Source: Neomelitea salexigens DSM 19753
GTDB lineage: Bacteria > Pseudomonadota > Gammaproteobacteria > Pseudomonadales > Spongiibacteraceae
Direction: 5' to 3'
Assembly: GCF_000422345.1 (NCBI RefSeq)
Contig: NZ_AULP01000005.1
Span: 124,001 to 188,000 of the forward strand
Length of the DNA stretch: 64,000 nucleotides
Under the pieces are notes generated by a model. It had not been told where the DNA came from. It saw nothing but the letters and a program-made list of their open reading frames with translations, and did no database searches. Shown piece by piece: positions 1 through 64,000 of this stretch (its first letter is position 1; each line of letters begins with the position of its first letter). The translations under genes were made by a program, and so were the position numbers.

Positions 1-499
1 CATCCACCCCCGCTGTGGGCTCGTCGAGAAACAAAATTTCAGGCTCGTGAGACAGGGCCTTCGCAATCATTACTCGCCGCTTCATGCCGCCCGATAGCGC
101 CATAATCCGCTCGTCTTTTTTATCCCACAGCGATAACTGGCGGAGTATTTGCTCGAGGTAAGCATCATTTTTCGGCTTACCGAACAAGCCGCGGCTGAAG
201 GTCACCGTGGCCCATACGCTTTCAAAACCGTCGGTCGACAGCTCTTGAGGAACAAGGCCAATAAGCTGCCTGGCACGCCGATAATCGGAAACAATATTGA
301 AGGCGCCGGCGTGAATCTGCCCAGCCGTGGCATTCACAATACCGCAGATAATACTGATCAAGGTGGTTTTACCGGCCCCGTTAGGGCCGAGTAACGCGAA
401 TATCTCGCCGCGCCGAATATCCAAATTGACGCCGCGCAGAGCTTGAAAGCCTGAGTCATAGACTTTGCTGACGTCTTTCACACTAATAACCGAGGACAC
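1..499 (-). CDS. ABC transporter ATP-binding protein (ABC-2 type exporter), 3' part outside window
   Basis: The N-terminal 166 residues or so of an ABC ATPase; the gene runs off the left edge. The reverse strand encodes a Walker A motif (GPNGAGKTT), a Q-loop region (GLVPQE), an ALSGGMKRR signature and Walker B ([11 protein letters not shown]). The short linker and signature resemble CcmA/YadG-type ATPases that energise ABC-2 membrane exporters; the permease would lie left of the window. I chose GTG at 499 because TTAGGAG lies just upstream. An in-frame ATG at 523 is possible but has no clear ribosome site. The substrate cannot be told from the sequence. Confidence 0.85.
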
Positions 500-711
500 A
501 AATGCTCCTAATTTACCCGCCATGCGGCGAATCGTGCTCGCCACGAGGCCAAAACGCTCCTTTCACGGTATGCTCGGTACACGACTAGCGCCCAACACAT
601 CACAGAGGGCGCGGGTGGTATGCGCAGAAGCAAAGCCGGAAAGATGCGGGGTTATAAAACACTGAGGTTTTCACACGCTGAGCGAAAGTGTCGCCCAGCT
701 TGGCGGCGCGT
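500..711. other. Intergenic stretch with no recognisable gene
   Basis: 212 bp between the ABC ATPase start and the 3' end of the TetR gene. Only short shadow frames cross it, and no convincing terminator or promoter stands out. Confidence 0.5.
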
Positions 712-1353
712 TCAACCGCTAGTGTTCAGCGGCCGACACTGTCGCCAAAACATGGCGGCGGCTGTGTTACACATTTCTTCTACGGTTGAGCTATCCAGAT
801 AGATACCATCGATCAGCAAGCGACTCATACCGTGCAATGTCGACCAGCTTAATTGCGCGTAGCGCAGTGGGTCGAAATTCGCGGCGAAAATACCGCCTGC
901 CTGCAGCTGGCGAAAGTGGTCAACATACTCGCGAAATGCGGTGTAGGCCTCCGCTTTGAGGCTCGCCGTCAACGCCGCCGACTTCCATAGCTTGCCGCCA
1001 AACATCAGGTCGTAATACTCGGCGTTACTTACCGCAAAATTGACATAGCGACGTACAAAGGCCTGCAAACTGGCCTCGCTGAAGGTGTCGACATTCCATA
1101 GTTCGGCGTCCGAATTGACTTGCCGAAAACGGCGAAAGCCCTCTTCGGCAATACCGCAGAGCAAACTGTGCTTGTCGCTGAAGTGATGATACGGGGCGGT
1201 GCGAGAAACCCCCAACTCCTGCGCCAGACGCCGCATCGACAACCCTTCCTCGCCCTCCTCACGCAGTAGACGCGCGGCGACATCCAGTAGCTGCGCTCGC
1301 AGATCACCGTGATGGTAGGCGCCGGATGGCTTGTTAGCAGGGGCTTGGGACAT
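712..1353 (-). CDS. TetR/AcrR family transcriptional regulator
   Basis: 213 residues. The N-terminal helix-turn-helix (about residues 18-60) shows the TetR pattern, with LLDVAARLLREEGEEGLSMR, then LAQELGVSRTAPYHHFSDK and a following aromatic-rich stretch. The remainder is the variable ligand-binding and dimerisation domain, with a C-terminal half like the WHG-type TetR_C group. The gene is divergent from the FadH-like reductase at 1465, and the 111-bp gap holds palindromic TTGAC-type sites. The simplest reading is a repressor of itself and the reductase, released by an acyl-CoA or enone-like ligand. The regulatory link is inferred from position; the family assignment is seen directly. Confidence 0.88.
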   Translation of the reverse strand: MSQAPANKPSGAYHHGDLRAQLLDVAARLLREEGEEGLSMRRLAQELGVSRTAPYHHFSDKHSLLCGIAEEGFRRFRQVNSDAELWNVDTFSEASLQAFVRRYVNFAVSNAEYYDLMFGGKLWKSAALTASLKAEAYTAFREYVDHFRQLQAGGIFAANFDPLRYAQLSWSTLHGMSRLLIDGIYLDSSTVEEMCNTAAAMFWRQCRPLNTSG

Positions 1354-1390
1354 GGCGGCAATATATCAGCCACCGCCGATAGCGTCCATC

Positions 1391-1403
1391 TTGACAGCGT
1401 CAA
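1391..1403. promoter_or_regulatory. Palindromic operator candidate for the TetR regulator, overlapping a -35 element
   Basis: TTGACAGCGTCAA is a perfect 5-bp inverted repeat around AGC. Its first six bases (TTGACA, 1391-1396) also form a consensus -35 box for the rightward gene, with TAGCCT at 1414-1419 at 17-nt spacing. A near-copy lies 36 bp downstream. Binding here by the divergent TetR protein is inferred. Confidence 0.6.
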
Positions 1404-1426
1404 CATTTGCCTCTAGCCTTAGAATC

Positions 1427-1439
1427 TGGACAGCGTCAA
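1427..1439. promoter_or_regulatory. Second operator-like copy in the TetR/fadH gap
   Basis: TGGACAGCGTCAA matches the upstream palindrome in 12 of 13 positions, with centres 36 bp apart. It lies 25 bp before the reductase start codon. A further partial ACGTCAA follows at 1443-1449. Confidence 0.5.
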
Positions 1440-1452
1440 GTTACGTCAATGA

Positions 1453-3480
<2,028 letters not shown>

Positions 3481-3492
3481 TCATCGCCTCGC

Positions 3493-3525
3493 CCCCCTTC
3501 CTGCGTATACTGCACAGGAAGGGGG
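3493..3525. other. Perfect 11-bp stem-loop before the MBL-fold hydrolase gene
   Basis: CCCCCTTCCTG (3493-3503) pairs with CAGGAAGGGGG (3515-3525) across an 11-nt loop. No T tract follows, so it is not a standard terminator. The right arm contains the purine-rich sequence just ahead of the ATG at 3534, so folding could hide the ribosome-binding site. It may alternatively mark the 3' end of the fadH transcript. Confidence 0.5.
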
Positions 3526-3533
3526 AAAGCACG

Positions 3534-4625
3534 ATGCTCACACAAAACCACACAGCGGGGCGCTATCAGCGCTGCGCTGTCGTGTTACTTATCAGCCTGA
3601 CACTGGCAATCGTAAACCCCCTGCATGCCGAGACGGCAACGCCGGCTCATCATGGCGAGGGTGAATTCCGCAATCCTCATTGGCCAACGTTCAACAAGAG
3701 CCTCTGGGAATTACTTCGACTGCGCTTTTTCTCCGACTTAACCATTGCCGACCAAGCCTCTCAAAGCCACCGCATTCGCGTTGTCAGCGAGGTCGTCGAT
3801 CTTCATATTTCCCCGTCAGCCCCCCTGCAAGTAACATGGTTAGGGCACTCCAGCTTTTTACTGCAATACCGGGGATTAGCCATTCTGACCGACCCTATTT
3901 TTTCTCGGCGCGCGTCGCCGGTGCAATGGCTCGGCCCGGAGCGTTTGGTTGCCCAACCCATTGGCCCATCACAGTTGCCACCGATTGATGTGGTGATTAT
4001 CTCCCACGATCACTACGACCACTTAGATGAACGCAGCATTCGCGCACTGGGCAATCAGCCGGTTTACCTGGTACCACTCAAACTGGGTCAAACCCTGCGA
4101 GACTTCGATATCGCCGCGACAAGAATCGTCGAACGCGACTGGTGGCAAGCATTCAAAATTGGCCCCTTAGTAGTCACCGCCACGCCGGCGCAACATTGGT
4201 CAGGCAGAGGCGTTGCAGACCGCTTCAAAACACTGTGGGCCTCCTGGCACCTGCACATTGATGACCGACAACTATGGTTTGGCGGCGACACCGGCTACAA
4301 CCCAGTACAGTTCAAAGCCATTGGCGAGCGCTTTCCCGGCATCGACTTGGCCCTGATACCCATTGGCGCCTATAAGCCGAGAAGTTTCTTAAAGGAGCAG
4401 CATGTAGACCCCGCCGAGGCGGTGCAGATTCATCGAGATATTGGTGCAGCGCAAAGTATCGGCATACACTGGGCAACCTTTCAGTTGTCGTCGGAAGATA
4501 TCGACGCCCCGCAGCGCGACTTGCGCAGCGCAGTTAAAAACGTCGGCTTGCCAGCCAGCAGCTTCGACACCATGCAAATTGGCGAAACTCGACAGCTTAT
4601 GCCGTCACAAATTATTCATCCATAA
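3534..4625 (+). CDS. Metallo-beta-lactamase-fold hydrolase, NAPE-PLD-like, exported
   Basis: 363 residues. The hydrophobic N-terminus (CAVVLLISLTLAIVNPLHAE, about residues 19-38) looks like a signal peptide with an AxA-like end. The body follows N-acyl-phosphatidylethanolamine phospholipase D-like and UlaG-like proteins: WLGHSSFLLQYRG, LTDPIFSRRASPVQ, the zinc motif H158-D-H160-Y-D162-H163, then ATPAQHWSGRG, WFGGDTGYN and HWATFQLS carrying later metal ligands. It probably hydrolyses a phosphodiester or related lipid in the periplasm or inner membrane; the substrate is unknown. The next gene starts 34 bp downstream, so the two may be co-transcribed. Confidence 0.82.
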   Translation: MLTQNHTAGRYQRCAVVLLISLTLAIVNPLHAETATPAHHGEGEFRNPHWPTFNKSLWELLRLRFFSDLTIADQASQSHRIRVVSEVVDLHISPSAPLQVTWLGHSSFLLQYRGLAILTDPIFSRRASPVQWLGPERLVAQPIGPSQLPPIDVVIISHDHYDHLDERSIRALGNQPVYLVPLKLGQTLRDFDIAATRIVERDWWQAFKIGPLVVTATPAQHWSGRGVADRFKTLWASWHLHIDDRQLWFGGDTGYNPVQFKAIGERFPGIDLALIPIGAYKPRSFLKEQHVDPAEAVQIHRDIGAAQSIGIHWATFQLSSEDIDAPQRDLRSAVKNVGLPASSFDTMQIGETRQLMPSQIIHP

Positions 4626-4659
4626 TCGGCACACTGACACCTTTTACTCAGGTCATTCT

Positions 4660-5562
4660 ATGTCTCGTTTTCCGACCGTTTTATTATTCGCACTGCCGTT
4701 GCTGCTAGCCATAGCCGCCAGTGCAACTGAACGCCACTGGCAGACCCAAGAGTACACGCTGAATCAGCGCCCCTTGTCAGAATTGAGCGGACTTGCGGCG
4801 AGCGGCGCCCACCCCGGTTACTATTGGGCGCACAATGACAGCGGTGACCGCCCCACCTTGTATCTGATCAAGCCCGGCGAGGACAACCTTAAATTGGTGA
4901 GCGTGCGCGGTGCCAGCGCCGCCGACTGGGAAGACATGGCGAGCTACAGCGAGGGCGGCGCGCACTATCTACTCGTCGGTGATATTGGAGATAACCTGGC
5001 GATTCGACCGATGATCGATATTTACCTGTTGATAGAGGGCGGGTCCCCGCAGACACCATCACTAACCCTACTGCGGCGCTATACCCTGGTTTTCGATGGC
5101 GGCCCCCGCGATGTAGAGGGGCTTGCCGTGGACCCCGAGCAACGCATGGCCTACCTGCTGAGCAAGAGAGAACGCCACCCGAAACTGTACCGTTTTTCGC
5201 TGGACAGCCTGCCCGGCGAACCGCTGCTGCTCAGTGCACTGGGCGAGATCAAAAGCCTGCCCACCCCTGACTCACACTCCCCGCAAAGAAAGGGCGGCAT
5301 TACCCAGCACTCCCCCACCGGCTTAGACTTCGCCGCCGATGGTAGCGCGGCGGTAATCAGTACCCTCGGAGAGAGTTACTATTTTGCGCGGCAGGAACAG
5401 CAAAGCTGGCTAAGTGTGTTGAACACGCCTCCCCAACCACTGGGCGCACCGCCATTGCGGCAAGCGGAATCGATCGCCATCAGCCGCGATGGCAATACAA
5501 TATTACTGGGTAGCGAAGGCCTTCCAACAAAGCTGCTAAGCTTTGAGCCTACATCGCATTGA
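4660..5562 (+). CDS. Secreted propeller-like protein of unknown function
   Basis: 300 residues from ATG 4660; the frame is open further upstream, but this start gives a clean signal peptide (LLFALPLLLAIAASATE). The mature part has repeated short beta elements (YYWAHNDSGDRPTLYLI, HYLLVGDIGDN, MAYLLSKRERHPKLYRF, GNTILLGSEG) spaced like beta-propeller blades. Together with DxxDxEGLA-like segments (GGPRDVEGLAVDPEQ) they recall esterase-like/phytase-like propellers. No catalytic residues can be assigned. It directly follows the MBL-fold gene, so both products may act in the periplasm. Confidence 0.6.
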   Translation: MSRFPTVLLFALPLLLAIAASATERHWQTQEYTLNQRPLSELSGLAASGAHPGYYWAHNDSGDRPTLYLIKPGEDNLKLVSVRGASAADWEDMASYSEGGAHYLLVGDIGDNLAIRPMIDIYLLIEGGSPQTPSLTLLRRYTLVFDGGPRDVEGLAVDPEQRMAYLLSKRERHPKLYRFSLDSLPGEPLLLSALGEIKSLPTPDSHSPQRKGGITQHSPTGLDFAADGSAAVISTLGESYYFARQEQQSWLSVLNTPPQPLGAPPLRQAESIAISRDGNTILLGSEGLPTKLLSFEPTSH

Positions 5563-5599
5563 GCCCAGCGGGGCTCACACAGTATAAGGACGTCTGCCT

Positions 5600-5989
5600 A
5601 TGCACCCCACAATAAAAAGTTGGCACCAACTGCTAAGCCGCCGCGATACAACCGGCTTGGAAAATTTACTCTCCGATGACGCCGTATTTCACTCGCCCAT
5701 CGTCCACACCCCGCAGCGCGGCAAGGGCGTCACCGCACTGTATTTGTCTGCGGCGTTTCAAGTGTTGGTAAATGACAGTTTTCACTACGTGCGCGAGGTC
5801 GAGGGCGCCAATGACGCAGTGCTGGAATTCGCGGTCGTCATCGATGGCGTTCAGGTCAACGGCGTGGATATGATTCGCTGGAATGCAGAGGGGAAAATCA
5901 CCGACTTTAAAGTGATGCTGCGACCACTCAAAGCGATTAATTTGATACACCAAAAAATGGCAGAGATGCTGGACGCGCTAGCTTCGTAA
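5600..5989 (+). CDS. NTF2-like/SnoaL-type small protein
   Basis: 129 residues with a cone-shaped NTF2-like fold pattern: an N-terminal helix (TIKSWHQLLSRRDTTGLENL), then LLSDDAVFHSPIV, a central strand set, and a C-terminal WNAEGKITDFKVMLRPLKA segment typical of SnoaL-like proteins. AAGGA lies 12 nt before the ATG. Such proteins may be enzymes, ligand binders or chaperone-like; no active-site residue stands out. Confidence 0.75.
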   Translation: MHPTIKSWHQLLSRRDTTGLENLLSDDAVFHSPIVHTPQRGKGVTALYLSAAFQVLVNDSFHYVREVEGANDAVLEFAVVIDGVQVNGVDMIRWNAEGKITDFKVMLRPLKAINLIHQKMAEMLDALAS

Positions 5990-6036
5990 ACTGTGATTAA
6001 CAGGCGCTGGCGGCAAGGCCCCAGCGCCCAGGCCCA

Positions 6037-6420
6037 TTACGGGATAATGCAGAACATGGTGATGACGACGCCAGCACCGGCAAACCATACCAAGCTGCGT
6101 AACGCCCCCCAGTTAAGTAAGTAGCAAGCGGTGTAAAGCACGCGAATCGCCACATAGGCCATGGCCAGTATATTCAGAGTATCCGCAGGCGCATTGGAAA
6201 AATGCGCAATGATGACAGCCGCCGCAAACAGCGGAAAACTCTCAAAACTGTTGTTCATTGCCGCAACGGCGCGCGCTGGGCGCCCTTCCAGTTGCGCTAA
6301 CCACTGGCGTGGGTGATTGTTGTCGTAGGCCTTGCCACCAACCTTACCCCCTTTGGCCAGCAGGCCGGTCAGCGGTGACATCATCCCCGCAATCAATACA
6401 CACCATAGTGCTATTGTCAT
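6037..6420 (-). CDS. MAPEG family membrane protein
   Basis: 127 residues with four hydrophobic segments, as in small membrane-associated proteins of eicosanoid and glutathione metabolism. The family-typical stretch is NHPRQWLAQLEGRPARAVAAMNNSFESFPLFAAAVII, of which the part RAVAAMNNSFESFPLF is characteristic. GGGGGAAAACA precedes the ATG. Bacterial MAPEG proteins are thought to be glutathione-related membrane enzymes; the activity here is unknown. It points the same way as the acyltransferase gene upstream (6471-7193). Confidence 0.82.
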   Translation of the reverse strand: MTIALWCVLIAGMMSPLTGLLAKGGKVGGKAYDNNHPRQWLAQLEGRPARAVAAMNNSFESFPLFAAAVIIAHFSNAPADTLNILAMAYVAIRVLYTACYLLNWGALRSLVWFAGAGVVITMFCIIP

Positions 6421-6470
6421 TGTTTTCCCCCTTAGCGATTGATTAAGTGATTTATCGTTATTGAGGTGCC

Positions 6471-7193
6471 CTAATCATTGGGCCCCGGTTTCAGTAAACA
6501 GCGCAGCCAATTCAAGGTGCCATTTTTACCGAGCACCATTTTGTCTACACCATCAAAGAATTTTTGCAGCCCCTGCGGATCGGCAAAGTAGTCGGCGCGG
6601 GTTTTCATCGGGCGCTCGGGGTCGAGCTGCTTAACCACCTTGGCAGGATTCCCCGCCACCACAACATTGGCGGGTACGTCGCGAGTAACCACCGCCCCGG
6701 CGGCAACCACGCTGTTATCACCAATCGTCACGCCCTTTAGAACAGTGCTGTGGTCACCCAGCCACACATTGTTGCCAATATGAACCGGTTTGACTTCCTC
6801 ACTGCGCGCAGTGCGATCGTAGATGTCGTGCCAATCGCTGTCGGTAATGTAGACGCCATTAGCCATCATCACGCTGTCGCCGATCACGATTTCATCGCTG
6901 GCAGAGATCCGCCCGCCGGGGCTGATTAATACATAGTCGCCTATACTGATGCGCCCCTTGTCGGGTTCGCGCCCCCACACGCCGATCTTCACCCGCGCCT
7001 CTGGCTCTGCGATCACAGTGGCGCAGCGGCCAATCGAGACGTTGGGCCCAGATATGGAGATATACCAGGGTTTCATAAACGTGGGATAATCACCCATCGC
7101 GTCACAGGCGGGCCGCAGAAAATGCAGGGTGTACCAATGCCTGAAACGCAGATAATTTTTCTTCACCCAGTAGGGGCGCCGATCCTGACGCAT
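6471..7193 (-). CDS. Hexapeptide-repeat (left-handed beta-helix) acyltransferase
   Basis: 240 residues. The middle (about residues 50-195) is a series of hexapeptide turns: ISISGPNVSIG, RISIGDYVLISPGG, EIVIGDSVMMANGVYI, VHIGNNVWLGDHSTVLKG, VTIGDNSVVAAGAVVTRDVP, VVAGNPAKVVK. H185-like and other loop residues resemble xenobiotic/maltose acetyltransferases, which use acetyl-CoA. Extra N- and C-terminal arms (WYTLHFLRP and the basic LNWLRCLLKPG) suggest membrane association or an unusual acceptor. No sugar or lipopolysaccharide genes lie nearby to name the acceptor. Confidence 0.82.
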   Translation of the reverse strand: MRQDRRPYWVKKNYLRFRHWYTLHFLRPACDAMGDYPTFMKPWYISISGPNVSIGRCATVIAEPEARVKIGVWGREPDKGRISIGDYVLISPGGRISASDEIVIGDSVMMANGVYITDSDWHDIYDRTARSEEVKPVHIGNNVWLGDHSTVLKGVTIGDNSVVAAGAVVTRDVPANVVVAGNPAKVVKQLDPERPMKTRADYFADPQGLQKFFDGVDKMVLGKNGTLNWLRCLLKPGPND

Positions 7194-7273
7194 AGCGAAC
7201 TCGCACTGTTGTTATTGCCGCACAGTGTCGCAGGGCTTGAAGAGGGTAGCAATTCCAACAAGGTTACCAATTC

Positions 7274-7948
7274 ATGAAAAAAACCAGCGATGGCCGGCAG
7301 TCACGGCGCATCGAAAGCAGCCAGATCGCCATTCACGAGCGCTTGGAAGAGGTGGTGCGCAAACACCTTCACCACGCTTTTTTAAAGCCTTATGCCAAGC
7401 ACAATCAGCAGGCGTTTGACGAAGCCAATACGTGGCTGCAACAACAGCGCAGCCCTCTTATTATCGATTCATTCTGCGGCGTCGGTGAAAGTACCTGGCG
7501 ACTGGCTGAGCGCCATCCAGATTGCGCCGTTATCGGTATCGATAAATCCGCAGCCCGCCTCGAAAAGCATAGCTCGCACTGCCATCGCGCCCGAGACAAC
7601 TACCTGTTAGTGCGCGCGGATGTGGATGACTTCTGGCGACTGGCCTGCGATGCCGGTTGGCAGGCCGACGCCCACTATTTGTTATATCCCAATCCCTGGC
7701 CCAAGCCCGGACAGCTTAGTTACCGCGTGCATGGCTCGCCCTTATTTCCCAGCCTGCTAACCCTGGGTGGACAAATCGAGCTGCGCAGCAACTGGCCGGT
7801 ATACGTACAAGAGTTTGCTCACGCCTTGAAAATAGCGGGCAGAACCGCAGAACTCGGTACCTTTGTTGCCGAACACCCGCTCACGCCTTTTGAAAGAAAG
7901 TACCAGCTCGCTGGCCAAACGCTGTGGCGATGCACCAGCTCCAATTAA
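7274..7948 (+). CDS. TrmB-like class I SAM-dependent methyltransferase
   Basis: 224 residues resembling tRNA (guanine46-N7) methyltransferase TrmB. A SAM-binding loop (IIDSFCGVGESTWRLAERHP) is followed by CAVIGIDKSAARL and the NPWPK motif in LLYPNPWPKPGQ. The usual TrmB sequence after this motif (K-x-RH-x-KRR) is replaced by PGQLSYRVHGSPLFPSLL, and the family's TD motif reads SN in ELRSNWPVYV. It is therefore a divergent paralogue whose substrate may not be tRNA G46. The ATG follows an AAGG-containing stretch. Confidence 0.75.
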   Translation: MKKTSDGRQSRRIESSQIAIHERLEEVVRKHLHHAFLKPYAKHNQQAFDEANTWLQQQRSPLIIDSFCGVGESTWRLAERHPDCAVIGIDKSAARLEKHSSHCHRARDNYLLVRADVDDFWRLACDAGWQADAHYLLYPNPWPKPGQLSYRVHGSPLFPSLLTLGGQIELRSNWPVYVQEFAHALKIAGRTAELGTFVAEHPLTPFERKYQLAGQTLWRCTSSN

Positions 7949-7996
7949 GCGCAAAACGATGCTGAATGCAGACGTAGGCGTTATACTCGGCGAGCA

Positions 7997-8815
7997 ATGA
8001 ATACAGATGACAACACCATGAGCAGCTCCGCCCCCGTCGACAAGGTTTGGCAAAGTATCCGAGAGGAAACCGCCACAGAAGTTGAACGCGAGCCTGTGCT
8101 CGCCAGTTTCCTGCACGCCACCATACTCAATCACGACCGTCTTGAAGATGCCCTGAGCTATCACTTGGCGCATATGCTGGACAGCCCCGCCGCGTCGAGC
8201 CTGTTGGTCCGAGAAGTTATCGACCAAGCATTTGCCGCCGAGCCCTGCATTCGCAAGGCATTGCGCGCCGACCTATGCGCCGTGCTGGAGCGCGATTCAG
8301 CCTGCAGCTTGTTGTCAGTGCCCTTCCTGTATTTTAAGGGTTATCACGCTCTGCAGTCCTACCGCGTTGCCCATTGGCTGTGGCGCCAGGGGCGCAGCTC
8401 ATTGGCGCTGTTTTTTCAGAACCGCATAAGCTGTGAGTTCGGTGTCGACATTCACCCTGCCGCAAAGGTCGGACACGGGGTATTGATGGATCACGCCACC
8501 GGCATCGTGATCGGCGAGACCGCCGTCGTCGGCAACAATGTTTCGCTGATGCAGTCGGTGACGCTGGGAGGAACGGGTAAGGAACATGGCGACCGCCACC
8601 CCAAAGTAGCAGATGGCGTATTGATCAGCGCGGGAGCGAAAATCCTCGGCAACATTCGCATTGGCGAAGGCTCCCATGTAGCGGCCGGCAGCGTGGTACT
8701 AAAAGCGGTACCGCCGCACAGCCTCGTCGCCGGAGTTCCCGCTAAGGTGATTGGCAAACCCGATACCGAGGCACCGGCCCTATCCATGAATCACAGCGCC
8801 TGCTGCGACGATTAA
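7997..8815 (+). CDS. cysE: Serine O-acetyltransferase
   Basis: 272 residues, close to E. coli CysE (273). It makes O-acetylserine from serine and acetyl-CoA, the first step of cysteine synthesis. An N-terminal helical domain (DKVWQSIREETATEVEREP) precedes a left-handed beta-helix with FGVDIHPAAKVGHGVLMDHA, GIVIGETAVVGNNVSLMQ and GGTGKEHGDRHPK. A catalytic His (H-A-T-G-I-V-I-G-E-T) is present, and the C-terminal tail is IGKPDTEAPAL. A TATACT hexamer at 7982-7987 would start the transcript almost at the first ATG, so the second in-frame ATG at 8018 may be the true start. The 3' end is partly duplicated downstream. Confidence 0.92.
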   Translation: MNTDDNTMSSSAPVDKVWQSIREETATEVEREPVLASFLHATILNHDRLEDALSYHLAHMLDSPAASSLLVREVIDQAFAAEPCIRKALRADLCAVLERDSACSLLSVPFLYFKGYHALQSYRVAHWLWRQGRSSLALFFQNRISCEFGVDIHPAAKVGHGVLMDHATGIVIGETAVVGNNVSLMQSVTLGGTGKEHGDRHPKVADGVLISAGAKILGNIRIGEGSHVAAGSVVLKAVPPHSLVAGVPAKVIGKPDTEAPALSMNHSACCDD

Positions 8816-8880
8816 GGCCTGTACGCGACAACAAATAGCCTGCTGCGACGATTAAGAACCTACACCCGAAAACATTTAGC
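8798..8880 (+). repeat. Degenerate tandem duplication of the cysE 3' end
   Basis: A 19-bp sequence containing the last cysE codons and stop (8798-8816) recurs exactly at 8838-8856. The following 20-22 bp are also similar (GTACGCGACAACAAATA against CTACACCCGAAAACATTTA), giving two units of about 40 bp. The second copy lies beyond the stop codon. It looks like a local slippage duplication rather than a mobile element. Confidence 0.75.
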
Positions 8881-8899
8881 CTTTTGCGGCACGTGCAGC

Positions 8900-9691
8900 T
8901 CAACCACAATTAGGGCGAATGCCCTGAGCGCGCGCCTGCTGGTACAGCGGCGCCGCTTTTTTCTGTTGGCGTTGCAAGTCGTTAATCCGGGTTTGGTGAG
9001 AGGGGTGGGTCGACATAAACTCGGGCGGCTGGCCATTGCCGGCGGCGCTCATGTTTTTCCATAAATCGATACTGGCTGCCGGGTTAAAGCCCGCTCGCGC
9101 CATCAGGTCCACTCCCAATACATCGGCTTCAGACTCCTGAGCGCGGCCGTAGGGCAGAACCAAGCCATATTGCGCACCGAGACCCAGCATACCCATTACC
9201 GTGGCTTTCTGTGGGCTGTCGCCCAGCAACACCGCCAGCAGCTGAGCACCAGTGCCGGTAACGCTTTGCAACGACATTCTCTCTGCACTGTGGTGAGCCA
9301 AGACGTGGGCGACTTCATGTCCGAGCACGGTTGCCAGCTGGTCGGCATTTTTCGCGACACTAAAGATGCCGGTATGCACGCCAATTTTCTTACCGGGCAG
9401 CGCAAAGGCATTGGCAGACTTTTCCTCAAACACCACCACTTCCCAACTGCCGCGCCACTGTGCAGGTAAACGCGCCGTGATTGCATCGGCAACACAGGTG
9501 ACATAGCCGTTGACCTTGCCATCGCGATTGACCGTCATCTTCTGCTTCATTTCATCGAAGGCCGCGACACCCATCTGCGACATTTCGCCGTTAGAAAACA
9601 ACATCATTTGTCGCCGCCCAGTGGGAGACTCAACGCAGGCAAGCAGGGTAAGTACGGCGGCAGCAAGGGCGACAATCCGTATTGTTTTCAT
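8900..9691 (-). CDS. M48 family zinc metallopeptidase, lipoprotein
   Basis: 263 residues, similar to the outer-membrane quality-control peptidases LoiP/YcaL. A lipobox ends at C19 (TLLAC). The zinc motif H125-E-V-A-H129 sits in VLGHEVAHVLAHHSAER, and E188 in ESEADVLG is the likely third ligand. A C-terminal THPSHQTRIND motif is typical of bacterial M48 proteins. It probably works at the periplasmic face of the outer membrane on misfolded proteins. It is a single-gene unit, divergent from tag. Confidence 0.9.
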   Translation of the reverse strand: MKTIRIVALAAAVLTLLACVESPTGRRQMMLFSNGEMSQMGVAAFDEMKQKMTVNRDGKVNGYVTCVADAITARLPAQWRGSWEVVVFEEKSANAFALPGKKIGVHTGIFSVAKNADQLATVLGHEVAHVLAHHSAERMSLQSVTGTGAQLLAVLLGDSPQKATVMGMLGLGAQYGLVLPYGRAQESEADVLGVDLMARAGFNPAASIDLWKNMSAAGNGQPPEFMSTHPSHQTRINDLQRQQKKAAPLYQQARAQGIRPNCG

Positions 9692-9794
9692 TCCTTCTCT
9701 CCAAAAAGCGGCAATCTATGAGTACGTTTGATACGTTGTACATTATGGCACAGGCTCCAGCCTGGCTGGCAATCACCTTAACTGAGGACGCCCC

Positions 9795-10367
9795 GTGAGC
9801 GAAGTGTGTGACTGGTGTGGCAGTGACGAACAATATCGACGCTACCATGACGACGAGTGGGGAAGACCCTGCAGAGACGACCACAAATTATTCGAGTTTT
9901 TGATTCTCGAGTCCGCTCAGGCCGGACTCAACTGGCTAACGATACTGCGCAAGCGCGAAGGCTATCGCAGGCTGTTCGCCAATTTCTCCGCGCCGCATGT
10001 GGCGGCATTTACGCAGGCCGATATTGAACGCTTAATGGCCGACCCCTCGATTGTTAGAAACCGCATGAAGATAGAAAGCGCGATCAATAACGCCCAGCGC
10101 TTTCTTGAAGTACAGCAGGAATATGGCAGTTTCGCCCACTACCTGTGGGGCTTTGTTGAGCACAGACCGATTCAAAATCAATGGCAAAGCCTGGCCGATG
10201 TCCCAGCCACTACGCCACTTTCAGATAACATTAGTAAGGACATGAAGAAACGCGGCTTCCGCTTTTTTGGCAGCACCATCTGCTACGCCTATTTACAGGC
10301 GATGGGCTTGGTTAATGACCATATAGTCAGCTGCCCAGCTCACCAACAATGTGCCGCCCTGGCCTGA
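9795..10367 (+). CDS. tag: DNA-3-methyladenine glycosylase I
   Basis: 190 residues, the usual Tag size (187 in E. coli). It excises N3-methyladenine in base excision repair. Family landmarks are CDWCGSDEQYRRYHDDEWGRP with the zinc Cys and His near the N-terminus, ESAQAGLNWLTILRKR with the catalytic-pocket residues, RMKIESAINNA, KKRGFRFFGSTICYAYLQA, and the C-terminal zinc H and C in NDHIVSCPAH. Translation starts at GTG, with GAGG upstream. Confidence 0.95.
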   Translation: MSEVCDWCGSDEQYRRYHDDEWGRPCRDDHKLFEFLILESAQAGLNWLTILRKREGYRRLFANFSAPHVAAFTQADIERLMADPSIVRNRMKIESAINNAQRFLEVQQEYGSFAHYLWGFVEHRPIQNQWQSLADVPATTPLSDNISKDMKKRGFRFFGSTICYAYLQAMGLVNDHIVSCPAHQQCAALA

Positions 10368-10455
10368 TGCTGGCTCGGGCACTAATGGCCTCCAGCGTGG
10401 ACTAATTACCGTATACTCTATTTAGGCGCGGCACAGCGCGACAAGAGGCCTCCAC

Positions 10456-11001
10456 ATGACAACCACACGAATTGCACTCAGCCTGCTCACTGCCTTGCTA
10501 GTCAGTGCCTGCAGCAGCACGGATGTACGCACCGACTACAATCCTCGCGCAAACTTCGCTAGCTATCAGCAGTACAGCTGGTCTGAAGACAGCGGTGCCG
10601 ACAAAAGTGTCTCGCCGTTTATCGCCGAACAAGTGAAAAGCGCGCTGAAAACCCGACTGGATGCCGGCTTGTATAAGCTGCGCCCGGATGGCTCTGACTT
10701 CCTGGTACGCTACTACATTGCCCAGGCGGCCAATACCATTGACCGCAGCCCGCGACTGGGGATTGGACTGGGCAGTTTCTCCGGAAATTTCGGCCTCAGC
10801 ACCTCTGTCGGCGTGCCGCTCGGCAAGGACAAGGTCAATCGCAATGTGCAAATTCTTATCGACTTATTGGACGGGTCCAGCAGAGTATTGAGCTGGCGCG
10901 GCTCATTGGTCATTGAGCTGGACGACCAAGACCCCAAGGTTAACCAAGCGCGAATAGACAGTGCCGTCGGTGAAATTTGGTCGCAATTTCCGCCGCGCTA
11001 A
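10456..11001 (+). CDS. DUF4136 family lipoprotein
   Basis: 181 residues with a lipobox ending at C19 (LLVSAC). The domain begins with VRTDYNPRANFASYQQYSW, the hallmark of DUF4136 proteins, and ends with the family-like QARIDSAVGEIWSQFPPR. GAGG lies upstream of the ATG and a TATACT hexamer (10412-10417) may be the -10 box. The family is thought to be outer-membrane attached; its function is unknown. Confidence 0.85.
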   Translation: MTTTRIALSLLTALLVSACSSTDVRTDYNPRANFASYQQYSWSEDSGADKSVSPFIAEQVKSALKTRLDAGLYKLRPDGSDFLVRYYIAQAANTIDRSPRLGIGLGSFSGNFGLSTSVGVPLGKDKVNRNVQILIDLLDGSSRVLSWRGSLVIELDDQDPKVNQARIDSAVGEIWSQFPPR

Positions 11002-11011
11002 CGCTGCGGCG

Positions 11012-11575
11012 CTAGCGACTGCGCCAGGGAAACAGGTCTGCCAGCGCCTCTGCTGACATTTCCCGCAGCAGGGCCATGTTGCGCTCGGGAATACCGTGGA
11101 CATCAGGGTGACTGGCCACCGCCGCCGCTACGCTGTCCTCACGCAAGAGGTGGAGAATTGGCCACGGCGCCCGATTGCTGTAATTTGCCGGATCGCTTGC
11201 CTCGCAACCCTCGAAACAGTACTCGGGGTGAAAACTGGCCACTTGAAACTGTCCGCGCCAAGGACTGCTTTCCAGCAAGTCCTCAACAATGCCAACAAAC
11301 TCCCAGTAATCGTCAAAACTCTCTTGTAATGCTGGTACCACCAGCAGGCTGGTTTCCAGTTTGCCAGGATCGGTGTCGGCCAATTTCATCAGCTCTGCAT
11401 AACACCGTTCGAGCACAGCCTGCGGATCTTGCTCATCGGCAACAACGATGCGAATGCTTCCCTGCTGCCTGGGCTTCGCCGCAAAGGGGCACAACTGCTG
11501 AGCAATCACCACCGAGTCCAGCCAGTCACTCACTTCTGCCACTATTTGCGTCTTAGCCGCCGCGACGTCCGACAT
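11012..11575 (-). CDS. DUF1415 family protein
   Basis: 187 residues from ATG 11575, chosen because GGAGA lies 7 nt upstream; the frame stays open further back without a ribosome site. Family features are WLDSVVIAQQLCPFA near the N-terminus, the HPEYCFEG stretch, NRAPWPILHLLRE, and a C-terminal PERNMALLREM. DUF1415 proteins are cytoplasmic and uncharacterised. The gene is convergent with the DUF4136 lipoprotein with only 10 bp between their ends. Confidence 0.85.
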   Translation of the reverse strand: MSDVAAAKTQIVAEVSDWLDSVVIAQQLCPFAAKPRQQGSIRIVVADEQDPQAVLERCYAELMKLADTDPGKLETSLLVVPALQESFDDYWEFVGIVEDLLESSPWRGQFQVASFHPEYCFEGCEASDPANYSNRAPWPILHLLREDSVAAAVASHPDVHGIPERNMALLREMSAEALADLFPWRSR

Positions 11576-11799
11576 GTTCTTTTCTCCAACTATTCCGGTG
11601 GCCAGTATACCTTCCCGCCCTGCGTAATATAACTGATCGAAATTTGGCCAACCCGCGCTAGACGGATTCGCCATAAGTAGAGCCAAGCGCGTGCCAAGCG
11701 CGTAATGTAGGTACTGCTACACTTACATTGAGCACAACCGAGGTGTCAGCGGTTTAACACATTCGGCGTACTCGCCGCGAATAAGATTGGGAGCAGTCA

Positions 11800-12354
11800 A
11801 TGAAAAGATATTTCTTTCTGGCGGACAATCTCGACAAGTTAGCCGCCATTGAACACGACCTGGAAGAGAACGGCCTGTCTCGTCCTCAAATTCATGTACT
11901 CAGCCACGATGATAGTGGTGTCGCTCAGCGTAAACTCAACGACGTGGAGGCGGTGCTGCGCAAAGATGTTGTGTTTGCCATGCAACGCGGAGCACTCATC
12001 GGCTTAGGTGGCTTCGCCCTTGTGTTAGCAAGCGCTCACTATACTGGGGTAACGCACATTGCCGGCTGGACACCCTTTGTTTTTCTGGCAATCGTGGTTC
12101 TGGGTTTTTTCACCTGGGAAGGGGGCTTATTCGGTATTCAGGAGCCTCACCACGACTTCAAGCGCTTTGAACAAGCCCTGAGTAGCGGACGACACCTGCT
12201 AATGATCGATGCGGGTAGTCGCGAGCAGAGCGCCCTAAACCGCGTGACCGCGCACTACCCAGAGCTGGAATTCTCCGGTACCGGGGAAGGCGCTCCGGCG
12301 TGGTTAATCGGCTTACAGAACCGCTGGCGGCATTTTGTTGAGGTTATGCCCTGA
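11800..12354 (+). CDS. Conserved membrane protein of unknown function
   Basis: 184 residues. The N-terminal 60 residues form a soluble alpha/beta module (MKRYFFLADNLDKLAAIEHD, then RPQIHVLSHDD). Two hydrophobic helices follow (about residues 64-82 and 88-105, the first with GALIGLGGFALVLA). A second soluble stretch (FKRFEQALSSGRHLLMIDAG) resembles the N-terminal module. The layout recalls general-stress-type proteins with a membrane hairpin between two small domains; I cannot assign a function. GGGAG lies ahead of the ATG. Confidence 0.7.
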   Translation: MKRYFFLADNLDKLAAIEHDLEENGLSRPQIHVLSHDDSGVAQRKLNDVEAVLRKDVVFAMQRGALIGLGGFALVLASAHYTGVTHIAGWTPFVFLAIVVLGFFTWEGGLFGIQEPHHDFKRFEQALSSGRHLLMIDAGSREQSALNRVTAHYPELEFSGTGEGAPAWLIGLQNRWRHFVEVMP

Positions 12355-12380
12355 GCACTGAGCCGGCACAAGGCGGCCAT

Positions 12381-12407
12381 AAAAAACCACGCTTGGCGTG
12401 GTTTTTT
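12381..12407. terminator. Bidirectional rho-independent terminator
   Basis: A 12-nt arm of AAAAAACCACGC pairs with GCGTGGTTTTTT around a 3-nt loop, so both strands end a GC stem with a T run. It serves the 11800 gene (plus) and hemE (minus), which are convergent. Confidence 0.9.
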
Positions 12408-12416
12408 ATGCTCTGT

Positions 12417-13481
12417 TTAGCGGTGGTATTCCGGCGACAGCTCTCTAACGGCGTTGATAAAGGCCCCCGCATGTTCGGGATCCACCTCTGGCGTAATACC
12501 GTGGCCCAAGTTGAAAACATGGCCCACACCACTGCCATACTCGGCGAGAATCGTCGCTACTTCTTCACGAATTCGCTTGGGTGAGGCGCGCAGCATAGCG
12601 GGGTCCATATTGCCCTGCAGCGCTACTTTGTCGCCAACCCGTTTGCGCGCCACGCCAATATCCGTCGTCCAGTCCAGGCCCAGTGCATTGGCGCCGGTAT
12701 CGGCCATACTTTCCAGCCACTGGCCACCATTTTTGGTGAACAGAATTGCGGGTACGGCACGGCCGTCGTGCTCTTTGATCAAGCCGTCGACGATCTGCTT
12801 CATATAACGCAGGCTAAACTCTTGGTAGGCGCGGTGGCCTAATGCGCCGCCCCAGGTATCAAAGATCTGCACCGCTTGTGCGCCGGCGCGAATCTGGTCA
12901 TTCAAATAAGCAGTAACGCTCTGCGCCAGCTTGTCCAGCAGGGCGTGCATGGTTTCCGGTTCATCGAACGCCAGCGCCTTGCAACGCCCGTGATCTTTCG
13001 AGCCGCCCCCTTCTACCATATAGGTAGCCAGGGTCCACGGGCTGCCAGAAAAGCCGATAAGCGGCACGCGACCATTGAGGGCGCTGCGGATCGCCCGCAC
13101 GGCGTCACAGACATAGGTCAGGTCGTTTTCACCATCGACAACGGGCAGCGCCTCTACGTCAGCCATGCTGCGCACCGTTTTGCGAAAGCGCGGGCCTTCT
13201 CCGGTTTCAAAGTACAGCCCCAGGCCCATGGCATCGGGAATCGTCAATATGTCCGAGAACAGGATGGCGGCATCGAGTGGGTAGCGTTCCAGTGGCTGCA
13301 AGGTCACTTCACAGGCCAGTTCTGTGTTTTTGCAAAGCGACAGAAAATCGCCCGCTTTACCGCGTGTCGCCCGATACTCAGGCAAATATCTGCCAGCCTG
13401 ACGCATCATCCATACCGGCGTGTAATCCACCGGCTGGCGCATTAACGCCCGTAAAAACGTATCGTTTTTCAATTCACTCAT
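12417..13481 (-). CDS. hemE: Uroporphyrinogen decarboxylase
   Basis: 354 residues from ATG 13481, identical in length to E. coli HemE. It converts uroporphyrinogen III to coproporphyrinogen III in heme synthesis. Signatures are [16 protein letters not shown] at the substrate site, [37 protein letters not shown] and the C-terminal [21 protein letters not shown] precedes the start. It lies downstream of gltBD on the same strand, as often seen in Pseudomonas-like genomes. Confidence 0.96.
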
Positions 13482-13504
13482 GGCACCATCACCTTGCTTC
13501 AAAC

Positions 13505-13566
13505 ACGACGACGCCGAGCACGGTCGGCACAGCAATGCTGCTACAACCGGGCTCGGCGTCCGTCGT
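13505..13566. other. Long inverted repeat between gltD and hemE
   Basis: GACGCCGAGC (13510-13519) pairs with GCTCGGCGTC (13551-13560). The stem continues as ACGAC/GTCGT with one bulged base, and a smaller hairpin (CAGCA-ATG-CTG) sits in the loop. There is no T run. It may limit read-through from gltD into hemE or stabilise the gltD 3' end. Confidence 0.5.
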
Positions 13567-13569
13567 TGG

Positions 13570-15012
<1,443 letters not shown>

Positions 15013-15016
15013 CTAT

Positions 15017-18000
15017 TTATTCCGGACGCCGTCTGGTGGTTTCCAGCAGGCGGCTGAGGCTTGCTGCTTTTGGCTTGATCATCCAGAACTTGCCGATGTA
15101 GTCGTCGAAATTATCGAGAATATGCTGGCCCCAGGCACTGCCTGTTTCCTCAACAAACTCTTCGATATTGCCGCGCAAATGAGCGCGGTAAGCTTCCAGT
15201 GGCTCAGAGGTGATCCGGCAGATCTCCACCAATTCACTGTTATAGCGATCTACGAAGGTGTTCTCTTCGTCGAGCACATAGGCGAAACCGCCCGTCATAC
15301 CCGCACCAAAGTTCACCCCGGTGTTGCCTAACACGGTGACGTTACCACCGGTCATGTATTCACAGCAGTGGTCGCCAGCACCCTCAATAACCGCATGAGA
15401 ACCCGAGTTACGCACCGCGAAACGCTCACCAGCTGTACCTGCCGCAAACAACTTACCGCCGGTCGCGCCGTAAAGGCAGGTGTTGCCGACAATAGACGTT
15501 TCCTGGCTGGCAAAGGCACTGCCACGCGGGGGGTATATCACCAGCTTACCGCCCGCCATACCTTTACCAACGTAGTCGTTGGCATCGCCTTCGAGGTACA
15601 TATGCAGGCCGCCAGCGTTCCAAACACCAAAGCTCTGGCCAGCGGTACCCTCCAAGCGCAATACAATCGGTGCATCTTCCATATCCAGGTTGCCGTGACG
15701 CTTGGCAATTTCACCGGATATCCGCGCACCTATGGACCGGTCACAGTTATTGACGTGGAAGCTGTACTCGCCGCCCGATTTTGCTTCGATAGCGGACAAT
15801 ACAGCCGCCACCATCGCTTCGGCTTTTTCGCCTTTATCGAAGGGCTCGTTGAGGGCAACTTGGCAGAACTCCGGCTGACCTTCAGCATCGGCATCTTTGT
15901 GAAGAATTGGCGACAGGTCCAACAGTCCCTGCTTTTCCGTCTCGCCATCTTTCTGCACCAGCAAGTCGGTGCGACCGATCAGCTCATCCATGCTGCGCAC
16001 GCCAATCTGCGCCATCCACTCGCGCGTTTCTTCTGCGACGAACTTGAAGAAGTTCATCACCATTTCAACAGTGCCAATAAAGTGGTCGTCACGCAGGCGC
16101 TCGTCCTGAGTCGCAACCCCGGTAGCACAGTTATTTAAGTGACAGATACGGAGGTATTTACAACCCAGAGCCACCATCGGCGTGGTACCAAAGCCGAAAC
16201 TCTCTGCGCCGAGGATGGCCGCTTTCACCACATCCAGGCCGGTCTTCAGGCCGCCGTCGGTTTGCACCCGCACTTTACCGCGCAGGCCATTGCCACGCAG
16301 TGTTTGCTGAGCTTCTGCCAGGCCAAGCTCCCAAGGTGAGCCAGCATAACGGATAGATGTAATCGGGCTCGCCGCCGTACCACCGTCGTAACCGGAAATA
16401 GTGATCAGGTCCGCATAGGCCTTCGCCACACCGGCAGCGATGGTACCCACACCGGGCTCAGATACCAGCTTCACCGACACCAACGCCTGCGGATTCACCT
16501 GCTTGAGGTCGAAAATCAGCTGAGCCAAGTCCTCGATAGAGTAAATATCGTGGTGAGGCGGTGGTGAAATCAGCGTTACACCCGGTACTGAATGGCGCAA
16601 GCGCGCGATCAAGGCATTGACCTTGCCACCCGGCAGCTGACCGCCCTCACCGGGCTTGGCGCCTTGGGCGACTTTAATTTGCAGTACTTCGGCATTCACC
16701 AAATAGTGAGGCGTAACACCAAAGCGGCCCGATGCGATCTGCTTAATTTTTGAAACGCGCTCAGTGCCGAAGCGGGCGGGGTCTTCACCACCTTCGCCGG
16801 AGTTTGAGCGCGCACCCAGGCGGTTCATCGCCGCCGCTAGTGCTTCATGAGCCTCGGGGCTCAATGCACCCAACGACATACCCGCGGAATCAAAGCGGCT
16901 GAGAATTTTCTCTGCGGGCTCAACTTCGTCAAGCGGGATGGGGGCGACGTCATCGCTGAAATCCAACAGGTCGCGCAGGGTAGCAACCGGACGTGTATTC
17001 ACCAGCTCCGCGTACTTTTTCCAGTCGGCGTAGTTACCACTCTTAACCGCTTCTTGCAGACGCATCACCACGTCTGGGTTGAAGGCGTGGTATTCCTTGC
17101 CGTGAACGTACTTGAGCAAGCCGCCCTGATCGATAGGCTTGCGCGGCAGCCAGGCGATGGTCGCCAGGGCTTCCTGATCTTGCTGAAGCTGAGCAAAGTT
17201 GACACCGGCGATACGGCTGGCCACGCCTTTGAAGCAACTATTAATCACGTCGTCGTCGAGGCCGACGGCCTCAAAGAGCTGCGCACCACGGTATGAGGAG
17301 ATCGATGAAATCCCCATTTTCGACATGATCTTCAGCAGGCCTTTGTTAATGCCTTTAACGTAATTTTCGTAGGTTGTTTGCTCGTCACCGAGAATTTCTC
17401 CGCTGCTCAGCATGTCGCTCAGTACAGCAAAAGACATATAGGGGTAGACGGCGGTGGCACCAAAACCGAACAGACAGGCCATTTGGTGAGAATCGCGAGC
17501 GCTACCACTTTCGATCACCAGGTTGGCATCGCAGCGCAGGCCTTGCTTGATCAAGTGGTGGTGAACCGCACCGGTGGCCAGCAAGCTGTGCACGGTCAAC
17601 AGGCCGGGCTCCACAGCGCGGTCGCTCAACACAAGAATCACATCACCACCGCGCACGGCGTCTTCTGCCGCCGCCGCCACATCGCGAACGGCTTGCTGCA
17701 GGTTCTTCTCTGCAGGGTCGTAGCAAAGGTCGATGGTTACCCGCGGATAACGTGGCGAGTCTACCGCCATCAATCGGTCAAACTTGTCTGGTGACAAAAC
17801 CGGGCTGCTTAGAATCAAGCGGTCAGCGTGATCGGCCGTTTGCTCGAAAACATTTTGCTCGGCGCCCAGCAACGTCTCCAGACTCATCACGATAGATTCG
17901 CGAAGCGGGTCAATGGGCGGATTGGTAACCTGGGCGAATTTTTGCCGGAAGTAGTCGTACAGCGACCGCTCGCTGCGCGAAAGCACTGCCATTGGTGTGT

Positions 18001-19465
18001 CATCACCCATCGAGCCGACGGCTTCGTTGCCGCTATCGGCAAGAGGTGACAGCACTTGCTCGCGCTCTTCAAAGCTTACCTGGAAATATTTTTGTAGGCT
18101 CTCCAAGTGATCCGCTTCGGGCAACGCCGGGCGATTGCCCTGGCCGAGCTGCTCTTGCAGGCGGTTAGCGTTGTCACGCAACCACTGCTTGTAGGGGTGG
18201 GCACTTTTCAGCCGCTCATCGACATCTTTCGTGTGCAGGACTTCGCCAGTTTCGGTATCGACAACCAGAATCTGTCCCGGCCCGACGCGCCCCTTGGCAA
18301 CAACATCATCCGGCTGGTAGCCGTAGGTGCCAATTTCAGAGGCAACGGTGATGAAGCCATTTTTGGTAATTACCCAACGGGACGGACGCAAACCGTTGCG
18401 GTCCAACATACATACCGCGTAGCGGCCGTCGGTCATTACCAAACCCGCGGGGCCATCCCACGGCTCCATATGCATGGAGTTATATTCGTAGAATGCCTTC
18501 AAGTCGGCATCCATGTGTTCAATATTTTGCCAAGCAGGTGGTACCAACATGCGAACGGCACGGAACAGGTCCATCCCCCCGGCCACCAACAGCTCCAGCA
18601 TATTATCCAGGCTTGACGAGTCTGAGCCCGTGCGATTAACCAAGGGCGCCAGAGACTCTACATCGGGAATGCGGGGGCTGCTGAAATTCTTGGTGCGCGC
18701 ATCCGCCCAGTTGCGGTTACCCTCAACGGTATTGATTTCACCATTGTGAGCCAGCATGCGGAACGGCTGAGCCAAGGGCCAGCGCGGCATGGTGTTGGTA
18801 GAGAAGCGCTGGTGGAAAACGCAAATCCCTGTTTCCAACTCTGGGTTGGCAAGGTCGAGGTAGAAATGGGGCAAATCCACCGGCATGACCAAGCCTTTGT
18901 ATGACACGACATCGGCGGAAAGGCTGCAAATGTAAAACTCACTGTCTTCAGCCAGTGCCATTTCGACTTGGCGACGCACAATAAACAGGCGCGTGGTCAG
19001 CTCTTGGGCAGTCAGGCCTTCAACATTGATAAACAGCTGCTCAATGCGTGGCAGGCTTGCCAAGGCGATGTCGCCACACACTGACGAATCGACCGGCACA
19101 GGGCGCCAGCCCGCTTGTTGCAGGCCGTTTTCGCCAAGGATCTTTTCAAGAGTCGCGCGCGCAGCCGCTGCCTTGCCTTCGTCCTGACTTAAAAAGATTT
19201 GGCCGATACCATATAACTCGGTCAGCTCGCCGCCAAAGGCGTCGCGGGCCGCTTGGCGCAGAAAACTGTCCGGCTTCTTCAACAGCAAACCACAGCCATC
19301 ACCGGTTTTGCCATCTGCCGCGATACCACCGCGGTGAGTCATGCAGGTCAGTGATTCGATGGCAGTCTTCAACAATTCGTGGCTAGCAGTGCCCTGCATG
19401 TGGGCAATTAGCCCAAAACCACAGTTGTCGCGCACATCTTCAGGTCTGTACAGGCCTGTACTCAT
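15017..19465 (-). CDS. gltB: Glutamate synthase large (alpha) subunit
   Basis: 1482 residues from ATG 19465; the frame is open further upstream, but this start leaves a short propeptide ([14 protein letters not shown]) before the catalytic Cys15 in CGFGLIAH. It makes two glutamates from glutamine and 2-oxoglutarate. Domains in order: an N-terminal class II glutamine amidotransferase, a central linker, the FMN-binding synthase barrel ([26 protein letters not shown]), the 3Fe-4S cysteines ([15 protein letters not shown]), and the GXGXG beta-helix at the C-terminus ([20 protein letters not shown]). A well-spaced promoter lies 92-120 bp upstream. Confidence 0.96.
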
Positions 19466-19556
19466 AAAACGACTCTCACAAAATATATAAGAAAAACAAG
19501 CAGATAGTCGAAATGACAGCTCGGCGCACGCTTGCGTACCCGAAAAAAGGAGGGAC

Positions 19557-19585
19557 ATTCTACACGTATGCAGCAAGCCGGACAA
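19557..19585 (-). promoter_or_regulatory. Predicted sigma-70 promoter of gltBD
   Basis: Reading the minus strand, TTGTCC (19585-19580) and TAGAAT (19562-19557) are separated by exactly 17 nt. This would give an untranslated leader of about 85 nt before the gltB ATG at 19465. It separates gltBD from aroKB upstream. Confidence 0.55.
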
Positions 19586-19623
19586 ACGCCGGCCCAAAAT
19601 TGCTCAATTTTCAGCCAAAAATC

Positions 19624-20712
19624 TTATGACTGAACACCTGCATCGACCAATATCTGCGCGATTTGCTCCGGAGTCGCCGCCTCGGTAACCACCGCTTCAC
19701 CCAGGCCTTGCAACAGCACTAGGCGCAAGCGTCCATCTATCACCTTCTTGTCGCGGCCCATCAGCTGCAGGAACTGCGCCACATTCATCACTGGCGGGGG
19801 CGATATCGGCAGGCCAGCCTTCACCATCAGCGCATTGCCGCGGTGCAATACGTCTGCATCCAACCATCCCAGCGATACTGACAAGGCCATTGCTAGCGAC
19901 ATTCCCGCGGCAACCGCCTCACCGTGCAGCCAACTTCCGTAGCCTTCGGCGGTTTCTATTGCGTGGCCGAAAGTATGCCCGAGATTCAAGATAGCGCGGC
20001 GCCCGCCCTCTCTCTCGTCTTCAGCGACCACTTTCGCTTTGTTTTCACAACTGCGAAACACTGCCTCAGCCAAGGCCTCGCCATCGCGAGCCATAAGCGC
20101 ATCGATATTTTGCTCTAACCACGCAAAGAAAGGCGCATCGCAGATGAGTCCATACTTGATGATCTCAGCGATACCCGCCGCGTATTCGCGCTCGGGCAAG
20201 CTGTCCAACAAGCTCAGATCGGCTACCACACACTCAGGCTGGTGAAAGGCACCAATCATGTTTTTACCGAGCGGATGATTAACACCCGTCTTCCCTCCGA
20301 CAGAGGAGTCAACCATCGCTAGCAGCGTGGTTGGCAGCTGAATAAAAGCGACGCCTCGCTGGTAACTCGCTGCGGCAAACCCGCACATATCTCCTACGAC
20401 ACCGCCACCCAGGGCGATCAACGTAGTGCTGCGGTTGTGGTTATCGGTGAGTAGACGATCAAAAACGGTGGCCATGACACCCAGCGTCTTATTCGCCTCG
20501 CCGTCGGGCAGAACCACCGTGGAGAGCTGCTTGCCTTCCAGCTGATTAGTAACCGCATCGAGGTAGAGAGGAGCCACGCGGTCATTGCTAACAACACAAG
20601 CCTGCTTGCCACCTATGTAACGCTGCCAGTCCAGGCCTCCGCCGGCCAGTAAATCGCGACCAATGAAAATAGGGTAGCTGCGCTCACCCAGCGACACCTG
20701 AAGCTGCTTCAT
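19624..20712 (-). CDS. aroB: 3-dehydroquinate synthase
   Basis: 362 residues, matching E. coli AroB (362). The NAD- and zinc-dependent enzyme makes 3-dehydroquinate in the shikimate pathway. Motifs include VVLPDGEANKTLGVM, TLIALGGGVVGDMCGFAA, QLPTTLLAMVDSSVGGKTGVN, EIIKYGLICD and NLGHTFGHAIE, the last with the zinc histidines. It lies 53 bp after aroK in the usual gammaproteobacterial order. Confidence 0.97.
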   Translation of the reverse strand: MKQLQVSLGERSYPIFIGRDLLAGGGLDWQRYIGGKQACVVSNDRVAPLYLDAVTNQLEGKQLSTVVLPDGEANKTLGVMATVFDRLLTDNHNRSTTLIALGGGVVGDMCGFAAASYQRGVAFIQLPTTLLAMVDSSVGGKTGVNHPLGKNMIGAFHQPECVVADLSLLDSLPEREYAAGIAEIIKYGLICDAPFFAWLEQNIDALMARDGEALAEAVFRSCENKAKVVAEDEREGGRRAILNLGHTFGHAIETAEGYGSWLHGEAVAAGMSLAMALSVSLGWLDADVLHRGNALMVKAGLPISPPPVMNVAQFLQLMGRDKKVIDGRLRLVLLQGLGEAVVTEAATPEQIAQILVDAGVQS

Positions 20713-20765
20713 GGAATTGCCCGATATTGTTAGTGAAAATAGGTAGGCGGGAAATTATATCAGCA

Positions 20766-21296
20766 TCACGACGACAGGTCGCCGCTGCGAATTTTTTCAA
20801 CCAATTCTTGCACTACTGTGCGCGGGCTTCGCTGATCAGTAGTAATACTGTAGTCGGCCAACTGCAAATAGAGGGGCTCTCTTTCGGCCATCAAGCGCCT
20901 AAGCGTCTCCTCTGGGTTGCCCTGTTGGAGCAAGGGCCGCTTGCGGTCTTTCGCTGTGCGCCGAATTTGTTCATCAACCGAGGTGCGAAGGTAAACAACC
21001 GTGCCCCGTGTCATCATCAATGCGCGATTATCATCGCGCAGCACCGCACCACCGCCAGTAGAAACTACCGCTCCGGGACTTTCACTGAGGTCGCTAAGCA
21101 TCTGCGCCTCGCGCTCGCGAAAGCCCTCCTCGCCTTCCATGTCGAATATCCAGGGTATGTCTACCCCAGCGCGCTCTTCAATCTCTCGATCGACGTCGTA
21201 GAATTCCATGCTCAAGCTGTCAGCCAGCAGCTTACCAATGGTGCTCTTCCCTGCCCCCATTGGCCCGACTAAATATATAACTTCCGTTTTCCGCAT
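20766..21296 (-). CDS. aroK: Shikimate kinase
   Basis: 176 residues (E. coli AroK 173). It phosphorylates shikimate with ATP. The P-loop GPMGAGKST (residues 11-19) is followed by the shikimate-binding D-x-D region (MEFYDVDREIEERAG), GFREREAQML, and STGGGAVLRDDNR. It starts 7 bp after the end of pilQ, completing the well-known pilMNOPQ-aroK-aroB arrangement. Confidence 0.96.
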   Translation of the reverse strand: MRKTEVIYLVGPMGAGKSTIGKLLADSLSMEFYDVDREIEERAGVDIPWIFDMEGEEGFREREAQMLSDLSESPGAVVSTGGGAVLRDDNRALMMTRGTVVYLRTSVDEQIRRTAKDRKRPLLQQGNPEETLRRLMAEREPLYLQLADYSITTDQRSPRTVVQELVEKIRSGDLSS

Positions 21297-21303
21297 TGCT
21301 CCA

Positions 21304-23484
21304 TCAATCTATCAAACTGTCCGCGAGTATCCGTGGAGTAATAAAAATAAGTGTTTCCTGCTTCTCGCGAGTCACACTGGTAGATTTAAACAGGCGCCCC
21401 AGGAAGGGGATGTCGCCCAGGAAGGGTACCTTCGTTTCGGTTTCAACATCGAGCTGATCGTAGACGCCGCCCAAAACAACGGTTTCCCCATTGCTGACCA
21501 AAACGCGCGTCTGCAATTCGGTAGTATCAATCGTCGGCACCTGACCGCCGAGGCCGGTCGCGATCACTAGGTCCCCTACCGTATCCTGATTAATGATCAA
21601 ATCCATAATAATTCGATCGTCAGGCGTAATAATTGGCGTCACATCCAGCTTCAGTACCGCTTCTTTGAAAGCAATTGTCGTTTCGCCACTGGCCGAACTC
21701 TCCGGGTAGGGAATTTCGGTACCCGCTTTAATGATGGCGGGCTCTTTGTCGCCAGTAACGATACGCGGCTGGGAGACAACCTCACCCCGGCCCTTTGACT
21801 CCAGTGCAGAAAGCTCCAAATTCAGCAATACATCTGAGCCGATATAACCCAAGGCAAAAGAGCCCGCCGCACCCGGAACCCCCAAGTCAGTCACCAAGCC
21901 AGGCACCGCATCGAAGCTGCTTGAGCCACTGACCAAGGCGTCGACAAAGTTATTCCGCGTGGCCTGATCGCTCTCCAAATCACCATTTGCAGAATAAATT
22001 TCATTGCCTTTCTGCTTCACATAGGCGCCACCCCAACGCACACCCAGGGCGCGATCGAAGTCCGACGAAGCGCGAACAATACGTGCCTCGATTTGTACTT
22101 GGCGCACCGGCACATCAATCAGCGCCACCAAACGGCGAAACTCTTCAAGTCGATCCGCAGTCTCAGTTATCAGCAGCGAATTGGTGCGCTCATCAACGAT
22201 AACATTCCCGCGTGGCGACAAAATGCTCTTGGCAGAACCTTCGCCGCTACCACCGTCGCCATCACTCTCATTTTTAAATAGTTTGAAGAGCTCTGCAGCA
22301 TCGGCATAGCGAATACGAATAAATTCACTCTGCAGCGGGGCCAGCTCCTCGACCTGTTTCTGCGCCTCAATTTCCTGACGCTCTCGCTCGGCGATCTCAG
22401 CCGCAGGCGCCACCATCAGCACGTTGCCAACTTGGCGCTTGTCCAAACCCTTTGTTTTCAGAACTAATTCCAGAGCCTGATCCCAAGGCACATTCTGCAA
22501 ACGCAGGGTGATATTTCCTTTTACAGTGTCACTGGCCACCAGGTTGAGCTCAGTGAAGTCGGCTATCAGCTGTAGAACCGAGCGCACCTCAATATCCTGG
22601 AAGTTGAGTGATAGTTTTTCACCGACAAAGGCAAACTCTTTGCGACGCTCTTCCACCTCGGCTTTTGTCAGCGGCTTGACGCTAACCACATACTCATTGT
22701 CGGTTTGGTAGGCGAGATAGTCATACTCTCCACGCGCATCGAGCGATAATTTCGCGCCCTTCTCCCCCATGCGCGCGTCTATCAACTTAACCGGCGTGGC
22801 GAAATCAGCCACATCGAAACGCCGCTGGAGACTCTCTGGGAGTGCTACACCACTAAAATCAATTTTGATTCGCGGACCTTCGACAAAGACATTAATGTCC
22901 GCCTTGTCGTCAGCCAGCTTAATGACCAAACGGCCTTCACCGGCATCGCCGCGGCGAAAATCCAGGTCAGTGATGCGATTGCCGCTCGCTTCAGGTGCGG
23001 CTTCAGCCATCGACAAAACAGGGTTGTTATACTTTTCTTTGAGATAGGCCTTGCTGCCGCCACCACCTACCGCAACGACCAACTCGTTCCCTTCCACTCG
23101 CGTTTCGTAGGGCGCCAGGCTGACGAGATTCAGTACGACGCGGGTGCGATCCCGACCCTCCAGCACAATGGCACTGCTGGCATTGTCATACGCCAGCGGA
23201 AATTTTTTCTGGTCGAGCTGGTTCTTTGCACCAATTAAGTCCAATGCAATGCGCGCGGGCTTTTCAATGGTGTAGCCCTTCACTTCCGGTGCGGCGCCAT
23301 CAAACTGGAAGCGCGCTTCAAAGCGACCGCCTTCCAGGGCATTGAATTCCACATCAGTTAGATTCGATGCCGACACAGCGGCCGACGCGAGCAGGGATAT
23401 CAGCAGTAAACACTGGCCCATAAGTGCGCGATGACCTCGCGCCATGTACTGCACGGCGAGGTGCTTCTGCGTTCCGGTTTTCAT
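21304..23484 (-). CDS. pilQ: Type IV pilus secretin
   Basis: 726 residues from ATG 23484, preferred for its GGAGAG site 6 nt upstream; an in-frame GTG at 23511 overlaps the pilP stop. It forms the outer-membrane ring through which the pilus passes. After the signal peptide (LLLISLLASAAVSAS) come two AMIN peptidoglycan-binding domains. Next are an STN-like segment (LSLNFQDIEVRSVLQLIADF), N-domains, and the secretin pore region with VVSQPRIVTGDKEPAIIKAG and VPFLGDIPFLGRLFKS at the C-terminus. Confidence 0.95.
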   Translation of the reverse strand: MKTGTQKHLAVQYMARGHRALMGQCLLLISLLASAAVSASNLTDVEFNALEGGRFEARFQFDGAAPEVKGYTIEKPARIALDLIGAKNQLDQKKFPLAYDNASSAIVLEGRDRTRVVLNLVSLAPYETRVEGNELVVAVGGGGSKAYLKEKYNNPVLSMAEAAPEASGNRITDLDFRRGDAGEGRLVIKLADDKADINVFVEGPRIKIDFSGVALPESLQRRFDVADFATPVKLIDARMGEKGAKLSLDARGEYDYLAYQTDNEYVVSVKPLTKAEVEERRKEFAFVGEKLSLNFQDIEVRSVLQLIADFTELNLVASDTVKGNITLRLQNVPWDQALELVLKTKGLDKRQVGNVLMVAPAAEIAERERQEIEAQKQVEELAPLQSEFIRIRYADAAELFKLFKNESDGDGGSGEGSAKSILSPRGNVIVDERTNSLLITETADRLEEFRRLVALIDVPVRQVQIEARIVRASSDFDRALGVRWGGAYVKQKGNEIYSANGDLESDQATRNNFVDALVSGSSSFDAVPGLVTDLGVPGAAGSFALGYIGSDVLLNLELSALESKGRGEVVSQPRIVTGDKEPAIIKAGTEIPYPESSASGETTIAFKEAVLKLDVTPIITPDDRIIMDLIINQDTVGDLVIATGLGGQVPTIDTTELQTRVLVSNGETVVLGGVYDQLDVETETKVPFLGDIPFLGRLFKSTSVTREKQETLIFITPRILADSLID

Positions 23485-23507
23485 GAATCTCTCCGCCTCT
23501 CGAATTC

Positions 23508-24035
23508 TCACTTGCCGCTACTCAGTTCTAAAGAGCGCGGCCTCTCCACCCAGCCTTCTCCACCGGTGGAAACAATTTCAACAACTGAAATAAAGTTGTC
23601 GCCAACTTTCATAATCTTGCCGTGGTTGCGGCCCAAATAATTACTCTCTTTGACTCGGTGCACACCGCCATCCGGGGTTTTCATCAGTGCCCACAACACC
23701 TTATTCAAGCGCACGGTGCCGACCATTTTCAGTGAATCAATAGAGAAACTTTCTAAATACTCTCGCTCACGCTCTAGATTGGGCTTCACATTGGAGGACG
23801 CTTCCAGTCGCGCAATCTCTTTGACGTCCACGGGTTGCGTGAAGGGGCCACGCAAGCCAGACGCGGTGTAAGTAAAAGCACGATAAGCCTTCAGAGCGGG
23901 AATCGGCTCAATAACACCACTCGGCGCTGCACGTTTTTCGGCAACAAAGGCATCTATATCGGCATATTGTCCGCTGTTGCTGCATGCAAAGAGCGTCGTG
24001 GACAACACGGGTATGGCGAGCCGTAAATATCTCAT
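23508..24035 (-). CDS. pilP: Type IV pilus inner-membrane lipoprotein
   Basis: 175 residues with a lipobox ending near C18 (TTLFACSN). The C-terminal part (TVRLNKVLWALMKTPDGGVHRVKESNYLGRNHGKI, whose core is VKESNYLGRNHGKI) is the PilP beta-sandwich that binds the PilQ N-domain. It bridges PilMNO in the inner membrane and the PilQ secretin. The start overlaps the pilO stop by one base. Confidence 0.94.
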   Translation of the reverse strand: MRYLRLAIPVLSTTLFACSNSGQYADIDAFVAEKRAAPSGVIEPIPALKAYRAFTYTASGLRGPFTQPVDVKEIARLEASSNVKPNLEREREYLESFSIDSLKMVGTVRLNKVLWALMKTPDGGVHRVKESNYLGRNHGKIMKVGDNFISVVEIVSTGGEGWVERPRSLELSSGK

Positions 24036-24658
24036 TACGATCCCCCGTCAATTTCTTTGTAGCGATAAGTCTTCGCGGTGATCGACATGCTTTGAGAGCC
24101 AAGCTGTTTGTTCGTTTTGATTTTATAATCATGGAGCGTCACGATTCGTGGCAAGCTCGCAATACCGCTCACAAAGGCCGCCAAATCGTGGTAAGTGCCC
24201 TCCACCTCAATGGCTATGGGCAGCTCAATATAAAACTCTTGCGTACGCTCTGGCTGCAGCTTGATGCTGTCGATTTCCAAGCCGTTATCCACGGCTTTTT
24301 CGGTCATATCCTCAAGCAGGCCTGGCACCTCGGTATCGGCCGGCAGCTGCCCCAGCAAAATACCAAATGACTCTTCCATTTCCGCCATTTGTTTTTTGAG
24401 CGGTTCAAGCTTCGCCGCTTTAAATGCTTTTTTCTCAAACTCTGTTTTTAGCTTAGCTTCCTTGGCGACGGCATTGTCCAGCTCCACCCGCAAGTCGGCA
24501 ATCACGTAAAAATAGCCGCCCACCAATACCAGCACAAAAGCCAGTACCCAAAGCGCAGCGCGAACCAGTACCGGCCACGCTCCAACATTGCCCTCGTTAA
24601 TATCATTGAAATCAAACTGCTTGACCTCGTCGATCCACTCCTGCCACTGCACAGCCAT
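24035..24658 (-). CDS. pilO: Type IV pilus inner-membrane alignment protein
   Basis: 207 residues: a short cytoplasmic N-terminus (WQEWIDEVKQFDFNDIN), one membrane helix (ALWVLAFVLVLVGGYFYV), a coiled coil (NAVAKEAKLKTEFEKKAFKA) and a periplasmic ferredoxin-like domain (ELPIAIEVEGTYHDLAAFVS). It pairs with PilN to link PilM in the cytoplasm to PilP and PilQ. Two bases separate it from pilN. Confidence 0.94.
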   Translation of the reverse strand: MAVQWQEWIDEVKQFDFNDINEGNVGAWPVLVRAALWVLAFVLVLVGGYFYVIADLRVELDNAVAKEAKLKTEFEKKAFKAAKLEPLKKQMAEMEESFGILLGQLPADTEVPGLLEDMTEKAVDNGLEIDSIKLQPERTQEFYIELPIAIEVEGTYHDLAAFVSGIASLPRIVTLHDYKIKTNKQLGSQSMSITAKTYRYKEIDGGS

Positions 24659-24660
24659 AC

Positions 24661-25221
24661 TTATTTCTCCTCCTCAGGGGAAGGGGCGCTGATACGGAAG
24701 GAGAGCTTGAAGTTGCTCGCCTGATCACCGTATTCCTCCGCAGCCTTCACCGCCGTAAGGTTCGGCTCAGAAAACCAGCTGGAAGCATCCAGCTTGCGCA
24801 TCAGGCTCGACACGCGGTTATTCGACTCAGCAATGCCCTCAACATCAATGCGGCTACCAGAGCGAACGACAGAGGTGAAAAACAAGCCGTCAGGCAAGGT
24901 GCGAACCATCTCATCAAACACCCGCACAATCAGCGGACGTGTGCCCTGCAGGTTTTGAATAATATTCATTCGATCAAGCAACTGCTGACGACGCAGCTCC
25001 AACTCACGAATTTCGGCCACTTCTTTATTTATGCGCGTAATGTGACTCTGCAAATACTGATTACGGCCTTCCTGGCCGCTAATGGCACTGTTAAAAATGC
25101 TCATCGTCAGCATGATCAGCAGTGCGGCAACCGCCATCGAGGCACCCAGAATAATCAAAAACTGCTTCTTGATTAGCTGGCGGCGCTCTTCACGCCAGGG
25201 CAAAAGGTTAATATTCGCCAT
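24661..25221 (-). CDS. pilN: Type IV pilus inner-membrane protein
   Basis: 186 residues from ATG 25221, which overlaps the pilM stop by one base. The first residues MANINLLPWREERR form the conserved PilN peptide that docks in PilM. One membrane helix (FLIILGASMAVAALLIMLTM) is followed by a coiled coil and a periplasmic domain (FDEMVRTLPDGLFFTSV). A ten-residue longer frame exists but lacks the family-typical start. Confidence 0.94.
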   Translation of the reverse strand: MANINLLPWREERRQLIKKQFLIILGASMAVAALLIMLTMSIFNSAISGQEGRNQYLQSHITRINKEVAEIRELELRRQQLLDRMNIIQNLQGTRPLIVRVFDEMVRTLPDGLFFTSVVRSGSRIDVEGIAESNNRVSSLMRKLDASSWFSEPNLTAVKAAEEYGDQASNFKLSFRISAPSPEEEK

Positions 25222-26288
25222 CAGTCGAAACTCCTCAGCGCCAAACCGCAAGCCACCAGCATGGCAGGAGCATCATTACTCAAGCGCATGGCATCGACTC
25301 CTGAGGCAATCGCCATATTGGCAAAGGGATTCGCAACCACCGTATTCACACCCAGGCGCTCTTCGACCATTTCAGCCAAGCCCTGCATCGCGGCAACGCC
25401 GCCGGCGAGCAAAATAGTATCAACAGCACTGTATTGGCTCGCCGAAAAGAAAAATTGCAAAGACCTCGAAACCTGCTGAATAGCGGCTTCTTTAAATGGC
25501 GCCAGCACCTCACTGTCGTAGTCATCAGACAAGCCGCCCTGCTTCTTCGCCAACCCCGCCTCTTCGGCACTCAAGCCGTAGCGACGCTGAATTTCCTCGG
25601 TGAGCTGACGCCCCCCGAACAATTGGTCGCGCGTGTATACCGTCTCACCATCGACGATCACGCTTAGCGAGGTCATGCTCGCGCCGATGTCGACAATTGC
25701 GACAACGGTATTTTCGTCCACGCCAATCTGCGGAGCCATCAGCTCGAAGCTGCGCTCCACCGCGTAGGCCTCAACATCCATCACCTTCGGCTCTAAACCA
25801 CCGATCTCCAGCGCTTCAACGCGGCTATCGACGTTGTCCCGACGGCAGGCCACCAGCATCACTTCGACCTGCTCCGGCTCGTCCTCGGCGACATCGACAA
25901 CTTCGAAGTCCAACGCCACCTCATCGAGCGGATACGGGATGTATTGATCAGCTTCCAGGGAGATCTGCGCCTCCATGGCGTTATCATTCATATCGGCGGG
26001 CATTCGCAGCATTTTGGTAATGACCGCAGACCCCGGCACAGCGGCCGCGGCCTTGGTCACCTTGCTCCGCGAACGGTTGTATACGGCCTTAATGATTTCA
26101 CCGACGGCTTCAACCTCAACCACATTTTTTTCAACCACGGATTGAGGCGGCAGCGACATTACGGCGTAGCTTTCAACGCGAAGTTTTTCCCCGCTGCGAC
26201 TCAACTCCAGCACTTTTACCGCACTGGAGCTGATATCGACACCGAGCAAGTTGCGAGATTTTTGACCGCCTAACAAGCCATCTAGCAC
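25221..26288 (-). CDS. pilM: Type IV pilus cytoplasmic actin-like protein
   Basis: 355 residues of the actin/FtsA-like ATP-binding fold: LLGVDISSSAVKVLELSR (phosphate 1), VAIVDIGASMTSLSV (phosphate 2) and ILLAGGVAAMQGLAEM (adenosine region). It binds the PilN tail and forms the cytoplasmic ring of the pilus alignment complex. First gene of pilMNOPQ; the operon then reads into aroKB. Divergent from mrcA. Confidence 0.95.
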   Translation of the reverse strand: MLDGLLGGQKSRNLLGVDISSSAVKVLELSRSGEKLRVESYAVMSLPPQSVVEKNVVEVEAVGEIIKAVYNRSRSKVTKAAAAVPGSAVITKMLRMPADMNDNAMEAQISLEADQYIPYPLDEVALDFEVVDVAEDEPEQVEVMLVACRRDNVDSRVEALEIGGLEPKVMDVEAYAVERSFELMAPQIGVDENTVVAIVDIGASMTSLSVIVDGETVYTRDQLFGGRQLTEEIQRRYGLSAEEAGLAKKQGGLSDDYDSEVLAPFKEAAIQQVSRSLQFFFSASQYSAVDTILLAGGVAAMQGLAEMVEERLGVNTVVANPFANMAIASGVDAMRLSNDAPAMLVACGLALRSFD

Positions 26289-26339
26289 TGTTATTTTCCT
26301 ATTTACATCGTGGACTTAGGGCGAATTCTTATATGCAAG

Positions 26340-26368
26340 ATTAAATACCAGTGTATACCATTGCGCAA
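26340..26368 (-). promoter_or_regulatory. Predicted promoter of the pilMNOPQ operon
   Basis: On the minus strand TTGCGC (26368-26363) and TTTAAT (26345-26340) are spaced by 17 nt, about 52 bp before the pilM start. The wider 170-bp gap to mrcA also contains the inverted repeat ATACCC (26384-26389)/GGGTAT (26408-26413). Confidence 0.4.
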
Positions 26369-26458
26369 ATAGTTATGAAAAAAATACCCGGATAGTGTCA
26401 CAGATTTGGGTATCCTATTGTCCGCGTTTTAAAAGCCCATTGGCATAACTGGAAAAAT

Positions 26459-28921
26459 ATGGCTCGCACTACTTCGCTACTACGTTCTTTTAGCCTTCTA
26501 GCACTCATTGGTGCCTGTGGCGCTGTCATGGTGTTCTGCGCCGCCTTCCTGTACATAGCGCCACGGCTACCCGAGGCGGAGAAATTACGCGATGTCGAAC
26601 TGCAAACACCTCTGCGTATATATAGCAGAGACGGCCAGATTATCGGTGAATTCGGCGAAAAACGCCGTTCACCGGTTAGCATTCAAGAAGTTCCCGACAC
26701 ATTCATCAAGGCCTTTCTGGCCGCCGAGGACGACCGTTTTTACCAACACCGCGGCGTCGACCTCACCAGCTTGCTGCGCGCTGCATCGCAGTTGATCACC
26801 AGCGGCAGCATTCAAACTGGCGGCTCGACCATTACCATGCAAGTCGCAAAGAACTACTTTTTGAGCCAAGAGCGCACCTTTACGCGTAAATTCACCGAAA
26901 TTTTTCTCGCCATCGAAATAGAGCGCAAACTCAGTAAAGGCGACATTCTCGAGCTTTACCTCAACAAAATCTTTCTCGGCAACCATTCCTACGGCATTGA
27001 GGCCGCTGCACAAACCTATTACGGTAAGTCCATCAAGGAACTCAGCCTTGCCCAAATGGCAATGATCGCTGGCCTACCCAAAGCGCCATCGGCCTACAAC
27101 CCCGTTGCCAACCCGGAGCGAGCCCGGATTCGCCGAAACTGGATTCTCGGCCGAATGTTTGCGCTGGGCTATATCAACCAAGCCGACTACCAAGCCGCAA
27201 AACAGCAAAACATCACCGCCCGCCGACACGGCACGCAACTCGACGTCAGTGCCGCTTACGCCGCCGAAATGGTCCGCGTCGAAATGCTGAAACGCTATGG
27301 CCGCGATGCCTATGAAAACGGCTACAGCGTTATCACCAGCGTCGACAGCACCCTTCAAACTGCCGCAAACCAAGCCGTTATAAACGGCGTAATCGAATAC
27401 GATCGTCGCCACGGATACCGGGGCCCTGAACAACAGTGGCCACTCCCCGCCGATATCAACGAACAACAGCGCGAGCATTTTAGCGACAAGCTTCGCGACA
27501 TCGGCGCCATCGGCCCCTGGCACCCGGCCCTTGTTCTCCACATAGAGAGCCAGAGCGCAACGTTCTTACTCGCCACCGGCGAGCAAACCACCCTTAACTG
27601 GGAACAGGGTTTTGCCGGCAGCGTTCGTTATATTAATGAAGACCGAAATAGCTACGAAGTGGAATCCGTAGATGAACTTATCGCCCCTGGCGACGTTGTC
27701 AGACTACGCATGAGTTCATCACTCCCCAAGCGTTGGATTTTTTCACAGCTACCCGCCATTCAGGGAGCCCTGGTTTCACTGGACGCAGACACCGGCGCCA
27801 TTCTCAGCTTAGTAGGCGGCTACAGCTATCAGCGAAGCTCATTCAACCGCGCCACTCAGGCTGCCCGGCAACCAGGCTCGGCTTTTAAACCCTTTATCTA
27901 CACCGCTGCACTGGCCAATGGCTTTACACCAGCGAGCATCATCAATGATGCCCCCATCGTATTCGACGACGCTTCGCTGGGGGGAACGTGGCGCCCGAGC
28001 AATTCCAACGGCAAATTTAACGGCCCGATGCGACTGCGCAAAGCCTTGTACCTGTCCAGGAACCTGGTATCGATTCGACTTTTGCGAGAGCTGGGAATCA
28101 ATACTGCCATCGACTACGTCTCCCGCTTTGGTTTCGACGGCCGCACCCTCCCAAGGGACCTCTCTCTTGCGCTGGGCAGCCACTCGCTAACGCCACTTGA
28201 CGTGGTTACCGGTTACGCCGCGTTTGCCAACGGCGGCTATAAGGTATCGCCGTGGTTGATAGAGCAAATCATCGACCGCGATGGCAACACCCTTTACCGC
28301 GCCGAACCAAAAGTCGCCTGCCGCAACTGCGAAGCCGGCCTGGACAGTCTCGGCGACATCGATAGCATGGAGGCAGATTCTTTGGATGACCTTCATGCAG
28401 ACAGCGCCGCTGGCCCGCAGGATCTGGCAGAGAGGGTGGTCGACGAGGAAGTTGTCTTCCTTATCGACAGCATTCTCAAGGACGTTATATCGCGCGGTAC
28501 CGGCCGCAAGGCCCGAGTGCTAAAGCGCGGCGATGCAGCCGGGAAGACGGGAACGACAAACGGGCCAACCGACGCCTGGTTCTCCGGCTACAGCAGCGGC
28601 GTGGTGACCTCCACATGGGTGGGCTTCGACCAAAACCAGAAGCTGGGTCGCCGCGAGTACGGCGGTTCTGTTGCCCTACCAATCTGGATCGACTACATGA
28701 AAGTCGCATTGCAGGGCCGCGAAGAGCGCTACCTAAAACAACCCGAGGGTATCGTGTCGGTGCGTATTGACCCGGAAACCGGCACCCTGGCCGCGCCGGG
28801 GCAGAGCAATGCAATCTTTGAATACTTCCGGGCAGAGAATGCGCCCACTACCATTAACACCAGCGGTGGTGGCAGCAGTCCTTATGGAGAAGACAGCGGC
28901 GAGCCGATAGAGCTGTTCTAA
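26459..28921 (+). CDS. mrcA: Bifunctional penicillin-binding protein 1A
   Basis: 820 residues (E. coli PBP1A 850). It polymerises and cross-links peptidoglycan. An N-terminal membrane helix leads to the GT51 transglycosylase with the catalytic EDDRFYQHRGVD and GGSTITMQVAKN. An OB-like insert follows (EQTTLNWEQGFAGSVRYI). The transpeptidase has SxxK (PGSAFKPF), SxN (SRNLVS) and KTG (KTGTTNGPTDAWF). An acidic insert (DSMEADSLDDLHADSA) sits before the KTG region. It is divergent from pilM, as in Pseudomonas. Confidence 0.95.
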   Translation: MARTTSLLRSFSLLALIGACGAVMVFCAAFLYIAPRLPEAEKLRDVELQTPLRIYSRDGQIIGEFGEKRRSPVSIQEVPDTFIKAFLAAEDDRFYQHRGVDLTSLLRAASQLITSGSIQTGGSTITMQVAKNYFLSQERTFTRKFTEIFLAIEIERKLSKGDILELYLNKIFLGNHSYGIEAAAQTYYGKSIKELSLAQMAMIAGLPKAPSAYNPVANPERARIRRNWILGRMFALGYINQADYQAAKQQNITARRHGTQLDVSAAYAAEMVRVEMLKRYGRDAYENGYSVITSVDSTLQTAANQAVINGVIEYDRRHGYRGPEQQWPLPADINEQQREHFSDKLRDIGAIGPWHPALVLHIESQSATFLLATGEQTTLNWEQGFAGSVRYINEDRNSYEVESVDELIAPGDVVRLRMSSSLPKRWIFSQLPAIQGALVSLDADTGAILSLVGGYSYQRSSFNRATQAARQPGSAFKPFIYTAALANGFTPASIINDAPIVFDDASLGGTWRPSNSNGKFNGPMRLRKALYLSRNLVSIRLLRELGINTAIDYVSRFGFDGRTLPRDLSLALGSHSLTPLDVVTGYAAFANGGYKVSPWLIEQIIDRDGNTLYRAEPKVACRNCEAGLDSLGDIDSMEADSLDDLHADSAAGPQDLAERVVDEEVVFLIDSILKDVISRGTGRKARVLKRGDAAGKTGTTNGPTDAWFSGYSSGVVTSTWVGFDQNQKLGRREYGGSVALPIWIDYMKVALQGREERYLKQPEGIVSVRIDPETGTLAAPGQSNAIFEYFRAENAPTTINTSGGGSSPYGEDSGEPIELF

Positions 28922-28942
28922 AGGCGCCGCAGCAAGGCCGCA

Positions 28943-30304
28943 TTACATTGCCTCGATGGCCTCGGCAAGCGTGCTAACCGCGACGACATCAATTGCGATA
29001 TCGCCGCGAGGAGCATTCGCCTTGGGCACGATAGCACGGCTAAAGCCGTGCTTTTTAGCTTCTTGCAGGCGCTCCTGCCCACTGGGCACAGGACGAATTT
29101 CCCCCGACAAGCCCACCTCACCAAAAACGACCAAGTCTTCAGGCAAGGCGCGATCGCGAAAACTCGATACGATGGCGAACAACAGCGCCAGATCCGCCCC
29201 GGTTTCCAGCACCTTGACGCCACCAACCACATTGACGAACACGTCCTGATCGCCGAGCTGCAATCCTCCGTGACGGTGGAGCACCGCCAGTAACATCGCC
29301 AAGCGGTTCTGCTCCAGCCCCACCGCAACACGGCGTGGATTGCCGTAATTACTTTCATCGACTAAGGCCTGGATTTCTACCAACAGAGGACGAGTGCCCT
29401 CCCACACCACCATCACCACACTGCCTGCCGCCTGAACGTCACCGCGATTCAAAAAAATCGCCGACGGATTCTTAACCTCTTTCAGACCCTGCTCGGTCAT
29501 GGCAAACACACCCAGCTCATTCACCGCGCCAAAGCGGTTTTTATGGCCGCGCAGGGTGCGATAACGACTATCGCTACCCCCTTCAAACATAATCGAGCAA
29601 TCAATGATGTGCTCCAGCACCTTCGGCCCCGCCAGCGCGCCGTCCTTGGTCACATGCCCTACCATAATCAACACCGTATTGGTCTGCTTGGCAAAGCGCG
29701 TCAACGCCGCGGCACACTCTCGTACCTGAGAAACACTGCCGGGCGCCGAACTTACCTGCTCGCTGTGCAATACCTGAATGGAGTCGACCACCAACACCGA
29801 CGGCCGATGCTGATTCGCCTGCGCCAAAACCGCCTCCAGGCTGGTCTCGGAGTACAGCTGCAATTCCTCTGCCGACAAACCAAGACGGCGTGCGCGCAAG
29901 GCCACTTGCTGCAGTGACTCCTCCCCCGTGACGTACAGACAGCGGCTGCGCGCCGCCAAGCGGCACAGCACCTGCAGCAACAAGGTGCTCTTTCCCGCCC
30001 CGGGGTGACCGCCAAGCAGCACCGCCGAGCCCGGCACAAAGCCACCGCCGAGCACCCTGTCCAGCTCTTCAAAACCGCTGGCAATGCGCGGTAAATCCTC
30101 TATTTGAACGCTCGACAGACTTTGCAGCTCGCCGACAGCGCCAGCATAGCCTTGGCGCCCAGCAGGAGCCGAGGCGGCACTTGCCGCAGCCAAACGCACC
30201 TCGGTAAGCGTATTCCAGGCGCCACAGTCCTGACACTGGCCTTGCCACTTGCGATGGTCGGAACCGCAATCACTACAAACATAGGCTGTTTTGGCCTTCG
30301 CCAT
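28943..30304 (-). CDS. radA: DNA repair and recombination protein RadA
   Basis: 453 residues (E. coli 460). A DnaB-like branch-migration helicase in recombination. The N-terminal zinc finger has C10, C13, C24 and C27. Walker A is GGHPGAGKS (98-106), the RadA-specific GHKNRFGAVNELGVF lies mid-protein, and the C-terminal Lon-like domain ends with EVGLSGEIRPVPSGQERL. It is convergent with mrcA and divergent from the DnaT-like gene 77 bp away. Confidence 0.96.
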   Translation of the reverse strand: MAKAKTAYVCSDCGSDHRKWQGQCQDCGAWNTLTEVRLAAASAASAPAGRQGYAGAVGELQSLSSVQIEDLPRIASGFEELDRVLGGGFVPGSAVLLGGHPGAGKSTLLLQVLCRLAARSRCLYVTGEESLQQVALRARRLGLSAEELQLYSETSLEAVLAQANQHRPSVLVVDSIQVLHSEQVSSAPGSVSQVRECAAALTRFAKQTNTVLIMVGHVTKDGALAGPKVLEHIIDCSIMFEGGSDSRYRTLRGHKNRFGAVNELGVFAMTEQGLKEVKNPSAIFLNRGDVQAAGSVVMVVWEGTRPLLVEIQALVDESNYGNPRRVAVGLEQNRLAMLLAVLHRHGGLQLGDQDVFVNVVGGVKVLETGADLALLFAIVSSFRDRALPEDLVVFGEVGLSGEIRPVPSGQERLQEAKKHGFSRAIVPKANAPRGDIAIDVVAVSTLAEAIEAM

Positions 30305-30381
30305 ACTTAGTACTCCGCTGCTGTGCTGACAGAACAGGCGACTAGCCCGTACAATACTCTGCCAAGTGAGGATAATGATTC

Positions 30382-31524
30382 ATGTCGGCGCCACTACTGG
30401 AAAGACCCCTACTGGTATCGCCCACTCTGGCAGCAACCATTGGCCTGGAGTGTGCCCTGCTATACCAGTTGCTCGCCGACTGGCAACCCCTGCTGGAAGT
30501 CCGTCCACGCCAGGGCCAAGACTGGTTACTTATCGACCGTCAGCGGCTCGAAGAACAACTGCCGTTCTGGCAAAGCGCCGATATTGACCGTCTGCTTCAA
30601 CAACTCCACGACCAGGGGCTCATTATTATCGGCGGCGCGCTGATCAGCAATGCCCGCAACATTCGTTTTGCCATGCCCGCTCAGCAAACCGGTGCCCCCC
30701 AAAACGCCCCAGCTCGCCCGGCATCAACACGGCCCGAACCAACAGTGCGCAGCAGCGCACCCGCCCAAGCCGTTCCCGGGCGCCAGCTTATCAGCGCCGA
30801 TTGGCGGCCCGACCCCGCTGCCGTTGAATATCTCACCCGCTTTAACCGGGTGAGCAACCAATTTATTGAAGCTTGTATACCCGAGTTCATCGCCCACTAC
30901 CGCGAAAGCGGCGAAGCAAGAAGCTCTTGGAGCAGCACATTCAGCCAATACGTCAGCCGCCGCTGGAAAAAACAACAATACGCTGAAATCGAGCAAGCCC
31001 GGCATCAGGTCATTGACAATCACTGGCGGCCCAGCCGCGATGCCCTGGAGATACTGCTGCGCGACGGCATTAGCGAGCACTTTATCGAAGATGCTATTCC
31101 CGAATTCATCCTTTACTGGCGCGAGCGCGGCACGCAAGATAGCAACTGGAACTCACGATTTCTGCAACACATTCGGCTGCAGTGGGCGCGATACACCAAT
31201 GCGGTCAGTCACGAAAAAGCCCATGTGCCAATCAGCAGCAACTGGCAACCGAGCCCGGAAGTGTTTGAAATTCTGCGTATGGCGCGGATTGACGCCGACT
31301 TTGCCCGGGAGCAAATTCCCGAGTTTATCTTGTTTTGGCGTGACAGCGGCCAAACCCAACGCTCCTGGAATACAAAGTTTCTGCAACATGTAAAATACCG
31401 CTGGGCCCACAGCCACCAACTGGACAAATACGATGCACGACAGCAAAAAGCTTCTGGATCAAGCCAAGCAGCAACTGGCTTCATCGACAAGCACACCGAC
31501 CGAAGCTGGGCCGACGGCCTCTAA
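30382..31524 (+). CDS. Replication protein with an N-terminal winged helix and three tandem DnaT-like domains
   Basis: 380 residues. Residues about 8-96 look like the winged helix of phage replication initiators (IGLECALLYQLLADW, then LLIDRQRLEEQLPFW and DRLLQQLHDQGLIII). After a Pro/Ala linker (98-133) come three related DnaT-like ssDNA-binding modules at about 135-199, 209-272 and 281-344. Each carries W-x-P, IPEFI, a WR/YR-x(2)-G turn, SW/NW and F-x-Q-x-V/I. The usual protein has one such module. GAGGA lies upstream of the ATG. The 3' end overlaps the lambda P-like gene by 92 bp. I infer a role in loading DnaB at the origin or at stalled forks; no experiment is implied. Confidence 0.8.
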   Translation: MSAPLLERPLLVSPTLAATIGLECALLYQLLADWQPLLEVRPRQGQDWLLIDRQRLEEQLPFWQSADIDRLLQQLHDQGLIIIGGALISNARNIRFAMPAQQTGAPQNAPARPASTRPEPTVRSSAPAQAVPGRQLISADWRPDPAAVEYLTRFNRVSNQFIEACIPEFIAHYRESGEARSSWSSTFSQYVSRRWKKQQYAEIEQARHQVIDNHWRPSRDALEILLRDGISEHFIEDAIPEFILYWRERGTQDSNWNSRFLQHIRLQWARYTNAVSHEKAHVPISSNWQPSPEVFEILRMARIDADFAREQIPEFILFWRDSGQTQRSWNTKFLQHVKYRWAHSHQLDKYDARQQKASGSSQAATGFIDKHTDRSWADGL

Positions 31525-32101
31525 GCCACTGCCGGATAAGAGCGCTGTTATCGACGCCATCAACCGCATGTTTGCGGAGTTTGAGCTCGTCTATCACAAC
31601 CAATACAACAAAGCCTTCGCAAACGCCGAAAAGCTCTCTTACGCCAAAAAACTGTGGTTCAGTAACCTTTGCCACATTCCACCAGAGCAAATTACCGCAG
31701 CCTGTCACCGCGCCATTCGCGAGTCTGAGTTTTTGCCGACGATCAAAGGCATTCTGAAATACTGCGAGCCCGATGACCAAGCGCTTGGCCTGCCTGACCC
31801 CCACAGCGCCTATGTAGAGGCCTGTCGGGCACCGTCACCGAAAAACGAATATCGCTGGTCCCACCCCGCGGTCTATCACGCCGGGCGAAAAAGCGACTGG
31901 TATTTCCTGGCAAACAACACCGAGCAGCAGGCATTCCCGGTATACAAGCGCCACTATCAGGCGCTATGCGAGCAAGTACGCAAAGGTCAGGCACTCGAAC
32001 CCCCTCATCCAGAGGCACTTCCCGCGCCGGAGGCCAAGCCCCTGGACCCGGAAGAACAGCGCCGCCGAATGCGGGAAATGCGCAGCAAACTGAATATCTA
32101 A
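31433..32101 (+). CDS. Lambda P-like replicative helicase loader homologue
   Basis: 222 residues resembling the phage lambda P family. A central helical domain reads VIDAINRMFAEFELVYHNQY, then AKKLWFSNLCHIPPEQITAA and RESEFLPTIKGILKYC, matching the P-family W...i..eqi......seF.P....f...C pattern. The N-terminal 35 residues are Ser/Thr/Pro-rich, and the C-terminus is a basic RRRMREMRSKLNI. Translation from ATG 31433 overlaps the upstream DnaT-like gene by 92 bp in another frame, with no strong ribosome site, suggesting translational coupling; the next in-frame ATG (31568) would cut into the domain. No other phage genes surround it, so it looks domesticated. Confidence 0.75.
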   Translation: MHDSKKLLDQAKQQLASSTSTPTEAGPTASKPLPDKSAVIDAINRMFAEFELVYHNQYNKAFANAEKLSYAKKLWFSNLCHIPPEQITAACHRAIRESEFLPTIKGILKYCEPDDQALGLPDPHSAYVEACRAPSPKNEYRWSHPAVYHAGRKSDWYFLANNTEQQAFPVYKRHYQALCEQVRKGQALEPPHPEALPAPEAKPLDPEEQRRRMREMRSKLNI

Positions 32102-32185
32102 AACGGCCGTGCAGGCCGCCGTTACAGCGGATACAATAACGCCGCACGCGCGCAATCAGCGCCCAAGCCCCTCGGGACAAAGACT

Positions 32186-32935
32186 ATGGCAGACGACAAA
32201 ACAACCCACTTTGGCTTTAAGACCGTCAATCGCGGTGAAAAAGTAAACATGGTGGCCGGCGTATTTCATTCGGTCGCCGGCAAATATGACTTGATGAACG
32301 ATCTGATGTCAGGGGGCATTCACCGGCTTTGGAAGCGTTTCACCATCGAACTTTCCGGCGTCCGACGCGGCAATAGCGTGCTCGACATCGCGGGCGGTAC
32401 CGGCGATTTAGCGGCCAAATTCAGCCGCTTGGTCGGCAGTGAGGGCAAGGTTGTGCTCGCCGACATCAACGATTCTATGCTGCAGGTGGGGCGCGAAAAA
32501 CTGACCAATCGCGGCATTGTCGGCAATATTGAATACGTGCAGGCCAACGCCGAATGCCTGCCCTTCCCGGACAATAGCTTCGACTGCATTACCATCGCCT
32601 TTGGCCTGCGCAACGTCACCGACAAAGACGCCGCGCTGCGCTCTATGTTGCGCGTACTGAAGCCAGGCGGGCGTTTGCTGGTGTTGGAATTCTCCAAGCC
32701 AACCAATGAATTAATGAGCAAGGTCTACGACCGCTACTCCTTCGATATTCTGCCTCGCATGGGCAAGCTCATCACCAATGACGAAGACAGCTACCGCTAT
32801 CTCGCCGAGAGCATTCGCATGCACCCGGACCAGGAAACCCTTAAGGAAATGATGACCGAAGCCGGTTTTGCCGAGGTCCGCTACCACAATATGACGGCCG
32901 GCGTGGTTGCCGTTCACCGGGGCGTCAAGCCGTGA
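32186..32935 (+). CDS. ubiE: Ubiquinone/menaquinone C-methyltransferase
   Basis: 249 residues (E. coli UbiE 251). It methylates the quinone ring using SAM. Signatures: [40 protein letters not shown] at the SAM site, [20 protein letters not shown], and the C-terminal [17 protein letters not shown]. First gene of ubiE-ubiJ-ubiB; its stop overlaps the ubiJ start. Confidence 0.97.
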
Positions 32936-33558
32936 TCCCCCCCATGATCAGCACTGCAGCCCTCTCAGGGCTGGAGGACGCGGTCAACCGAGCGCTGCAG
33001 CTCGACCCGAGTAGCGCCGCCAAACTCGCCGAGCTCGATGGCGAAAGCTTTGCCCTGGAACTGCGCGAGCCCGACTTGAATATCGGGCTCAGCATTAACG
33101 GCAAGCGACTAAAACTGGGGCTGCACGCACCACAATCACCAAGCACCGCACTGAGAGGGCACTGGCGAGACTTCGCCGCCGTCGCCTCCGCTGACGATCC
33201 GGCGGCAGCGTTGATTAACGGCAATATTCAAGTCAGCGGCGACACCGCGCCCCTGCTGGCATTGCGCAAGCTACTGGCCGAATTGCAACTAGACTGGGAA
33301 CACCCACTGGCCGAAGCCTTTGGCGACGTTGCCGCACACCAAATTGGCCGGGGCTTGCGCGCCGGGCATCGCTGGCTGAGCGGGACCGGGAAAAACCTGC
33401 GCCGCCAGCTTGAAGACTTTTTACTAGAAGAGAGTCGACTCTTGCCCCACCCCCTGCAGGCAGAAGCGATGTTCAAAGATATCGACGACCTGAACGCCCG
33501 CAGTGAGCGTCTCGAAGCGAAACTTCGTCGCCTACAGCAGCGCCTGAAAACTCAGTAA
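32932..33558 (+). CDS. ubiJ: Ubiquinone biosynthesis accessory factor (SCP2 domain)
   Basis: 208 residues. An N-terminal SCP2-like lipid-binding domain ([20 protein letters not shown], then LKLGLHAPQ and [15 protein letters not shown]) is followed by helices with [17 protein letters not shown] and a C-terminal coiled coil ([19 protein letters not shown]). UbiJ scaffolds the cytoplasmic Ubi complex and binds hydrophobic quinone intermediates. The start is GTG 32932, overlapping the ubiE stop, or ATG 32944; neither has a clear ribosome site, so coupling to ubiE is likely. Confidence 0.9.
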
Positions 33559-33572
33559 CAAAGGAATACCGA

Positions 33573-35204
33573 ATGGGCCTGCGCCGGTTGCTTGCCATAC
33601 TCATTATCGTCTGTCGCTATCGCATCGACTTGCTGCTTCCCCAGGACAAACTGCCACTGCGATTGCGCCTACTTCTGCGCTGCGGCCCCTGGCGCCTGTG
33701 CCCTGCACCGGCGTTGAGCCGAGGGCAGCGACTGCGCTTAGCCCTTGAGTCGCTGGGGCCGATTTTTATCAAATTCGGCCAACTGCTCTCTACCCGGCGG
33801 GACCTGCTGCCCGACGACATCGCCGAAGAACTCGCATTACTGCAAGACCGCGTACCGCCTTTTCCCAGCGACCAGGCGGTCGCCGTGATTGAAAAAGCGC
33901 TGGGCCAAAGCGTCGATGACGTATTTGCCTCTTTCGATCGCAACGCGCTAGCCTCGGCCTCCATTGCCCAGGTGCACTGCGCAACGCTGAAGACCGGCGA
34001 GCAGGTCGTCGTTAAAGTCGTTCGCCCCGGCATCGAAACCACGATTGGCAAAGACATCCAGTTAATGCAGAGCATTGCTCGCATTGTCCGCCGCCACCTC
34101 CCCGATGGCCGCCGTCTTCGCCCCGAGGAGATCGTTGAAGACTATCGTCACACCATCTACGACGAGCTGGACCTGCAGCGCGAAGGCGCCAATACCTCGC
34201 AGCTGCGCCGCAATTTCGCCGCCTCAGATATTCTCTATGTGCCCGAGGTCTACTGGGACTATACCCGCCGCAACGTGCTGGTCATTGAGCGCATTCACGG
34301 CATCCCCGTTACCGATGTGGAGACCCTGAACGCACAGGGCACGGATATGAAGAAGCTCGCCGAGCGCGGCGTGGAAATTTTCTTCACCCAGGTTTTTCGC
34401 GACAGTTTTTTCCACGCGGACATGCACCCCGGCAATATTTTCGTAGCCGAAGGCCGACCCCAGTCGCCGCAGTACATCGCTATTGATTGCGCAATTATCG
34501 GCAGTCTCAGCGACTTTGATCAGTACTACTTAGCGCGCAACCTACTGGCGATCTTCCAGCGCAACTACCGCGAAGTCGCAGAACTCCACGTCGAGTGCGG
34601 CTGGGTGCCTCCGCACACTAAAGTTCACGAGTTTGAAGCCGCCATCCGCAGCGTCAGCGAACCGATTTTTGAAAAACCGTTGTCAGAAATTTCCTTCGGC
34701 CAGCTGCTGGTATACCTGTTTCAAACTGCCCGCCGCTTCGATATGGAAGTACAACCCTCACTGGTGCTATTGCAAAAGACCTTGCTGAATGTGGAGGGCC
34801 TGGGGCGCCAGCTGTATCCGCAACTCGACCTCTGGGCAACCGCCATGCCTTTTTTGGAGCGCTGGATCCGCGACCGCTATTCGCCCCAGAGTATGCTGAA
34901 GCGCGTCGGCCATCGGCTGCCCGGCTGGCTGGAGCAACTTCCGCAATTGCCCGAAACCCTGCTTGAGCGCGGCCAGCCGCCGCAGCAGGCACAGAACGAC
35001 GCACTGCGTCTGCAATTACAACAAGCGGAAAAACACGCAGAGCAACGCGATAGGCGCGCGCGCAATCAGCGACTGGGTATCGTCGCCCTGCTGGCAGCCG
35101 CACTGATCGCCGACCCGGAAATCAGCCTTGGCTTGCAGTCACTACCCACCGCGAGCCTCGCCTTGCTCGGCGCCGGTTTATATTTCTTAATTCGCTCGCG
35201 CTAA
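33573..35204 (+). CDS. ubiB: Ubiquinone biosynthesis atypical kinase/ATPase
   Basis: 543 residues (E. coli UbiB 546). Family motifs: the KxGQ segment [17 protein letters not shown] (K67-Q70), the Ala-rich loop ASASIAQVH in place of the usual kinase glycine loop, [11 protein letters not shown], and the catalytic-loop-like [11 protein letters not shown]. Two C-terminal membrane helices (about residues 495-540, ending [20 protein letters not shown]) anchor it. It supports the membrane-linked coenzyme Q complex. Confidence 0.96.
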
Positions 35205-35238
35205 TGTAAAGTAGGCGCACGCAGAAAACGAAGGCAGT

Positions 35239-35646
35239 ATGTTTATGCAGCGGCAAGACAGTAAGCAGTGGTTAGACCAGGTCAAATGGAATGACGCTGG
35301 CTTGGTCGCTGCCATAGCACAAGACGTGCACAGCGGTCGCGTGCTGATGATGGCGTGGATGAATCGCGAAGCGCTTGAGCTGACCGTGAGCGAGCAACGC
35401 GCCGTTTATTGGTCGCGCTCGCGCCAGGCGCTGTGGCGCAAGGGTGAGAGTTCCGGCCATACACAAACGCTTCATGACATCGCGCTAGACTGCGACGGCG
35501 ATGCAATTCTTATGCAGGTTGAACAACTAGGCGGCATCGCTTGCCATACAGGGCGTCAGAGCTGCTTCTATCGCAGCCTGAAAGAGTCGCAGTGGCAAAC
35601 CCAGGAAGCGGTACTAAAGAACCCGGAAGAGATCTATGACAAGTAA
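35239..35646 (+). CDS. hisI: Phosphoribosyl-AMP cyclohydrolase
   Basis: 135 residues, the size of stand-alone HisI. It opens the adenine ring of PR-AMP, the third step of histidine synthesis. Motifs: [45 protein letters not shown] (metal-binding), [14 protein letters not shown] and [14 protein letters not shown] with zinc cysteines. Its 3' end overlaps hisE by 11 bp; the two activities are one protein in E. coli but separate here. Confidence 0.96.
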
Positions 35647-35998
35647 AGCTAAAGCCGCTGACGCATCAATACTCAACCAATTAGATGCCGTGCTCGCCGA
35701 GCGTAAAAATGCTGACGCCGACAGCTCATATGTAGCCAGCCTTTACCACAAGGGGCTCAATAAAATTCTGGAAAAGGTTGGCGAAGAGTCCGTTGAAGCG
35801 ATCATTGCCGCCAAAGATGCCGAACGCAGCGGCGATCATCAGGAAGTAGTTTATGAGACCGCGGATTTGTGGTTTCACACAATGGTTATGCTTCAGCACT
35901 TGGGCATCGACCACAGCGATATTTTACATGAACTGGCGCGGCGCTTTGGGCTTTCCGGCCATGATGAAAAAGCACAGCGCGGCAACAACAAACAATAA
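35636..35998 (+). CDS. hisE: Phosphoribosyl-ATP pyrophosphatase
   Basis: 120 residues. It hydrolyses PR-ATP to PR-AMP, the step before HisI. The MazG-like motif is visible in [24 protein letters not shown] followed by [17 protein letters not shown], giving the ExxE...ExxD metal site. The overlap with hisI implies coupled translation. Histidine genes are otherwise absent here apart from hisZ at 59.5 kb. Confidence 0.96.
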
Positions 35999-36013
35999 GT
36001 GAGGTAAGTAGCA

Positions 36014-36250
36014 ATGGGACTTGGTGGTATTAGTATCTGGCAACTGTTGATCATTCTGGCAATTGTGGTGCTGTTATTTGGCACCAAGAAGCTTAAAAAT
36101 ATCGGCAGCGACCTCGGCGGCGCGGTAAAAGGCTTTAAAGACAGCCTCGACGGCGACGATAAAGCCAAAAACATTGAGCAAAAAGAAGCCGACAGTGAGG
36201 CGACCAGCGCTCAAGCGGAACAAAGCGAACAAAAAAACGAGTCAAAATAA
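36014..36250 (+). CDS. tatA: Sec-independent translocase protein TatA
   Basis: 78 residues: one short membrane helix ([17 protein letters not shown]), a conserved hinge [19 protein letters not shown] amphipathic helix, and a charged tail. TatA oligomers form the pore for folded proteins carrying twin-arginine signals. Start of tatABC; GAGG lies upstream. Confidence 0.96.
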
Positions 36251-36253
36251 ACC

Positions 36254-36706
36254 ATGTTTGACATCGGCTTTGCCGAACTACTGTTGATCGCTGTACTTGG
36301 CCTGTTGGTCTTAGGCCCTGAGCGTCTGCCCACCGCCGTAAGAACCATCAGCTTGTGGCTGGGGCGGCTGCGTAGAAGCTTTACCAGCATCCGCCAGGAG
36401 ATAGAGCGCGAAGTGGGCGCCGATGAAATTCGTCGGCAGCTCCACAATGAGTCAATCATGGCGTCGCTGGAAGATAGCAAGAAATCACTGCAAGACAGCC
36501 TTGAAAGCGCGGCCGACGATATTCGCTCGGTCGAACGCTCGCTAAGCCAAGCCAATGCAAGCGCCGAGTCAGACGGCACAGAGGACGAACAGGCAGTGAA
36601 CGAAAATGCGATCACTCCAGAGGTGCCACAGACTGCCTCGGATGCTAGCAGTGACACCAGCAATGACACCCCCACTAAAGAAAAAGGCAGCGACCCTGCG
36701 CCATGA
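36254..36706 (+). CDS. tatB: Sec-independent translocase protein TatB
   Basis: 150 residues. The [20 protein letters not shown] helix, the GPERLP motif and a long amphipathic helix ([20 protein letters not shown]) are typical of TatB, which with TatC forms the signal-peptide receptor. The acidic low-complexity tail (residues about 105-150) varies between species. Stop overlaps the tatC start by 4 bp. Confidence 0.95.
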
Positions 36707-37473
36707 GTATCGACGCTGACCAAGATCAAGGGCAGCCGCTAATTGCCCACCTCACTGAACTCCGTGACCGGCTATTGCGAATCGTATTGGCAGTACTGAT
36801 TTGCGCACTGGGGCTAATGCCCTTTTCATCCGAGATCTATGCCTTTGTTTCTCAGCCCTTGCAGCAGTATCTGCCCGAAGGCAGCGGCATGATCGCAACG
36901 GAAGTCGCCTCCACCTTTCTAGCCCCGTTTAAACTAGTGCTTGTGTCGGCGGTATGCCTGGCCATCCCGGTGATTCTTCACCAGATATGGGCCTTTATCT
37001 CACCCGGCATGTATCGACACGAAAAGCGCATCGCCGCGCCACTATTGTTTTCCAGCGTGCTGCTCTTTTACCTCGGACTGGCCTTTGCCTATGTTGTGGT
37101 GTTCCCATTGGTGTTTGGCTTTTTCAGCAGCATCACACCGGAAGGCGTCTCCTACACACCCGACATTTCACGCTTTCTCGACACCGCACTGAAGCTCTTT
37201 ATGGCCTTCGGCATTGCTTTTGAAATCCCGATTGCTACGGTCTTGTTGATTACCGCCGGCGTCACCAGCGCAGAAAAGCTCGCAGCCAAGCGTGCGTACG
37301 TCGTGGTGGCCTGTTTCGTCGTGGGTATGCTGCTGACCCCACCAGATGTTATCTCGCAGATGCTACTGGCACTGCCAATGTGGCTACTGTTTGAAGTGGG
37401 AATATTCTTTGGCCGCTTTATTCAGTCGCGGCCAGCGGAAAATGAGGAAGAAGAGCAACGCCCGTCTCTGTAA
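36703..37473 (+). CDS. tatC: Sec-independent translocase protein TatC
   Basis: 256 residues (E. coli 258) with six membrane helices. The conserved N-terminal [12 protein letters not shown] and the first periplasmic-loop region [20 protein letters not shown] are present, as are [17 protein letters not shown] and [20 protein letters not shown]. It binds the twin-arginine signal. Convergent with dnaB. Confidence 0.96.
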
Positions 37474-37484
37474 GCAGTGACGGG
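37461..37484. terminator. Stem-loop at the tatC stop, between convergent tatC and dnaB
   Basis: CCCGTC (37461-37466) pairs with GACGGG (37479-37484) around a 12-nt loop that contains the tatC stop codon. Only a short T-containing run follows, so termination would be weak. Confidence 0.4.
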
Positions 37485-37498
37485 GCTTAAGGTCTTAC

Positions 37499-38923
37499 CT
37501 AGTAGCCGGGATCTTCGTAATCGCCAAAGGCGAGATTCTCAAAGCGCGTAAATTTACCAATAAAGCTCAGCCTTGCGGTCCCGATGGGGCCGTTACGCTG
37601 CTTGCCGATAATAATTTCCGCAACGCCTTTGTCTTGCGTTTCTTCGTTGTAAACCTCATCACGATAGATAAACATGATGACGTCGGCATCCTGCTCGATC
37701 GCTCCCGATTCACGCAAATCTGAGTTCACCGGGCGTTTATTAGGTCGTTGCTCCAGCGCGCGGTTTAGCTGTGACAGTGCAACCACTGGGCAATCGAACT
37801 CTTTGGCAATCCCTTTGAGCGAGCGCGATATTTCGGAGATTTCCGCGGTTCGCCCCTCGCTCCCCTTGCCGGCCACCTGCATCAGCTGCAGGTAATCGAG
37901 CATGATCATGCCGATACTGCCATGCTCCCGGAGCACTTTGCGCGCTCGCGAGCGCACTTCAGTAGGGGTCAATGCGGCGGTATCATCGATAAACAACGGC
38001 CGATCTTTCAACTTACTTACCGCGGCGCTCAGCTTCGGCCAATCTTCTTCTTCCAGCTTGCCGCTGCGCACCCGCCCCTGGTCGATTTTGCCCACTGACG
38101 ACAACATCCGCATCATCAGCTGACTGGCGGGCATTTCCATACTGAACACCAGTACGGGCTGCTCGTATCGCAACAGGACGTTTTCCACCAGGTTCATGGC
38201 AAAGGTTGTCTTACCCATCGATGGTCGCGCTGCGACGATGACCAGGTCCGACTTCTGCAAGCCAGAGGTCATCTCATCGAGTTTTTCAAAGCCCGTGCTT
38301 AAACCGGTAATTGCATCGTCGTTGTTGAACAGCTCGTCAATTTTATCAACGGCTTCCTTCAACAGCGGATTGATCGGCTCCAGGCCGCCCGCTTTCGGGC
38401 GCTCCTCAGCGATCTGCATAATGCGACGTTCGGCTTCGTCCAGCACCTCGTCGCTGCTTCGCCCCTCGGGGTTAAAGCTCGTATCGGCAATGGAGTTGGC
38501 CGCAGAGATCAGCGAGCGAAAGATCGAGCGCTCACGCACGGCTTGCGCATAGGCGCGGATATTCGCGACCGACGGCGTCCCGGTGGCAATTTCGGCAAGG
38601 TAGGCGGTGCCACCCACCTCTTTGAGCTGCCCGTTGCGCGCCAGGGTTTCTGCCAAGGTGACAACATCAATCGGCTGCTCTTGCTCGACCAGCTGACTCA
38701 TACAGGCGTAAATCAGACGGTGCTCGGGGCGAAAGAAATCGCCCTCGCCAACCATATCGGCAACCGAGTCCCAAGCTTCACCGGCAATCATTAAGCCGCC
38801 CAGCACCGACTGCTCCGCTTCCAGAGAGTGCGGAGGCAATTTCAATTTAGCGAAGTCACCGTCATCAAATTCCGGCGGCGATTCAGATTCTGGATAGGCG
38901 TCAGCTTGCACAGCCACACTCAC
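37499..38923 (-). CDS. dnaB: Replicative DNA helicase
   Basis: 474 residues (E. coli 471). The N-terminal primase-interacting domain (PPHSLEAEQSVLGGLMI) is followed by a linker and the RecA-like ATPase with Walker A RPSMGKTT (233-240), IMLDYLQLM (Walker B) and SQLNRALEQRPNKRP. It opens the fork in the 5'-3' direction. Translation starts at GTG. It is the likely client of the lambda P-like protein encoded 5.4 kb away. Confidence 0.97.
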   Translation of the reverse strand: MSVAVQADAYPESESPPEFDDGDFAKLKLPPHSLEAEQSVLGGLMIAGEAWDSVADMVGEGDFFRPEHRLIYACMSQLVEQEQPIDVVTLAETLARNGQLKEVGGTAYLAEIATGTPSVANIRAYAQAVRERSIFRSLISAANSIADTSFNPEGRSSDEVLDEAERRIMQIAEERPKAGGLEPINPLLKEAVDKIDELFNNDDAITGLSTGFEKLDEMTSGLQKSDLVIVAARPSMGKTTFAMNLVENVLLRYEQPVLVFSMEMPASQLMMRMLSSVGKIDQGRVRSGKLEEEDWPKLSAAVSKLKDRPLFIDDTAALTPTEVRSRARKVLREHGSIGMIMLDYLQLMQVAGKGSEGRTAEISEISRSLKGIAKEFDCPVVALSQLNRALEQRPNKRPVNSDLRESGAIEQDADVIMFIYRDEVYNEETQDKGVAEIIIGKQRNGPIGTARLSFIGKFTRFENLAFGDYEDPGY

Positions 38924-38950
38924 TGCTCAGGTTGGTTGGCCATTGTGGCA

Positions 38951-38992
38951 AAAAAAAAACGCGCCGACCAGCAAGGCCACGCGCGCTTTTTT
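38951..38992 (-). terminator. Terminator of the rpsF-rplI operon
   Basis: GCGCGC and CGCGCC arms enclose an inner GGCC/GGTC pairing, with nine A on one side and six T on the other. On the minus strand, the direction of rplI, the stem ends in a long T run, so it fits termination after rplI, just before dnaB. Confidence 0.75.
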
Positions 38993-39067
38993 CACTGCGC
39001 CCCATTAACAGGACACAGCATTGCGGGCAGTGCTCACCGCCCGCTGCTACCATTGATTGGCGAGTTA

Positions 39068-39514
39068 TTACTCAGCAACAACCGTTACGGCAACGTTTTG
39101 AATCACATCACTGTGAACCTGGATAGCGATTTCGTAGCTACCAATCTCACGGATGGGACCTTCAGGCATACGCACTTCACTTTTGCTTACTTCAACGCCA
39201 GCAGCAGTGATCGCCTCAGCCAAATCGCGTGTACCGATAGAGCCGAACAGTTTGCCGCCTTCACCCGCATTCGCTTCGATGTTAACCGCAACGTCAGCCA
39301 GCTTCGCTGCGCGCGCTTCAGCAGTAGCACGCTTTTCAGCAGCAGCAGCTTCCAGCTCAGCGCGACGGGCTTCAAATGTCGCCACGTTGTCTTCGGTGGC
39401 AGGAACTGCTTTACCGAAAGGAATAAGGAAATTACGGCCGTAACCGGATTTCACATTTACCTGGTCGCCCAGGTCACCCAGCTTGCCAATTTTCTCAAGC
39501 AGAATCACTTGCAT
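39068..39514 (-). CDS. rplI: Large ribosomal subunit protein bL9
   Basis: 148 residues (E. coli 149). [21 protein letters not shown] and the glycine-rich [18 protein letters not shown] are the classic N-terminal rRNA-binding domain. A long helix ([20 protein letters not shown]) leads to the C-terminal domain ([20 protein letters not shown]). Last gene of rpsF-rpsR-DUF2232-rplI. Confidence 0.97.
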
Positions 39515-39549
39515 GGTTCTAACCCTCTTCTGCGCGTCTGTCTCGAGGC

Positions 39550-40392
39550 CTATTTGGCCGTCGGCAAACGCCGTCTGATATCAATCCAACTATCTACAAT
39601 CGCTGCCAAAATTAACACCGCCCACAGCGGCCCTAACAACAACAGCGCGATATAAAACACCACTAGCCATACACGCCCTAAAGCAAGACGACCAACCACC
39701 CCGTGTACCAGTGACAGCCCCGCAGCAATCAGCGGCAACAAGCACATAACTCCCCAAAAGCGATACACTTCACCCAGTTGCCCCACTAACAGCATCACTG
39801 CTACCAACGCAACGGTAAGTACCGCCGGCAATCGCAAAGACCACATTTCTTCGCGAAACCCACCAGGGTTGTAAAGCATTGCCTGCCACCAGCGCGCCAA
39901 CATTAATGCCAACACGCTCCACAACACGGTACTGCCGCCAATCACTGCCGCAATATCGCCGGTCAGTATCTGGGGCAACGCATTACTGGACTGCGCTTGC
40001 AGCTGGTCCAGCATCGGCTGCACGGTAGCCAAAATTCCTGCCAGGTATTCCTGTGCCCCGTTGTACAAGGCAAAGGCGCTGAGCATGCCGCCCAGCACAG
40101 CGCTGGCAAGCGCCAACGGCCAAGAGCGACTGCTACGCAACACTTCGGCGGCCGCCGCTGTGGTTAACAGCATGCACAGCGGGCCGACATCCTGGCCGTA
40201 GAAAGCAACGGCTATGGCCGGTAAAAGCGCCCAAAATACAACAAAGGCACCTTCGGTCATCCCCTTTCTCAGGGTAACCAGAGCGGCGGCTGATGCCCCC
40301 ACCCAGGCAAACATCAAACTGCCTATCCCCAAGCCAGCAACTGCCACGGCCTGGAGGCGCCCTTTCATAATAAATTCTGCAAGGGGGCGCAT
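39550..40392 (-). CDS. DUF2232 family membrane protein
   Basis: 280 residues with about eight hydrophobic helices (for example [20 protein letters not shown] and [20 protein letters not shown]). In many Pseudomonas-like genomes a YybS-like DUF2232 protein sits exactly between rpsR and rplI, as here. The function is unknown; the setting suggests co-expression with ribosomal proteins. A second start (ATG 40368) is possible. Confidence 0.88.
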
Positions 40393-40407
40393 GACTAACC
40401 GCTCAGC

Positions 40408-40635
40408 TTATTTATGGCTGTCGGTGTAAGGCAGCAGAGCCAGAAAACGCGCGCGTTTAATCGCGGTAGACAGCTGGCGCTGATACTTGGCGTTGGTTCC
40501 AGTAATACGGCTGGGAACAATCTTGCCAGTCTCTGAAACATAGGCTTTCAAAGTGTCCAGATCTTTGTAATCGATCTGCTTAACACCTTCCGCGGTGAAG
40601 CGGCAAAACTTACGACGACGGAAAAAACGTGCCAT
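40408..40635 (-). CDS. rpsR: Small ribosomal subunit protein bS18
   Basis: 75 residues (E. coli 75). Matches the family in [40 protein letters not shown] and [20 protein letters not shown]. It forms a heterodimer with bS6 on the platform of the 30S subunit. Confidence 0.98.
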
Positions 40636-40661
40636 CTTTTAAATCCTCACTCTGTCCGCAA

Positions 40662-41102
40662 TTATTCAGCGTTTTGCTCAGCAGCCGGAGCGGCTTCTGA
40701 TGATTCGCGCTTCTCAGTTGGCTGCTCGCTGTCACGGCGCTCGCTGCGCTGATCACTGCGGCTGCGACGCTCACGGCTTTCTTTTTCCGCTTTCATGATC
40801 GGCGACTCTTCGGTAACCGCTTCATCCTGACGAATGATGAGATTACGCAGAACGGCGTCGTTGTAACGGAAGTTAGTAGTCAGCTCGTCGATCGCTTCTG
40901 CACTTGCTTCAGCGTTGATCAGCACGTAGTGAGCCTTGTGGATTTTGTTGATCGGGTAAGCCAGTTGACGGCGACCCCAGTCTTCCAAGCGGTGAACTTT
41001 ACCGCCGTCTTTTTCGATAGCCTGGGTATAACGCTCGACCATACCAGGTACCTGCTCGCTCTGATCCGGGTGGACCAGGAACACGATTTCGTAGTGACGC
41101 AT
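40662..41102 (-). CDS. rpsF: Small ribosomal subunit protein bS6 with a charged tail
   Basis: 146 residues; the core ([51 protein letters not shown]-like [14 protein letters not shown]) is standard. The C-terminal 40 or so residues are an Arg/Ser/Glu-rich tail ([18 protein letters not shown]) longer than usual. In E. coli the S6 tail receives glutamates from RimK; the tail here ends QNAE rather than EE. First gene of the operon, with its own promoter. Confidence 0.96.
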
Positions 41103-41197
41103 TGTATGCTCCTTACGGGTTAAGCCACCCTTTATGGTGTGGCAAGGAGGGCAAACCAGCTGCTTGGAGCGGGCTTACCGTTAAAACAAGAGCGCGA

Positions 41198-41226
41198 ATT
41201 CTAGGCAAGCACCCCGCCAGATGCAA
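41198..41226 (-). promoter_or_regulatory. Predicted promoter of rpsF-rpsR-DUF2232-rplI
   Basis: On the minus strand TTGCAT (41226-41221) and TAGAAT (41203-41198) have exactly 17-nt spacing. The roughly 90-nt leader up to rpsF holds a GCCAC/GTGGC hairpin near 41134-41153, a possible site for S6:S18 feedback. Confidence 0.6.
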
Positions 41227-41260
41227 GCAATTCGTGCATTTTTTAATCAAAACACGCGCT

Positions 41261-41992
41261 TTACTGACGCTGCCGAACGGCCTCGAACAAACACACACCG
41301 GTTGCGACCGACACGTTGAGACTGCTGACCTCCCCGGCCATAGGCAGGTGAGCAAGATAGTCACACTGCTCGCGGGTCAAGCGACGCATGCCACTACCCT
41401 CGGCCCCCATGACCAGTGCCACAGGGCCAGACAGGTCGCAGTCATACAAAGACTGTGTGGCCTCGCCCGCCAAGCCAATAATCCACACCCCCGCCTCCTG
41501 GAGTTGACGCAGACTACGGGCTAGATTGGTGACCTGCACAAACGGCACTGCCTCAGCGGCCCCGCAGGCCACTTTGCGCACGGTTGCATTCAAGCTCGCG
41601 GAGTTGTCTTTGGGTGCAATCACGACTGTCACACCCGCCGCATCGGCGCTGCGCAAGCAGGCCCCGAGATTATGGGGGTCGGTCACGCCGTCGAGAACCA
41701 ACACCAATGCGCGCTTGCCCGCTGCAGCAACGAGCTCCGGCAAGCGCTTTTCGTGGGTTTGACTCGGTGCTTTTGCATTCGCGACGACCCCCTGGTGCCG
41801 CCCATCCACCAACTCGTCCAAGACTTTTCTAGGACACTCATGCAAAGCGATACTATGTCGCTGTGCGAGTTCAAGGACGGCATGCAGGCGCTTGTCACGA
41901 CGCCCCTCAAGCACCCATATTTCGCTAACGCTTTCCGGGCGGCGCTGCAATGCCGTGGTAACGGCATGCAAGCCAAAAATTTGTTCTTTCAC
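41261..41992 (-). CDS. rlmB: 23S rRNA (guanosine2251-2'-O)-methyltransferase
   Basis: 243 residues (E. coli 243). A SPOUT enzyme methylating G2251 in the peptidyltransferase P loop. The N-terminal substrate-binding domain starts IFGLHAVTTALQRRP. The knot motifs are VLVLDGVTDPHNLGACLRSA, ALVMGAEGSGMRRLTREQCD and PMAGEVSSLNVSVATGVCL. It lies just after rnr on the same strand, as in E. coli. Confidence 0.96.
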   Translation of the reverse strand: MKEQIFGLHAVTTALQRRPESVSEIWVLEGRRDKRLHAVLELAQRHSIALHECPRKVLDELVDGRHQGVVANAKAPSQTHEKRLPELVAAAGKRALVLVLDGVTDPHNLGACLRSADAAGVTVVIAPKDNSASLNATVRKVACGAAEAVPFVQVTNLARSLRQLQEAGVWIIGLAGEATQSLYDCDLSGPVALVMGAEGSGMRRLTREQCDYLAHLPMAGEVSSLNVSVATGVCLFEAVRQRQ

Positions 41993-42051
41993 TCTTTAAC
42001 CTATTCACAAAAGCGCCCAGCAATTCGCTGTAGGCAGCATCAAACTCTCGC

Positions 42052-44460
42052 CTAGCGACGGCGCTTTTTATTCGCCGAGCTTTTCTTGGCTGGCCCTTTG
42101 GCCGACTCGGCCTTTTTGCCCGCACCACGCTTGGACCTCGACGACTTGGCACCTTTAGACTTAGGCACCTGCCCCTTGGCCAAGGCTTCTCGTACCGAGG
42201 GTTTGCGGCGGCGCTTGGCCTCGCCCTCAACCAGACCCAAGTCAACCTTCCGCTCTTCCAAGTCCACGCTCAGCACCTGCACTTTTAGCGAGTCACCGAG
42301 CTGGTACACTCGGCGGCTACGCTCACCTACCAAGCGCTGATGGGCCGGGTCGAACTGGTAATAGTCTTGCGGCAAGGCAGAAATATGCACAAGCCCTTCT
42401 ATATATAAGTCCTGCAATTCGACAAAAAGGCCGAAACCGGTCACGGCGGCAATCATGCCATCGAATTCACTGCCCACATGTTCCTGCAGGAATTCGCATT
42501 TCAAAAACGCCATTACATCGCGACTGGCATCATCGGCGCGACGCTCAGCCATCGAGCAGTGCTCACCCAGGCCCAACAGCGCCGCCATATCATAGGGATA
42601 AATCTTTTCACGCGGCAGATCCGGTGCGCCTTTTACGGGTCGGAAGCACTTGGGTGCCTTGCCGCCACCATTGCGCAGCAGATAGCGAAGTGCGCGGTGC
42701 ACCATAAGGTCGGGGTAGCGGCGAATCGGCGAGGTAAAGTGGGTGTAACCGGTATAGTTCAGGCCAAAGTGGCCATCATTATCGGGCTGATACACCGCCT
42801 GGCTCAGCGAGCGCAGCATCATTGTTTGAATCATCTGGCCATCGGGCCGGTCTTTCAAACTCGCCAATAATTTTTGATAGTCCGTGGGCGAGGGGTCGTC
42901 ACCACCCTTTAAGCCTAGCCCGATCTCTGCCAGAAACTCTCGCAGGTTACTCAGCTTTTGCTCAGACGGGCCATTGTGCACACGGAATAGCGCTTCAAGC
43001 CCTGATTTTTCCAGCGTCTTTGCCGTCGCCACATTGGCGATCAGCATACACTCCTCAATCATTCTGTGCGCATCGTGGCGATGCACTGGCACGATCGCAT
43101 CGATGCGCTTTTCATCATCAAAGACAATGCGCGTTTCGACGGTTTCGAAATCAATTGCTCCCCGCTTGGAGCGCGCCTGACGCAGCGCCCTGTACAAATT
43201 ATGAAGCTCGCTCAACTGAGGAAGGAGGCTGCGGTGCTTACCGGTGTCCTTGGCAGGATCAGCGCCCTCGACACCAAGCATGGCACCCACTTCGTTGTAT
43301 GTGAGCCGGGCATGGGATCGCATCACCGCCTCATAAAACTGATAGCCGCTGAGCCGCCCCCGCGCGCTGATGGTCATTTCACACACCATGCACAGGCGAT
43401 CTACATCAGGATTTAGCGAGCACAGGCCATTGGACAGCGCCTCGGGAAGCATCGGCACCACTCGATCGGGAAAATACACCGAGGTCGCGCGACGCTGGGC
43501 CTCTTCATCCAACGCGGACCCGAGCTTCACATAGTGGGAAACATCGGCAATGGCCACCCACAGCCGCCAACCACCGAAACGCTTTTTCTCACAGTACACC
43601 GCGTCATCAAAGTCGCGCGCGTCTTCACCATCAATGGTGACCAATGGCAGCTTGCGTAAATCCACACGGTGCTTTTTATCCGCGTCTGCAGGCGCATTAC
43701 CGAACTGCCTGGCCTGCTCCTCTACCGCCTCGGGCCACTCAAAGGGAATTTCATGGCTGCGCAGTGCAAGCTCAGTAGCAACGCCCACTGTCGCCCTGTC
43801 ACCGAGTACTTCAACTATTTTGCCCCGTGCTTGCTGACGCAGTCCCGGCTGACGAGTGATAGACACCATCACAAAGTCATTTTCGCTGGCACCTGCCGTA
43901 TCGTCGTCCTCAAGAGCGACCCAGTTTTGGATTCGGCTATTATCAGGAACAACAACCCAACGCCCGCGGTGGTCCACCAACTTACCCACTAATTGCTGGG
44001 TATTGCGCTCGAGCACATCAACAATGATGCCTTCCCGGCGCCCACGGTGATCGCTACCCGTAACCTCTACTGCAACCGTGTCGCCATCGAAGACCTGCTG
44101 CATCTGTCGGCTGTGCAGGTATACATCCTCTTCATCCTCAACCAACACAAAGCCATAGCCGTCGCGGTGCCCCTGAACGCGCCCTTGTATGGCATCCCCC
44201 ACAACCGGAGCCATCAGCTTGCCTCGCCGTCCCTCTATGAGCTGGCCGTCACGCAACATCGCTTTGATGCGGCGGCGCAAGCCCTCTTCCTGCTCCTCGC
44301 CAGCTATATCAAGGCGTTTGCGCAGCGCCGCTGCGGTCATGCCCTGCTCTGACGACCTCAACTGGTCTAGAATGTATTCGCGACTGGGCACGGGGTTTTC
44401 ATAGCGCTCGGCTTCGCGGGCGGCATGGGGGTCGTTATGTTGCTTGCGGCCTTTTGGCAT
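42052..44460 (-). CDS. rnr: Ribonuclease R
   Basis: 802 residues (E. coli 813). A processive 3'-5' exoribonuclease for structured RNA. Order: an N-terminal HTH (LRSSEQGMTAAALRKRLDIA), two cold-shock domains, the RNB domain (TIDGEDARDFDDAVYCEKK with its metal-binding Asp residues), an S1 domain (GLFVELQDLYIEGLVHISAL) and a very basic Lys/Arg/Ser tail (about residues 755-802). Confidence 0.97.
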   Translation of the reverse strand: MPKGRKQHNDPHAAREAERYENPVPSREYILDQLRSSEQGMTAAALRKRLDIAGEEQEEGLRRRIKAMLRDGQLIEGRRGKLMAPVVGDAIQGRVQGHRDGYGFVLVEDEEDVYLHSRQMQQVFDGDTVAVEVTGSDHRGRREGIIVDVLERNTQQLVGKLVDHRGRWVVVPDNSRIQNWVALEDDDTAGASENDFVMVSITRQPGLRQQARGKIVEVLGDRATVGVATELALRSHEIPFEWPEAVEEQARQFGNAPADADKKHRVDLRKLPLVTIDGEDARDFDDAVYCEKKRFGGWRLWVAIADVSHYVKLGSALDEEAQRRATSVYFPDRVVPMLPEALSNGLCSLNPDVDRLCMVCEMTISARGRLSGYQFYEAVMRSHARLTYNEVGAMLGVEGADPAKDTGKHRSLLPQLSELHNLYRALRQARSKRGAIDFETVETRIVFDDEKRIDAIVPVHRHDAHRMIEECMLIANVATAKTLEKSGLEALFRVHNGPSEQKLSNLREFLAEIGLGLKGGDDPSPTDYQKLLASLKDRPDGQMIQTMMLRSLSQAVYQPDNDGHFGLNYTGYTHFTSPIRRYPDLMVHRALRYLLRNGGGKAPKCFRPVKGAPDLPREKIYPYDMAALLGLGEHCSMAERRADDASRDVMAFLKCEFLQEHVGSEFDGMIAAVTGFGLFVELQDLYIEGLVHISALPQDYYQFDPAHQRLVGERSRRVYQLGDSLKVQVLSVDLEERKVDLGLVEGEAKRRRKPSVREALAKGQVPKSKGAKSSRSKRGAGKKAESAKGPAKKSSANKKRRR

Positions 44461-44517
44461 GCAGTGGCAGTTCCTCTTAAATAGCTACAAAATTTGCGCC
44501 TAGTGTAACGCAAAGCG

Positions 44518-44546
44518 TTGACAAAAAAGCGCGATATCAGTAAATT
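44518..44546 (+). promoter_or_regulatory. Predicted sigma-70 promoter of tRNA-Leu
   Basis: TTGACA (44518-44523) and TAAATT (44541-44546) are separated by 17 nt, placing the start about 30 nt before the mature tRNA end. A GCGCGCCTCGGC discriminator-like GC stretch follows, as common for stable RNA genes. Confidence 0.75.
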
Positions 44547-44582
44547 GCGCGCCTCGGCAGCAATTGCCTTGGTTTTACCCCT

Positions 44583-44669
44583 GCCCAGGTGGTGAAATTG
44601 GTAGACACGCTAGCTTCAGGTGCTAGTGGCCTCACGGCCGTGGAGGTTCAAGTCCTCTCCTGGGCACCA
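44583..44669 (+). tRNA. tRNA-Leu (anticodon CAG)
   Basis: 87 nt including an encoded CCA end (44667-44669). The acceptor stem GCCCAGG pairs with CCTGGGC and A is the discriminator base. The anticodon stem CTAGC/GCTAG frames the loop TTCAGGT, giving CAG, which reads CUG. The long variable arm (TGGCCTCACGGCCGT) is typical of class II tRNA-Leu, and the T loop is GTTCAAGTC. Confidence 0.96.
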
Positions 44670-44675
44670 TATTTC

Positions 44676-44713
44676 AAAAAAGGCCTTCGTTGACTCAGCG
44701 AAGGCCTTTTTTT
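44676..44713. terminator. Strong terminator after tRNA-Leu
   Basis: AAAAAAGGCCTTCG pairs with CGAAGGCCTTTTTT around a 9-nt loop and is followed by a T run. It ends the single-gene tRNA transcript. Confidence 0.93.
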
Positions 44714-44914
44714 ATGCCTCAGCATTTCAAGTACGCCCCCACGTCCGCACACCACCGAAAGAAGCAAACAATAGCTCTCGCCCCCAATAATTATAGAAAT
44801 ATTGCCGATTTTCGCAGCCACCCAGCAACGCATACCCAATTTGGGAGATGAGCTGTACCCAACTCTATGGTCCTCTAACGACTTTAGACATTCGGTACAG
44901 AAATCGGAGATACC

Positions 44915-46564
44915 ATGAAATCAGCTCATTGGGGGCCGCTCGCCCTAGCCTTTACACTCACCGCCTGTGGTGGCGGTGGCTCCTCGTCTGGCGGAAGCAA
45001 TAGTTCCGAGCCGGAGGTCCAGCGAGGTATTTTTACCGACAGCGCCGTTGCCGGTATCCGCTATCAAACCGCTCCCAGCGGCCAGTCAGGCAGCACGACT
45101 GAACTGGGTGAGTACGAATTTGTCGAGGGCGATAGCGTCACCTTCAGTATTGGTGGAATCACACTGCCTGAGGTTCCCGCCAGCGGCCGAGTCACCCCAG
45201 CCGACATGGACGGCGGCACGCCCAACCAGGTCACCAATATTCTGCGCTTGCTGCAGTCATTGGACGATGACGGCAATGCTGACAATGGCATTACCATTGG
45301 CGACGGGATTCACGGACTTCTTGCCGATGCACAGCTCAATCTCGGCTTACCGCAGTCAGAGTTTGAAACGCAATTCGACACCGAAATTGCGACCCCCACT
45401 GGCAAAAGCTTAGTCAGCGCGGACAAGGCCGAAGCCCATTTTGGCCGCTCACAACAGGCCGACCTGCGCGGCAGCTGGTTATTTGTCGAGCCGGCGGGCG
45501 AGAGCAGTAACGGTAAAGGGCCAAATGGCGAAGAAATCAGCGTACTGACTTTCCTGAGCGGGAATCGCTACATTGTCAGCCACAAATACGGCAACGATGA
45601 CCAGGGTACCGCCACCGCAGAGTGGGGCTACTACGCGTGGAACCCTGCCGATGGCGTAATCACGTTCAGCGCCCAGGCACAGTCCAACACCGATGGCGGT
45701 TTCTGTGAAACGCTGGGCGAAGGCTGCGGCCAGGAAACGGTTCGCTTAGTTAACGATGAGCTACATTTTGGTAGCGAGGCGAATGCCGCCGCAGCGTTTA
45801 AAAGCGTCAAAAGTAGCAGTAATGCTTTTGTAGGTAGCTGGTTGATTGAAGATCAGGCAGACGAGTTCCACGTTCTTACGGTACTTGAGGATGGCAGCTA
45901 CAACGTAGCCCACAGCTATCGCGACGAGGGTGACGCCTCCCTCCCCGCTGACGCACCTACCTCAGAATGGGGAAATTACAGCATTGATGGCAACCTGTTC
46001 AGCGTGACTGACATCGTTTCAGAAACCGACGGAGACGGCGGCTTATCCGACGGTGACGATGTATGCACCACCACCAAATGGGGAGATTTCAACTGCGAAA
46101 GCGACGCCGAGGAGGCATTCAGCTTCATGCGCGTGGGCCGCTTCACGGTAAAATTGCGAGTAGAAGATGACAACGGCAGCGCCATCTATAGAAAAACCGC
46201 TACCGCTGAACGCAGCGCAGAGCGCCTGTTTGTTGAGAACCAGAGCAAAGCCTTTACATACGCCTTTCCAGACGAGGCCGATAAAATTTCGGTTAGGCTC
46301 TACGAAAACGGCTCAGGCAGGGTGGATTTTGGCCCCGATGAGTCAAGCACGATCGAACACAGCTGGAAGGTCAATGCGGCGGGCAGTCTCGATTACTATG
46401 AAACCATGGACGACGACTCAACAGGCTATTGGCTCTTTGCACCCATCAAAGACAGCCGCGGACGTGACATGGCGCTGATTAGCTTTTCGCATAAGGACGG
46501 CACCACCTCCCATGAAAGTGCCTTTTTTATCAGCGAGTTGGTCGGAGAGATCGTTGCAAAATAA
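44915..46564 (+). CDS. Large lipoprotein with two related beta-rich modules, function unknown
   Basis: 549 residues. The lipobox ends at C18 (FTLTAC), followed by a Gly/Ser linker. Residues about 40-150 (VQRGIFTDSAVAGIRYQT, SVTFSIGGITLP, TNILRLLQSLDDDGNADNG) resemble a domain common at the N-terminus of gammaproteobacterial surface lipoproteins. Two modules then repeat: GSWLFVE...VLTFLSGNRYIVSHK and GSWLIED...VLTVLEDGSYNVAHS, each followed by an acidic, Cys-containing stretch. They look lipocalin-like, and surface exposure is inferred. No partner gene is nearby; a terminator hairpin follows. Confidence 0.7.
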   Translation: MKSAHWGPLALAFTLTACGGGGSSSGGSNSSEPEVQRGIFTDSAVAGIRYQTAPSGQSGSTTELGEYEFVEGDSVTFSIGGITLPEVPASGRVTPADMDGGTPNQVTNILRLLQSLDDDGNADNGITIGDGIHGLLADAQLNLGLPQSEFETQFDTEIATPTGKSLVSADKAEAHFGRSQQADLRGSWLFVEPAGESSNGKGPNGEEISVLTFLSGNRYIVSHKYGNDDQGTATAEWGYYAWNPADGVITFSAQAQSNTDGGFCETLGEGCGQETVRLVNDELHFGSEANAAAAFKSVKSSSNAFVGSWLIEDQADEFHVLTVLEDGSYNVAHSYRDEGDASLPADAPTSEWGNYSIDGNLFSVTDIVSETDGDGGLSDGDDVCTTTKWGDFNCESDAEEAFSFMRVGRFTVKLRVEDDNGSAIYRKTATAERSAERLFVENQSKAFTYAFPDEADKISVRLYENGSGRVDFGPDESSTIEHSWKVNAAGSLDYYETMDDDSTGYWLFAPIKDSRGRDMALISFSHKDGTTSHESAFFISELVGEIVAK

Positions 46565-46574
46565 GCTCAATCTC

Positions 46575-46597
46575 CTGCGGGCATAAACTGCCCGCAG
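46575..46597. terminator. Hairpin between convergent lipoprotein and LuxR-type genes
   Basis: Perfect 8-bp stem CTGCGGGC/GCCCGCAG with a 7-nt loop, 11 bp after the lipoprotein stop. T runs are weak on both sides, so termination efficiency is uncertain. Confidence 0.5.
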
Positions 46598-46616
46598 ACA
46601 CCCATTTCAACAGGCG

Positions 46617-47729
46617 CTATCGCAACAGCGCCGCCAAAATACTGCTCACCAACTCTCCCTGCCGGGTGCAGGCCGTCTTCTGAAAAACCTGCTTTAACTG
46701 GTAACGCACAGTGCTTATCTTGCGCCCCAAGTGGTCGGCGATAGCCTGCAAATCCATGCCCGCTACCAAGTGCTCGCACACCTGTGACTCCGCCACAGTA
46801 AGTTCAAAATAGCCGGCAATTTGCTCGGCATTTGGCAACTGCCGGTGACCGGGCTCATAAATGGTAAGCAGCGCTCCGCCCGCCAATAACTCGCTGCTCT
46901 CTATCGGCCGCAAAACAAATATCAGCGGTTGGCGACCCGCACGTTTTAAGAATAACGTCTCGGTGTAATAGCCCTCACGGCCAACACTGGCGCGCACAAC
47001 CTGTGTCGAGGCGAGAAAAAACGCGGACTGCAGCGCCGTCTCTGAAAAACTCAGGCGCTCATCGCGTATCGCCAGACTGCGCTCGCGATCAAGCAATGCT
47101 CGCGCGGCCTTATTGGAGTGCAACACCGTGGAATAGCTGTCCAGCACTAACGTCGCATCGGGCAATACATCGATAACCGCAGCCAGCGATGACGACGCGT
47201 CGCTACGCGATGCTAACTGCCGATTGAGGCCCACAGCCTGACGAATATAGGGAGCAAGTCGGTTCAGAGCGCCAATTTCATGCGGCTGAAATGCACCCTG
47301 TTCCACAGTTCTTTGAATTGTCAGCAGCACGCATTCATCCGCTGAGCTTTCAACAACCAGCCAAGCGGCATCGAGCATGCCCTGCTCTTCTTCCCAGCGC
47401 ACAGAGCCCTCATCGGGGTTAGTCTCTTCGACATAGGTAAGCGCGGTCTGAAAAGCGCCTGGCGCCTGACGAATTGCCGTATTGATGACGATATCCACGG
47501 CAATCATGTCGCTGCCGATGTACCACTGCAACAACTCCTCAGAAAGACCGTAGTACCAAACATTCTCCACCCGCAGGGGGTTGCGCCGAATCACCAACAG
47601 CTCAGCGGCTTCACCACCAATAGACAGCGTCAACGTCTCGAGAAAGTGATGAAAACCCGCCGGATCAATCAGGGCACCGTAAAGGTGCTGAATCAACGCT
47701 GGCTCGTTGCTTAATGGTAGTGATTGCAT
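46617..47729 (-). CDS. LuxR-type (GerE HTH) transcriptional regulator
   Basis: 370 residues. The C-terminal 65 residues carry the HTH: FELTVAESQVCEHLVAGMDL, then QAIADHLGRKISTVRYQLKQ, with the T-x-x-E and S/T-V-R-x-x-L-x-x-V/I-x-x-K pattern. A PAS-like segment (LPDATLVLDSYSTVLHSNKA) lies in the middle, and the N-terminal 200 residues are uncharacterised. There is no receiver domain, so it is likely a ligand-sensing or orphan regulator. The target is unknown; candidate neighbours are the convergent lipoprotein and the SDR cassette. Confidence 0.82.
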   Translation of the reverse strand: MQSLPLSNEPALIQHLYGALIDPAGFHHFLETLTLSIGGEAAELLVIRRNPLRVENVWYYGLSEELLQWYIGSDMIAVDIVINTAIRQAPGAFQTALTYVEETNPDEGSVRWEEEQGMLDAAWLVVESSADECVLLTIQRTVEQGAFQPHEIGALNRLAPYIRQAVGLNRQLASRSDASSSLAAVIDVLPDATLVLDSYSTVLHSNKAARALLDRERSLAIRDERLSFSETALQSAFFLASTQVVRASVGREGYYTETLFLKRAGRQPLIFVLRPIESSELLAGGALLTIYEPGHRQLPNAEQIAGYFELTVAESQVCEHLVAGMDLQAIADHLGRKISTVRYQLKQVFQKTACTRQGELVSSILAALLR

Positions 47730-48316
47730 CCCAAGTACTTGCGTAATGCCTGCTATAGCGTCCCGTCATCAGACCTGCCAGCTCATCCATGACGCTTGGG
47801 TCGATACCATATTGAACATTTACTGCCCCCACTCATCCACCGTGGGCAACATGCCGCCGGATTATAGGCATGTGCCACTATGCTTGTCGCTGGCTTAGCA
47901 AGAAAAATTGAAAGGGGGAGAGAACTTACAATTGAAAAAGTAGGGGTTTCCTGCGACTGCGAGGACACAAAAATAGCGACGAAGCGTCGAGGGAACGGTT
48001 CAACGCTCGCTGGTTGCGAGCATTTTGCACAAAAGCGCCCGGCCTCAGCGTGGCACATCCGCACTGTGCGGTCACACCAATGACGGCTACCTGTTCGTGG
48101 CCGGCAAAGCCATTATCGGTGGAGACTATAGCGGGAGCTATTGAAGTAAGGCTTCATAAAATCAATAACTCCAACCTCGTGTATTTATTTGGCCCCTTTT
48201 TTTGTCATGACTTCATTAATTATGCATTAGTCACTCTATTGACTAAGGTCCGAAATCACTCTGCCAGCTTCCCGCTATCTGCCAGCGCCTCATATTTAAC
48301 GGACATATAAGCGCAA
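47730..48316. other. Gene-poor, AT-richer stretch
   Basis: No frame here has both a ribosome site and recognisable protein character. It includes a small GCTCGC/GCGAGC hairpin (48005-48021) and a possible gene remnant at 48079-48144. Base composition drops visibly after about 48130. Confidence 0.6.
48079..48144 (+). pseudogene. Possible C-terminal remnant of a lost gene
   Basis: Reads NDGYLFVAGKAIIGGDYSGSY then stop. The Gly-rich beta-like ending looks like a real protein C-terminus, but no start or longer open frame precedes it. It could equally be chance. Confidence 0.25.
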
Positions 48317-48613
48317 TTAGAAACCATATATCAAATAAATAACATCAAATGGCCTCATTGAGACCAATGACTCATACTTCCCGTAGCAATAGCCAATCGA
48401 GCACGAATAGATCCCATAGACAGCCAGTAAAAATACCGACAAAAATGCCACCAGCTTCGGCTTCCTGCCAGGAAAGTAATATTTTGAGTAGAGCGCCATT
48501 AAAAATATACCCCCGAGCAATACAACCTCTATATCATTTGATCGAAAAAATAATGGCAAAAGTGATGTCCAAAGCGGTACAGCAAGCTGCTCGCGCTCAT
48601 TGAGAGCTCTCAT
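48317..48613 (-). CDS. Small membrane protein, unknown
   Basis: 98 residues with three likely membrane segments (VPLWTSLLPLFF, DIEVVLLGGIFLMALYS and LVAFLSVFLLAVYGIY). GGGGTGGGAA lies 3 nt upstream of the ATG, which supports translation. Its codon use and base composition are AT-richer than the neighbourhood, and I recognise no family. It may be a recently acquired or lineage-specific gene. Confidence 0.5.
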   Translation of the reverse strand: MRALNEREQLAVPLWTSLLPLFFRSNDIEVVLLGGIFLMALYSKYYFPGRKPKLVAFLSVFLLAVYGIYSCSIGYCYGKYESLVSMRPFDVIYLIYGF

Positions 48614-48807
48614 TTATTCCCACCCCATAAATAAATAATCCCAGAGGTCTAGATTGACGCCGTCGCTGTTGGGCCTTCTACCCAAAAAACGGAATGAAGG
48701 GTGCATAGCCCAATACTTTTATTTCCACACCTGTATATTTTCACCATGCACCTCCCTCGGCTAAAAATTAAAATTCATAATTATCGGTAAGGAATAACGC
48801 CACTATC
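48614..48807. other. AT-rich intergenic stretch
   Basis: No gene, tRNA or clear terminator seen between the small membrane ORF and the SDR gene. Confidence 0.5.
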
Positions 48808-49680
48808 CTAATACACCACAGCCGGATTGGGTTTCGGCGGCTCGCCTAAAGTCTCCCGGTAGGAGGGGCGGACGTTGCCCTCGTCGGTTACGCCAAGTTT
48901 CCGCGCCAACTCTGCCCCGATCACGGTGTGGCCACTCAAGGCCTCTGCTTGGTTGCTGGCGGCCAAGGCATAGAGAATGCGACCGGTAAACTCCGGGCTC
49001 TCGGCAGTTTTGCTGAAGGCTTCGTATTGCGCTGGATTGACCTTGCTGGCAACAGCGGCGCGCTCAGTTTTGAGCGGCCCCATCCACACCGACAGAGTAT
49101 TCACTCCCGAACCCCGCAAGTCTACGGCCATATCGTGGGCAAACTTATCCAGCCCGGCTTTCTGCGCGCCATAGGCGGGGCCGTGCATATAACAGGAGGC
49201 ACCAAATGATGAGCCAAAAGCGATAAGGCCTCGCCCCTGCTCCACCATCATCTGCGCTGCATGCCAGCTGGCAATATAGGCCGAGCGCAATCCTACGTTG
49301 AGTATCTCGCAGGCCGAGATGTCTTTTTGCCAAAAGGGTTTCTGCTCAATGAGCTGCGGGTGCATATAGGTCGCGTTATTGACCAGTAGGTCAAGCCGCC
49401 CTTGCTCACGGCGAATTTGTTCAAACACCGCGGCCACGCGTTCGTCGTCACTGTGATCGCATAACACGGCAATACCTTTGCCACCCGCAGCCGTTACCGC
49501 AGCAGCAGTTTCCGCAACGGTGCCGGGCAATACCGAGCCATCCCAGGCTTTAGCATCGCCGGGCTCAACGGTGCGACCGGTAACATAAACCGTCATACCG
49601 TGAGCACCCAGCGCACGAGCGATGCCCGCGCCAGCGCCGCGACTCGCCCCTGTGACCAGCGCTACTTTTATCTCACTCAC
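48808..49680 (-). CDS. Short-chain dehydrogenase/reductase, DHRS1-like
   Basis: 290 residues from GTG 49680, preferred because GAGGAGG lies 7 nt upstream; the in-frame ATG at 49695 would contain that site. The cofactor motif VTGASRGAGAGIARALG, NNATYMHP, and the catalytic YGAQK (with S in GSSFGASCYM) are intact. The stretch NVGLRSAYIASWHAAQMMVE and the conserved WMGPLKTE resemble mammalian DHRS1. Substrate unknown. It overlaps the preceding NTF2-like gene by 8 bp, so the pair is co-translated. Confidence 0.85.
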   Translation of the reverse strand: MSEIKVALVTGASRGAGAGIARALGAHGMTVYVTGRTVEPGDAKAWDGSVLPGTVAETAAAVTAAGGKGIAVLCDHSDDERVAAVFEQIRREQGRLDLLVNNATYMHPQLIEQKPFWQKDISACEILNVGLRSAYIASWHAAQMMVEQGRGLIAFGSSFGASCYMHGPAYGAQKAGLDKFAHDMAVDLRGSGVNTLSVWMGPLKTERAAVASKVNPAQYEAFSKTAESPEFTGRILYALAASNQAEALSGHTVIGAELARKLGVTDEGNVRPSYRETLGEPPKPNPAVVY

Positions 49681-50113
49681 TTCGGGCCTCCTCATACTCT
49701 GTTAGTCGTTTCGCCGAGAAAATTCGGTGCCTTACCCGCCATCCCTGTGCGGTTTTCACCAGCCAGTCATAATAAGAGCCGAAGTGCATACAGTAGCCAT
49801 CGCGACTTTTATCCTCGCGCGGCACCGGCGCAATAATGCGAAAAAATAGCCGCGCGCCATCACCGTCTTCCCGGGCATGGATGTTACACATCAAGTGGGC
49901 GAGTGGATGCCGCCCCTCCTCCGCCATATAACGCTTTATCTCTGCAACACCTCGCAACGTCACCAGGCCGCGCACTTCAAATACTGCGTCCTTGGTGAAG
50001 ATGGAATCCATTTGCGCCCAATCCCGATCGTCCACTGCGTCGCCGTACCGCCCTGGCAGTTCATGTAGCGCCAGTCGGTCAGCCAGGCTTAGCTCGTGTT
50101 TGTCTTTATGCAC
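49673..50113 (-). CDS. NTF2-like/SnoaL_4 protein (ring-hydroxylating dioxygenase beta-like fold)
   Basis: 146 residues from GTG 50113 (GGGAG and GGGG upstream); a longer frame begins at 50209 but its extension looks untranslated. Pattern: LADRLALHELPGRYGDAVDD, then WAQMDSIFTKDAVFEV, and the C-terminal WRVRHRIFSAKRL. Such proteins act as dehydratases, isomerases or cyclases, or as dioxygenase beta subunits. It is paired with the SDR, suggesting one small catabolic or detoxifying step. Confidence 0.78.
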   Translation of the reverse strand: MHKDKHELSLADRLALHELPGRYGDAVDDRDWAQMDSIFTKDAVFEVRGLVTLRGVAEIKRYMAEEGRHPLAHLMCNIHAREDGDGARLFFRIIAPVPREDKSRDGYCMHFGSYYDWLVKTAQGWRVRHRIFSAKRLTEYEEARSE

Positions 50114-50297
50114 CGTATTTCCCCACTCCCAGCTTATGCAACAGGCAATATAGCCATGCAGCAAGCGACACACATCGCCCAATAGCATCACAATTGACAA
50201 CATTTCCATTCAAGACTGGCATCGCCCCTTCTAGAGGGTAAAATTGCGCCACCTGCCCCCAACAGCAGACGACACAAATAACCCACTGGAGCATTTT

Positions 50298-50618
50298 ATG
50301 CCGCTAATCACTTTTATCTCTCACAACGGCGAGGCCCGCGAAGTCGAGGCCGAGAGCGGTCACAGCCTGATGCAAGCCGCACTCGACGGCGGTATTGATG
50401 ACATTCTGGCCGAGTGCGGCGGCTCGTGCAGCTGCGCAACCTGCCACTGTTACATTGACGAACCCTGGCGCAGCAAACTGCCCGCAGCCGATGATATGGA
50501 ACAAGGCATTCTCGACGGCGTACTCGAGCCCGAAGAGGGCAGCCGCTTAAGCTGCCAAATTGAGGTGCGCGACGACCTAGAAGGAATGGAAGTACGCCTG
50601 CCCGCCTCGCAATACTAA
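50298..50618 (+). CDS. [2Fe-2S] ferredoxin, adrenodoxin/putidaredoxin type
   Basis: 106 residues from ATG 50298 (GGAG 7 nt upstream). Cluster ligands are C40, C46, C49 and C86 (C-x5-C-x2-C ... C), with extra cysteines at 44 and 51. The sequence runs LITFISHNGEAREVEAESGH to LSCQIEVRDDLEGMEVRLPA. This type donates electrons to cytochromes P450 or Rieske oxygenases; neither partner is in the window. Confidence 0.92.
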   Translation: MPLITFISHNGEAREVEAESGHSLMQAALDGGIDDILAECGGSCSCATCHCYIDEPWRSKLPAADDMEQGILDGVLEPEEGSRLSCQIEVRDDLEGMEVRLPASQY

Positions 50619-50704
50619 GCGCCTTGCTGACTGCCGCGATCGGCGTTACTGTGAAACGTAACAGCCGCCGACGCGGCCTTTAGTGGTATAGGCAAGTCAC
50701 TGGA

Positions 50705-51832
50705 ATGAAGCACCCGGCAAAAACAATAATACTGAGCGCCACATTGCTCTTGAGCAGCGCCTGCAGCACACAGCCTACGCAACTCGAGCAATTTATTGCT
50801 GCCCCGGATAGCGATGCGGTGGCACAGCTGCTGCACCAAGAGGCGCTGTTTAACCGGCAACCTGCGCCCCTCAACACCCCGGACCAACACATTCTCGCGG
50901 TGACCGCAGAGATGCGTTACTTCGTCAACGAGCATGTACCGCCGGTACTCACCCCGCGCGCCAGACTGCGCTATTTAGTCGATGCCATGGTGCGGCCCCA
51001 GCAATTGGGCATTCGCTACCAACCGGGTATTACCCAAAGTGCCGCGGACACCTTTGACGACCCACAGGGCGACTGCTTGTCGCTGAGTTTATTGTTTATA
51101 GCGCTGGCGCGAGAAGCAAAGCTGGATGTCTATTTTAATGAAGTCAGCGTGCCGCCAAGCTGGGAAATGCTGAGTAACAGCAGTTCAGCGATTTATAAAC
51201 ACATCAATGCCGTTGTCGACCTCGGCAATGGCCAGCGCGAAGTTATCGACTTCAGCGTAGATATTTACGACTATCGCTATCCGCAAAAGCGAGTTAGCGA
51301 CGATATCGCCGCCGCGCAGTATTACAGCAACCTGGGCGTTGGCGCACTGAACAGCAAAAATTACGGCGACGCCTATCTCTACCTGCGCAGGGCGCTGTAC
51401 CTCGGCCCTGAAGAAGCCTATATCTGGGGCAACCTGGGTGTTCTGTTTCGCAGAGAAGGGCATAACGACGAAGCCGAACTTGCCTTTCTAAAGGCGCTGA
51501 GTCTGGACCCGGAGGAGTCCGCATCACTCTCCAACTTAGCCCGCCTGTACCGCAGCAGTGGCCGCAAGGATCGCGCTAAGCAACTTGAGCAAGTCATTGA
51601 ATCTCGACAGCGCGACAACCCTTTCTGGCACTACAGCCGCTCCCGCGCTGCCTTTGAAAGAGGCGACTATTCCCAAGCGCTGAATTCCATCAAACGCGCC
51701 ATTCGACTGGACAAAAACGAGTATCGCTTTTACCAGTTTGCGGCCGTTATTTTTCGCAGCCAAGGCAATACCGACAAGTACCACGAATACGGCCTAAAGG
51801 CCGCTCACGCCAAACTCAAGCAGGGTAAATAG
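50705..51832 (+). CDS. Lipoprotein with a transglutaminase-like domain and TPR repeats
   Basis: 375 residues. The lipobox ends at C20 (LLSSAC). Residues about 95-190 have a transglutaminase-like catalytic arrangement: Cys in DPQGDCLSLSLLFIALAREA, His in HINAVVDLG and Asp in EVIDFSVDIYDY. Five or so TPR units follow (YYSNLGVGALNSKNYGDAYL, YIWGNLGVLFRREGHNDEAE, SLSNLARLYRSSGRKDRAKQ, FWHYSRSRAAFERGDYSQAL). An envelope role in peptide or protein cleavage or cross-linking is inferred. It is convergent with the TonB receptor gene. Confidence 0.8.
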   Translation: MKHPAKTIILSATLLLSSACSTQPTQLEQFIAAPDSDAVAQLLHQEALFNRQPAPLNTPDQHILAVTAEMRYFVNEHVPPVLTPRARLRYLVDAMVRPQQLGIRYQPGITQSAADTFDDPQGDCLSLSLLFIALAREAKLDVYFNEVSVPPSWEMLSNSSSAIYKHINAVVDLGNGQREVIDFSVDIYDYRYPQKRVSDDIAAAQYYSNLGVGALNSKNYGDAYLYLRRALYLGPEEAYIWGNLGVLFRREGHNDEAELAFLKALSLDPEESASLSNLARLYRSSGRKDRAKQLEQVIESRQRDNPFWHYSRSRAAFERGDYSQALNSIKRAIRLDKNEYRFYQFAAVIFRSQGNTDKYHEYGLKAAHAKLKQGK

Positions 51833-51886
51833 TCGGGCATCAGCGGGTCGCGTATTAATACCGTATAAAAAATTCCGGGCATAAAA

Positions 51887-51907
51887 AAGGCGCCACAAGG
51901 GCGCCTT
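51887..51907 (-). terminator. Terminator of the TonB receptor operon
   Basis: AAGGCGCC/GGCGCCTT with a 5-nt loop; on the minus strand the stem is followed by six T. It lies 20 bp after the TonB receptor stop and shares its core with the hairpin at 54679. Confidence 0.85.
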
Positions 51908-51927
51908 AATAAGGTTACTGACTTTAT

Positions 51928-54636
51928 TTAGAATTCATATTCAATGCTAGCACTAAAGGTCGTACCCACTTCCTCGCGGAACGTGGTCTTGCCGTCGCGC
52001 TCGATTTCCAGCTCTTCATCCAGAATATTTTTCACCTTCACCTTCACGATAACGGACTGGTTCGGGTAGAACGAATACGTGGCATCCAATGAGTGGAAAG
52101 GCTGCTCAAATGCGTCGGGCTCACCATTGCGGCCGGCAAAGTAAAGGCGCTCGCCAAACACATTGTAAGACAGTGTTGCCGCGTGCATTTCGTCTGCCGA
52201 GTCAAAACCGAGAATCAAGTTCGCCGCATAGTCTGAGGCACCAACCAGATCGCGCTTAGCATTGGTGGGCGCATCGGCATTGCTGCCGGCAACCAGCTCG
52301 GTATCCAGCAGAGTCAAGTTACCCTGAAGGAAGAAGGGGATAAGCGCATCGGAAAAGTCACCGAGGCTCTTCATAAACTCAACTTCTGCACCCAAAATCG
52401 TCGCGCTGTCAGCATTGACGATTTCAACAGCGGTGTTGGTGTCCCCTGCCGCAGCTTGGAACAACTCTATCGGGTCACTGATGTCCTTGTAGAACAACGA
52501 TGCGGTGAAGCTGTCGCTGTTGCTGAAGAACCACTCGGCACGCAGGTCGTAGTTTTTAAACTGCGCCGGGCGAACATCGGGGTTACCAAACACCAGCGCG
52601 CCAGTCACTGGGTCCACGTAGCTGGAGTCAGCAATTTCACGCAGATCCGGGCGAACCGTCGTTTCACTGTAGCCAAAGCGCAGCTGGAAGTCCTCGGCCC
52701 AGAAGCCGGGCAGCATGTACGTTGCCGCGAGCGAGGCGAAGGTATCGTCGTCGGTAAAGACGGCATTTTCGAGCTCGTCGATGATCGCCTGCTGACCACC
52801 GGACTCATTGCTCACGACCGGAATACCGTCAAAGTCGAGCGGGTCCCAGGTCAAACCCACCTGCTGATAGTCTTCATAGCGCAAACCGGCAACAACGCGC
52901 CAGGTGTCCTGCCAGGTAACATCGAGCTTACCGTAGTAGGCATCAACGCGGTTGGCGGCAATGTAACTTTCGGAGTTACTGCCAGCCACCTGAATTTGAT
53001 AGCCATTGCTGGGATCGAGAATATTCGCATCGCTGTAGACGCGATCCAGTGGGCCACTGCGCACCGAGTCTGGAGCGTTTACCGCCCCCAAGCCAAACTG
53101 CGTTTGCTGGTACGTACGCGCCTTTTCCCAGTACTCGTTACCGCCGCTCAGCTCAACCTTCCAGTCCATTGTTGAAAACGGCATTTTCACTTCCCAACCG
53201 TAGCTCTCAACTTCATCCTGAAGGTCGGTAAATCGGTAGTCGGCAGCCGTCGCGTTTGCGGCAACGGTGGTGCTGCCATTCGGGCCTTCTACATGACGCG
53301 CCTGCACCGCAACTTCGTTGGGAATCTCAGTCGTCGATTCACTGTCGGAATAGAACCAGTTGAATTTCAAACCTTCTGCAAAGGCCAATTGATCCCAGCC
53401 CAACTGCTCGCGGCTCAACTCACCGAAGGTGTGCTCGCCGCGAATTTGATTCACCACCAGCTCGCGCTGTTCAAAACGAATTCTGAACTGACGGTCCGAG
53501 ATATCCCCGCCCACAGGCTGATCGTTGTCATAACTATCGGTGACTGAGGTTTTGTCATCGGTGTTGCGAAGATAAAGGCTGGTTGTTTCCAGCGAGTGAT
53601 CTTCGTTCAAGCGCAAACCAAAATTCAGGTTGGCGGCAATCGATGTGTTCTGCGTTGTCTCGTTTTTGAACTCGGCTTCGTCCTCGTCGGATACTGAGCG
53701 CACTTCTGACGACTTATTGCGCCAGCTGCGGTCATAGGACAGCCCGGCCAACACGCCAAACTCAATCTCTTCTGCGTCGCCAAGATAGAAACGGTTACCG
53801 GCGTTAACTTCAGCAGAGAAGTTATCGTCGTCATCGGTTTCGTAAATATCGATATTGCGATACAGATTCAACGCCAACTCACGGTTGAGCTGTTCAGCAT
53901 CAGCCAGTGTGGCATTGGGGTTTGACTGGCGCATATCGGCGAGAATATCGTTGCGATCAAGGCTGCCGCCGTATTGACGCAGTGCTTGCTTGAGCTTGTA
54001 AGAAAGCGCTCGCGTACCATCGTCGTTGCCATAAATATCATCACTGCCGCCTTTGTAGGTCAGCAGCCGGCCGTCAGAGGCGCTGTTGTAGTCAGTACCA
54101 ATCTCAAGGCTAAACACCAGATCGCTGGGAATACCTTTGGTGCGGATGTCCACATTACCACCACCAAAAGCGGCCGGCATATCAGAAGAATGCACCTTCT
54201 GAACCGCCAGACTCTCAACGATGGATGTTGGGAAAATATCCAGCGGAATAACACTGCGCGTCAGGTCCGGAGAGGGAACCACTGCACCGTTTAACAAGGT
54301 GCTTGAGTAGCGCTCACCCAAACCGCGGACAAAAACAAACTTGTCATCAATTAAGGTAACACCGGGCACGCGGCGCAGCGCGGCAGCAACGGTTGAATCA
54401 CCGATACGACCAATCGCCTCAGCCCCGAGAAAATCCACCGCGACTTCTTGCTCCAGCCGTTCAATCACCAGGTTTTCGGCGGTGCTCTTCAGGCGACCAA
54501 CAACAACCACTTCTTCCAAGGGCTTGTTAAAACTGAGGTCGCTGTCGGCCTCTTGCGCCACCGCCGAGACGGCGAGGCTAAGAGCGCTCAGGCTAAATGC
54601 CGGCAGCAACCCTTTTTTAATCATCTGCTTTTTCAT
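51928..54636 (-). CDS. TonB-dependent outer-membrane receptor, predicted Pho-regulon member
   Basis: 902 residues. A signal peptide (LSALSLAVSAVAQE) is followed by EEVVVVGR and a plug domain with DSTVAAALRRVPGVTLID, FVRGLGERYSSTLLNGAVVP and DIFPTSIVESLAVQKVHSSD. The barrel ends with the usual aromatic terminus (SIEYEF). It is co-transcribed with the upstream surface lipoprotein from a Pho-box promoter, so I infer uptake of phosphate or an organophosphorus compound, driven by TonB. It does not belong to the siderophore or cobalamin subgroup by its plug motif. The ligand is unproven. Confidence 0.88.
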   Translation of the reverse strand: MKKQMIKKGLLPAFSLSALSLAVSAVAQEADSDLSFNKPLEEVVVVGRLKSTAENLVIERLEQEVAVDFLGAEAIGRIGDSTVAAALRRVPGVTLIDDKFVFVRGLGERYSSTLLNGAVVPSPDLTRSVIPLDIFPTSIVESLAVQKVHSSDMPAAFGGGNVDIRTKGIPSDLVFSLEIGTDYNSASDGRLLTYKGGSDDIYGNDDGTRALSYKLKQALRQYGGSLDRNDILADMRQSNPNATLADAEQLNRELALNLYRNIDIYETDDDDNFSAEVNAGNRFYLGDAEEIEFGVLAGLSYDRSWRNKSSEVRSVSDEDEAEFKNETTQNTSIAANLNFGLRLNEDHSLETTSLYLRNTDDKTSVTDSYDNDQPVGGDISDRQFRIRFEQRELVVNQIRGEHTFGELSREQLGWDQLAFAEGLKFNWFYSDSESTTEIPNEVAVQARHVEGPNGSTTVAANATAADYRFTDLQDEVESYGWEVKMPFSTMDWKVELSGGNEYWEKARTYQQTQFGLGAVNAPDSVRSGPLDRVYSDANILDPSNGYQIQVAGSNSESYIAANRVDAYYGKLDVTWQDTWRVVAGLRYEDYQQVGLTWDPLDFDGIPVVSNESGGQQAIIDELENAVFTDDDTFASLAATYMLPGFWAEDFQLRFGYSETTVRPDLREIADSSYVDPVTGALVFGNPDVRPAQFKNYDLRAEWFFSNSDSFTASLFYKDISDPIELFQAAAGDTNTAVEIVNADSATILGAEVEFMKSLGDFSDALIPFFLQGNLTLLDTELVAGSNADAPTNAKRDLVGASDYAANLILGFDSADEMHAATLSYNVFGERLYFAGRNGEPDAFEQPFHSLDATYSFYPNQSVIVKVKVKNILDEELEIERDGKTTFREEVGTTFSASIEYEF

Positions 54637-54678
54637 CAGTAAAGACCTACTCGTATTTGACCTGTCTTCAACAGAAAA

Positions 54679-54694
54679 GGCGCCGTAAGGCGCC
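54679..54694 (-). terminator. Attenuator-like hairpin inside the lipoprotein/TonB operon
   Basis: GGCGCC/GGCGCC with a 4-nt loop, followed on the minus strand by TTTTCTGTT. It may partially terminate after the lipoprotein gene, lowering receptor output relative to the lipoprotein. Confidence 0.6.
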
Positions 54695-54732
54695 CTCTGT
54701 TTTACGGCTCTGGCGTTAGACTCTGCGTTCGC

Positions 54733-56409
54733 TTATTCGAACCACAGGCCTTGGCCGCGGTTAGCGGGGTCCAAGCCGTAGGCCCAACCCGCAGTCCAGT
54801 CATCGTCTTCGGTGACTGCGCCGATGAAGGCACGACCGTCAGCAGGTGTTACTGTTGGGGCAGCACCATTCACTTTCATGTCGGCCAGTGGCAGCGAGTA
54901 GAAGCCTTTCAGGATTTCCAGATTGGCATTCGCATCGGCAGTGGGATCTTCACCCGCTTCCAGCGACTGGTAAGTGTCGTTGCTGGCCTGCAAGAACTGC
55001 AGCTGAGTGGTGCCGTTGGGCAGATCGTTGCCATCAGTCATGTCCTGACAAGCAATGATGCTGCTCTCAATTTTCAGATCGCCATCTTGAGCCGCTTTCA
55101 GGCCTTCGTTATCGATGCGTACACAGTAGTTGTAGTCGTCATCCGCCAGCTTCACATCGCCTTTGTAAGCGGTGGTAATCAAGGCATTTTGGATAGTTGG
55201 GAAATGCGCTTCACGAATACGCATGCCCTGACCGGGATCATGAGTACCAGTACCGTTTGGCTGACCACTCACCTCTGTCGCGGATACGATACAAGTCAGG
55301 TTCTTGATGGTTGCTTGCGAGTTCAAACCGCGAGCGATGAAGTCATCAATGGTTGCCTGGTCTTTGCTTGAGTAGCTGCCGATACCGTCAGACTCTACAC
55401 AGCGGTTGCCATCGTTCTCAGACTGAATAACCAGTGCGTAGTCGATCGTGCCGCGGTAGCCTTCATCGATATCGATAGAGTCGTCACGCACGTACATGCC
55501 GATGTAGTGACCCACGTTTACCGCACCACCGAAGAACTCGATGCCGTCGTCGTAAGTTGAGTAGGCTTGCAGATAATCAACCGTGGTGCCCGATCCAACA
55601 GCGTTGAAAGAAATACCGTTCAGCTCGTTGTCTTCCTCAACTTCGAAACCGGTGTGCTTAACAATGAAGTATTCCAGCGTACCCGAGCTATCTTCGTTGT
55701 TGTCACCGCCGTAATGCGTTTGGCCAGCGCCCGCTTTACCTTCTGCAGCAACGTGACAGTCACTGGTCGCCAAGTTGTTGTTCGCAAAAGAGCCGGTGTA
55801 AGAACACTTATTGGTGACACCGAAGCCGTTAATGATCAAACCGCCCCACTGCTGTACGTCCTCAGGGTCAACGGAATCTTCCACAGCATCTGACACTGAC
55901 GTGATAGTGATGGGCGCGTTCATCTCGCCTTCTGCGATGATTTGCGAACCGCGGTTAATTACCATGTAATCGTCGCTAGACTGGAAGGCCAAGGTAGTGC
56001 CCGCTTCGATTTGAATGCTTGCACCGTCACCACCTTTGGTGATGCCTGCTGCATTCAAGTCTGCATCGTTATCGTAGTTTTTACCCACTACCAGGCTATC
56101 GCGGAAGATGTGCACACCGCCGTTGCTCAGCTTGGCAAATACAACCGGGTTGCCGGCAGGCGTTTCGATCGGGTTGGTCAGGCTAACGAAGTCAGGACCG
56201 TAGATGCAGTTCACACCGTCCAGGCTGCCTTGCTGGGTTACGCCGTTATCGCTGTAAGACGCACAGGCATTGGAAGGCGTACCACCACCATTCCCGGTGC
56301 TGTTGTCTACAGAGTTGTTTTGGGCGTTGATATTAATATCACCGCCGCCACCACAGCCTACCAGCGCCATCGCTGAGGCCATTGCTGTCATTGCGAAAAG
56401 CTTTTTCAT
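54733..56409 (-). CDS. Beta-helix-like surface lipoprotein of a Pho-regulated TonB locus
   Basis: 558 residues. The lipobox ends at C19 (ALVGC), then GGGGDINI. The body has repeating beta-helix-like turns with many Asp and Asn residues: GGVHIFRDSLVVGKNYD, GASIQIEAGTTLAFQSSDDY, QQWGGLIINGFG, YSTYDDGIEFFGGAVNVGHY, DDSIDIDEGYRGTIDYALVI. Scattered Cys could form disulfides. The first gene of a two-gene unit with the TonB receptor, it is likely exported to the cell surface to bind or process the receptor's substrate. No catalytic motif for a phosphatase is evident. Confidence 0.75.
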   Translation of the reverse strand: MKKLFAMTAMASAMALVGCGGGGDININAQNNSVDNSTGNGGGTPSNACASYSDNGVTQQGSLDGVNCIYGPDFVSLTNPIETPAGNPVVFAKLSNGGVHIFRDSLVVGKNYDNDADLNAAGITKGGDGASIQIEAGTTLAFQSSDDYMVINRGSQIIAEGEMNAPITITSVSDAVEDSVDPEDVQQWGGLIINGFGVTNKCSYTGSFANNNLATSDCHVAAEGKAGAGQTHYGGDNNEDSSGTLEYFIVKHTGFEVEEDNELNGISFNAVGSGTTVDYLQAYSTYDDGIEFFGGAVNVGHYIGMYVRDDSIDIDEGYRGTIDYALVIQSENDGNRCVESDGIGSYSSKDQATIDDFIARGLNSQATIKNLTCIVSATEVSGQPNGTGTHDPGQGMRIREAHFPTIQNALITTAYKGDVKLADDDYNYCVRIDNEGLKAAQDGDLKIESSIIACQDMTDGNDLPNGTTQLQFLQASNDTYQSLEAGEDPTADANANLEILKGFYSLPLADMKVNGAAPTVTPADGRAFIGAVTEDDDWTAGWAYGLDPANRGQGLWFE

Positions 56410-56465
56410 GGGAACTTATCTCCGGAACCTTTTAAATAGGGCATAGCTTGTTGTCGTTGAGGCGT

Positions 56466-56510
56466 ATGTTAGGCAGGCAAAGTGACAACTCAGTGAATAA
56501 ACTATGACGA
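56466..56510 (-). promoter_or_regulatory. Pho box and -10 of the lipoprotein/TonB operon
   Basis: On the minus strand three direct 7-bp units with 4-bp spacers read TCGTCAT-AGTT-TATTCAC-TGAG-TTGTCAC (56510-56482), matching the CTGTCAT-N4 PhoB pattern. A TAACAT -10 (56471-56466) begins 10 nt downstream, as expected for PhoB-activated promoters lacking a good -35. Confidence 0.72.
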
Positions 56511-56657
56511 AAATGTTTCAGCCGGTGTTTTTTGCTTATTTTTTAGACAAAGCCGCCATAAAAAGCTAATTTGTATTTGAATAACAAGGCCTTAGAGAAC
56601 AACGCAGGGGCTCAGCGAGCCCCTGCCTGGTAAAAAACAGGGAGTAATGCCACCTGT

Positions 56658-56691
56658 AAGTCATAAAAATGTCATAAAACAGAAATACACT
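56658..56691 (+). promoter_or_regulatory. Pho box and -10 of the porin gene
   Basis: AAGTCAT-AAAA-ATGTCAT (56658-56675) fits the PhoB direct-repeat pattern. A TACACT -10 (56686-56691) starts 10 nt after the box, the same geometry as the divergent box on the other strand. Confidence 0.75.
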
Positions 56692-56744
56692 TGTCGCCGG
56701 TTTGTAACATAAGTGCCACTTCTTTCATTTTGGGTGCCTAAACA

Positions 56745-58091
56745 ATGAAAACGATCTCTTCTTTAGCATGCAGCGCATCAATTGCCGCCTGCCTTGCAAC
56801 CAGCCACGCCTTCGCCGATAACCAGCAGGACTCCGCCCTACTGAAGCTTCTACAAGAAAAAAGCATTATCAGTGCCGAGGAAGCGCAATCACTGCAGGCC
56901 GAACAAGCGCGACGCGCACAACAGCAAGCGACCGTCAGCATGGGCAGCAAAGGCCTGAAGATTGAAAGTGCGGACAAGCAAGCCAGCATACAAATTGGCG
57001 GTCGCCTGCACGCCGACTACGCCACACACGACCACGAAGCGTTCGCCAACCAGGAAGATGCAATTGACGGCACACAAATCCGCCGCGCTCGTCTCTACGC
57101 TAAAGGCAAACTGAACGGTCGCTGGAAGTACGTATTGGAAAGTGACTTCGCGGGCAACAAGGTCAGCGTTAAAGACGCCAACCTGAGTTACAAACTGACC
57201 TCTGCCCCGATCACACTGACGGTCGGTAACCAAAAGCATGCGGTCAGCATGGAAGTAGAAGAAAGCTCTAACGACATAATGTTCACCGAGCGCTCACTGG
57301 TTGCTGCACTCACCACGCCCTACTTTGACCGCGCCATTGGCATCACAGCAGCCAGCGGTGGCAGCAACTGGCACGCTAAAGCCGGTTTGTTCGGCGACGG
57401 CATTTCTAATAATGATGCCGATGAAGGCCACGGTTTCGGCGCGCGCGCCAGCTTCGCCCCGGTTCTGAATGACAATACCGTTGTCCACGTGGGTGCATCT
57501 TATGGCCTGCGCAAAACCAGCGACGACGGTTTGGCGAATGGCAAGAGCCCCTCGTTCTCATATAAAACCACTAACTTCTCTGACCTTAAGCCCGTTAACG
57601 CCAGCGTTGCCGATATGGATAAGGTCGAGGTAGGCGTTTTCGAATTTGCCGCCATGCACGGTGCCTGGTCGGTACAAAGCGAGATTGCAGCGAACAATGT
57701 TAGCCGCGACAGTGGCGACGACCTGAGCTTTTCCGCGCACTACGTGCAGCTCGGCTACAGCATCTTTGGCGGACAGCGCCGCTACAAAGCGTCTGAAGGC
57801 GAATTTAAGTACTTCAACGTGAACACGCCATTCAATGCCAGCACCGGCGATTGGGGCGCACTGGAAGTCGCCGCCCGCTTTGACCAAATTGACCTGGAAG
57901 ATGACAATATCAGCGGCGGCAAAGCCAAGCGCTTTACCCTGGGCTTGAACTGGTATCTGAGCCGCAATATGCGCGTGCTGTTTGACTACAGCCGCAGCTA
58001 CGATCTCGACGGTGGTGCGATCCAAAACGATAAAGGCGAGCTGGCCGACAACATCGACAGCTTTGCCATCCGCACTCAGTGGGCGTTCTAA
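56745..58091 (+). CDS. Phosphate-selective porin, OprO/OprP family
   Basis: 448 residues (P. aeruginosa OprP/OprO are about 440). A signal peptide (ACSASIAACLATSHAFAD) is followed by a short coiled-coil segment (LLKLLQEKSIISAEEAQSLQ), typical of this family. The barrel starts at SIQIGGRLHADYATHDHEAF and ends with DSFAIRTQWAF, a terminal Phe. Family trimers pass phosphate or polyphosphate by a ladder of basic residues. The upstream Pho box gives independent support. It is convergent with purA. Confidence 0.9.
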   Translation: MKTISSLACSASIAACLATSHAFADNQQDSALLKLLQEKSIISAEEAQSLQAEQARRAQQQATVSMGSKGLKIESADKQASIQIGGRLHADYATHDHEAFANQEDAIDGTQIRRARLYAKGKLNGRWKYVLESDFAGNKVSVKDANLSYKLTSAPITLTVGNQKHAVSMEVEESSNDIMFTERSLVAALTTPYFDRAIGITAASGGSNWHAKAGLFGDGISNNDADEGHGFGARASFAPVLNDNTVVHVGASYGLRKTSDDGLANGKSPSFSYKTTNFSDLKPVNASVADMDKVEVGVFEFAAMHGAWSVQSEIAANNVSRDSGDDLSFSAHYVQLGYSIFGGQRRYKASEGEFKYFNVNTPFNASTGDWGALEVAARFDQIDLEDDNISGGKAKRFTLGLNWYLSRNMRVLFDYSRSYDLDGGAIQNDKGELADNIDSFAIRTQWAF

Positions 58092-58109
58092 GTTAACAAC
58101 CCCGAAAAC

Positions 58110-58144
58110 AAAAAAGGCCATGCAGCAATGCATGGCCTTTTTTT
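58110..58144. terminator. Bidirectional terminator between porin and purA
   Basis: GGCCATGCA/TGCATGGCC stem (9 bp) with a GCAA loop, flanked by A and T runs. Serves both convergent genes. Confidence 0.93.
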
Positions 58145-58188
58145 ATCGCGCGGTCTTGGCTATGAAGCCGAAGACCACCACCGCTTGC

Positions 58189-60680
<2,492 letters not shown>

Positions 60681-60700
60681 AAATCCACAATCTCTTGAAG

Positions 60701-60886
60701 TCAGCGCAAGACGCTCAGCATTAGCAGGCCACTCACCATACTCAGCAGACCCACCCACCTAACAGAACGACTATCTAAATCAGCCATCCGATAGGCCAGC
60801 ATGCGCCAGCGGTCAGGACTCAGAAAGGGCAAAATACCTTCAATGATCAGCACTAAGCTGAGGGCCACTGCCAATTCCTGCCACAT
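60701..60886 (-). CDS. DUF2065 small membrane protein
   Basis: 61 residues from ATG 60886. Two membrane helices (ELAVALSLVLIIEGILPFLS and WVGLLSMVSGLLMLSVLR) flank a short PDRWRMLAYRMADLDSRSVR loop, the DUF2065/YjeT pattern. GGGTGGGA precedes the start; a GTG at 60895 is a less likely alternative. In gammaproteobacteria it commonly follows hflC. Confidence 0.9.
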   Translation of the reverse strand: MWQELAVALSLVLIIEGILPFLSPDRWRMLAYRMADLDSRSVRWVGLLSMVSGLLMLSVLR

Positions 60887-60900
60887 TGATCCCACCCGCT

Positions 60901-60956
60901 AAAAACAAAAAATCCGCGCCAGGAGACGTGCTGCTTGCATGTCCCCTGCCCGGATT
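60901..60956 (-). terminator. Terminator after hflC
   Basis: On the minus strand AATCCG-GGCAGGGGA pairs with TCTCCT-GG-CGCGGATT over a 15-nt loop, then TTTTTTGTTTTT. It closes the hflXKC unit, but sits directly ahead of DUF2065, so partial read-through or a promoter within it must serve the next genes. Confidence 0.65.
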
Positions 60957-61032
60957 CGCGGATGATACCACAATCACCGCCGATGGCGGCATTGGCAGGA
61001 CGCTTTCGACGCGCCGCTGCCAATTAGTCACA

Positions 61033-61905
61033 TTACTTTACGCTGCCCTTTTTCAAATAACGGAAGAACTCGCTGTCGCTGTCCAGCACCAGCAGATCGC
61101 CATCACCAGAGAAGGACTCCTTGTACGCCGTGAGGCTGCGGACGAAGGCGTAGAACTCAGGATCAGCATTATACGCTGACGAGTAGATCTTTGCGGCTTG
61201 CGCATCACCCTCACCGCGAATCACTTCAGCATCGCGGTAGGCGTTGGCAGCAATGATCGTGCGCTGGCGGTCCGCCGTTGCGCGAATTTTCTCGGCCAAC
61301 TCACGACCGGTAGAGCGGTGCTCACGCGCCTCGCGCTCACGCTCAGACTTCATCCGGTCAAACACTGACTGACTCACCTGTGAAGGCAGGTCGATACGCT
61401 TCACCCGGACATCAACCAGCTCGATACCAAATTCAGCCATGGTGATCTTGTTCAGCTCACTGGTCAGATCCGTCATCAGTAGATCGCGCTCACCGGACAC
61501 CACCTCGTGGAAGGTGCGCTCACCGAATTTGTTCCGCAGGCCGGTATTAATGCGCTGAGCTAACAAGCCCTCCGCACGAATTTCCTCGCCGTTGGTCGCG
61601 GTGTAAAACGTTTCAGTGTCCGCAACACGCCACTTGGCATAAAAATCGACATCCAACGGTTTTTTCTCGTTGGTGAGGAAGCGCTGTGTCGGCGCATCCA
61701 GGGTTAAGATCCGACGCTCGAATTTGCGCACTACATGCACAAATGGCGTTTTCACTCCCAGCCCGACGGCAACATCTGGGTCGACGATTTCACCAAACTT
61801 GAGCATTACTGCCCGCTCGGTTTCTTTAACGATAAATAGCGAGTTGTAGCCGACAACCAGTACTGCCAGCGCCAATAGTAATACCGTAAATTGACGATTA
61901 GACAT
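61033..61905 (-). CDS. hflC: HflC, FtsH protease modulator (SPFH domain)
   Basis: 290 residues (E. coli 334). An N-terminal membrane anchor (FTVLLLALAVLVVGYNSLFI) and a periplasmic SPFH/band-7 domain (VMLKFGEIVDPDVAVGLGVK, then YAKWRVADTETFY and FGIELVDVRVKRIDLPSQVS). A helical tail (ERERAEH-like region EREREAREHRSTGRELA) follows. With HflK it forms the cage around FtsH. It starts 2 bp after hflK. Confidence 0.94.
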   Translation of the reverse strand: MSNRQFTVLLLALAVLVVGYNSLFIVKETERAVMLKFGEIVDPDVAVGLGVKTPFVHVVRKFERRILTLDAPTQRFLTNEKKPLDVDFYAKWRVADTETFYTATNGEEIRAEGLLAQRINTGLRNKFGERTFHEVVSGERDLLMTDLTSELNKITMAEFGIELVDVRVKRIDLPSQVSQSVFDRMKSEREREAREHRSTGRELAEKIRATADRQRTIIAANAYRDAEVIRGEGDAQAAKIYSSAYNADPEFYAFVRSLTAYKESFSGDGDLLVLDSDSEFFRYLKKGSVK

Positions 61906-61907
61906 GA

Positions 61908-63047
61908 TTAACGACCCTCCCGGCGACTGAACTGACTGTCACGGCGCAACTGCTCGACAACCTTGTCAGTAAGCTGGCGAATATCCACCTCTTGGTCACG
62001 CGTGGGGCGTGATGTTGAGCGCTGATTAACAATCTTGTCCAACGGCAAATACATCATGTTATTGCCACCTTCGACATCGACCATCACCTTGCTTGAGTCA
62101 GCATACAACTCTTGCAATGCGTCGATGTAGAGGCGCTCACGAGTGACTCTCGGCGACTTTTTGTACTCGGCAACCAGCTCGCTAAAGCGCTGGGCCTCAC
62201 CTTCCGCCTTGGCAATAACTTGTTCTTTATATGCCTGAGCTTCTTCGAGTTGGCGCTGAGCAGCACCACGAGCCTCAGGAATAATTCCGTTGGCGTAAGC
62301 TTCTGCCTCGTTTTTCAAACGCTCACGGTCTTCCTTCGCCCGGGTCACATCATCAAATGCATCCTGCACCTGCGATGGTGGCTGCGCATCTTCAATATTG
62401 ACCTTCGCGACTTGGATGCCACTTTGATAGGCAACCAAATAATCTTGCAAGCGTGCCTGAGTATCTACCGCCACTTGCTCACGGCCTTCGGTGATCACCT
62501 GATCCATCTTCGAGCTACCCACCACGTGGCGGAGGGCACTTTCCAGCGCGTGCTCCAAGCTCAATTCTGGGCGTTTCACTTTCAGCAAAAAGTTAGCAGG
62601 GTCAGATACGGTGTACTGCACAGAAACAGAGATATCGACGATGTTTTCATCCTCGGTCAGCATTTGACCGCGACTCGCGGCTGCCCGAACCTTGGTGACG
62701 TTAATAATGTTCACGTCGTCGATGATCGGTGGCGCCCAGCGCAAACCCGGCATTACCGTTTGCTGGTAAACCCCTAACCGTAATACCACGGCACGCTCTT
62801 GCTGGTCTACCTGATAAAAGCCGAACAAGCCCCAGACTGCTACCGCCAATAATGCCAGCGCGCCAATGCTGCCCATCCCCAGCTTTACACCGCCGCCATT
62901 TCCGCCTTGGCCACCGCTGCCGCCACCGAAGAGGCTGTTGAGTCGCTCTTGCAACTTTTTCAGCGCCTCATCTAAGTCCGGCGGCCCTTGATTTTTGCCA
63001 CCCCAAGGGTCGTTATCGCGACCACCACCCGGTTCATTCCAGGCCAT
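61908..63047 (-). CDS. hflK: HflK, FtsH protease modulator (SPFH domain)
   Basis: 379 residues from ATG 63047. A Gly/Asn-rich cytoplasmic N-terminus (MAWNEPGGGRDNDPWGGKNQ), one membrane helix (SIGALALLAVAVWGLFGFYQ) and an SPFH domain (VVLRLGVYQQTVMPGLRWAP, SVQYTVSDPANFLLKVK, YLVAYQSGIQVAKVNIEDAQ). A coiled coil with Ala/Glu-rich repeats and a C-terminal tail complete it. Confidence 0.95.
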   Translation of the reverse strand: MAWNEPGGGRDNDPWGGKNQGPPDLDEALKKLQERLNSLFGGGSGGQGGNGGGVKLGMGSIGALALLAVAVWGLFGFYQVDQQERAVVLRLGVYQQTVMPGLRWAPPIIDDVNIINVTKVRAAASRGQMLTEDENIVDISVSVQYTVSDPANFLLKVKRPELSLEHALESALRHVVGSSKMDQVITEGREQVAVDTQARLQDYLVAYQSGIQVAKVNIEDAQPPSQVQDAFDDVTRAKEDRERLKNEAEAYANGIIPEARGAAQRQLEEAQAYKEQVIAKAEGEAQRFSELVAEYKKSPRVTRERLYIDALQELYADSSKVMVDVEGGNNMMYLPLDKIVNQRSTSRPTRDQEVDIRQLTDKVVEQLRRDSQFSRREGR

Positions 63048-63157
63048 AGTTATCTCCTGTCGGTATGTCATTGCCCGCTTTCCGAAGAAAGCCAATGGCA
63101 GATTAAGACGCCAAGCTGTTGATTAGAGGGGCAGTCTAGCAGATTTACCCTGCCCTG

Positions 63158-64000
63158 CTAACGCCGTGTAGGCGACATTTCGTCACTGCTGTGCTGGATG
63201 TTAAGCGATGCCTCGCTTAGCGACTCAGCGGCCAAAAAACGCTGCCAATCGACCGACGGTAAGCGCAATTTCAAGTGAAAGCGCCCAGCTTCATCGAGCT
63301 GCTCAGACTGAATCGCATTGAGTTGATAGAGCCTGGCGCGCAAACGGCCGTCGCTGGCATTAAGCACAAGCTCTGGCTCCACGATATCGCCACTGAGGAT
63401 TTCTGCTAGTGCGTCACCCAATAGCCCCAGCCCCTGCTGGCGCTGTGCCGACAACCACACCCGTATCACTTCACCGTGCTCGTTTCTTTCGATACGCGGC
63501 GTTGTACCCAGTAGATCGGTTTTGTTATAGACCTCCAGCACAGGAATGCTGTCGGCACCAATCTCTTCCAATACATTCTTTACTTGTCGGACATTGTCAC
63601 TACGCTCCGGATCTGCACAATCGACCACATGAACCAACAAATCCGCGAGCGTCGCCTCTTCCAGCGTTGCGCGAAAAGCCTCCACCAGCTTATGTGGCAA
63701 GTGACGGATGAAGCCTACCGTATCCGCCAACACCACCGGCCCGACATCGTCGACTTGAATGCGACGCAGCGTAGGGTCCAGGGTGGCAAACAATTGGTCA
63801 GCGGCGTAGACCTTCGACTCAGTGAGCACATTGAACAAAGTGGACTTGCCAGCATTGGTATAGCCAACGAGGGACACCGCAGGGATATCGGCGCGCTGCC
63901 GCGCCCGGCGCGCTTGGTCTCGCTGACGCCGAACCTTCGATAAGCGCGATTGAATACTTTTGATACGTGCACGCAGTAAGCGTCGGTCGGTTTCGAGCTG
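63158..64000 (-). CDS. hflX: Ribosome-associated GTPase HflX, 5' part outside window
   Basis: The last 280 residues or so. The visible part begins in the helical region before the G domain (ARIKSIQSRLSKVRRQRDQA) and has G1 (GYTNAGKSTLF), G2/G3 (ATLDPTLRR, LADTVGFIRHLPH), and G4 (YNKTDLL). HflX splits stalled ribosomes. It is upstream of hflKC as in E. coli, with hfq expected beyond the window edge. Confidence 0.95.
   Translation of the reverse strand, partial: QLETDRRLLRARIKSIQSRLSKVRRQRDQARRARQRADIPAVSLVGYTNAGKSTLFNVLTESKVYAADQLFATLDPTLRRIQVDDVGPVVLADTVGFIRHLPHKLVEAFRATLEEATLADLLVHVVDCADPERSDNVRQVKNVLEEIGADSIPVLEVYNKTDLLGTTPRIERNEHGEVIRVWLSAQRQQGLGLLGDALAEILSGDIVEPELVLNASDGRLRARLYQLNAIQSEQLDEAGRFHLKLRLPSVDWQRFLAAESLSEASLNIQHSSDEMSPTRR

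Follow-up and report, generated by a model that had tools for sequence, protein, structure and literature searches.

DopC and DopE, a probable helicase-loading gene pair with a triple DnaT array and an O-type tail, in Neomelitea salexigens and its relatives

What do a DnaT-like gene and a lambda P-like gene do when they overlap each other on a bacterial chromosome? The 64,000-nt stretch of Neomelitea salexigens DNA analysed here (the window) carries such a pair on the plus strand. A sequence-only reading of the window had described two overlapping frames at 30382-32101, and both were found there: dopC (30382..31524), which according to its open reading frame and domain profiles encodes a 380-aa protein, and dopE (31433..32101), encoding a 222-aa protein of the lambda P type, the two sharing 92 nt (31433..31524). 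The dopC start matches the consensus start among relatives. The presumed client helicase, dnaB (37499..38923, minus strand; NCBIfam replicative DNA helicase), lies 5.4 kb from the pair, as had been read. The scanned neighbours are all housekeeping genes (mrcA, radA, ubiE, ubiJ, ubiB, hisI, hisE, a TatB-like gene, tatC, dnaB, pilM, pilQ and aroB, these names being partly inferred from domains) and no phage gene occurs among them, in agreement with the same reading, so that the locus has the look of ordinary chromosome. Among named relatives Spongiibacter marinus is the closest, with a DopE that is 97% identical, and NCBI taxonomy places Spongiibacter within the order Cellvibrionales.

On its profile matches and modelled fold, DopE is assigned to the lambda P family, as had been recognised from its sequence. 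It matches PF06992 (E 3.1e-13) and the PHROG family 'P-like helicase loader' (phrog_109, E 6.1e-27), and a DopE profile scores lambda P itself at 37.8 bits (with E counted over two sequences only). When its AlphaFold2 model (mean pLDDT 80) was searched with Foldseek, the first five among the best 50 of 128 rows (E up to 10) were lambda P chains from DnaB-P complexes with a probability of 1.00, three of them below E 0.001 (best E 1.6e-5) and with TM-scores of 0.33-0.52 by query length and 0.39-0.58 by target length; the other 45 of the best 50 rows have a probability of 0.10 or less. The SPP1 replisome organizer (1no1) matched the DopE profile at E 0.083 and was set aside. Distant P relatives occur in phages.

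DopC begins with a predicted winged-helix domain (aa 14-97, 30421..30672, plus strand), in line with the earlier reading. Residues 7-84 match the PHROG family 'DnaD-like helicase loader' (phrog_6493, E 3.4e-7), and the AlphaFold2 model (mean pLDDT 79, with low confidence at 102-132 and 351-380) has winged-helix-like secondary structure over residues 14-97. The best Foldseek neighbours, 4pql, 4pt7 and 5kbj, bear titles that name a DNA-binding protein, an initiator and a Rep-DNA complex; they reach probabilities of 0.97-1.00 at E-values of only 0.05-0.5, no neighbour fell below E 0.001, and no DnaT chain stood among the best 50 rows. The apparent resemblance of the domain to initiator-type winged helices is a lead rather than proof. 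In families f2, f8 and f34, as well as at the host loci L107 and L109, DopC shows no such winged helix, so the domain is not needed in every lineage.

Three PF17948 DnaT modules follow in tandem, all over the curated cut-off (E 3.7e-70), which bears out the modules read from the sequence: module 1 at 30790..30984, module 2 at 31009..31203 and module 3 at 31228..31419, all on the plus strand. A profile comparison also links the modules to the E. coli DnaT structures 4ou7/4ou6 (E 0.001), and DopC and E. coli DnaT are alike in this C-terminal ssDNA-binding module family; they differ in that a single DopC chain combines a winged helix with three such modules. The ssDNA-binding residues of E. coli DnaT are F124, Y127, W128, K133, F135, K143 and R146, and PMC4132743 gives almost no ssDNA binding for the Y127A/W128A double mutant. 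Across 96 different DopC proteins, the base-contact residue F124 is present in all three modules of every protein (96 of 96 each), and W128, also a base contact, in 83, 96 and 96 (modules 1, 2 and 3); the Y127 position is Y or F in 81, 96 and 96, and the K143 position is K or R in 68, 94 and 87. The loop residues K133 and F135 are not kept (R146 lay outside the mapped stretch). Module 1 of the window is degenerate, with H and Y at the Y127/W128 positions and T at K143, whereas module 2 reads F-x-x-Y-W with R at the K143 position and module 3 F-x-x-F-W with K. PMC13377028 describes DnaT C-terminal domains, four of which were seen, as a filament that surrounds lagging-strand ssDNA and takes two nucleotides at each interface.

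The three-module architecture had been called unusual, which does not hold within this group. Of 80 named loci, 71 have a single ORF with three modules (one such ORF is cut), three encode four and three encode two (one of these, L132, being apparently cut); modules are split between two ORFs in two further loci and none was detected in one. Four-module DopC proteins were noted at L086, L159, L162 and L178 (Teredinibacter, Candidatus Endobugula sertula, IMCC1989 and one further genome), and single-module DopC in loci of families f2, f6, f8, f26, f34 and f37. In 101 three-module proteins, a number that includes duplicates between our two locus sets, modules 2 and 3 lie 71 to 74 residues apart, start to start, in every case (73 or 74 in 96 of them), and modules 1 and 2 lie 70 to 92 residues apart. 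In a module tree of few columns and weak support, the nearest rows to modules 2 and 3 of the window are modules 2 and 3 of other families; the array is therefore probably older than the radiation of the group.

The end of DopC carries a tail (DRSWADGL, 31498..31521, plus strand), which in relatives reads D-R-S-W-A or something close to it. As a loose pattern ([DE].{0,3}W in the last 30 residues) matches 75/617 viral control ORFs, the tighter D-x-[STDN]-W was used; within the last 45 residues it is present in 117/120 DopC frames, the three exceptions being cut or split frames, and in 0/209 neighbour genes and 9/1457 other ORFs of the same loci. It was found in 7/66 phage ORFs at the O position (7/30 where P scores 100 bits or more) and in 7/614 controls. 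The D-x-S-W tail is common to some phage O proteins, not to all. The O protein of phage PAJU2 has the C-terminal end NDTSWAVGLEQDLF, and that of lambda LTNTDWIYGVDL / LDLTNTDWIYGVDL. A lambda amber allele giving 294 of the 299 O residues is inactive according to PMC6022878, by which the last five residues are needed for activity. These five sit just after T-D-W-I (D-x-D-W), not within it, so that the allele speaks for the end of O as a functional site and not for the tryptophan in particular.

The DopC tail is encoded inside the dopC/dopE overlap. With starts picked mechanically, the overlap measures 89 or 92 nt in 50/77 named loci, and the dopE start codon is ATG in 69/77. Among eight sequences from Spongiibacter and Zhongshania, conservation at third codon positions of dopC is 0.915 within the overlap, compared with 0.701 in the 300 nt before it, which indicates that both frames are constrained. 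In phages PAJU2, VW-6S and lambda the annotated O and P genes share 1 to 4 nt, in contrast to about 90 nt in dopC/dopE; however, longer O/P frame overlaps (starts picked mechanically) exist in the viral contigs L203 (86 nt), L210 (112 nt) and L235 (103 nt), so that hosts may not be alone in having a long overlap. A Shine-Dalgarno-like site precedes dopE in only 11/77 named loci; the long dual-coding overlap thus recurs in many relatives, for the most part with no such site ahead of dopE.

How far the pair is a fixture of its lineage was read from relatives. Of 17 relatives from the same genus, 16 gave a DopE match, and the one without it is a genome of 84% completeness. dopC and dopE occur together in 39/40 loci of a first set and in 79/80 named loci, a set that was selected through DopE and that has some genomes in common with the first. 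The exception in the first set, L093, is a second P-like gene whose genome carries the pair at L092; the exception among the named loci, L155, begins inside dopE. The fetched stretch includes radA in 22/40 and 42/80 loci and dnaB in 15/40 and 19/80. dopC/dopE is a resident chromosomal pair conserved in the lineage. This bears on the possibility, raised by the sequence-only reading itself, that the genes are prophage debris, namely leftover phage O and P genes lacking a host role. Debris would fit the membership of both genes in phage families and the distant relatives of P in phages, yet phage genes are missing among the scanned neighbours, relatives keep the same chromosomal block in many loci and both frames of the overlap are constrained; the debris explanation is rejected on synteny and conservation, and we give it next to no credence. 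As a separate observation, lambda P matches number nine, four and four in three genomes of family f34 (G132, G053 and G109), which may reflect prophages in addition to the resident pair.

We then consider which other loaders the cell possesses. In the window's own assembly (3.44 Mb, rated 99.99% complete), the genome-wide search for dciA (PF05258) gave no match, though a very divergent DciA could escape it. A search for IstB/DnaC-type proteins gave three weak matches, which we take, from their sequences, to be DnaA, RarA and Lon; a hidden DnaC was rejected on this reading, and the genome-wide check for dnaC/dnaI left no recognisable DnaC-type AAA+ protein. Lambda P matches a single locus, and the only DnaT domains in the genome are the three modules of DopC. 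At the level of the order (145 genomes, completeness 90 or more), DciA matches occur in 43 genomes (40 over the cut-off) and DnaT-domain matches in 95; the two never occur together (0/145), where 28 co-occurrences would be expected if they were independent, a count drawn from related genomes that is to be read as a pattern and not as a clean probability. Seven of the 145 have neither match, which implies that the searches miss some loaders. A bulk PF06992 search gave 33/145 and missed the window's genome, whose single-genome search gave the E-value cited above, and this count was not used. One DciA match (G044:C24:98828-99013) falls within a 1745-residue open frame.

A pair of this kind was reportedly proposed and named dopC/dopE by Brezellec et al. 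(2017, in Genome Biol Evol, evx111), and to our knowledge that proposal rests on phylogeny and this kind of system is still without experimental test. Brezellec 2016 gives Cellvibrionales as the order holding only organisms without dna[CI] and dciA, and DopE is named beside DciA as a loader family in a 2026 paper (PMC13326638). The window's pair resembles the published one in kind: both are chromosomal, of the lambda O/P type, and belong to an order for which dciA and dna[CI] are reported to be lacking. The guess that the window holds dopC/dopE gains support from that report on the order, from the lack of a DciA match, from the mutual exclusion of DnaT and DciA, from the conserved chromosomal block and from the structural matches to lambda P. 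We conclude that the two genes are very probably DopC/DopE, the pair for helicase loading in Cellvibrionales-type bacteria, with lambda-like O and P genes domesticated to take over from DciA or DnaC. The pair had thus already been proposed in print, and its presence in Spongiibacter is supported here at the level of sequence. DciA and DnaC/DnaI, neither of which is recognised in this genome, would share with DopC/DopE the role of helicase loader. In titles and abstract beginnings, which covered few subscription papers, we met no three-module DnaT protein, DopC-type tail or Mu-phage copy of it; likewise, we know of no printed account of the near-fixed spacing of modules 2 and 3, the tail shared with O, the dual-coding overlap or the mobile copies with DnaT module and tail described below.

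We propose the following course of loading. DopE would bind DnaB as lambda P does and hold its ring open; the winged helix of DopC would bind duplex DNA or an initiator, and the DnaT array would wrap a short stretch of ssDNA, acting as a covalent segment of a DnaT filament of fixed length. Docking of the DopC tail on DopE would then bring DnaB to that ssDNA. Loading of this kind would take place at oriC and perhaps also at restarted forks.

The counterpart in phage lambda shares with dopC/dopE the P family and fold, the order of the O and P genes and the D-x-[STD]-W tail of O; no DnaT match was obtained in lambda O and no overall sequence match was seen between it and DopC. The lambda O gene holds the origin iterons, whereas dopC is without them. 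This difference weighs on the idea that DopC initiates replication at a cryptic origin within dopC, in the way that lambda O acts at ori-lambda. The O-like place of DopC in the pair and its winged helix would fit such a role, yet within 30100-32250 there is no iteron array: the repeats there are two-copy direct-repeat families only, several of them spaced like the protein modules, and no tandem array was found. A self-origin with iterons in dopC was rejected for want of such repeats, and an own-gene origin seems to us very improbable.

Relatives of DopC, as distinct from the pair, are found in mobile elements. Viral contigs scanned with a DopC alignment yielded five relatives, and 5/5 have two DnaT modules and a D-R-S-W-A tail. 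Four of these (L262, L263, L264 and L265, IMG/VR contigs) carry PHROG transposition families in a scan of 20 chosen proteins, which we presume to be MuA and MuB in L262, L263 and L265 and of the MuB type in L264; in the fifth, L261, the two modules and tail are fused with a segment known from phage proteins of replication initiation. A different N-terminus followed by one DnaT module and the tail occurs in an island of host G048 (L276:7391-8212), which holds an MmeI-type gene and a recombinase in a genome with its own dopC/dopE (L090), and on a Spartinivicinus ruber plasmid (L282:3590-4444). None of these seven stretches, each only part of its contig or record, contains a DopE-like ORF at E 0.01. 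The host loci L107 (7511-8092) and L109 (7273-7878) encode a DopC of the same minimal form as the viral proteins, with two divergent DnaT modules and the tail, and a winged helix was not detected in them. When 50,697 phage records were searched with DopC, five matches were obtained, all through the winged helix only; when a two-module phage protein was searched against 293 genomes, those inspected among the matches listed were resident DopC frames.

E. coli Mu replication needs PriA and DnaT, as stated in PMC3325207; by analogy, where the host has no DnaT of the E. coli type, a Mu-like phage could benefit from bringing a protein with DnaT modules and tail of its own. We tentatively suggest, as a possibility about which we are in some doubt, that the DnaT module with a D-x-S-W tail is a portable handle that calls the host loader: DopC would use this handle at oriC and at restarted forks, and the elements that move among DopCE bacteria (the Mu-like phages, the phage initiator, the island and the plasmid) would carry stripped copies, with one or two DnaT modules and the tail but without a loader, that capture the host DopE-DnaB to replicate themselves.

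The same observations on Mu also favour a reading of DopC as mainly an adaptor of replication restart, which would replace DnaT, PriB and PriC at PriA-bound forks, with another factor loading DnaB at oriC. PriA is present in the window's genome, and no match was found there to PriB or PriC; restart must accordingly run without these two or with unrecognised forms of them. This state of affairs and the DnaT modules would suit such an adaptor, as would the Mu-like contigs with their two-module protein and tail, given the need of E. coli Mu for PriA and DnaT. DopE, however, is a lambda P-type loader, other loaders were not found in the genome, and the winged helix resembles initiator domains, though weakly; we judge a restricted restart role unlikely. 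For the helicase-loading pair that we prefer, the failure to find PriB, PriC or another DnaT in the genome means that the DopC array may serve PriA-dependent restart as well.

A DopE tree of 45 rows groups the multi-module hosts in a single clade (99/95), which joins the single-module families f2, f8 and f34 (96/93), while the single-module families f6, f26 and f37 fall among phages. The AU test does not reject a topology with all the hosts in one group (p 0.096), and the DopC proteins of f6, f26 and f37 share the winged helix of three-module DopC (E 1.8e-20 to 1.8e-10, in a small set). One domestication or two would both be compatible with the DopE tree. On the IMG/VR contig L181, a DopE-like gene falls inside the multi-module host clade, and its upstream frame has the tail followed by extra residues.

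There is a basic gap in the understanding of how the replicative helicase is loaded where DnaC and DciA are both lacking. With no PriB, PriC or separate DnaT found, the manner of replication restart in these cells is a question too. The anatomy of DopC/DopE offers concrete parts for the study of loading: a three-bead DnaT array, a short tail, to which the phage copies point independently, and a lambda P fold.
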